From Chloroflexota bacterium (GTDB lineage: Bacteria > Chloroflexota > Chloroflexia > Chloroflexales > Roseiflexaceae), in contig QWQY01000004.1 of assembly GCA_003670675.1 (NCBI GenBank), positions 1 through 39,537 on the forward strand: 39,537 bases of DNA, read 5' to 3'. The notes beneath the pieces are model-generated. The model searched no databases and was not told the origin of the DNA. It saw only the letters and a program-made list of their open reading frames with translations. Each line of letters opens with the position of its first letter. Position 1 is the first letter of the stretch. The translations under genes and the position numbers were made by a program. Of the stretch, positions 1 to 39,537 are shown in pieces.

Positions 1-36
1 CATTCGATGACGTTCTACCTGGCGCGCGGCGAGTAA
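1..36 (+). CDS. C-terminal end of a CDS entering from the left edge (…HSMTFYLARGE*)
   Basis: Open frame from base 1 to TAA at 34-36, followed directly by a strong terminator hairpin. Confidence 0.5.
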   Translation, partial: HSMTFYLARGE

Positions 37-50
37 GCCGATCCCAGCAG

Positions 51-83
51 ACCGCCCCGTTCCGCGACGCGGAACGGGGCGGT
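51..83 (+). terminator. Rho-independent terminator
   Basis: Near-perfect inverted repeat ACCGCCCCGTTCCGCG / CGCGGAACGGGGCGGT followed by TTTT. Confidence 0.8.
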
Positions 84-110
84 TTTCTCATGCTCCGTCG
101 TCGTCTGCTG

Positions 111-911
111 CTAATCGACCTTGCTGACCTGCGAACCAGCACGGGTGGTGCTGGCCTGGGTGCCGAGGTATGCATCGATAGCCAAGATTACTGCAGTGCG
201 GCATGACCCGTCGTCGTCGTGTTCGGCGGCGGTCCATGCGACGACATGGATGGTCACCTGGGCGCCGTGCATGTCGGCGATGATGGCGGTGCAGTGTGGC
301 TCGGCCGCGACCAGAGGGAGCGCTTGGACGATGCGCGGCAACGCGTCGATGATGCCCTCGAAGGCGCTGTTGCGCGGCACGGTCAACGCATAGGTCTGTT
401 GCCGCAGCCCCGAGCGGGTGTAATTGATGATGGCGCTGCCGTTGATGACGTTGCTGGGGATGTGCACCAACATGCCCGCTTGGTTCCGCACGACGGTGAC
501 ATGCAGACGCATGGCTGTGACGATGCCGCGGATGGCCGCGATGGTGACTTCGTCGCCCACCTGGTAGGGTCGATAATAGAGCAGCATGATGCCTGCGGTG
601 TAGCTTTTGGCGACGTCTTGGATGGCCAGGGCGACGACCACGCCACCCAATCCGAGGCCGGCCATAAAGCTCGAGGCGATGGTGCCCCAGCCGCCTTGGG
701 CAAAGGCAATCGAGGCGCCGACGAGGAGCGTGACGACAAAGACGACGCTGCCTGCCAGGGCGGCGATGTCCGCCGGGAACCCCATCCGCGTTGCGCCTGC
801 TTGTGACACCACGCGGAGGCGCCGGGCAATCACAATCGTGCCCAGGAGAATGCTCAAAACGATGAGAATCGTCGGGGTTTGTGCCAGTATGGTATCCAAA
901 ATCGTCTGCAT
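111..911 (-). CDS. MscS-family mechanosensitive ion channel (small)
   Basis: Hydrophobic N-terminal helices, then GLGLGGVVVALAIQDVAKSYTAGIMLLYYRPYQVGDEV…, typical MscS pore/beta-domain sequence; start chosen at MQTILDT. Confidence 0.85.
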   Translation of the reverse strand: MQTILDTILAQTPTILIVLSILLGTIVIARRLRVVSQAGATRMGFPADIAALAGSVVFVVTLLVGASIAFAQGGWGTIASSFMAGLGLGGVVVALAIQDVAKSYTAGIMLLYYRPYQVGDEVTIAAIRGIVTAMRLHVTVVRNQAGMLVHIPSNVINGSAIINYTRSGLRQQTYALTVPRNSAFEGIIDALPRIVQALPLVAAEPHCTAIIADMHGAQVTIHVVAWTAAEHDDDGSCRTAVILAIDAYLGTQASTTRAGSQVSKVD

Positions 912-1036
912 GGTGTTTCCTTCGCATATGCAGCCTGTGTGACTGTAGTGTAGCATTGCCTGGTACTGCAGTCGGGTGGGTTTTGCTACTATAATGAGGG
1001 CAAGAGTCGCAGTACCACATCAGATAGCAGGATTTC

Positions 1037-1507
1037 ATGCCAATAGACGATGCATTGTTTCGCAAAGCGATGGGGAGTTTTACGAGCGGTGTGACCGTCG
1101 TAACGACGGTCCACGACAATGCAGCCTATGGAATGACCGTGAGTTCGTTCACGTCATTGTCGCTCAAGCCACAGCTGTTGCTGGTCTGCATACAAAACCA
1201 ACTCCCCACGCACACTGCCATCCTCAAGTCAGGTATTTTTGCGGTGAGCATTTTGGCGGCCGATCAAGCGGATATCTCGCAGCACTTCGCCAGCAAAATC
1301 ACCGACAAATTCACCGGCATTAATTGTTCGACCACGGCGGCGGGCATCCCCGTGATTGCCAATGCCTGTGCCACGTTCGAATGCACCCTGGCCCACGTCT
1401 TGCCGGGTGGCGATCATTCGATTGTGGTCGGTGCCCTGAACGAAGCCCACGTCAGCGACCGCGCTCCGTTGGTGTATTACCGCGGCGGCTACCACCAACT
1501 GGCATGA
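1037..1507 (+). CDS. Flavin reductase-like domain protein (FMN-binding)
   Basis: FRKAMGSFTSGVTVVTT…YGMTVSSFTSLSLKPQLLLVCI is typical of flavin reductase-like proteins. Confidence 0.9.
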   Translation: MPIDDALFRKAMGSFTSGVTVVTTVHDNAAYGMTVSSFTSLSLKPQLLLVCIQNQLPTHTAILKSGIFAVSILAADQADISQHFASKITDKFTGINCSTTAAGIPVIANACATFECTLAHVLPGGDHSIVVGALNEAHVSDRAPLVYYRGGYHQLA

Positions 1508-2541
1508 AGACCGTCCTGCGCTCGATATCGGCGTCACACCCCGACCAGGCCGACATCGCCGCCGCCGCCGCGCACATCGCCGCGGGTGACTTGGTGGCGA
1601 TGCCGACCGAGACGGTATATGGCCTGGCCGCTGACGCACACAACCCCGCGGCGGTGGCACGTATTTTCGCTGCCAAAGGGCGACCAACGACTGACCCGCT
1701 CATCGTACACATTGCGGACGTTGGGCAACTTGCGGATGTGGCGACCGACTTCCCCCCCGCATTTGCCCTCCTGGCCGAGACATTCTGGCCTGGTCCGTTG
1801 ACCATCCTCCTGCCGCGCCACCCCGCGTTGAGCACGCAGATAACCGCCGGCTTCGACACGGTGGCGGTACGGATGCCTGCCCATCCGGTTGCGTTGGCGC
1901 TGATCCGTGCCAGTAGGACGCCGTTGGTGGCTCCGTCCGCCAATCTTTTTTCGCACCCCAGCCCCACCACCGGCATGCATGTCATGCACGACCTCGACGG
2001 TCGCATCGCCATGGTGCTCGACGCTGGCCCATGCCGGATAGGCGTCGAATCGACCATTGTCGACATCACCCAATCACCCGCACGCATCCTGCGCCAAGGC
2101 GATGTCAGCGCCGAACAATTGAGTACGGTGTTGGGTGAGGTGCACATAGTGACCCGTACCCTCGCTGCCAGCCAGGCAGCCCCCGCCCCCGGCATGCTCC
2201 TCAAACACTATGCGCCCCGCACACCGCTCATGTTACTCCGCGGTGATTCTGCCGCGGTGCGCCGAACGGTGCTGGATGCGCATGCACAAAAACGCATTAT
2301 TTGGCTGTGTTATGCCGAAGACGAAGCCTTCGCGGGGATGCAAGGAATCGACACTATGTGCCTCGGCGCGGCGACCGATGGTGCGCAGATTGCGCGGTCA
2401 TTGTTTGCCGCACTGCGCGCTGCCGATGCCGAGGGGTACGCGCTGATTGTCATCGCCGAGCCGCAGGGTGAGGGCGTGGCCGCGGCCGTGCGCGATCGCC
2501 TCTACCGGGCTGCCGAGGGCGTCGTCCATACGCTCGCGTAG
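1504..2541 (+). CDS. L-threonylcarbamoyladenylate synthase (Sua5/YwlC/TsaC type, two-domain)
   Basis: GDLVAMPTETVYGLAADAHN…KGRPTTDPLIVHI…SANLFSHPSPT; C-terminal Sua5 domain; ATG overlaps upstream stop (ATGA). Confidence 0.93.
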   Translation: MKTVLRSISASHPDQADIAAAAAHIAAGDLVAMPTETVYGLAADAHNPAAVARIFAAKGRPTTDPLIVHIADVGQLADVATDFPPAFALLAETFWPGPLTILLPRHPALSTQITAGFDTVAVRMPAHPVALALIRASRTPLVAPSANLFSHPSPTTGMHVMHDLDGRIAMVLDAGPCRIGVESTIVDITQSPARILRQGDVSAEQLSTVLGEVHIVTRTLAASQAAPAPGMLLKHYAPRTPLMLLRGDSAAVRRTVLDAHAQKRIIWLCYAEDEAFAGMQGIDTMCLGAATDGAQIARSLFAALRAADAEGYALIVIAEPQGEGVAAAVRDRLYRAAEGVVHTLA

Positions 2542-2593
2542 GCGTTTGCAGCGGTATGCTATACTTCTCAGAATATCTTTTGCAGGGGCGCAG

Positions 2594-2911
2594 ATGAGCT
2601 GGCTCAAACGCATTTTCGGCATCCAGTTGACCCCTCCCGAGCGCGCGATTGTGTTGTATGTGCGCTGTGACCGCTGTCAAAGCACGGTCAGCGTCCGTAT
2701 CGATCGCTACAACGATTTGGCAATCGAATACAACGAGCGCGAGGTAGAGGTGGGCTTTGTGGTCAACAAGCCCATCATGGACACCAAATGCTTCCGCGTC
2801 ATGCAGGCAACACTCACCTTCGACACACACCGCATCGAGCAGAGCCGAACCATCAGCGGTGGGGCCTTCATCGACGAAGCAACCTATCGAGCACTGCAAC
2901 CCACTCCGTAA
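2594..2911 (+). CDS. Hypothetical protein, ~105 aa
   Basis: ORF within a co-directional run; CDRC motif; start MSWLKRIFG; no family recognised. Confidence 0.65.
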   Translation: MSWLKRIFGIQLTPPERAIVLYVRCDRCQSTVSVRIDRYNDLAIEYNEREVEVGFVVNKPIMDTKCFRVMQATLTFDTHRIEQSRTISGGAFIDEATYRALQPTP

Positions 2912-2937
2912 CGCAGACAGCAGAGCAGCGAGGAACA

Positions 2938-4353
2938 ATGGATTACCACAACCCCCAATGGCAATCGTCGATGCGCATCCGGCTGGACATCAATAACACC
3001 CTCCGCACGGTCGTCGGCGCGCACGGGATCGACCCAGCCGACATCCATGCAATGGCCGCTGCCGCAGGGGCCGCGTTGGCCGACATCGAAGCCAACCGCG
3101 CCCACCTCGGCTGGCCCGATTTGCCCGCCCAAGACATCAGTGCCATCCTGGCTGCTGCGCAAAAGGTGATGCACGTCGAAAACTTCGTCGTACTGGGCAT
3201 CGGCGGCTCTGCACTGGGCAATATTGCCGTACAATCCGCGCTCAACCATCCCTTTTACAACGACCAGCCGCGTGGCACACGCACACACCCGCGCTTGTAC
3301 GTCATCGACAACTCGGACCCCGATTTGAACGCAGCCCTGATCGAGACACTCGATCCGGCCAGTACGGTCTACAACGTTATCTCCAAATCGGGCACCACGG
3401 CCGAGACGATGTCGTCGTTTTTGGCGGTACGTGAGCACCTCATCAAGACCCTCGGCCCCAATGCCCTCAAAGAACACGTCATCGTCACCACCGACCCGAG
3501 TAGCGGCTTTATGCGGCAGATTGGTCTGCGTGAAGGGTTACCGATGCTCGAGTTGCCGCCCAACGTGGGCGGGCGCTTTTCGGTATTGACGACGGTGGGT
3601 TTGCTCTCTGCCGCAGTCACCGGCGTCGATATCCGTGCCTTGTTGGCTGGGGCAGCTTATGGGTATCAGATTGCATCTAACCCCGATGTGATGAAGAACC
3701 CCGCCGCGTTGGCCGCCATCGTCAACCTGCTCTGCGCCAAACAAGGCCAAAACATGGTCGTGATGATGCCGTACTCGCACCACCTGCGCCATATTTCGGA
3801 CTGGTTTGCCCAACTCTGGGCCGAAAGTCTGGGCAAAAAGACCAGCCTGAGTGGCGAGACCGTCAACGTCGGCACTACACCCATCCGCGCGCTGGGTGCC
3901 ACCGATCAGCATTCGCAGGTGCAGTTGTATGTCGAAGGACCATTCGACAAGCTGGTCAACTTCATCGCCGTCGATACGTTTGCACACAGCGTCACCATCC
4001 CGTCGGCTTACAGCGACCTCGAAGGTGTGGCGTACCTCGGTGGCCATACGTTCAACGAGCTCATCAATGCCGAGCAACAGGCAACGGCGATTGCTCTCAA
4101 CGACGCCGGCCGACCCAACATGACCCACACATTGCCGGCCATCAACGCCTTCACCATCGGGCAGCTGTTTATGCTCCTCGAGATGCAGACGGCCATCGCA
4201 GGCGCCTTGCTCAACATCAACACCTTCGACCAACCAGGGGTCGAAGCCGGCAAAATCGCTACCTACGCGCTCCTCGGCCGCGAAGGCTTCGGCGAACGCC
4301 GGGCAGCTATCGCCGCTGCACGTGCGCGGCGGTCCGCACAATGGGAGGTCTAA
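2938..4353 (+). CDS. pgi: Glucose-6-phosphate isomerase
   Basis: NFVVLGIGGSALGNIAVQSAL…VISKSGTTAETMSSFL…VGGRFSVLTTVGLLSAAV. Confidence 0.95.
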   Translation: MDYHNPQWQSSMRIRLDINNTLRTVVGAHGIDPADIHAMAAAAGAALADIEANRAHLGWPDLPAQDISAILAAAQKVMHVENFVVLGIGGSALGNIAVQSALNHPFYNDQPRGTRTHPRLYVIDNSDPDLNAALIETLDPASTVYNVISKSGTTAETMSSFLAVREHLIKTLGPNALKEHVIVTTDPSSGFMRQIGLREGLPMLELPPNVGGRFSVLTTVGLLSAAVTGVDIRALLAGAAYGYQIASNPDVMKNPAALAAIVNLLCAKQGQNMVVMMPYSHHLRHISDWFAQLWAESLGKKTSLSGETVNVGTTPIRALGATDQHSQVQLYVEGPFDKLVNFIAVDTFAHSVTIPSAYSDLEGVAYLGGHTFNELINAEQQATAIALNDAGRPNMTHTLPAINAFTIGQLFMLLEMQTAIAGALLNINTFDQPGVEAGKIATYALLGREGFGERRAAIAAARARRSAQWEV

Positions 4354-4355
4354 CC

Positions 4356-4826
4356 ATGACTCTGACTGACGCGCAATGCCCAACCTGTGGCGCGCCCGTG
4401 CTCCCCGTCGCAACGGTCGCCACCAATCCCATCACCAGCAATGCGGTGCGTAGCCAACTCTCGTTGGCGCCGATGCCCATGCCACGGACTGCGGGTGGCC
4501 TCGGCTGTATGACCGTCATCCTGAGCGGATCGGTCGCTTTCGCAGCTGCGGTCATCATCGGCGGGATAAGCCAGTTCACCCTCGGCACTGATTACCCCGC
4601 GCCCGGGTATCGCTTCGGCGAAGCGGCGATTTTTAGCGGGATAGCTGCATTCATCATTGTGATGATTGCCATGTTTTCGGTGTTTGTTTGGCGCCAAGCC
4701 AATCACGATCGCATCTACACAACACAGATGGGCGAGTGGTTCGCACAGAAATCCGCCTACGAAAACGATTCCTATTGCACGAAATGCAATCTCCGCGTGC
4801 CCGGTTCGGCATCGACGACACCCTAA
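4356..4826 (+). CDS. Membrane protein with N- and C-terminal Cys pairs (CPTC…CTKC) flanking two predicted TM segments
   Basis: ORF in co-directional run; two hydrophobic stretches between CxxC motifs. Confidence 0.65.
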   Translation: MTLTDAQCPTCGAPVLPVATVATNPITSNAVRSQLSLAPMPMPRTAGGLGCMTVILSGSVAFAAAVIIGGISQFTLGTDYPAPGYRFGEAAIFSGIAAFIIVMIAMFSVFVWRQANHDRIYTTQMGEWFAQKSAYENDSYCTKCNLRVPGSASTTP

Positions 4827-4840
4827 AAAAGGAAAAACAC

Positions 4841-6814
4841 ATGCACACGATCGATCTGCTGCTCTGTCACGCAACGGTCGTCACCATGGATGAGCACGGC
4901 ACCATTCTTCATGATGGTGCCGTTGCTGTACACGGTGATACCATCGTCGCCATCGACAGTACCGCCGCCCTCAGCGCCCGCTACCAGGCCACACAGACTA
5001 TCGATTGTCAGGGGTGCGCAATCACGCCTGGGCTCATCAATGCCCATGCCCACGTGCCGATGAGTCTGCTCCGCGGTATCGCTGCAGATTTGCAGCTCGA
5101 TGTCTGGTTGTTTGGGTATATGTTCCCCGTCGAAGGCCGCTTTGTAACGCCCGAGTTCGTCCGCGCGGGGACACTGTTGTCCTGCGCCGAGATGATCCGC
5201 GGCGGCACGACCACCTTTGTCGACATGTACTTCTACGAAGAAGAAGTCGCCCGAGCAGCCGACGAGGCCGGGATGCGCGCTGTCTGTGGACAATCGGTGA
5301 TGCGCCTGCCCTCACCCGATGCCTCGTCGTTCGACGTCGGCCTCGAGCGCGCTACCCGCTTCATCGATGCGTGGCATACCCACCCGCGCATCACCCCCAC
5401 CATCGCCCCACACGCACCGTATACCTGTACCGACGAAATCTACGGCCAGGCCGTCGAACTCTGCAAAAAATACGGCGTCCCGCTGGTCACCCACTTGTCC
5501 GAGACCGCGCGCGAGGTCGACGAATCGCGCGTCGACCGGCACGGCACCCCCATCGGGTACGCCGAACGTGTCGGCGCATTTACGGTGCCCTGCATCGCCG
5601 CCCACTGTGTCCATGCCACCGACGAAGACATCGCCACCCTGGCTGCCAAAGGCGTCGGCGTTGCGCCCTGCCCCACATCGAATCTCAAATTAGCCAGTGG
5701 CGTCGCGCCCTACCTCAAGTTCCTCAATGCAGGGGTCAAAACAGGCCTCGGCACCGATGGACCAGCCTCGAACGACGACCAAGACATGTTCAGCGAAATC
5801 CACCTGGCCGCATTGCTCCCCAAAGGCCTGTCGGGCGATCCGACTGCGATGCCCGCCAAAACTGCTTTTTCGTTGGCTACCTCATCCGGCGCACGGGCCA
5901 TCCACCAGGCGGATCGCATCGGCACGCTCGCGGTCGGCAAACAAGCCGATCTCATCGTCATTTCACTCGGCGCGCTCCATAATTCACCGACGTATACCTA
6001 TGCCGCCGATGCAATCTATAACCAGCTCGTCTATACCTGTCATGCCAGTGATGTGCGCGACACCATCGTCGCCGGACGCATCCTGATGCGCAATCGTGCA
6101 TTGCTGACGCTCGACGAGCCGGCAATTCTGGCCGAAGCACGGCGTATCTCGCACGACATCAACACCTTCCTCGCCAATCGCGAGGAACACCTGCTCGACA
6201 AAATCTTGGCAATCAGCCCGATCCAAGCCAGCGAGATTTTCGAGATCCAGGTCAAAGCCAAAATCGAGCCTAGCGACGCCGTTGCTATCCGCAACATCCT
6301 CGATGCCGTACCGTTCACCATCGTTCGCCAAAACCAACGCACGCAGTACGACACCTACTTTGTCTGGAACGACAGCGCCCAGGGCCGCATCCGCCTGCGC
6401 GAAGACCACCGCATCGATGCCCAGGGCCGTACGCCACCCTACTACACACTCACCCTGACCGAGCCTGCCAAACGCGTCGAGTACAACGCTGCGGTCCAGT
6501 TGTCGCGCGCACGGTACACCGCGCCGGCCAACCACACCGAACGCTTCTACCGCGAATACTTCCAACCCAACCAGGTCATCACCATTACCAAAGAACGACA
6601 GCGCATCCACATAACCTATCGCGACACCGAGTTCGCCGTCAACATCGACACCGTCAGCACCCCTGCCAACGCCGGTTTGTACGTCGAACTCAAGAGCCGC
6701 ACCTGGAGTCAACGCGATGCCACCCACAAAGCAGCCTTGATGGGCGAAATCTTGCAGCTCTTCGGCATCGACGACAGCCGCCTCATCAAACACGAATATG
6801 TCGAACAACAATAA
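4841..6814 (+). CDS. Amidohydrolase (MTA/SAH deaminase-like) with C-terminal CYTH-like domain, ~657 aa
   Basis: N-terminal GLINAHAHVPMSLLRG…HLSETAREVDE…AHCVHATDEDI…GTDGPASNDDQDMF; C-terminal EIQVKAKIEP…YDTYFV…GRIRLRE…KERQRIHI…NIDTVSTPANAGLYVELKSRTW. Confidence 0.88.
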   Translation: MHTIDLLLCHATVVTMDEHGTILHDGAVAVHGDTIVAIDSTAALSARYQATQTIDCQGCAITPGLINAHAHVPMSLLRGIAADLQLDVWLFGYMFPVEGRFVTPEFVRAGTLLSCAEMIRGGTTTFVDMYFYEEEVARAADEAGMRAVCGQSVMRLPSPDASSFDVGLERATRFIDAWHTHPRITPTIAPHAPYTCTDEIYGQAVELCKKYGVPLVTHLSETAREVDESRVDRHGTPIGYAERVGAFTVPCIAAHCVHATDEDIATLAAKGVGVAPCPTSNLKLASGVAPYLKFLNAGVKTGLGTDGPASNDDQDMFSEIHLAALLPKGLSGDPTAMPAKTAFSLATSSGARAIHQADRIGTLAVGKQADLIVISLGALHNSPTYTYAADAIYNQLVYTCHASDVRDTIVAGRILMRNRALLTLDEPAILAEARRISHDINTFLANREEHLLDKILAISPIQASEIFEIQVKAKIEPSDAVAIRNILDAVPFTIVRQNQRTQYDTYFVWNDSAQGRIRLREDHRIDAQGRTPPYYTLTLTEPAKRVEYNAAVQLSRARYTAPANHTERFYREYFQPNQVITITKERQRIHITYRDTEFAVNIDTVSTPANAGLYVELKSRTWSQRDATHKAALMGEILQLFGIDDSRLIKHEYVEQQ

Positions 6815-7433
6815 GTACATCATCGGCCTGACCGGCAACATCGCCTGCGGCAAAAGCGCCGTCGTCCAGACCCTCGCCGACGCGGGGGTCCACACCATCG
6901 ACGCCGACGCCGTCACCCGCCACCTCCAACAACCGGGCCAAGCGGTCTATCAGGCCATTGTGGACGCCTTTGGCAACGCTATCGTCGCACCAGACGGCAC
7001 CATCGATCGGCGCGCGTTGGGGTCCATCGTCTTTGCCGATCAGGCGCAACTCAAACGCCTCGAGCAGCTGATCCACCCGGCCGTTCGGCAGCACATCCTC
7101 GCTTGGCTGGCGTCGCTCCCGGTGGGCACTGCCCAGACACCGACCATAGCAGTCATCGACGCCATCAAACTCATCGAATCAGGCTGGCCGGCCCATTGCG
7201 ACGCCGTTTGGGTGGTGACTGCACCGCGCGCCGTCCAAATCAGCCGGTTGATGCAGACCCGTGGCTTGACCGAGGCCGAAGCCATCCTGCGTATCGATGC
7301 CCAATCGGCCCAGGCCGACAAAGTGGCACACGCCGATGTCGTCTTTGACAACACGGGCACGATGGCAGCGCTCCAACAACAGGTGCGCGACGCGCTGGCA
7401 ACCGTCCGTGCAACGCTCGCCGCCCAATCCTAA
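6798..7433 (+). CDS. coaE: Dephospho-CoA kinase
   Basis: IIGLTGNIACGKSAVVQTLADAGVHTIDADAVTRHLQQPG; overlaps upstream CDS by 17 bp. Confidence 0.93.
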   Translation: MSNNNKYIIGLTGNIACGKSAVVQTLADAGVHTIDADAVTRHLQQPGQAVYQAIVDAFGNAIVAPDGTIDRRALGSIVFADQAQLKRLEQLIHPAVRQHILAWLASLPVGTAQTPTIAVIDAIKLIESGWPAHCDAVWVVTAPRAVQISRLMQTRGLTEAEAILRIDAQSAQADKVAHADVVFDNTGTMAALQQQVRDALATVRATLAAQS

Positions 7434-7454
7434 CCAACAGTACAGAGCAACACC

Positions 7455-8180
7455 ATGCATTTCACGCGTTTTTGGTCCATCGTCGAGGCCACCCACGATA
7501 TTTCGAACCCCTGCACACCGCAGAAGCTCGATCGCCTGATTGATCTCATGGGGTTCCGCGCCGATCAGCACATCCTCGACATCGGGAGCGGCCGCGGCTG
7601 GCTCGACACGCGCATCGCCGAACGCACCGGGGCGCGGATTACCGCGATCGAAATCAATCCCTGGTTCAACGAAGTCGCCCGCCTGCGTGCCCAGCGCGCC
7701 GGCGTCCACGAGCGCATCGACATCATCGAAGCCGACGGTCGCACCGTCACCCTGACCGACCAAACCTACGACGCCGGTTTGTGCATCGGTGCATCATTTG
7801 CCGTCGGCGGGCTCGCACCGCTCCTCGACACCTTCCGCCGCGTGGTCAAACCCGGCGGGCTCATCGCTGTGGGCGACATTTTCCGCCTCACCGACACACT
7901 CCCTGCTGCCCTCGACGAGCTCGGGCCCGTCCCCACCCTGGCCGGCCTCGTCGACCAGATCCGTGGCGACCACGAGCCGCTCGAGATGCTCGTCGCACCC
8001 CTCGAAGACTGGGACCGCTACGAAACCCGCAAGTGGCAGGCCGCGCAACAGTGGATTGCCGCCAACCCCACCGACCCCGAGCACGCTGACCTGGTCACTG
8101 CCGTCGCCACGATGCGCCACGATTACCTGCACTACGAACGCCCACACATCGGCTGGGCTATCGTGGTTGCGCGCGTCTAG
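7455..8180 (+). CDS. Class I SAM-dependent methyltransferase
   Basis: ILDIGSGRGWLDTRIAERTGARITAIEINPWF…VVKPGGLIAVGDIFR. Confidence 0.9.
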   Translation: MHFTRFWSIVEATHDISNPCTPQKLDRLIDLMGFRADQHILDIGSGRGWLDTRIAERTGARITAIEINPWFNEVARLRAQRAGVHERIDIIEADGRTVTLTDQTYDAGLCIGASFAVGGLAPLLDTFRRVVKPGGLIAVGDIFRLTDTLPAALDELGPVPTLAGLVDQIRGDHEPLEMLVAPLEDWDRYETRKWQAAQQWIAANPTDPEHADLVTAVATMRHDYLHYERPHIGWAIVVARV

Positions 8181-8195
8181 CACACGATGGAACAA

Positions 8196-8229
8196 AACAC
8201 CCCCCGTGGCATGTGCCACGGGGGGTGTT
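8196..8229. terminator. Bidirectional terminator hairpin between convergent genes
   Basis: Perfect 15-bp inverted repeat AACACCCCCCGTGGC-ATGT-GCCACGGGGGGTGTT. Confidence 0.85.
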
Positions 8230-8241
8230 CGCTGCGGTCGA

Positions 8242-9414
8242 TTAGCTCTTCAGGCTGTGATACAAATCGTCGTGTTGTGCGACGATGCGATCCCACCCAA
8301 ATATCTCCATCAGTTCTCGCCCACCGCGACTCAGGTTGAACGCCAGTTCTGGATTGGTGCGCAGGTGCTCGATTGCTTCTGCCAGGGCTGTATCGCTGTC
8401 GGGCTCGACCAAGAGGGCATGTTTGCCACTGATCAAATCCGGCAAGGGATCTTGGCTCACATTGAGCTGTGCCTTGGTGGTAATGACCGGCACACCGTGT
8501 GCCAAACCGGTCAACAGGCTGCCGCGCCGGTACGAATACCCGTCGCTGAACGGCAACACCACCGCGTCGGCGGCAATCAGATACGCCGACACATCGGTCG
8601 GTTCGGCGTGCCCCGTGACAATCACCCGATCCTCGAGGCCGTAGTCGATGATGTTTTGGCGGACACGGCGTGCGTATGCCTGGTCTTCGTTCGATTCGCC
8701 CTCGCCGCCGATCAACGCCAGTCGCGTGCTGGCTGGTAGTGTGCGCATCGCCAACAGCAGTGTGTCGATGCCCTTGGTGTGCGTCAGCAAGCCAAAGTAC
8801 GCCAGCAGCATGTCGCCCCGCAACACACCGAACCGGCTCCGCCAGAGTTCGCGGTCGTAATTTTCGGGCGGGGATGGCGACACATTCGCCCCAATCGGGA
8901 TAAACACGGTGTTGGGGTTCCACATCCCCTTGGCATCATCCATCACGGTATGGAAATCGCCGGCGTTGGTCATCACCGCGCCGTCTGCGTCTTGGATGAT
9001 TTTTTTGGTGTACCACCTGCGCAAAAAACCTGCCTTGGGGAACAAGTACGGCGGCAACAAGTCGTGCGCCGTCGTGACGACCCGCATGCCTTGTTTGCGT
9101 TCGCGCGACAACATCCCCGGCAATCGGTTGATGGCCACCTTCATGTCATATGCGCCCGTTTGGTATTGAATGTGGACGATGTCGGGTTGGAGTTTGGCGA
9201 CCGTTTGGCGGATAACGGGGATACAGCTGTTGTCCCACTTTTCGATGCGCACCGGATAAATCCGCGCTGCATCGCGATATGCCTGCCCTTGTTTGCCCGT
9301 CATAATCGCGACCTCGTGGCCGCGCTGGCTCAACGCCGCACTCAGCCGGCGCGTGTAGTCACCGATGCCACCCGACATAGGCGGGTATTCGGCCGAAATC
9401 ATCAATATACGCAT
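8242..9414 (-). CDS. Glycosyltransferase, GT4-like
   Basis: MRILMISAEYPPMSGGIGDYTRRLSAALSQRGHEV…VVLPFSDGYSYRRGSLLTGLAHGVPVITT; longer upstream ORF extension rejected. Confidence 0.9.
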   Translation of the reverse strand: MRILMISAEYPPMSGGIGDYTRRLSAALSQRGHEVAIMTGKQGQAYRDAARIYPVRIEKWDNSCIPVIRQTVAKLQPDIVHIQYQTGAYDMKVAINRLPGMLSRERKQGMRVVTTAHDLLPPYLFPKAGFLRRWYTKKIIQDADGAVMTNAGDFHTVMDDAKGMWNPNTVFIPIGANVSPSPPENYDRELWRSRFGVLRGDMLLAYFGLLTHTKGIDTLLLAMRTLPASTRLALIGGEGESNEDQAYARRVRQNIIDYGLEDRVIVTGHAEPTDVSAYLIAADAVVLPFSDGYSYRRGSLLTGLAHGVPVITTKAQLNVSQDPLPDLISGKHALLVEPDSDTALAEAIEHLRTNPELAFNLSRGGRELMEIFGWDRIVAQHDDLYHSLKS

Positions 9415-9457
9415 CGCACATCCTCGCTTCAGTCCCGTGTAGCCTACGCCTGCGTCG

Positions 9458-10474
9458 TTAGACGCTCCGTCCCAACAGACTCGCCGCGAGCTCTTGGAGC
9501 TGCGTTTGTACCGCCCCATCGACCACCTGCACGCGCGCCAGTGCCGCACAAGCCGACACATAGTGGAGCTCAGCCAATTGCGCGGTATAGGCCTGTGCAG
9601 CCGAGGCATCAATTGCCTGCCGGGCTGCCGCCAACCCGGCATCGTCACCGGCCGGTGTTGCATACAATCGATGGATGGGACCGTCACTCGCCTCGCCAGC
9701 CAATGCATAGATGACGGGGAGGCTTTGTTTGCGCCGCAACAAATCTGCTGCGTCGGGTTTGCCGGTCACTGCAGGATCACCCCAAATACCCAAGATGTCG
9801 TCCTGCATTTGGAACGAAATCCCCAAGTGAAGCCCGAATTCGCCCAGTGCGAGCGCATCGGCATCCGACGCATTGGCGGCCAGCGCCCCCAGCTCGCAGC
9901 AGGCAGCCAGCAAGACCGCAGTCTTGCGGGTCACCATCGCCACGTATTCGTCTTCGGTGACCGTCTGCTTGCCCTCGAAGCTGATATCGAGATATTGACC
10001 CTCACAAATCGCGAGGATCGTACGGTCGAAGCGCGCCAGGATTTCGAGCACCTGCTCGGCACCAAGCCCGGTTTGGCGCAGTCGTTGGATGGCCATATGC
10101 GCCACCACAAACATCCCATCACCAGCATTGATCCCTTGGGCGAGACCCCATATGGTCCACAGCGTGGTCCTGCCACGGCGCAGATCACTATTGTCTTGGA
10201 TGTCATCGTGGATCAACGAAAAATCATGGATGAGCTGGATCCCCGCAGCCAACGGCAGCGCTTGTGCGTGCGTACCGCCCATCATGGCGCAACACATCAT
10301 CGTGATAATAGGCCGTAAGAGTTTGCCGGGATCGGCATACTCGACCTCGAGCGCCCGATTGCGCCAGCCGAGATGATACTCCTGCATCGCATAAAATTCT
10401 CGCACTGCTGCCGCGTGCGCCGGGTAGGCAGCCTGCATCTCGGTGCGGATCTGCGTACGGATATCGTGAGTCAT
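9458..10474 (-). CDS. Polyprenyl (isoprenyl) diphosphate synthase
   Basis: LIHDFSLIHDDIQDNSDLRRGRTTLW (first Asp-rich motif) and ISFQMQDDILGIWGD (second Asp-rich motif). Confidence 0.93.
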   Translation of the reverse strand: MTHDIRTQIRTEMQAAYPAHAAAVREFYAMQEYHLGWRNRALEVEYADPGKLLRPIITMMCCAMMGGTHAQALPLAAGIQLIHDFSLIHDDIQDNSDLRRGRTTLWTIWGLAQGINAGDGMFVVAHMAIQRLRQTGLGAEQVLEILARFDRTILAICEGQYLDISFEGKQTVTEDEYVAMVTRKTAVLLAACCELGALAANASDADALALGEFGLHLGISFQMQDDILGIWGDPAVTGKPDAADLLRRKQSLPVIYALAGEASDGPIHRLYATPAGDDAGLAAARQAIDASAAQAYTAQLAELHYVSACAALARVQVVDGAVQTQLQELAASLLGRSV

Positions 10475-10696
10475 ACGGCACTCCCTGTACGTCCATTCGA
10501 GCGACGCTGGTATCTGTGTGATTGTGTCTATTATCACCGATGTACGCCGCTCTCACAACTCGACTCGCAGCAGGGCGTACGCACGAACAACATGCATGTA
10601 TCGGTCCAACGCAGCCGTCAGAACGCACGCCAAAACAGCTATCAGGAAAAGATGAAATTCTTCTCATCCTTGTAATTAGGTTGTCATCCACTCACG

Positions 10697-10727
10697 TTGT
10701 AGAGTATGTGCCTGGGTAGTACACTAC
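10697..10727 (+). promoter_or_regulatory. Candidate promoter/operator for the BlaI-like regulator
   Basis: TTGTAG-N17-TACACT with overlapping perfect palindrome GTAGTACACTAC at 10716-10727. Confidence 0.35.
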
Positions 10728-10762
10728 TGCTAGTACGATAGATTGTCCTAAGAGGAGCTTAT

Positions 10763-11182
10763 ATGGCGCCGAACCTCAGATTCCGCTTTAGTCCGGCCAA
10801 AGACGGCTTGGTTAAAGTACTCGGGCCACTCGAAACAGACATCATGCAGGTTATCTGGCATGACGATTGTGGCACAGTCAAAAAGGTCCATCGCGCCCTC
10901 GCACAAAATCGCGATATTGCATATACCACCGTCATGACGACGATGAGCCGCCTCGCCGAAAAGGGCGTCCTCAAGCGCCAACGCGACGGCCTCGCCTATA
11001 CATACACCCCGACGCTGACCGAAGACGATTTCGTCACCATGGTCGTCCAACAGGTCCTCGATGGGTTGTTGACCGACTACAGCGAGACTGCAGTTGATTA
11101 CATGATCGACTTCTTGGTCCGCAACAACCCCAACGAACTCGAACGCCTGCGCGGTGTCATCAGCAAAACCGCAGTCGCCTAA
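10763..11182 (+). CDS. BlaI/MecI/CopY-family winged-helix transcriptional regulator
   Basis: LGPLETDIMQVIWHDDCGTVKKVHRALAQNRDIAYTTVMTTMSRLAEKGVLKRQRDGLAYTYTPT. Confidence 0.93.
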   Translation: MAPNLRFRFSPAKDGLVKVLGPLETDIMQVIWHDDCGTVKKVHRALAQNRDIAYTTVMTTMSRLAEKGVLKRQRDGLAYTYTPTLTEDDFVTMVVQQVLDGLLTDYSETAVDYMIDFLVRNNPNELERLRGVISKTAVA

Positions 11183-11190
11183 AAAACCAA

Positions 11191-11216
11191 CCCCACTCGG
11201 GCAAGCCCGAGTGGGG
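11191..11216. terminator. Terminator hairpin between convergent genes
   Basis: CCCCACTCGGG/CCCGAGTGGGG stem followed on + by TATTTTTGTGCCTTTTTT. Confidence 0.85.
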
Positions 11217-11237
11217 TATTTTTGTGCCTTTTTTCGA

Positions 11238-12617
11238 CTAGACCACCGTACCCCACAAATCATACTCGGTGGTCGTGGTGATTTTGACGGTACGGATCGT
11301 CCCCACATCACCCTTGCCCCATGCAAAGACCTGGCCATCGACCTCGGGCGCATCGCGGAACGACCGACCGACCAACAATGGTCGTCCTTGATCATCCGAC
11401 CCGGTGCCTTCGATGAGCATATCGACGGTTTTGCCGCGCCATGCCTGTTGCCGTTGGGTCGATATCTCTTGCTGGAGCTGCATCACTTTGTGCCAGCGGC
11501 GCTCGATCTGCTTCTGCGGCACCTTGGCCTCCAGCGTCGTGGCGTGCGTCCCTGGCTCGTCGCTATAGCGGAACACACCGACGCGGTCGAGCGTCATTTC
11601 GCTCAAAAATTCGGTCAGACTGCGGAACTCGTCCTTTGTCTCGCCGGGGAACCCGACGATGAAGGTCGATCGAATCGCAATCTCGGGCATGGCATCGCGC
11701 AAATCGCGGATGATCCCCTTGGTCCGCTCGATATCGGGTGGGCGACGCATCCGCCGCAATGTGGCTGGGTCTGCGTGCTGTAACGGCATATCGAGGTATT
11801 TGACGATTTGTGGGTGCGCCTTCATCACCGCGATGAGGCGTGCCGTGATCCCGTGTGGGTAGGCATACATCAAGCGGATCCACCGTCCTTCGGGGACGAC
11901 GGTGCACAACTGCTCGAGCAGCTCGGCCAACCCGTCCTTCATCCCCAAATCGCGGCCGTAGTCCGTCAAGTGCTGCGCCACCAAGATAATCTCTTGGACG
12001 CCGCGTTCCATCAACTGCTTGGCCTCGGCCAAAATCGCCTCGGGCTTCTTGGAGCGCATATCGCCTTTGAACGACGGAATCGTGCAGAAGGCACAGCGCA
12101 GATTGCAGCCGTCCGAAATTTTGAGGTAGGCCGATGGTCCGGTCACACTGCGCTGGATCTGCGATGTGCGCCAGTCGGCGTATTCGCCAGGTACTTTGAG
12201 GTCGATCGCAGTCGGATCGACCGGCTTGAGGTCAATCAGATTGCCGACGGCAAACATGTTCTTGGCGGGTGCTGCCTTGGGTTGCTCGCCGATGACCTCA
12301 CCAATGCGCATCCACTCGCGCGTACCCAAGATGGCATCGACGCCAGCAACGGCCTTCACCAAGTCGCCGTGGCTTTCGGCCATACAACCGGCGGCGATAA
12401 GCTTCTGCCCGGCGTGCTTTTTGGCACCCATTTCGTGCAGGACGGCAATGGTCTCGTCGCGGGCCGACGCAATAAAGCTACAGGTATTGACGATGACCAC
12501 ATCGGCCTGCTCGGATTCGGCGACGGTCGTGTGCCCCTGTGCCTGTAGGATCCCCGTCATCCCCTCGCTGTCGACGGAATTCTTGGGGCAGCCGAGGGTA
12601 ATCAGATGTATCTTCAT
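11238..12617 (-). CDS. rimO: Ribosomal protein S12 methylthiotransferase
   Basis: MKIHLITLGCPKNSVDSEGM; radical-SAM ISDGCNLRCAFCTIPSFKGDMRSK; C-terminal TRAM-like segment. Confidence 0.95.
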   Translation of the reverse strand: MKIHLITLGCPKNSVDSEGMTGILQAQGHTTVAESEQADVVIVNTCSFIASARDETIAVLHEMGAKKHAGQKLIAAGCMAESHGDLVKAVAGVDAILGTREWMRIGEVIGEQPKAAPAKNMFAVGNLIDLKPVDPTAIDLKVPGEYADWRTSQIQRSVTGPSAYLKISDGCNLRCAFCTIPSFKGDMRSKKPEAILAEAKQLMERGVQEIILVAQHLTDYGRDLGMKDGLAELLEQLCTVVPEGRWIRLMYAYPHGITARLIAVMKAHPQIVKYLDMPLQHADPATLRRMRRPPDIERTKGIIRDLRDAMPEIAIRSTFIVGFPGETKDEFRSLTEFLSEMTLDRVGVFRYSDEPGTHATTLEAKVPQKQIERRWHKVMQLQQEISTQRQQAWRGKTVDMLIEGTGSDDQGRPLLVGRSFRDAPEVDGQVFAWGKGDVGTIRTVKITTTTEYDLWGTVV

Positions 12618-12653
12618 GAGTGGTTCCTACTAGCGCGCATCAGTACGTGCACA

Positions 12654-13151
12654 TCACCGGTAATTATTGAACTGCAATGCAACGGGGAACTCGTCGGATG
12701 CCTCGCGGAGCGCGCTGATGACCAGCTGCAAATCGTCACGGCTCTTGCTGCCGACCCGAATCGACTCGCCCTGGATGCGGCCCTGCACTTTGGGGAACTT
12801 GTCCTTCAAAAAGCGCTGGATTTTTTTGGCGACGTCGTCGGCCAAGCCCTTTTGCAGGGTGATGACCTGTTTGACCCGACCACCGGCGACATCCTGGACG
12901 TCGTTCATCTTGAAGACCTTGATCGACAAATTACGCCGCAATGCTTTGCTCAGCAAAATATCGCGGATTGCCGTCATGTGCATCTCGGTTTCGGTGGTGA
13001 TGATGAGTTCCTTCTCGGACAACTCGATATCGGTTTTGGTGTCCTTGAGGTCATATCGGGTCTGGACTTCGCGCTTGGTCTGGTCGACTGCATTGACCAT
13101 TTCTTGGGCGTCGTACTCTGACACAATGTCGAAACTGCTTTCGGCTGGCAT
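12654..13151 (-). CDS. YajQ-family nucleotide-binding protein
   Basis: SSFDIVSEYDAQEMVNAVDQTKREVQTRYDLKDTKTDIEL…QVITLQKGLADDVAKKIQRFLKDKFPKVQ. Confidence 0.95.
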   Translation of the reverse strand: MPAESSFDIVSEYDAQEMVNAVDQTKREVQTRYDLKDTKTDIELSEKELIITTETEMHMTAIRDILLSKALRRNLSIKVFKMNDVQDVAGGRVKQVITLQKGLADDVAKKIQRFLKDKFPKVQGRIQGESIRVGSKSRDDLQLVISALREASDEFPVALQFNNYR

Positions 13152-13235
13152 TTGCTGCTCCTTCTACACACCAACGCGGGGAACGTGCGTCCCCGCGTAC
13201 TCCACCTATTCACTCATGGACAATGACGCGTCACC

Positions 13236-14042
13236 TTAGGGTGGTGGCCAACTGAACGACACAACGTCGCCGGGTGTGTTGCTCAGGCGTTGTTCGACGC
13301 CATTGATGTCGACCGTGACCACATATGCGTTACCGGCGCGGATCCATACGTTCCGTTGTGCCGTGTAGCGCAACGATTCGCCGGGTTTGAGAACTTTCTG
13401 GAAGACGGATTTGTTGTCGATTTTGACATTCAACCACGAACCGGGGTTTTTGCCGGCGTCGATTTTGATGACCATCACAATCGGTGCTTCGGGCGTGGCA
13501 GTTGCCGCAGCAGCCGCATCGGGCGTCGCGGTGGCAGCGCCAGGATTGCTGGGCACGGCTGTGGGCTGCGCAGGAGCCGCCGTCGGTTCGGGCATCGCCG
13601 TCGGTGCAACCACCGCAATGGTCGGCGTCGCCTCGGTGCTGACGGACTCGATGGGCGAACCCAAATTCATGAACTCGGTGACGCGCAGAATGAGCCAGAT
13701 AAAGCCCACAATACACAGCATCACAAAGAACATCCCAAAAAAGTTGGGGAGCATGGCGCCACGTATGCGCGGGGCAACCACTGCCGGCCGGATGACGATT
13801 GGTTCGGTCCGTCCGCGTTCGTATCGATAGAGTTGGATGAGTTCTTCGACGGGGATTTTGAGGTAGAGTGCGTAATTCCGAATAAACCCACGCGCATAGA
13901 CATCGCCCGGAAGGTATTTGTAATCACCTTCTTCGAGCGCTACCAAATAGCGTTGCAGGATGCGTGTTTCAGCGGCAGCCTGCGCCAAACTAATCCCTTG
14001 GGATTCGCGCGACGCACGGAGCCGATCGCCTAGCTCACTCAT
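13236..14042 (-). CDS. RodZ-like protein: N-terminal HTH (Xre/Cro), TM segment, C-terminal DUF4115-like domain
   Basis: LGDRLRASRESQGISLAQAAAETRILQRYLVALEEGDYKYLPGDVYARGFIRNYALYL; single TM; Ala/Thr/Pro-rich linker. Confidence 0.88.
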   Translation of the reverse strand: MSELGDRLRASRESQGISLAQAAAETRILQRYLVALEEGDYKYLPGDVYARGFIRNYALYLKIPVEELIQLYRYERGRTEPIVIRPAVVAPRIRGAMLPNFFGMFFVMLCIVGFIWLILRVTEFMNLGSPIESVSTEATPTIAVVAPTAMPEPTAAPAQPTAVPSNPGAATATPDAAAAATATPEAPIVMVIKIDAGKNPGSWLNVKIDNKSVFQKVLKPGESLRYTAQRNVWIRAGNAYVVTVDINGVEQRLSNTPGDVVSFSWPPP

Positions 14043-14101
14043 AGCGGTTCACTTCCTCAAACAAACGGTGTACCGCATGCAGTGCATGTGTATACAATAT
14101 C

Positions 14102-14131
14102 ATTATATGCTAGTCTCTCATTTTTTGCCAA
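14102..14131 (-). promoter_or_regulatory. Sigma70-like promoter for the RodZ-like gene
   Basis: Minus strand reads TTGGCA-N18-TATAAT upstream of the 14042 start. Confidence 0.55.
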
Positions 14132-14263
14132 TAGAAACAAGATGTGCATCACCGAAAAAGGCAATTACCCCTGATTCCTCCCGAATCACGCTCTTTGGCC
14201 GCACTTCATCGTCAAAATGACCGGCTTTTTAACGAGAAAAAGCATCGCGCTGTTATTTTTTGG

Positions 14264-14287
14264 CGGTTTTTTTCAACAAAAAAACCG
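14264..14287. repeat. Hairpin CGGTTTTTTT-CAAC-AAAAAAACCG in the dcd/rodZ intergenic region
   Basis: Perfect 10-bp inverted repeat; possible terminator downstream of dcd (minus strand). Confidence 0.4.
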
Positions 14288-14357
14288 ACTGCCCGTGGTG
14301 CCCCGTTGCGCAGGACTCCACCGGCAGACAGTATGCGTACCCAAAAAGACGAACCTG

Positions 14358-14927
14358 TTATTTGAGACCCTCGACGCGCGGCAACACAATGCCGCGTTGG
14401 CCCATGTACTTGCCCGATTTGTCTTTGTAGGATGTCTCGGCTACTTCGTCACCCTGGAAGAACAGGCATTGTGCGATGCCCTCGTTGGCATAGATTTTGG
14501 CGGGCAATGGGGTCGAATTGCTGATTTCGATGGTCCACTGGCCCTCCCAACCCGGCTCGCCAGGCGTCACGTTCACAATAATGCCCGCCCGCGCGTAGGT
14601 CGATTTGCCGATGACCAACACCAATACGTCGGATGGCAGTCGGAAGTACTCAAGCGAATGGCACAGTGCATAACTGTTGGGTGGGATGATGCAGACATCG
14701 CCCTTGAAGTGTTGAAAAATCCGCTCATCGATGTTTTTGGGGTCGACCACGGTGTTATACGGGCTGGTCGAGAAAATTTTGAATTCGTCCGATACGCGCA
14801 TGTCATACCCGTATGACGATAACCCATACGAAATCACGCCGCCGCGTTGTTGTTTGCCGACAAACGGCTCGATCATGGCATGTTCTTCGGCCATTTTGCG
14901 GATCCAACGGTCGGATTTAATCGTCAT
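14358..14927 (-). CDS. dcd: dCTP deaminase
   Basis: [21 protein letters not shown]…[57 protein letters not shown]. Confidence 0.95.
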
Positions 14928-14949
14928 CGTCCTGCTCCCTCATCACAAC

Positions 14950-17112
14950 TTAGGCGATGCGTTTGTCTGTACGCATCGGCAACAACAAGCGCAATCCGTT
15001 GGCCACCACCAGCAGCGTACTGCCTTCGTGCCCAATCACCCCATAGGTCATCTTCATATCGAACCCCGGGGTCAGTGTCGAGACAACCAGTACCGCAATC
15101 ACGATAAAGGCAAAAACCAAATTCTGCCAGATAACCGTGCGCGCCTGTTTGGCCAGCTGCAAAGCACCGGTCAGGCGACTCAGGTCGTCCTTCATCAAGA
15201 CGACGTCGGCACTCTCGTGGGCCACATCAGAGCCGGCCGAACCCATGGCAATGCCCAAATCTGCGGTCGCCAAGGCGGGCGCATCGTTGATCCCGTCACC
15301 AATCATGGCCACTGGCCCGTATTTGCGCTGCAAATCGCGGATCGCATCGACCTTGTCTTGGGGCAACAACTCGGCACGGACATCATCCAAACCCAATTCT
15401 TTGGCGAGGGCATTGGCGACGTGTTGATTGTCACCGGTCAGCAACGCAATGCGATAGCCAGCCCGATGGAGATCTTGCAGGGCGACTTTCGATTCGGGCC
15501 GGACGGTATCGGCGATGGTAATTAAGCCCCAGATATCGTCTTCGGAGCCGACGGCGATGGTGGTGTTGCCGCGCCGCTGTTCGGCTTCGATTTCGAACAA
15601 TACATCCGATGTGACATGGCCGAACAGCGATGGTTTGCCCACACGCAAGCGCTGCCCAGCCACGACGGCTGTTGCACCAGCGGCAACCACGGCTTTGAAG
15701 TCGGTCGCTTCGGGGATGGTCAATCCGCGCTCCTTGGCACCCTGCACTATCGCACGGGCCAGCGGATGCTCCGATGCATGCTCGACCGCAGCCGCAGCCA
15801 CCAACAAGCGAATCTGATCGTCGGTCATGTTGCTGAGTGCATCATCTGCACCCGTCGTCCGTTGTTGCTGCGGTAGATCGAGCGTTATCCGCCCCGGACC
15901 ACCCACCGGGATGACCGCGACGACTCCCGGCCGGCCGGTCGTCAGGGTGCCGGTTTTGTCGAAGGCCACCACTTTGATGGTCGCCGCAGCTTCGAGCTGC
16001 TTGCCGCCCTTGAACAAAACGCCGTTACGTGCCGAATGCGCAAGCGCAGACAACAACGACGCTGGGATCGAAATGACCAACGCACACGGTGACATGACAA
16101 CCAGCAACGTCATCGCACGGTAGATGGTGTCTCCCCATGGTTCATCCGTTACCAGGCGACCGATCACAATGGCGAGCAGTGAGGTGATTGCGACCGCTTT
16201 GGCATAATAGTTGCCGATGATGCGGTCAGTGAAATCTTGGCTACGGGCTTTTTGTTCGCGGGCCTCGCGCACCACACTGACAATCCGGGCCAACGTCGAT
16301 TGCGCTGCGTCGGTGGTGACTTGGATGTGCAACGCGCCTTCGCCGTTGATCGTACCGGCAAATGCCTTGGTACCTGGTTTTTTGTCGACGGGGACCGACT
16401 CGCCCGTGATCGATGCTTCGTTGACCGACGATGCCCCGCTCGTCACCAACCCGTCGGCGGGGATTTGTGCACCAGGACGCACAAAAACGACATCGCCGGG
16501 CACCAACGCCTCGACCGATATCGTCCGGGTGCCGTTGGCGTTGACCACCTCGGCCTCGCGCGGGGACATGGCAATCAAGGTCCGGATTGATGCATGTGTG
16601 CGACCCATGGCGTAGGTCTCGAGCGTGCCTGCCATGCTAAACAAAAACATCAGCAACGCGCCTTCGGCGGGTTGGCCGACGGCGGTCGCACCCAGGGCAC
16701 CGATGAACATCAGTGCATCGATGTTGAAGGTGAGTTTGCGGAACGAATGATAGGTCTCGATGGCGCTGTCGTAGCCGCCAAAAATCATCGCAATGATGAA
16801 GAACGGCCACCAATAATAGACTTGGTCATCGCCGACCACGTATTTGACCACATACCCGAGTACCGTTGCAATCAGACAAATAACGGTGAAGCGGATCATC
16901 TGCGGCAAATTGGCGATTTCTGCTTCTTCGGGTGAAATTTCGACCTCGACAGACTCGATGACCAAGGCCATGTTGTTGTCGTCGCAGATTGCACGCACGG
17001 CGTGTCGATCGGTATCTTTGCGGCACAAGACTATCACCCCGCGGTTATCATCGCGGAACCGAGCCCCTGCCACGCCATCGAGTGCGCGTATCGTCTGTAA
17101 TATGTCCGTCAT
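14950..17112 (-). CDS. P1B-type heavy-metal-transporting ATPase (SPC/HEGST motifs, P1B-4-like)
   Basis: VAFDKTGTLTTGRPG (P-site), AMIGDGINDAPALATADLGIAMG, VVMSPCALVISIPAS, GVIGHEGSTLLVVANGLRLL. Confidence 0.93.
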   Translation of the reverse strand: MTDILQTIRALDGVAGARFRDDNRGVIVLCRKDTDRHAVRAICDDNNMALVIESVEVEISPEEAEIANLPQMIRFTVICLIATVLGYVVKYVVGDDQVYYWWPFFIIAMIFGGYDSAIETYHSFRKLTFNIDALMFIGALGATAVGQPAEGALLMFLFSMAGTLETYAMGRTHASIRTLIAMSPREAEVVNANGTRTISVEALVPGDVVFVRPGAQIPADGLVTSGASSVNEASITGESVPVDKKPGTKAFAGTINGEGALHIQVTTDAAQSTLARIVSVVREAREQKARSQDFTDRIIGNYYAKAVAITSLLAIVIGRLVTDEPWGDTIYRAMTLLVVMSPCALVISIPASLLSALAHSARNGVLFKGGKQLEAAATIKVVAFDKTGTLTTGRPGVVAVIPVGGPGRITLDLPQQQRTTGADDALSNMTDDQIRLLVAAAAVEHASEHPLARAIVQGAKERGLTIPEATDFKAVVAAGATAVVAGQRLRVGKPSLFGHVTSDVLFEIEAEQRRGNTTIAVGSEDDIWGLITIADTVRPESKVALQDLHRAGYRIALLTGDNQHVANALAKELGLDDVRAELLPQDKVDAIRDLQRKYGPVAMIGDGINDAPALATADLGIAMGSAGSDVAHESADVVLMKDDLSRLTGALQLAKQARTVIWQNLVFAFIVIAVLVVSTLTPGFDMKMTYGVIGHEGSTLLVVANGLRLLLPMRTDKRIA

Positions 17113-17224
17113 CGGATGGTATTCCTTCTAGTACGCGTATTATATCGTCTTTCCCAAATGTTTCGATTTTCTCGTGACCGCATCGGTGTGTCGCGGGGTG
17201 TTTGTCTCTTTTCGTCACAAAAAA

Positions 17225-17252
17225 CTCGGTGCTCCCCGTGGGGAGCACCGAG
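17225..17252 (-). terminator. Rho-independent terminator after the oppDF-like genes
   Basis: CTCGGTGCTCCCC/GGGGAGCACCGAG inverted repeat; T-tract in minus orientation. Confidence 0.85.
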
Positions 17253-17267
17253 TCGCGGAACACGCGA

Positions 17268-18296
17268 TTATTTTTTGTCGACAGCCATCAAGGCAATTGC
17301 CTCGCTGGAGCGGTGGCACGATACCATGTGACCGCCGCCGATGTCTTTGAGTTCGGGTTCTTCTTGCTTGCAGTGCTCTGTCGCAATGGGGCAACGCGTG
17401 TGGAAGCGGCAACCCGACGGTGGATTGAGTGGGCTCGGCACATCACCGGTGAGGATGATGCGTGCGCGGGTGCGCTCGAGCGCTGGGTCAGGGATAGGCA
17501 CCGCAGAAAGCAATGCTTGCGTGTATGGGTGGGTCGGTGTGTGGTAGAGCTGCGCACCAGCGGCGATTTCGACGATTTTGCCGAGGTACATGACTGCGAC
17601 GCGATCGCTGATGTGCTTGACTGCAGCCAGACCATGGGCGATGAACAAGTAGGTCAAGCCGAGTTGATTCTGCAAGTCTTCGAGCAGATTCAAAATTTGG
17701 GCTTGGATCGACACGTCCAATGCGGACACTGGCTCGTCACAGACAACGAATTCGGGCTCGACCGCCAATGCGCGGGCGATACCAATACGTTGGCGCTGAC
17801 CACCCGAGAACTCGTGTGGGTAGCGGTTGATGAAGTACGGATTGAGTCCGACCAGCTTGAGCAGTTCTTGGACGCGCTCGCGCACTGCTTCTTTGCCCTT
17901 GCGCAGATTGTGCACCATGATGGGCTCGGCGATGATGTCGCCGACCGTCATACGTGGGTTCAACGATGCGTATGGGTCTTGGAAGATCATCTGCACCTTG
18001 CGGCGCATCTGACGCATCTGCTCAGCCGGCAATTTGGTCAGGTCGGTGCCGTGGAAAATGACTTCACCGGTGGTGGGCTTGTAGAGCTGGATCAATGCGC
18101 GGCCGGTGGTGGACTTGCCACAGCCAGACTCGCCCACCAGACCCAGTGTTTCGCCCTTGCGGATCGAGAACGTCAGCCCATCGACTGCTTTGACATCGCC
18201 GATTTTGCGACGCAATACAATACCCTTGGTCACCGGGAAGTACATTTTGAGGTCTTTGACTTCGATCAAAGTCTCTGGAGTTTTGTGGTCTGTCAT
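17268..18296 (-). CDS. Oligopeptide/dipeptide ABC transporter ATP-binding protein (OppF/DppF type)
   Basis: [57 protein letters not shown]-terminal Cys-containing oligo_HPY region. Confidence 0.93.
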
Positions 18297-18329
18297 GCGT
18301 TATCTCCGTGCCCTATTGAGCGTCGTTGC

Positions 18330-19334
18330 TTAGGAGGCGACTGCGTTCGTTGGTGTTTCACTCGTGATATCGAACAAACAAGCAGCATTGTGATCGGTAC
18401 CGACACTGCGGAGCGCTGGTACTTGTGCATCACAGACGCCCGCCTTGAAGTAGTCACAACGTGCACCAAAGGCACAGACCGCTCCCAACGTAATCAAGTC
18501 GGGTGGCATGCCCCGGATGGGCTCTAAGCGACGATCGTGAGCGTCGTCCAACCGTGGGATGGACTTGAGCAACCCAATCGTGTACGGCATGCGGGGATTG
18601 TTGAAGATTTCGTGCGTGCTGCCTTCTTCGACGACGCGACCGGCATACATCACCATCACGCGATCCGACATGCCTGCCACCACACCCAGGTCGTGGGTGA
18701 TGATGATGACGGCCATGCCCAGCTCAGACTGCAAGCGCTTGATCAGCTCGAGGATCTGTGCCTGGATGGTCACGTCCAACGCGGTGGTTGGTTCGTCGGC
18801 GATGAGCAACTCGGGATTACATGCCAACGCCATGGCGATCATCACACGCTGACGCATCCCGCCCGAAAACTGGTGGGGATACTCGTCGATACGTTTGGCG
18901 GCGCCTGGGATACCGACCATGTTCAGCAGTTCAATTGCCCGATCACGTGCTTCACGTGCCGACAATTTGAGATGCAGAATCAACGATTCGGTGATTTGTT
19001 GACCGATGTTGAGCACGGGGTTCAACGACGTCATCGGGTCTTGGAAGATCATTGCAATGCGATTGCCACGCAACTCACGCATTTTTTCTTCACTGAGCTT
19101 GAGGATATCTTGCCCGTCAAAGATGACTTCCCCACCCGAAATACGGCCAGGAGGGTTTGGAATAAGGCGCATCACGGATAGTGATGTCACACTCTTCCCC
19201 GAGCCCGACTCACCGACGATGCCCAGCGTCTCACTACGATTCACGTAGAACGACACGTTGTTCACTGCCTTGACTACGCCGTCCTGCGTTTTGAACTGCG
19301 TCTCAAGGTTGCGGACCTCTAACAAAGGCGCCAT
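18330..19334 (-). CDS. Oligopeptide/dipeptide ABC transporter ATP-binding protein (OppD/DppD type)
   Basis: [58 protein letters not shown]; start MAPLLEV or two codons upstream. Confidence 0.93.
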
Positions 19335-19471
19335 ACGCAAACTCCACGTTCATCAATCAAGGATAGAATATCCTTTAAGATTGCAGTATTGACTTTCCCG
19401 AGTCTGGAGAAACTAGTGAAGACCTGTACGAAACATTGTATGTTGTTCACTAGAATAATGCAAGAGGTGTT

Positions 19472-20524
19472 ATGCGACTTATCGTAGTAGGTGCGGGCCT
19501 GAGTGGTCTCGCGGTCGCGCACACCCTGCAATCAATTGCCCCACAGATTGCCGTTCATATCATCGAAAAGAGCCGTGGCCTGGGTGGCCGTGTCGCGACG
19601 CGACGGCGTGAGGGAGCCATATTCGACCATGGCGCGCAGTTTTTTCGCCCGATCGATGCCGCCCAACAACAGTTCTTTACGGACACGCTCCCCCACGACA
19701 CGTTGATCGATATCGCCAAACCAGTCCATGCATTTGATGCAGCAAACCGCATCAGCATCGGGGATTCGTCACAAAACAACGAGCCCAAATTCGTCTACCG
19801 CGACGGGATCAGCACGTTGGCCAAATTGCTCCGCCCAGAGTCGGTGACACTTTCATTACAAACACGCATCCAACGCATCGAAGCCTCAGCAGATGGCTAT
19901 GCGGTCTACAGCGACACCGGCGCGCTCGTCGCAAACGCAGACGCACTGGTGTTTACCCCGCCTGCCCCGCAAACGATTGAATTGTTACAAATGAGTACCA
20001 TTGACGAATCCGTAAAGAATCCGTTGATGATTGGGCTCGCGCCGGCCACATATCGCCCGTGTCTGAGTGTGTCGCTGCTCTACGCGGGTGTTTTTGACCC
20101 TGAGTACTACGCACTGGTCAACACCGATCGCGGCCACCCCATCTCGTGGCTGGCCGTCGAACATGCCAAGCACGCATCACGCGTACCCGCCGGGCACACA
20201 CTGCTGACGGCACAATTGGCACCGCAGGCCAGCCGTGACCACTGGGACAGCCCCGAAGCGACGTTGTACACCACCGTCGCCGGCTGGGTGCAGTCGTTGA
20301 CTGGGCATGCACTCGGCGAGCCGCTCTGGGGTGATCGCCAGGGATGGCGCTATGCATTGCCGGATGGGCGTGCCGATGCGACCGCGATGCAAGCGTTCGA
20401 GCAGTCACATGGGCTATACTTTGCAGGGGATGCACACACCGGGCTCGGTCGCATCCAATTGGCACTGAACAACGGCGCAGCGGTTGCAACCCGCATCGCC
20501 ACCCACGCAGGAGCGCGCATATGA
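19472..20524 (+). CDS. FAD-dependent oxidoreductase (amine oxidase/renalase-like)
   Basis: MRLIVVGAGLSGLAVAHTL…HIIEKSRGLGGRVATRRREGAIFDHGAQFF…GLYFAGDAHTGLGRIQLALNNGAAVA. Confidence 0.9.
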   Translation: MRLIVVGAGLSGLAVAHTLQSIAPQIAVHIIEKSRGLGGRVATRRREGAIFDHGAQFFRPIDAAQQQFFTDTLPHDTLIDIAKPVHAFDAANRISIGDSSQNNEPKFVYRDGISTLAKLLRPESVTLSLQTRIQRIEASADGYAVYSDTGALVANADALVFTPPAPQTIELLQMSTIDESVKNPLMIGLAPATYRPCLSVSLLYAGVFDPEYYALVNTDRGHPISWLAVEHAKHASRVPAGHTLLTAQLAPQASRDHWDSPEATLYTTVAGWVQSLTGHALGEPLWGDRQGWRYALPDGRADATAMQAFEQSHGLYFAGDAHTGLGRIQLALNNGAAVATRIATHAGARI

Positions 20525-21402
20525 CCAGTACTACCCTTCGTCCCGTTCTGATTGGCGTCGCTTCGGTGATTGCCATCGCATTGCTCGCACTCCTGATCAT
20601 GACGCCGACGGATTCGCTGGTGACTCCCACAAGCAACGGGATTGGCTTGCTCATTCCGGTGACGTTTTTGGCCGGCTTGTTTAGCTTCCTCTCGCCGTGT
20701 ACGTTACCCATCCTGCCCGCATATTTTGCATTTACGTTCCAAGCAAAACGTGAACGCGTGACGATTATGTCGATTGCCTTTTTTCTTGGGTTGGCAACCA
20801 CGATCGTCGTTTTGGGCGCGAGCGCCACTGCGCTGAGTCGATTTTTGTTCGGCTACCTTTCCTTGCTCACGTCGTTAGGCGGCGTGTTGATTATTGTCTT
20901 TGGGGTGATGAGCTTTTTTGGGATTGGCTTCAGCGGCATGCAGTTGCTCGAACGCCCGGTCGGCGGGATCGTCGGATCGTATCTCTATGGTGCGACCTTT
21001 GCGCTCGGTTGGTCGGCTTGTGTCGGTCCGATTTTGGGGGCGTTGTTGACCATGTTGGCGACGCAGGGGATCGCCGTCGCCCAGGGTGCGTTGCTCGCGT
21101 TCGTCTATGCCTTGGGCTTGGGAACGCCGTTGATTATCATTTCGACCTATTTCAGCCGGTTGGGTAATGGCTCGAAGTTCTGGCAGGTCATCAAGGGCAA
21201 AGCATACTTTGTGACCATCGGCGGCCGCGAATTGATGCTCCATACGACCAGCATGGCCAGCGGGGTGCTGTTGGTCTTGATGGGTGTGTTGTTGGCGACG
21301 GGCAATTTGGCCACCATTGGCGAGTGGTCCCGCCAGTCTGCCCTGTCGGAGTATTCGCTCCAATTCGAAAGCTGGCTGCAGAGCCTGATATCAGGACGAT
21401 AA
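20521..21402 (+). CDS. CcdA-type cytochrome c biogenesis / thiol-disulfide membrane protein
   Basis: FLAGLFSFLSPCTLPILPAYFAF…FALGWSACVGPILGALLTMLATQG; ATGA overlap with upstream gene. Confidence 0.9.
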   Translation: MTSTTLRPVLIGVASVIAIALLALLIMTPTDSLVTPTSNGIGLLIPVTFLAGLFSFLSPCTLPILPAYFAFTFQAKRERVTIMSIAFFLGLATTIVVLGASATALSRFLFGYLSLLTSLGGVLIIVFGVMSFFGIGFSGMQLLERPVGGIVGSYLYGATFALGWSACVGPILGALLTMLATQGIAVAQGALLAFVYALGLGTPLIIISTYFSRLGNGSKFWQVIKGKAYFVTIGGRELMLHTTSMASGVLLVLMGVLLATGNLATIGEWSRQSALSEYSLQFESWLQSLISGR

Positions 21403-21406
21403 TCCA

Positions 21407-21823
21407 ATGACGCAGAAAAAACACGCGGCCGGCGCCGTTGTCTTCCGGCGTACGTCAGACGGCCCGCGCTTTTTGGTCATCTATGATGCATACGGGCATT
21501 GGACCTTCCCCAAAGGACACCTCGAAGCAGACGAATCGAGCGCCGCTGCGGCCCGGCGCGAGGTCGCCGAAGAGACCGGTGTGAACGGGCACCTCGGACC
21601 GCTGGTCCACTCGATTTTTTACCCAGTCGTCAAAAAAGGCGTCACCTACGACAAACAGGTCGATTGGTACCTGCTCGAGGCTGACAACGATGGGGTCGTC
21701 CTCCAGGCCGAAGAAGGTATCACCGCCTATCAATGGGAGACTGCCGACGAAGTCCAGGCGCTCCTCGACTACCCGCAACTCGACGAGGTGTTCGCCAAAG
21801 CGCGCGACGTCCTCGGAGTCTAG
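21407..21823 (+). CDS. NUDIX hydrolase
   Basis: Nudix box GHLEADESSAAAARREVAEETGV. Confidence 0.95.
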   Translation: MTQKKHAAGAVVFRRTSDGPRFLVIYDAYGHWTFPKGHLEADESSAAAARREVAEETGVNGHLGPLVHSIFYPVVKKGVTYDKQVDWYLLEADNDGVVLQAEEGITAYQWETADEVQALLDYPQLDEVFAKARDVLGV

Positions 21824-21847
21824 AAAACATACATCTAAGGAGCATGC

Positions 21848-22309
21848 ATGCAACCGGCGTATTCTGTTGAGCGCGTCTACGCGTACCCACTCGAAAAACT
21901 CTGGCAGGCGTGGACCCAAGCCGCCGCATTACAATCCTGGTACCACGGGGTCGAGCACCGCTGCGTACCCAATTCGGTCACCGAGGATGCAGCGGTCGGG
22001 GCGATTTGGTCCGTCGGGATCGATGTCCCGCAATATAACATCCAAGTCTTTTTCTATGGTACATACAGCACGGTGACGCCGCAAACGCAGCTGGTGCACT
22101 CGATGCACTACACCGAAATGGCCGAAGAATTCGCCATCAAAGACATGAGCACGCCCGCCCATCGCGTCGTCATCGACTTCGAACAACGCCCCGGCGGCAC
22201 ATGGGTGCGCTTTGCGCAGTACGGCGACATGCCCGCCGAGCAAATCCCACTGGTGACCGCTGGCATGCAGAGTTACTTCGATTCGCTCCAGAACTATATC
22301 GATCAATAA
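21848..22309 (+). CDS. SRPBCC/AHSA1-like domain protein
   Basis: YSVERVYAYPLEKLWQAWTQAAALQSWYHGVE…GGTWVRFAQYGDMP. Confidence 0.75.
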   Translation: MQPAYSVERVYAYPLEKLWQAWTQAAALQSWYHGVEHRCVPNSVTEDAAVGAIWSVGIDVPQYNIQVFFYGTYSTVTPQTQLVHSMHYTEMAEEFAIKDMSTPAHRVVIDFEQRPGGTWVRFAQYGDMPAEQIPLVTAGMQSYFDSLQNYIDQ

Positions 22310-22340
22310 CGCCCGGGGGGGTTGGAGCAGGGGGTTTTCG

Positions 22341-22380
22341 AGCGGGGTTTATTGCAATAAACCCTGCTCTATTTTTTCGA
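22341..22380 (+). terminator. Rho-independent terminator
   Basis: AGCGGGGTTTATT-GC-AATAAACCCTGCT (one G·U) followed by CTATTTTTTC. Confidence 0.8.
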
Positions 22381-22405
22381 ATTTTTCTGTGAAATGCGTA
22401 TTCCA

Positions 22406-23962
22406 TTACCGCGCCAGGCGTTCGCGGATTTTGGTGTAGATGAGCTGATACGCCATCAGCACCGGCGTAATGCGAAACTGCCATGCAACGCCCAGATAGA
22501 CGGCTACCGCAATCACCGAGAGGATGCCTACCTGCACGACCATGGGCCACGTATCGGCGCCGACCAGCGTGCTCGCGGCGCTGACCAGCGCCCAGCTGAT
22601 GGCGCCGGCCATGGCACACAACGCGATCGTCTGTGCCAAACCCATCCCACGCAAATCGAACAACCGATGCGCGAGCACGGCCATCAAGAGCATGTGGGTA
22701 ATCCATTGGAACGAGTTGGCAAAAGCCAGCGTTTGGGCGCTGGGTCCAAAGAACGCCAGCCCGATGACCACCCCGATGCCGTACCCGCCGATTGCTGCAC
22801 CTTGGACAAGGTTGGGTGCCAGGGTCCGGCCACGTGCATAGTAGGCGTAGAGCAAAATCTGATCGATAGCGGCGGCCGGCAATCCGGGGATGTACCATTT
22901 GAGGGTATCGGCGACCGCTAGGGTGTCGGCCGCAGCAAATGCATTGCGTTGCAGAATCAACCCGGTCAACGGGATGCGTACCAGCCACAGAATAACCGCC
23001 GCCGGCACGATGAGTGCCACCACCACCGTCAACGCCTGGGCCACGGTGGTGCGGAACGCAGCACGGTCAGCATCGTCACGCAAGCGCGCCAATGTGGGCA
23101 AGATCGCCGTCGACACCGCTGCCGCGACCAATCCCAATGGGAACTGGATGAGTGTTGTGGCATAGCGCATCGTCGGCAAGACGTCTGCGCCGTAACTGCT
23201 GCCCAGGCGCCGATCAATGACCGTGCCGATCGCCGAAAAACCCATCCCCAATGCAACCGGCGCATAGAGTCGGATCATTTCGTGGATGGCGGGATTGCGC
23301 CAATCCGTGCGCCATTGGAAGTGCATCGTCCGCAGGCCCGATGCCTGCAAGACAACCTGAGCCAGCGCGCCAACGACCATTCCTACCGCCAACGCCACAG
23401 GCCCGACGATGGGGGTAAACGCCAGCGCACCGACAATCAACCCGATGTTGAATACGCTTGTCACAAACGCAGGCAAGACGAACCGTTGCTGTGCCTGCAA
23501 AACCGCCGTCATCACCCCCGCGACGACCATACACGGCACCGCAAAGAGCATCCAGCGCACCATGGTCGTGGTCAATGCCTGCATGGGTGCATCGAATCCG
23601 CCCGCCAACCACTGCACCATCTGCGGCGCAAACCAGACCATCGGCAGCACGAGGCCGCTGACGACCACGATCATCAAGCTCAGCACCTGCGACACGAGGC
23701 GGTCGCGTGCCTCGGGTTGCGCTGCAACGCGGCTAAAGACGGGGACCAGGGCTGCGCTTATGGCACCACTGAGCAACAAGTCGTACACGAGGGTGGGGAT
23801 TGTTGCTGCAGCCGTGAACGCCGCGAGTTCTTCGCCACGGCCATAGGTCGCTGCAAAAACCGCCTCACGGATGACTCCGATGAGGCGGCTGGTGATGTTC
23901 CCGACGGCGATCAAAACTGCCGCCATCGCGATGGTACGTCCTTGTGTCTGACCAGTGGTCAC
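22406..23962 (-). CDS. murJ: MurJ/MviN-family lipid II flippase
   Basis: GNITSRLIGVIREAVFAATYGRGEELAAFTAAATIPTLVYDLLLSGAISAALVPVFSR; many TM segments. Confidence 0.93.
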   Translation of the reverse strand: MTTGQTQGRTIAMAAVLIAVGNITSRLIGVIREAVFAATYGRGEELAAFTAAATIPTLVYDLLLSGAISAALVPVFSRVAAQPEARDRLVSQVLSLMIVVVSGLVLPMVWFAPQMVQWLAGGFDAPMQALTTTMVRWMLFAVPCMVVAGVMTAVLQAQQRFVLPAFVTSVFNIGLIVGALAFTPIVGPVALAVGMVVGALAQVVLQASGLRTMHFQWRTDWRNPAIHEMIRLYAPVALGMGFSAIGTVIDRRLGSSYGADVLPTMRYATTLIQFPLGLVAAAVSTAILPTLARLRDDADRAAFRTTVAQALTVVVALIVPAAVILWLVRIPLTGLILQRNAFAAADTLAVADTLKWYIPGLPAAAIDQILLYAYYARGRTLAPNLVQGAAIGGYGIGVVIGLAFFGPSAQTLAFANSFQWITHMLLMAVLAHRLFDLRGMGLAQTIALCAMAGAISWALVSAASTLVGADTWPMVVQVGILSVIAVAVYLGVAWQFRITPVLMAYQLIYTKIRERLAR

Positions 23963-23983
23963 GCGGACCTCTTTCGTCCCTGA

Positions 23984-25513
23984 TTAGGGAAGATATTTCA
24001 TCGGGTCGACCGCCTTGCCGCCCACCTTGATCGTAAAGTGCAAGTGTACACCGGTCGAATAGCCACCGCCGGCGGCATCATAGCTACTGCCCATCAGACC
24101 AATGAAGTCGCCCATGTCGACGACATCACCCGGCCGAACGGGTGGCTTTTTGAGCATGTGTCCATACACCGACTGTACCCCGTTGCCATGGTCGATTTTG
24201 ACACACCAGCCGTATCCGCTACACCAGCCGCCTTCGAATACGCGCCCGTAGCGGGCTGCATAGATACCCGTGCCTGCTTTGTTGGCAAAATCAATACCGT
24301 TGTGGAACGAGTAGAACGGGTTGCTGCGCCAGCCGAACCCAGAGGTCAACTGCCCGGTCGTCGGCCAGACCCACCGTGGTGGCGGATACGGGACGTTGTT
24401 GATGCTCGGCAAGCCTTCTATCAGCCCATCGGACATCCCCAACAGCGACCCTTTGACCCATCCGAGCTCGCCCGGTGCGTATTCGAGTTTGATCCAACTG
24501 CCGTAGCGCCCGATTGGGATGAGCCGTTGGCCGAGGGCGAGCGTGCCGATTTTGTCGTAGGCACGACCTGGTCCACCGCGCAAGTTGGTCTCGTCTTCGA
24601 GCACCGTGACGGTCTCGATTGCTTCCATGCCAGCGACGCCCTCGGCACTGCCGTATTTGTTGATGGTGGCGTCGGGATACGCGGGCACGGCAAATGGGAT
24701 AAATACCTCGCGGTCGACGACCAAATCTTCGTCGCGGGTGACGCGATTGGCGCGGAACAACGTGATTGCATCGGGTGACGAATTATATTGCGTCGCGATG
24801 CTCTGGATTGTTTCGCCTTCGGCGATCGTATGCGACACGCCGGGCATTCGCGGGATGCGCAACGTACTGCCCACAATAAAGACCCGGCCGTTTTGTAAGC
24901 CGTTGGCCCAAAACAACACCTGCGGGTTCATCTGGTATTCGGCTGCAATGGTACCGAGCGTGTCTAGGCTACGGATGCGGTGGTAAAACAAAAACGGTGG
25001 CAACGCATTGGGAAGCGGAGTAACCATGTGCGGAACGGTCAGTTCTGAGTCGCTGCTGACCTGCGGCAGGGGGGCGTCGATGGGCAACGTCATCTCGGCG
25101 CTGCTGGCCGAGCGCGAAAAGCCCGCCCCGTATTCGAGGCCGCTTTTGTTGACCAGCGTCTGCCCAAACAACAAAATTGATACAATCAGCACCGCACTCG
25201 TGATGTGGCCGGCCAAGCGTGGCTCGATGAGTGCATCGACCATGAGTGTTTTGCGGCGGATTTGGGTAGTGCTGTGGGCCGTTGTCGGTTGTACGGCTTG
25301 TCCTTGAAAGACCGCTCGTGCCGATTGTGCGGCTTTCTGTTGCGCTACCATTGCTTCACGCAAGATACGCGGGGCCAACCATGTCTTGGCGTCCGCGCTG
25401 AGAGGGAGTGCGTCTAGGATGGCCCACACGCGATATCGTGCTGCAACTTCACGTTGCCGGAGCAGCTGAATTTTGGTGACAATCGTTGGCGTCGATGGCT
25501 GCGGTATAATCAT
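23984..25513 (-). CDS. M23-family peptidase with LysM and SH3-like domains (membrane-anchored)
   Basis: LysM HTIAEGETIQSIATQYNSSPDAITLFRAN; SH3-like NLRGGPGRAYDKIGTLALGQRL; M23 SGFGWRSNPFYSFHNGIDFANKAGTGIYAA…GVHLHFTIK; start codon uncertain. Confidence 0.88.
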   Translation of the reverse strand: MIIPQPSTPTIVTKIQLLRQREVAARYRVWAILDALPLSADAKTWLAPRILREAMVAQQKAAQSARAVFQGQAVQPTTAHSTTQIRRKTLMVDALIEPRLAGHITSAVLIVSILLFGQTLVNKSGLEYGAGFSRSASSAEMTLPIDAPLPQVSSDSELTVPHMVTPLPNALPPFLFYHRIRSLDTLGTIAAEYQMNPQVLFWANGLQNGRVFIVGSTLRIPRMPGVSHTIAEGETIQSIATQYNSSPDAITLFRANRVTRDEDLVVDREVFIPFAVPAYPDATINKYGSAEGVAGMEAIETVTVLEDETNLRGGPGRAYDKIGTLALGQRLIPIGRYGSWIKLEYAPGELGWVKGSLLGMSDGLIEGLPSINNVPYPPPRWVWPTTGQLTSGFGWRSNPFYSFHNGIDFANKAGTGIYAARYGRVFEGGWCSGYGWCVKIDHGNGVQSVYGHMLKKPPVRPGDVVDMGDFIGLMGSSYDAAGGGYSTGVHLHFTIKVGGKAVDPMKYLP

Positions 25514-25683
25514 TTTGGTCTTCACAACGGGCGGGCACCAACGGCTGCATGCATCATACGACGCAAGATAGTTGGTGTCAATCATCTGCGCTCTACTGCA
25601 CACAAACCCTCTCTTTTTTCTTCACCAACTGACGTATACTGTACACATGATCCTGCGGGATTTCTGATAAAAGGATGCGCGCT

Positions 25684-26277
25684 ATGATTCAAGTCAACGT
25701 CGATAGTGTACGTGTGAGTCTCCTCACCCAAAACCGCGTTGTAGTCCTGCGCGAGACCGATAGTCGGCGCTACCTGCCCATCTGGATTGGTCAGTTCGAG
25801 GCAGACGCTATTTCGTTTGTCCTCCAAAACCTGACTCCGACGCGCCCAATGACCCACGACCTGCTGCGGACGATTTTTCAAGAACTCGACGCAGAGATCG
25901 TCCATGTGCTCATCAATGACATCCAAGAGACAACCTTTTATGCACGGATCTTGGTGCAAACCCCACAACGAACCTTCGAAATAGACGCCCGCACCAGTGA
26001 CGCGATTGCCCTCGCCCTGCGTGCCCATGTGCCTATTTTTGTGGCGCCCCATGTGTTTGAACAAGCCTCTGTGCCGTTCGATGGTGACGAACAACAAGAG
26101 CCGCCGCTCTTTAAGGCGTCTGCGACGGTCAGCGACACCGAGCCGACACCGGGCACCGATGCAGCCACTGCACCGACCGACGCTCCCGTGTCTGACGAAA
26201 CCCTGTCGATGTTCCGCGACTTCATTAATTCGCTCGACGACGAGGATGATCCCAAGAAAAACCCACCCAGCGCATAG
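25684..26277 (+). CDS. Bifunctional nuclease family (DUF151) protein
   Basis: MIQVNVDSVRVSLLTQNRVVVLRETDSRRYLPIWIGQFEADAI…RPMTHDLLRTIF…ARTSDAIALALRAHVPIFV. Confidence 0.92.
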   Translation: MIQVNVDSVRVSLLTQNRVVVLRETDSRRYLPIWIGQFEADAISFVLQNLTPTRPMTHDLLRTIFQELDAEIVHVLINDIQETTFYARILVQTPQRTFEIDARTSDAIALALRAHVPIFVAPHVFEQASVPFDGDEQQEPPLFKASATVSDTEPTPGTDAATAPTDAPVSDETLSMFRDFINSLDDEDDPKKNPPSA

Positions 26278-26312
26278 CGATGCCTTCGCGCAAAACACCC
26301 AATCTGATATAG

Positions 26313-26792
26313 TTTTACACTCCAATGTGCATAACTTGGGGTGTTTTTGTGGATAACTCACGAAAATGTGGAAAGTTCTGCACTCCAACGCACTCTACGT
26401 AGCACGATAAAACAAAAACATATGTTCGCATTGATTTGGCAGTGTAGTGTGCCAAAAAACCACGTTTTTCGCGCAATTTTTTCTGTGCATAACACGTGCA
26501 CAACAGCGGGATAGCCGCGGGATAACAAATCCCATCAAACCGGTTATCCACCGCTTTTGTGGACAACGACTCGCGTTGTTCGTGGACCAGCGTGGAACCA
26601 CTGTGGATGAATCACCGATGATCTGCGCGGCTGTTGATGCGTGTGGAGCGTCGTACACATGCAACGGCGATGCGATTGGTCTTCTCCATACGGCAAAACC
26701 ATCCAATCAACATATCCACACGACATACTATGTGCGACTATTTCTTACTTTATATTCTTTTTTTCTTCTTATAGACGGTCGTGTGTGGACAG
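26313..26792. promoter_or_regulatory. Cluster of DnaA-box-like 9-mers with adjacent AT/pyrimidine-rich tract (candidate oriC or DnaA-binding locus)
   Basis: TGTGGATAA 26348-26356 (exact TTATCCACA on minus); TGTGCATAA 26326-26334 and 26484-26492; one-mismatch boxes at 26313-26321, 26367-26375, 26544-26552, 26558-26566, 26602-26610, 26712-26720; AT/pyrimidine-rich run ~26738-26775. Confidence 0.6.
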
Positions 26793-26923
26793 TGCAGAGA
26801 AATCTCATTCCTCACCTCTTTCCCCATCACGACAGATTGTGGTACACTTGTTATCAGTTAGTGATGCATTGTTGCGCCTCGACCTCGGAGGTCGTGGCGT
26901 TTGTATGTTGTGTGGGAGCATGT

Positions 26924-28762
26924 ATGAAGCGAACAGAATTGCGCAATGTGGCGATTATTGCGCACGTTGACCACGGCAAGACGACCCTCGTAGACGGTCT
27001 GCTACGCCAATCCCGTATCTTCCGAGACAACCAGCAGATGGCCGAGCGCGTGATGGACTCGAACGATCTCGAGCGCGAGCGTGGAATCACCATCATGGCC
27101 AAAAACACCGCTGTGATGTACAAGGGCAACAAAATCAACATTGTCGACACCCCAGGTCACGCTGACTTCGGTGGTGAAGTCGAACGTGTGATGAACATGG
27201 TCGATGGTGTGTTGTTGCTGGTCGACGCTGTCGACGGCCCCATGCCACAGACCCGCTTCGTGCTGCGCAAGGCGCTGCAGGCAGGCCACAAGGCCATCGT
27301 GGTGGTCAACAAAATCGACCGCCCCAATGCCCGCCCACAATGGGTCGTCAACGAGACGTTTGACCTGTTTGTCGAGCTGGGTGCTACCGACGAACAAGCC
27401 GAGTTCCACACGGTCTACGCCAGTGCCATCAACGGTATTGCGGGCACAGACTTCAACAATCTGAACGATTCGCTCGAGCCATTGTTCGATGCCATCATCA
27501 ACCACATCCCAGCGCCAGACGTCGACTCCGATGCGCCGCTGCAGATGTTGGTCACCAATACGTTCTACGACGACTACCGTGGCAAAATCATGATGGGCCG
27601 TGTCCGCCGTGGTTCGATGACCAAGGGGATGTCGGTCATCAAGTTCAACCATGAAGGCGAAATGAAGCCTTCGAAGATCATCCAGATCTTCCAATATGTC
27701 GGTTTGAACCGTGCCGAAGTCGACGAAGCCACTGCGGGCGACATCATCGCCATCGCAGGCATTGCCGATGGCATGATCGGCGACACCATTGCTGATCCAA
27801 CCAATCCTGAGCAGCTCCCGGTCTTGGCCGTCGAAGAGCCAACCGTCAACATGACCTTCGGCGTCAACACCAGCCCATTTGCTGGTCGCGAAGGCCAACA
27901 CGTAACCTCCCGCAAGATCCGCGATCGCTTGTACGCCGAGCGCGAGCGCGACGTGGCCTTGCGCGTCGAAGACACCGACGTTCCCGATGCCTTCACGGTA
28001 TCTGGCCGTGGTGAATTACATTTGACTATCCTGATCGAAAACATGCGCCGCGAAGGGTATGAGTTCCAGGTATCGAAGCCTGAGGTTATCTTCCGCGTCA
28101 TCGACGAGCAGCGGATGGAGCCGATCGAACAGGTCGAAATCGAAGTCTCGGAGCAATACCAAGGCGCCGTCATCGAACTGCTCGGGCAACGCCGTGGCAT
28201 CATGCGCGACATGCGCTACCGTGACGACGGCACCGTCAGCCTGACCTTCCTCGTACCGACCCGTGGTCTGCTCGGCTTCCGCCAGCAACTGCTCACGGCC
28301 AGCCGTGGTGAAGGCCAGATGAATTCGTTGTTCTACGAATACCAACCTGTTGCAGGCGATATCAGCACGCGTTCCAATGGCTCGTTGGTCGCTTCCGAGT
28401 CCGGTCAGACCACCACCTTCGGTCTGTTTGGCTCACAAGAGCGTGGCCAATTGTTCATTGGCGCCGGCGTCGACATCTACGAAGGCATGGTCATCGGCAT
28501 GCATGCCCGTGAGCGTGACCTCGAAGTCAACTGCTGCAAAAAGAAGCACCTTACCAACATGCGTTCGTCGGGTGCTGACGATGCACAACGGCTCGAAACC
28601 CCACGCAATATGAGTTTGGACGACGCTGTCGAATACATCGGCGACGACGAACTGCTCGAAGTAACCCCGAAGAACTACCGCCTGCGCAAGAAACTCCTCA
28701 ACCAAGAAGAGCGCAAGCGCGATCAGAAGCGCCGCGAAATGTCTTTGATGACAAACGGCTAG
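26924..28762 (+). CDS. typA: Translational GTPase TypA/BipA
   Basis: [30 protein letters not shown]…[20 protein letters not shown]…[31 protein letters not shown]; start moved downstream from ORF-track start 26447. Confidence 0.96.
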
Positions 28763-28783
28763 TCTGCTCTCTGCACCAATCCA

Positions 28784-28816
28784 ACAGACCGAGGTACGAC
28801 ACGTACCTCGGTCTGT
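28784..28816 (+). terminator. Terminator hairpin after typA
   Basis: ACAGACCGAGGTACG-ACA-CGTACCTCGGTCTGT followed by TTGTTGTT. Confidence 0.8.
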
Positions 28817-28865
28817 TTGTTGTTATACTACCCAACATAATACGAACCTTTGCGACGAGGCATGC

Positions 28866-30617
28866 ATGAACCAGCTCCGGGCATTGTGGCCCTATGTGGT
28901 ACGGTATCGGATGCGTTTTTTGATCGGATTGCTGGCGAGTATCGTGGCGACGGGGTTTGCGGTACAGATCCCACAAATGCTGCGTATCATCGTCGACGAT
29001 ATCAATGCGCGTGGCATTGTCTGGACCGATCTGACCCACAGCGTCCTCATCATGGTGGGGTTTTCGGTCGCTGACGGTGTGTTCCGCTTCGGCCAACGCA
29101 TCCTGATTTTGGGGACCGCGCATCAGGTCGAAAGCGACATCCGCGAAGGCATGTTCAAACGCCTGCTCGAGCTCGATCAGAAGTTCTATGGTGAACATCA
29201 CACTGGTGACCTGATGACTCGGGTCACCAATGATATATCGGCCATCCGCCAGTTTTATGGCCCTGGTGTCAGCTCGATGGCGAGTGCGATATTGATGATT
29301 GTGACCGCTTCGGCATTGATGATGACGACCAATGCGACATTGGCTGCTATCGTTTTGATGCTGTTGCCGGTGGTGACGGTTTTGTTTGTGGTGGTCGGTG
29401 CACGGATGCGCGTCATCTTCCGCAAAGTGCAGGATCTGTTCGGCGAGGTGTCGAGCCGCGCCCAAGAGAATTTCTCGGGTATTCGCACGATCAAGGCCTA
29501 CACCCAAGAAGAGCCCGAAACGGCGGAATTTTTGCGGGTCAACGAACGATTTCGCCTCCAAAACGTCCGCTATGTGTTGTTGTCGGGTCTGCTTTGGCCG
29601 ACAATTAGCCTCGTGATGGGTGTCATCGGTGCGCTCGTGTTGCTCATCGGTGGGCGCGCGGTTGCTGCGGGCGAGATGACGGTCGGCGATTTGGTTCTCT
29701 TCAATGGGTATCTAGCCGCACTCGCCTGGCCGGTGGTGGCGTTGGGATGGACGGTCGATTTGTTCCAGCAGGCGGCTTCTGCTGCGGGGCGTCTCGGCGA
29801 GGTGCTCCAGCGCATCCCCACCATCAAAGACGAGTCGCATACCCCGGTGCAATTGACCGTTACGGGTGCAATCGAATTCCGCAACGTCGGTATCACCGTC
29901 GGTGACGGCGATGGCAAACGTACAATTCTGCACGATATTTCGTTTTCGGTCGAAAAAGGCAAAACGGTGGCCATCGTGGGTGCGACCGGTGGTGGCAAGA
30001 CGACCCTGGTCAATCTGCTGTCACGTGTCCAAGACCCGACGCACGGCAGCGTCCATATCGATGGACACGACATCCGGATGGTGGCTTTGGCGTCGCTCCG
30101 CGAGGGTATCGGCTATGTGCCCCAAGATACGTTTTTGTTTAGTGTTCCTGTCCGCGAAAACGTCACCTTTGGGCGTCCCGATGCCGATGAGGCCGATATC
30201 CAACAAGCATTGCTGATATCGCGCTTGAGCAACGATGTTGTCCAGCTCCCCAACGGTATCGACACGCTCGTGGGCGAACGGGGAGTCACTTTGTCTGGTG
30301 GCCAAAAGCAACGCACGGCGATTGCACGGGCCGTGTTGCGCAACCCGGCGATCTTGGTGCTCGACGATGCACTGTCGAGTGTCGATACCCATACTGCAGC
30401 ACAGATTCTCGAGGGGTTGCGTACCTTCCGGGCTGGTCGTACTGCTATTCTGATTGCCCAACGCATCGCTACGGTGCGCGAGGCCGACCTGATTGTGGTG
30501 TTGCACGAAGGCACGATTGCCGAGCAGGGCACGCATACCGAGCTCGTTGCCCGCAATGGACGGTACGCCGCTATGTACCAACGTGAACAATTAGCCGACG
30601 CAGTAGATAACGCCTGA
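28866..30617 (+). CDS. ABC exporter half-transporter (TMD-NBD), subunit with Walker B ending DD
   Basis: VGATGGGKTTLVNLL; LSGGQKQRTAIARAVL; ILVLDDALSSVDTHTA. Confidence 0.93.
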   Translation: MNQLRALWPYVVRYRMRFLIGLLASIVATGFAVQIPQMLRIIVDDINARGIVWTDLTHSVLIMVGFSVADGVFRFGQRILILGTAHQVESDIREGMFKRLLELDQKFYGEHHTGDLMTRVTNDISAIRQFYGPGVSSMASAILMIVTASALMMTTNATLAAIVLMLLPVVTVLFVVVGARMRVIFRKVQDLFGEVSSRAQENFSGIRTIKAYTQEEPETAEFLRVNERFRLQNVRYVLLSGLLWPTISLVMGVIGALVLLIGGRAVAAGEMTVGDLVLFNGYLAALAWPVVALGWTVDLFQQAASAAGRLGEVLQRIPTIKDESHTPVQLTVTGAIEFRNVGITVGDGDGKRTILHDISFSVEKGKTVAIVGATGGGKTTLVNLLSRVQDPTHGSVHIDGHDIRMVALASLREGIGYVPQDTFLFSVPVRENVTFGRPDADEADIQQALLISRLSNDVVQLPNGIDTLVGERGVTLSGGQKQRTAIARAVLRNPAILVLDDALSSVDTHTAAQILEGLRTFRAGRTAILIAQRIATVREADLIVVLHEGTIAEQGTHTELVARNGRYAAMYQREQLADAVDNA

Positions 30618-30659
30618 TACGGTGCGATGCATTCGCTCGACGAGTAATAGGACACACAG

Positions 30660-32444
30660 ATGACAGTGTATGACGACGAGATATTAGGAAAAGCGTACGA
30701 CGGCCGTTTGGTGAAGCGCCTGATGGAATTTGTCTGGCCCTACAAATGGCAGCTCTTCCTGGCGATTGGGCTGATGATCGGCAGCGCGCTGGTCGAGCTT
30801 GTGCCACCCTATTTGCTACGCACCGCCATCGATGGACCAATCGCCGCAAAGGACGTCGATGGAATCGTCCCTATTTTTTTGTTGTACCTCGGCACACTCG
30901 TGGCAGCCTTTGGCTTTCGCTATGCCCAAAACTACATGATGCAGGTGATGAGCCAAAAAGTCATCATCGACATCCGGATGGTCATCTTCCGGCATGTCCA
31001 GCGTATGAGTCTCAGCTTCTTTGATCGCAACCCGGTCGGTCGCCTGTTGACACGTATCACCAACGATGTCGACGCGCTGAACGAGTTCATCACACAGGGG
31101 ACTGTCGCGCTGTTGGGCGACCTGGTCCGGCTGGTGTTTGTCATCGCCACGATGCTGATTCTGAGTTGGCAGTTGGCGTTGGTGTCGTTCATCATGTTCC
31201 CCGTAGTGATTATCTCGACGATTATCTTTCAAAAAATCATGCGGGCGACATACCGCGAAATGCGCCAACGTCTGGCGCGTATCAATGCGTACTTGAACGA
31301 ACAGATTACCGGCGTATTGGTGACGCAATTGTTCGGTCGTGAACCACGGAGCAAGGCGTATTTTGCCGAAATGAGCACCAAATACCTCGATTCGCAGTTC
31401 ACCTCGAACACGACGTTCGCAGTCTTTTTCCCCACCATCAATCTCATTTCGGTGACGGCGACTGCAGTGCTGCTGCTGCTCGGTAGCCAATTGGTGTTTG
31501 CCGAATACGCGTCGATTGGCTTGTTGGTGGCATTTACGCTCTACAACGAGCAGGCATTTGGGCCGATCCGACAATTGGCAGAGCGCTACAACACGCTCCA
31601 GAGTGCGATGGCGTCGTCGGAGCGTATCTTTGGGGTGCTCGACACGCCCGAGGGGATCCGCGACCCAGAACAACCCGTCGCGCTGGCGAGCCCAGTGCGC
31701 GGCGAAATCGTCTTCGACAACGTCATCTTTGGCTACAACCCGGATGAGCCGGTCCTTAAGGGAGTATCGTTTACCATCCCGGCTGGTCAATCGGTTGCGG
31801 TGGTCGGTGCGACTGGTGCAGGCAAAACCTCGTTGGTGAGCCTGATGGCACGTTTTTATGATATTCAGTCCGGTGCAATCTTGCTCGACGGCGTGGACAT
31901 CCGTTCGGTGCCGCAACACGTGTTGCGCATGCACGTCGGTGCGGTGCCGCAGGACCCGACCTGCTTCAGTGGGACGATTTTACAGAACATCCGCCTGCAC
32001 GACGAGACCATTACCGATGAGCGTGTGCAATGGGCTGCCGAAATTTCGGGTGCAGCGACATTCATCGATCATCTCCCCGGTACCTACCAGTACGAGGTCC
32101 GTGAGCGTGGGTCGAATCTTTCGGTTGGTCAGCGCCAGTTGCTGGCGTTTGCTCGTGCCATGGCGTTCAACCCGGATGTGCTGCTCATCCTCGACGAGGC
32201 GACATCCAGTGTCGATACCGAGACCGAGGTGGTCATGCAGAAAGCCGTGCAGCGCTTGCTCAAAGGACGGACGTCGATTGTCATTGCCCACCGCTTATCG
32301 ACCATTCGCAATGTCGATCGGATCTTGGTGTTGCACCGCGGTGAACTCGTCGAAGACGGCTCACACGAAGAACTCCTCGCCCGTAACGGTTTTTATGCGC
32401 GCCTCTATCGCCTGCAATACGCAGAACAGTTGGGCGGCAGCTAG
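30660..32444 (+). CDS. ABC exporter half-transporter (TMD-NBD), subunit with Walker B ending DE
   Basis: VGATGAGKTSLVSLM; LSVGQRQLLAFARAM; LLILDEATSSVDTETE. Confidence 0.93.
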   Translation: MTVYDDEILGKAYDGRLVKRLMEFVWPYKWQLFLAIGLMIGSALVELVPPYLLRTAIDGPIAAKDVDGIVPIFLLYLGTLVAAFGFRYAQNYMMQVMSQKVIIDIRMVIFRHVQRMSLSFFDRNPVGRLLTRITNDVDALNEFITQGTVALLGDLVRLVFVIATMLILSWQLALVSFIMFPVVIISTIIFQKIMRATYREMRQRLARINAYLNEQITGVLVTQLFGREPRSKAYFAEMSTKYLDSQFTSNTTFAVFFPTINLISVTATAVLLLLGSQLVFAEYASIGLLVAFTLYNEQAFGPIRQLAERYNTLQSAMASSERIFGVLDTPEGIRDPEQPVALASPVRGEIVFDNVIFGYNPDEPVLKGVSFTIPAGQSVAVVGATGAGKTSLVSLMARFYDIQSGAILLDGVDIRSVPQHVLRMHVGAVPQDPTCFSGTILQNIRLHDETITDERVQWAAEISGAATFIDHLPGTYQYEVRERGSNLSVGQRQLLAFARAMAFNPDVLLILDEATSSVDTETEVVMQKAVQRLLKGRTSIVIAHRLSTIRNVDRILVLHRGELVEDGSHEELLARNGFYARLYRLQYAEQLGGS

Positions 32445-32510
32445 AGTCACACGACGAACAGTGGTAGGATTGTGGTACCGCAGTTGTTGTACGAGAAAGA
32501 AGGCAGAGCG

Positions 32511-33833
32511 ATGGCTCCGAGCATTAATTTGAAAACGGCAATCCCAGGCCCCAAATCAAAAGAAGTCGTGGCGCGCCGTGAGGCTGCGGTCCCCAGCGGT
32601 TTGTACAAAGCACACCCCATTGCAATTGAAAGCGCCAAGGGTGCGCTGGTCACCGACGTCGACGGAAATACCTTCATCGACTTCGTCGGCGGTATCGGCG
32701 TGCTCAACGCCGGTCATGCCATGCCCGAGATTGTCAATGCTATTACTGACCAGGCCCAAAAGCTTCTGCACTTCTCGGCCCTTGTCGGTACCTACGAGAG
32801 CTATGTCGCCCTTTGTGAACGCCTCAACGAGGCTGTGCCGATCACCGGCCCCAACAAAACGATTTTGGCCAACAGCGGCGCCGAAGCCGTCGAAAACGCC
32901 ATCAAGATTGCGAAATATGCCACCGGCCGCACTGCCATCATTGCATTTGAGGGTGGGTACCACGGGCGCACATTGATGACATTGTCGTTGACGTCCAAGA
33001 CCGCGTTCAAAAAGAACCTGGGACCGTTCTTCCCTGACGTTTATCGTGCACCGTTCCCCTACGAATATCAGTGCGCCATGTGTACCAATGCGTGTAGCGG
33101 GGCATGTGCGGATCAACTCGAAAAGATGCTGCTGACGCACGTCGAGCCTTCGGCCGTTGCTGCCATCATCATCGAGCCTGTCCAGGGTGAAGGCGGCTTC
33201 ATCCCTGTGCCACCGAGCTACATGAAGCGCCTCCGGGCGCTGTGCGACAAGCATGGTATTGTCCTGATTGCTGACGAAGTGCAGTGTGGCTTTGGGCGTA
33301 CCGGCACACTGTTTGCCATGGAGCAGATGGGGGTCGAGCCCGATATTATCGTGACGGCCAAGTCGATTGCTGCCGGTATGCCGTTGGCTGCCGTGACGGG
33401 CCGCGCACACCTAATGGACAGTGTCCACCTCGGTGGTATGGGTGGTACGTACGGCGGTAACCCGCTCGCCTGTGCTGCGGCGCTCGAAGTGCTGAACCAG
33501 TTCCAAGACGGTAACTTGCTCGAGCGGGCGACATCGATTGGTGGGCAGATCCGCGCCCGCGGTGAACAGTGGACCAAACAGTTCCCTGGCATCGGTGATG
33601 TGCGTGGGTTGGGTGGCATGATAGCAATCGAGTTCGTCAAGGATCGCTCCACCCGTGTGCCGGATCCCGATGCGGTCGCCAAAGTATCAGCCTATTGCTT
33701 GCAGCACGGTGTCATTACGATGCGTGCCGGGTTGTACACGAACTGTATCCGTTTGTTGATGCCCTTGGTCATCACCGACGAACAGCTCCAAGAAGGCTTG
33801 GATGTGCTCGAAGCCGCAATGAAGTCACTCTAG
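32511..33833 (+). CDS. Class III aminotransferase (4-aminobutyrate aminotransferase-like)
   Basis: DVDGNTFIDFVGGIGVLNAGHAMPEIV…LANSGAEAVENAIKIAKYATGRTAIIAFEGGYHGRT…LIADEVQCGFGRTGTLFAMEQMGVEPDIIVTAKSIAAGMPLAAVTGRA. Confidence 0.93.
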   Translation: MAPSINLKTAIPGPKSKEVVARREAAVPSGLYKAHPIAIESAKGALVTDVDGNTFIDFVGGIGVLNAGHAMPEIVNAITDQAQKLLHFSALVGTYESYVALCERLNEAVPITGPNKTILANSGAEAVENAIKIAKYATGRTAIIAFEGGYHGRTLMTLSLTSKTAFKKNLGPFFPDVYRAPFPYEYQCAMCTNACSGACADQLEKMLLTHVEPSAVAAIIIEPVQGEGGFIPVPPSYMKRLRALCDKHGIVLIADEVQCGFGRTGTLFAMEQMGVEPDIIVTAKSIAAGMPLAAVTGRAHLMDSVHLGGMGGTYGGNPLACAAALEVLNQFQDGNLLERATSIGGQIRARGEQWTKQFPGIGDVRGLGGMIAIEFVKDRSTRVPDPDAVAKVSAYCLQHGVITMRAGLYTNCIRLLMPLVITDEQLQEGLDVLEAAMKSL

Positions 33834-33840
33834 GAGCACT

Positions 33841-34464
33841 ATGCAATTCACCGTCGTCAACACGGCGCACGAACACATCGACGTACTCGAAGAAATACAG
33901 CGGCTGTGTTACCCCACGCTGGATCCGTCGCATTTGCTGCGACGGCCACACCTCGAGAGCCACCTGCGCATTTTTCCGGCAGGACAACACGTCGCCTTGT
34001 ACGAGGGTCGGCCCGTAGCCATGAGTTCGACGTTGCGACAGCACGTCGACTTCGAACACAGCCAGCACGCGTTCGACGATGTGATTGCGGGGGGATTCTT
34101 TACGACGCACGAACCGACCGGCGAGTGGCTGTACGGCGCCGACATGAGTACGCACCCGGATTTCCGGCAAAAGGGGTTGGCTTCGTTGCTGTATCAGGCG
34201 CGCCGCGATCTCATCAAACAGCTCAACCTCCGCGGGATGGTCGGTGGTGGGATGGTGCCTGGATACCGGTTCCACAAAGACCAGATGTCGCTCGAAGAGT
34301 ATGCCGCCAAAGTGTCGCGCGGTGAACTCAAGGATCCGACGCTCACGCCACAGCTGAAAAACGGCTATGTGGTGCGCGGCATCATTCGTGACTACCTGCA
34401 TGACGAATTACTCGGCAACGATGCAACGCTGATCGTCTACGACAACCCGGACTACCGACCCTAA
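33841..34464 (+). CDS. GNAT-family acetyltransferase
   Basis: GEWLYGADMSTHPDFRQKGLASLLYQARRDLIKQLNLRGMVGGGMVPGYRFHKDQMSLEEYAAKVSRGELKDPTLTPQLKNGYVVRGI. Confidence 0.85.
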   Translation: MQFTVVNTAHEHIDVLEEIQRLCYPTLDPSHLLRRPHLESHLRIFPAGQHVALYEGRPVAMSSTLRQHVDFEHSQHAFDDVIAGGFFTTHEPTGEWLYGADMSTHPDFRQKGLASLLYQARRDLIKQLNLRGMVGGGMVPGYRFHKDQMSLEEYAAKVSRGELKDPTLTPQLKNGYVVRGIIRDYLHDELLGNDATLIVYDNPDYRP

Positions 34465-34491
34465 GGCCTATCAGGACGAGACGAGGACGAC

Positions 34492-35934
34492 ATGGAAAAG
34501 CACAAAAACTTCATCGGCGGTGAATGGGTAGCCCCCACCGGCGACCAGTACACCGAGATCCGCAACCCAGCCGATACCAACGACATCGTTGGCTATGCGC
34601 CGCGGTCTGCGGCTGCAGACGTCGATCAAGCAATCGCCGCAGCACAGGCAGCATATGGGGCATGGGCCGGTCGGCCAGCACCAGAGCGTGGCCGGATCCT
34701 TTACAAGGTGGCCAACATCATCGAAGGGCAAATCGATGCATGGGCTGCCGAGTTGACCCGCGAAGAAGGCAAGACGCGCACCGAGGCCCGGATGGAAGTC
34801 GTCCGCGCCGTCGAGGTCTTCCGCTACTTCGCAGGCGAAGCATGGCGCGTCGGCGGCGATGTGTTGCCCGCAGACACGACTAACACCCTGCTCTACAGTA
34901 AACGCGTGCCGTTGGGTGCGGTCGCGATTATCACGCCGTGGAACTTCCCGTTGTCGATCCCGGTATGGAAGATGGCGCCTGCACTGGTGATGGGAAACAC
35001 CGTTGTACTCAAACCCGCCTCCGCCACGCCACTTATGGCGTTGCGTTTGATGGGTGCACTGCACGAGGCCGGTGTGCCTGCTGGTGTGGTCAACTGTGTC
35101 ACCGGGAGTGGTGCGGTCATTGGTGAACAACTGGCGACGGATCCTCGCATCAAGGCGGTATCGTTCACCGGATCGTATGCCGTTGGACACGCCCTCTACC
35201 AAAAAACTGCATTGCGGTTGACGCGCACGCACCTCGAGATGGGCGGCAAAAATCCCGTGATCGTCGCTGCAGATGCTGACCTCGATAAAGCAGTCAACAT
35301 CGTTGTGCGTGGCGGCTATGGGTTGACGGGTCAGGCCTGTACCGCCACGAGTCGGGTCATCGTTGACCGGAGCATCGTAGATGAGTTCTCGCGCAGACTG
35401 ATTGCGGCTGCCCAAAAGATCGTTGTTGGCCCTGGTTTGGTCGACGGCGTGCAGATGGGACCGGCTGTGAGCGCAGCGCAACGCGATATCGACAACGACT
35501 TTGTTGCACTTGCTGCCGAACAAGGTGCGCAGGTGTCGGTTGGTGGAAACGAAGTAGCTGCTCAAGGCTACTTTGTCCGCCCGACGGTTGTCACTGGTGT
35601 GACTGCACAGATGCGGATCGCCCAAGAAGAGGTGTTCGGGCCCGTGATTGGTATCTTGCAGGCGGCTGATATGAACGAAGCACTCGCACTGTCGAACGAC
35701 ATTGCGTACGGGTTGTCTGCCACGATTGTGACGAATGACCTGCGCCAGGCGATTCGGTTCGCCGACCAAGCCGAGGCAGGTATGCTCAAGGTAAATCAAC
35801 CGACTGCTGGCGTTTCGATCCAGGCTCCGTTCGGTGGATTCAAGAATAGTGGGTCTGGTATGTTCCGCGAGATGGGCAAAGGAGCGGTGGAGTTCTTTTC
35901 GCAAGAGAAAGCCATATATATCGACGGTAACTAA
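34492..35934 (+). CDS. NAD(P)-dependent aldehyde dehydrogenase (semialdehyde dehydrogenase-like)
   Basis: FIGGEWV…ITPWNFPLSIPVWKMAPALVMGNTVVLKPAS…LEMGGKNPVIVAADADLDKAV…GLTGQACTATSRVIV…EEVFGPVIGIL. Confidence 0.93.
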   Translation: MEKHKNFIGGEWVAPTGDQYTEIRNPADTNDIVGYAPRSAAADVDQAIAAAQAAYGAWAGRPAPERGRILYKVANIIEGQIDAWAAELTREEGKTRTEARMEVVRAVEVFRYFAGEAWRVGGDVLPADTTNTLLYSKRVPLGAVAIITPWNFPLSIPVWKMAPALVMGNTVVLKPASATPLMALRLMGALHEAGVPAGVVNCVTGSGAVIGEQLATDPRIKAVSFTGSYAVGHALYQKTALRLTRTHLEMGGKNPVIVAADADLDKAVNIVVRGGYGLTGQACTATSRVIVDRSIVDEFSRRLIAAAQKIVVGPGLVDGVQMGPAVSAAQRDIDNDFVALAAEQGAQVSVGGNEVAAQGYFVRPTVVTGVTAQMRIAQEEVFGPVIGILQAADMNEALALSNDIAYGLSATIVTNDLRQAIRFADQAEAGMLKVNQPTAGVSIQAPFGGFKNSGSGMFREMGKGAVEFFSQEKAIYIDGN

Positions 35935-35963
35935 ACGCCACGGATCAACGCCTCAGCGTGTTG

Positions 35964-35994
35964 CAGGGTATCGCAGAGCGGTACCCTGTTTTGT
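35964..35994 (+). terminator. Terminator hairpin after the ALDH gene
   Basis: CAGGGTA-TCGC-AGA-GCGG-TACCCTG followed by TTTTGTT. Confidence 0.7.
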
Positions 35995-36008
35995 TATCCC
36001 TTTGTGGA

Positions 36009-36039
36009 CAAAATGTTAACTTTGCATGCAAACATTTTG
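36009..36039. repeat. Inverted repeat with nested palindrome
   Basis: CAAAATGTT (36009-36017) / AACATTTTG (36031-36039); nested perfect 12-mer palindrome TTTGCATGCAAA at 36021-36032. Confidence 0.6.
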
Positions 36040-36136
36040 GAAGAGGGAGCAGGTTCATCTGTGTGGTGTGGATAGAAAAAGAGGCCGAAAATTGTCTGTA
36101 ACGGCATTCTTTCGTTTTCTTTGCTGGTGAGATGCA

Positions 36137-36720
36137 TTACGTATTCTGGTTTGTATAGCCATCAAGTGTCCTACTAAATGGTATTACAGGTAGGTGAACA
36201 ATTGGTGTGATATACACACTTTCTCCTGGTGTAATATGCCGTTTTTTGTGGTCGAAAAGGTGTTCTAAACTACTCGGGCTCCAGATGTGCATTTCCCTTT
36301 GTAATGCTGTATACTACGTATTGATGAATACTTGTGTGCTTTCTTTGATCGGTTCCGCTGGTTTCGACGGATATTCTTGCAGTATCGGATTGTACTTAAT
36401 CATATGTGTTTCTTCTTGATTTTTAACAAAATATACACTGTATTTTTTTGATGATTTGACAGCAGACTGTTTATACAGTGTAAAATATATTTCTCCGTAT
36501 ATGTTGTAGACCTCGGTGAGGAGTGTATTGTTCGGCAATTGAGTCTAAATCTATAGTATGGCGTATTCTGCATTAGCATCTGTAAAAATCAACGAGTATC
36601 TGAAAAATCCATGTGGATACCATTTTTGTGTTCCAGTGACCGGTTTTCTAAATAATCTGGTGTCGATGAGTACCAGGATATTTGCTGCGATGAGCCACTG
36701 TGTGAGACGATGTCTTGCTG
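36137..36720 (-). pseudogene. Possible decayed CDS in the AT-rich island: one minus-strand frame interrupted by three stops
   Basis: …RHRLTQWLIAANILVLIDTRLFRKPVTGTQKWYPHGFFRYSLIFTDANAEYAIL*I*TQLPNNTLLTEVYNIYGEIYFTLYKQSAVKSSKKYSVYFVKNQEETHMIKYNPILQEYPSKPAEPIKESTQVFINT*YTALQREMHIWSPSSLEHLFDHKKRHITPGESVYITPIVHLPVIPFSRTLDGYTNQNT*. Confidence 0.25.
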
Positions 36721-36922
36721 GTGGTTCTCATAATTGGCATCCTATTGGCGTTGCATGAACTATGCTGTTGACAGATCGAGTGCAAGGACAGCGAATCACT
36801 TTTCTAACGATTGGTTACGTACACTAAATTTTCAAGTTAATCTGTGAAAAACCTTTGAAAAAGAAACCATCTTTTGAGAAACAATATTACATTTACACTT
36901 TTGTGATCTGCGCTGAAAATGC

Positions 36923-36951
36923 TTGACAGCGATTGCAAAATGCGATATATC
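36923..36951 (+). promoter_or_regulatory. Sigma70-like promoter for the HU gene
   Basis: TTGACA-N17-TATATC, 39 bp upstream of the ATG at 36990. Confidence 0.6.
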
Positions 36952-36989
36952 TAAACATGGTATTTGCGTACGTAGTGAAGGAAGAAACA

Positions 36990-37262
36990 ATGCAGAAGAC
37001 AGATTTCGTCAAAGCTGTGGCCGAGAAGGCAGAGATGTCCCAGAAGGACACCAAAGAAATTATCGATGCAGCGTTGGAAGTCATTGCTGAGCAGCTCAAG
37101 AGCGGCGAAAAGGTCACGTTGACCGGTTTCGGTACGTTTGAAGTACGCCAGCGCCAAGCACGCGAAGGCGTGAACCCACAGACGGGTGCCAAGATCAAAA
37201 TCCCAGCAACCAAGACCCCAGGGTTCAGCGCAAGCAGCACCCTGAAGTCACAGGTCAAATAA
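36990..37262 (+). CDS. hup: HU-family DNA-binding protein
   Basis: MQKTDFVKAVAEKAEMSQKDTKEIIDAALEVIAEQLKSGEKVTLTGFGTFEVRQRQAREGVNPQTGAKIKIPATKTPGFSAS; GAAGGAAGA upstream. Confidence 0.97.
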   Translation: MQKTDFVKAVAEKAEMSQKDTKEIIDAALEVIAEQLKSGEKVTLTGFGTFEVRQRQAREGVNPQTGAKIKIPATKTPGFSASSTLKSQVK

Positions 37263-37270
37263 GTCATTCG

Positions 37271-37313
37271 AAGCCCCCTCGGTCGCGCTCAGTGCGACCG
37301 AGGGGGCTTTTTG
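37271..37313. terminator. Terminator hairpin between convergent hup and O-antigen-ligase/TPR gene
   Basis: AAGCCCCCTCGGTCGC…GCGACCGAGGGGGCTT followed by TTTTGTG; 16-bp stem. Confidence 0.85.
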
Positions 37314-37326
37314 TGTGCCTGCGATG

Positions 37327-39537
37327 CTACGGTATATTGGCGACCAAGTAGTCTGCGAGCTGCTGATAGAGTGCGACGGTCTCGGCTGGTAGTTGCTGGG
37401 CTGACGCAAGGGCTACGAGGTTCTGTGCTTGTATCGATGCGTTCTCGTATTCAAGACCGTTGCTGAGCACGATGGTGTAGTTCTGGAGCGCCTCGATGCT
37501 GTCCGGTTGGATCGCTACCAGCTGACCGAAGGCCGAAATGGCCTCTGGGTAGTTGCGTTCACGACTCGCGATGAGACCAAGGATCGAGAGGAGCAGACGA
37601 TCGTTCTGGTAGGGCGTAGCCATATAGGCGGTGCGCAGTTGTGTGAGTAAGGCAGGTGATCCTGCCAGTTCATCCACAATGGTCGAGATTTGACTATCGA
37701 GCGCATGTGGGTCTTTTTGGATGATTGCTGCGTAGAGTGGCAGTGCTTCGCTGTAGCGACCGTCTGCATAGGTGAGATCGGCTACGCGAATCGCAGTGTT
37801 GGCATATGCGGGATCGAGCATTTGTGAGCGCTCGAGGGCTGCGTGTGCTCGTTCTCGCGTTAATGCTGCTTCAGACGGGTTGGTATCGCGGAGTCTGTTT
37901 GCCCGGGCGATGAGTGCACCGATGTACTCGTTGAGGATGCTGACGTCGTTGGGTGCGTTGGAGACACCTTTTTCGAACCATGTCATGATGGCTGCTTCGA
38001 CCTCGGGGGTCTGTTCGACGCGGTTGTACCAAAACGTATAGAGGCGTGCGAGATTCGCGAAGTGGTCTTTGTTGTACTGGTTGAGGCTATGCGCTTCTAA
38101 CAGCGCTTGTTCGGCCAGGTGGACAATATCACGGGTGGAACGTGGTTCGAGGTAGTCTTTGATGTCGATTGCGGATTCTTTGGAAAGCAGTTCATGCAAT
38201 GACGTCTCTTGTGAATCGATGCGGTTGCCGCCGATCCGACGTTTGGCATCGGCGAGGTTCAGCAGAGAACGTCCCGCACTGAGGTAATAGTAATCCTGGC
38301 TTGGTTCCATGCGCATCGCATCGAGGAAGTACGACAGCCCGATGATTTGTTGGTCGGTATTGCCGGAATTCGTCGCGGCGTCGGCGTAGCTGGTTCCTTG
38401 CTGGAAGCGCATGTCTGCCAACGCGTTATCGAGGTTGTACGACCACGCCCCGTATGCGCCTGCTGCCAGGACCGCTGCGTAGATGAGATAGTCGGTTACC
38501 AACGGTTGTCGGCTTGATACAACGGGCTTCTGTGGTTGCGCAGGCACTCGTCTGCGCCCTGTCTGGGGTGGTTTGGCGAGCGGGAGTGCGACTGCCTCGC
38601 TCGATGTGGTTTGCTCAATCTGCGGCGATGATTCGGTCGCAAAACGGCCGACCACAAACAATACGCCGATCGACACCCACTGCATCATCAGCGAGGTCAC
38701 AACGGGAATGCCCGTCAGCCCTTCGACATTGTGGGCGACGATGGTGCTCATTGCTGCAATGACGAGGAACCGATGTGGTGCGCTGTTTGGTTGTTTGAGC
38801 AGTCTGAACCCATAGAGCAGTGCGCCACTGATGAGTGCGAGGTAACTGACCAATCCGAGCAGGCCCTTGTTGACCAACTCGTCGAGGAACGCCTCGTGCG
38901 AGCGATCGGGCGAGGCGCTACGTGATTCGATATTGGCGAGTGACGGCGGATAAAATGCGTTGTAGGCGACAAACATGCTCTCGGGACCCCAGCCGATGAT
39001 GGTACGGAGCGGATCAGCGGTAATTAGACCGATGGTGCCTTTACCGAATTCATCACCGAACCAGATTTTCATCCGGACATCACCCGTCGTGCCAGCGCTG
39101 ACATCGAAGAGCTTGCCCATGCGACCGATATACGGCACGGTGCGCAGTTCAGTAAATATTGGTGCCTGACTAAAATTGAACAAGAGCAGAAACCCCAGCA
39201 ACAGCCCCACCATGCTCCACTGCGCAACGAACAGTCGGGTGGCGAGTCGCGCAGAGCGACCGTTGCGGCGACGAATATCGAGCAATAACACCGTCACAAA
39301 GAACACGATGCCGACAGCCCCGCCGATCCATGGTCCACGGCTCTGCGTGAAGAAAATGGTAACAAGACTCGCCGCCTCAGAGACGAAGCTCAACCAGCCG
39401 ACGATGCGCGTGTATCGTTTGTCTGTGGTCGGTTGGGTTTTTTGGAAGATCGGTAGAACGACGGCTACCCACAGCATGACAATCCCAGTGAGCAACCAGA
39501 GTGACCAATTTGCACCGAAGCGCCCATCGGTAGGCGG
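37327..39537 (-). CDS. O-antigen ligase (Wzy/WaaL-like) membrane protein with C-terminal TPR-like repeats; 5' end beyond the window
   Basis: Frame stays open to the right edge (PPTDGRFGANWSLWLLTGIVMLW…); FFTQSRGPWIGGAVGIVFF…GWGPESMFVAYNAFYPPSLANIESRSASPDRSHEAFLDELVNKGLLGLVSYLALI; C-terminal TPR-like helices. Confidence 0.88.
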   Translation of the reverse strand, partial: PPTDGRFGANWSLWLLTGIVMLWVAVVLPIFQKTQPTTDKRYTRIVGWLSFVSEAASLVTIFFTQSRGPWIGGAVGIVFFVTVLLLDIRRRNGRSARLATRLFVAQWSMVGLLLGFLLLFNFSQAPIFTELRTVPYIGRMGKLFDVSAGTTGDVRMKIWFGDEFGKGTIGLITADPLRTIIGWGPESMFVAYNAFYPPSLANIESRSASPDRSHEAFLDELVNKGLLGLVSYLALISGALLYGFRLLKQPNSAPHRFLVIAAMSTIVAHNVEGLTGIPVVTSLMMQWVSIGVLFVVGRFATESSPQIEQTTSSEAVALPLAKPPQTGRRRVPAQPQKPVVSSRQPLVTDYLIYAAVLAAGAYGAWSYNLDNALADMRFQQGTSYADAATNSGNTDQQIIGLSYFLDAMRMEPSQDYYYLSAGRSLLNLADAKRRIGGNRIDSQETSLHELLSKESAIDIKDYLEPRSTRDIVHLAEQALLEAHSLNQYNKDHFANLARLYTFWYNRVEQTPEVEAAIMTWFEKGVSNAPNDVSILNEYIGALIARANRLRDTNPSEAALTRERAHAALERSQMLDPAYANTAIRVADLTYADGRYSEALPLYAAIIQKDPHALDSQISTIVDELAGSPALLTQLRTAYMATPYQNDRLLLSILGLIASRERNYPEAISAFGQLVAIQPDSIEALQNYTIVLSNGLEYENASIQAQNLVALASAQQLPAETVALYQQLADYLVANIP

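Follow-up and report, generated by a model that had tools for sequence, protein, structure and literature searches.

A probable chromosomal replication origin next to the DUF151 gene in Roseiflexaceae and other Chloroflexales

Boxes and genes around the gap

The window (the whole stretch of 39,537 nucleotides that was analyzed) corresponds to contig C100 in a Roseiflexaceae MAG of 1.73 Mb and 165 contigs whose completeness is 72%. It carries a DUF151 gene followed, after a gap of 646 bp, by typA, both on the plus strand; to the left of the gap, an M23/LysM peptidase and MurJ are encoded on the minus strand, as the preliminary description had it, and genes for ABC transporters and an aminotransferase lie to the right of typA. 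The gap has a GC content of 0.46, compared to 0.57 for the window, and no RNA family was found in it by Rfam. The features of the region are as follows.

25675..26277, plus strand: gene with the DUF151 / bifunctional nuclease (BFN) domain (PF02577, E 4.5e-41), conserved as left neighbour of the proposed origin within the order
26278..26923, no strand: whole intergenic region, proposed oriC (box excess, skew switch, conservation in relatives)
26313-26321, plus strand: further motif TTTTACACT
26326..26334, minus strand: DnaA-like box TTATGCACA, aligned in the five closest genus members
26348..26356, minus strand: exact DnaA box TTATCCACA, aligned in the five closest genus members
26367-26375, minus strand: further motif CTTTCCACA
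26484..26492, minus strand: DnaA-like box TTATGCACA, from the motif search
26544..26552, plus strand: DnaA-like box TTATCCACC, arm of an inverted pair; CTCCACA or TATCCACA is kept here in most genus members
26558..26566, minus strand: DnaA-like box TTGTCCACA, aligned with the third box of the order-wide triplet
26602..26610, minus strand: DnaA-like box TCATCCACA, from the motif search
26712..26720, plus strand: proximal DnaA box ATATCCACA of the putative unwinding module, kept in 10/10 genus members and, as NNWTCCACA, in most of the order
26736..26775, no strand: AT-rich tract (20% GC), candidate DNA unwinding element
26738..26746, trios on the minus strand: DnaA-trio-like run CTATTTCTT, 17 nt past the proximal box
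26924..28762, plus strand: typA/bipA (PF00009 and PF21018), right neighbour in the window's genus only

The motif search recovered every motif named in the preliminary description where it had been placed, including the boxes at 26544 and 26558 (TTATCCACC on the plus and TTGTCCACA on the minus strand) that had been read as an inverted repeat. The excess of boxes is real: matches to TTATCCACA with at most one mismatch number 7 in the gap, where first-order Markov shuffles give an expectation of 0.22 and a maximum of 2. By the same kind of shuffling, exact TTWTNCACA occurs 3 times (0.11 expected), and its one-mismatch variants occur 10 times (2.1 expected; shuffle maximum 8). The AT/pyrimidine-rich tract is equally real, the 40-mer from 26736 being, at 20% GC, the second AT-richest non-overlapping 40-mer in the window.

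Next to typA, the window has a leader stem-loop (GCGCCtCGACC...GGTCGtGGCG, 26873-26903), both arms of which are conserved in 10/10 genus members and whose folding stability is not unusual (z -1.4). Upstream of this stem-loop is a conserved promoter-like block, TGTGGTACACT.

One uncultured Roseiflexaceae MAG encodes a DUF151 protein with 100% identity to that of the window; the other full-length matches reach at most 92%, and by these identities the host is placed near UBA965, in a genus of Roseiflexaceae (Chloroflexota, Chloroflexales). The DnaA of this host contains the usual PF08299 DNA-binding domain and is encoded on contig C151, where the sole exact TTWTNCACA is >3.8 kb from dnaA. Exact TTATCCACA is found 7 times in the whole MAG: once in the gap, four times on contig C95 upstream of an sbcD-like gene, and as two isolated singles (G000:C129:382-390 and G000:C84:10808-10816). 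Because the C95 cluster would win by box count alone, and because the MAG is only 72%-complete, the idea of an origin in the gap had to be tested in relatives.

Conservation of the box block after DUF151

The DUF151 gene was located in 58 of 61 genomes, and the loci were compared in DUF151 orientation. In nearly all of the 58, which represent four families, DUF151 is directly followed by DNA with DnaA boxes; the block is missing or nearly so in G012, G024, and G040, weak in G008 (and G024), and altered in G043, G047, and G052. Outside the window's genus, the usual pattern consists of three minus-strand TGTGGATAA boxes with spacings of 21 and 20 bp (36/42 loci by pattern), in many loci with a plus-strand box ~150-160 bp beyond the triplet. 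In the window's genus, the triplet is degenerate, but an alignment of all 10 members retains the proximal box together with the sequence that follows it. The typA gene adjoins the gap in 10/10 genus loci and in none of the other genera examined. Conservation of the boxes between DUF151 and typA, proposed as a check in the preliminary description, thus extends across four families on the DUF151 side, mostly as the 21/20-bp triplet, with typA as a neighbour only in the genus.

This distribution bears on the reading that the gap boxes regulate typA transcription or are a product of chance. A conserved TGTGGTACACT promoter-like block and a stem-loop do precede typA, but relatives in which typA is not a neighbour still have the box block after DUF151, and the expectation of 0.22 speaks against chance, so that this reading is scarcely credible.

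In a search of 399 Chloroflexota genomes that allowed up to two mismatches and used the reversed pattern as a control, the triplet was matched in 98, each of which had it at a single place, and the control gave 0 matches. In the Chloroflexales with compared coordinates, this place is next to DUF151. Outside Chloroflexales, the triplet can adjoin dnaA, as in L148 (G353) and at G082:C1:799424 (dnaA at 800143); it is far from dnaA in G065 and G368.

Strand composition and parS placement

The preliminary description, relying on hand counts of G and C, had left the skew unsettled. In the window, GC skew over 10 kb is -0.011 left of the gap and +0.028 right of it, and the flip becomes clear once gene strand is controlled. 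Skew is higher to the right of the DUF151 gap than to its left in 15/15 contigs from this genus and others (stretches of up to 10 kb), with a small rise in three of them (G011, G040, and G055); the change from negative to positive seen on G002:C11, G006:C10, and G010:C38 is weaker in the window. The mean rise at the locus is 0.074, compared to 0.006 in 97 background 20-kb samples, and none of 100,000 resamples reached 0.074 (the resampling value is 0.02 when only the four complete genomes are used).

Chromosome-wide skew was sampled in 20-kb pieces from the complete relatives. As judged by raw sampled skew, the DUF151 locus is a good origin in G055, nearly ties with the best position in G046, is weak in G048, and is not significant in G013. 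Because the raw two-arm skew is noisy in G048 and G013, and because gene direction also affects skew, third-position (GC3) skew was measured by gene strand as the difference between leading and lagging strands for 61 trial origins in the four complete genomes. The ORFs were called mechanically and some are not genes, noise that should weaken the signal rather than create it. With DUF151 as the origin, the difference is +0.125 in G055, +0.089 in G048, +0.102 in G046, and +0.031 in G013; the locus beats all 61 trial positions in G055, G048, and G013 and ranks 7th in G046, where the best position is at 2.19 Mb and the locus at 1.97 Mb. With dnaA as the origin, the respective values are -0.102, -0.069, -0.078, and +0.027; in G013, dnaA is 0.135 Mb from the DUF151 locus, and this genome hardly separates the two candidates. 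Inside the window, GC3 skew is -0.228 for plus-strand and -0.078 for minus-strand ORFs on the left and -0.099 for plus-strand ORFs and -0.248 for the single minus-strand ORF on the right; pooled over five genus contigs (the window and four others), it is -0.035 for leading and -0.255 for lagging strands. By these calculations, replication-strand composition switches at the DUF151 locus.

G046, G048, and G055, the three Chloroflexus genomes, each have a single exact parS (TGTTTCACGTGAAACA), 1.6-2.3 kb from DUF151. In G013, where DUF151 is at 135.8 kb, exact parS sites number three (36-75 kb), and a site with one mismatch is at 136.6 kb. The distance from DUF151 is ~31 kb in G043 and, on genus contigs, ~18 kb (G006 and G008) or 28 kb (G002). 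The exception is G027, with only a one-mismatch parS far from DUF151. The window's MAG has three parS sites on contig C61, which is not linkable to the window; the location of parS in the same chromosomal domain as the DUF151 locus is seen in relatives, at up to tens of kb or more.

These data are at odds with an origin upstream of dnaA. Genome G046 (5,258,541 bp), which we take to be the C. aurantiacus strain of the published map, has dnaA at 753 bp, and the tests above put its origin near 1.967 Mb; in G055, the DUF151 locus is at 2.628 Mb. For C. aurantiacus, oriC has been put at twelve o'clock, dnaA being gene 1 (Caur_0001), in passages that offer no test of this assignment (PMC3150298). 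In the same order, the published oriC is thus placed at dnaA, as opposed to ~1.967 Mb here, and the twelve o'clock position is contradicted by the skew. A search of published papers found no mapped Chloroflexales origin besides that statement. The published placement, under which the DUF151 cluster would be an accessory DnaA-binding site, is in keeping with 2-3 exact boxes near dnaA or position 1 in G046, G048, G055, and G013. However, GC3 skew for dnaA is negative in all three Chloroflexus genomes, the two-arm fit has the dnaA interval among the lowest-ranked in G055, G046, and G048, and parS in the three Chloroflexus is by DUF151 and not by dnaA, all of which makes a dnaA-linked origin very improbable. 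The boxes near dnaA (in the first or last kb of G046:C1, G048:C1, G055:C1, and G013:C1) may serve dnaA autoregulation and are a likely reason why oriC was assigned there.

Unwinding module, sbcD cluster, and the proposed origin

In B. subtilis, origin unwinding requires distal and proximal sets of boxes (PMC6669920). The basal unwinding system (BUS) has been described as a box, a spacer, and NAN trios, the best of which is 3'-GAT-5'; the program that detects it starts from spacers of 0-16 nt, with longer ones allowed if an upstream box matches better (PMC8287927). CTA is the complement of 3'-GAT-5' (PMC8235120). Across the order-wide loci, a plus-strand proximal box, often with a second weaker box, is followed by a short spacer and then CTACTA or a relative. 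Two consecutive trios were counted after the strict three-trio rule had been found to hold in only 9/50 loci: CTACTA lies within 22 nt past a box in 14/50 loci, with 0 on the opposite strand and 0.1 in shuffles, and the looser CT[AG][CG][TG]A, a pattern chosen after the data had been seen, in 28/50 loci, with 3 on the opposite strand and 1.15 in shuffles. The window has the order expected of a BUS (a box with at most two mismatches, ATATCCACA, then 17 nt, near the limit for a spacer, and then CTATTTCTT) within the 20%-GC tract. The likeness to B. subtilis incC covers distal and proximal boxes, the spacer, trios of the 3'-GAT-5' type, and the AT-rich tract (PMC6669920, PMC8287927); unlike incC, the window's genus has fewer and less perfect trios and a proximal box that is single or has a weak partner.

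A denser box cluster elsewhere in the genome, named in the preliminary description as evidence against an origin in the gap, does exist. On G000:C95 of the window's MAG (L002, 10608-10862), four exact boxes, including an inverted pair TTATCCACA-N3-TGTGGATAA, lie within 255 bp between sbcD and a minus-strand ORF that resembles a glutamine amidotransferase (gatD-like, by eye). The cluster is specific to the genus: 2-5 exact boxes are present upstream of sbcD in 8/8 genus loci with upstream sequence and in 0/21 loci of other genera, with an invariant TTATCCACA followed ~73 bp on by a pair of the TTATCCACA-N3-TGTGGATAA type. Contig G002:C11 carries both clusters, 39 kb apart. The four exact boxes on C95, as against one in the gap, the presence of the cluster in the genus and its absence elsewhere, and the degeneration of the triplet could mean that the genus's origin has moved to sbcD, leaving the typA-side cluster as a decaying relic. 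Yet no skew switch was found at sbcD on G002:C11, G003:C1, or G006:C31 (with little DNA to the right of sbcD in two of these), five genus contigs have the switch at the DUF151 gap, 10/10 members keep the proximal box and the following DNA, and no conserved trio run was found at sbcD in the genus loci; a relocated origin is therefore most unlikely. Being genus-specific and devoid of both a skew flip and trios, the sbcD-upstream cluster is probably regulatory. That the extra boxes regulate initiation or the flanking promoters are guesses, for which the datA and DARS loci of E. coli could be a model.

The same loci had been offered in the preliminary description as an alternative for the gap. datA and DARS are likewise DnaA-box clusters away from dnaA, but such loci need not sit at a strand-asymmetry switch, and the DUF151 locus does, with parS near and an unwinding-type module with an AT-rich tract. 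A titration or reactivation site of this type fits worse and has hardly any probability for the gap; the position of the skew switch argues against it there and not at the sbcD cluster.

The combination of a box cluster beyond chance within a conserved block, a lagging-to-leading composition switch, an adjacent candidate unwinding element, and parS in the same domain suggests, with high confidence for a reading made from sequence, that the region is the chromosomal oriC of its Roseiflexaceae host and that its orthologues are the oriC of Chloroflexales. Its uncoupling from dnaA, as envisaged in the preliminary description, is supported by order-wide box conservation, skew, parS placement, and the conserved unwinding-type module. 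Origins unlinked from dnaA are a known kind, E. coli being the familiar example; both consist of an intergenic DnaA-box cluster with an AT-rich tract at a switch of strand composition, with dnaA elsewhere. The proposed origin differs from the E. coli type in its neighbours (DUF151 and, in the window's genus, typA) and in the fixed 21/20-bp box triplet of the relatives.

The box cluster, its conservation, the strand switch, parS proximity, and the order of the module were computed; the steps of loading and melting are inferred from how the motifs are ordered. On the model of the B. subtilis unwinding system, DnaA, encoded elsewhere on the chromosome, would bind the gap boxes, loading first on the distal array next to DUF151 and passing from there to the proximal box or boxes. 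The DnaA filament could then extend over the adjoining trio motifs, so that the AT-rich tract next to typA would melt and the helicase be loaded. Two forks would leave, one towards DUF151 and murJ and the other towards typA.

A broader and rather speculative scenario is that in much of Chloroflexota the origin is built on a helically phased triplet, TGTGGATAA-N12-TGTGGATAA-N11-TGTGGATAA, which serves as a single platform for loading DnaA. This platform could have moved among gene neighbourhoods (dnaA in some lineages, DUF151 in Chloroflexales) with its spacing kept, and the window's genus could be relaxing the triplet, having added an initiation-regulating partner cluster at sbcD, ~39 kb off in one member.

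With an oriC after DUF151, replication in an order made up of anoxygenic phototrophs and their relatives (Chloroflexus, Roseiflexus, and kin) would start from a testable locus, and the habit of equating oriC with dnaA, followed in genome numbering and in the published map, would be corrected. Plasmid work in Chloroflexus would also gain an origin that is compact and conserved, and estimates of the growth rates of lake Roseiflexaceae from metagenomic coverage would gain an anchor. The fixed-spacing triplet, found once per genome in 98/399 Chloroflexota, could be a simple landmark for the origins of the phylum.

Two further groups of boxes were seen. An AT-rich stretch of ~960 bp without a long ORF (window 35935-36892) contains three one-mismatch DnaA boxes and one TTTTTCACA and is hardly conserved beyond its edges in G006 and G010. 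In the three Chloroflexus genomes, two exact DnaA boxes, 19-20 bp apart, lie 6.6-7.5 kb from the proposed DUF151 origin, at the following positions.

G046:C1:1960162-1960190: exact DnaA-box pair
G048:C1:1895753-1895781: exact DnaA-box pair
G055:C1:2620162-2620189: exact DnaA-box pair
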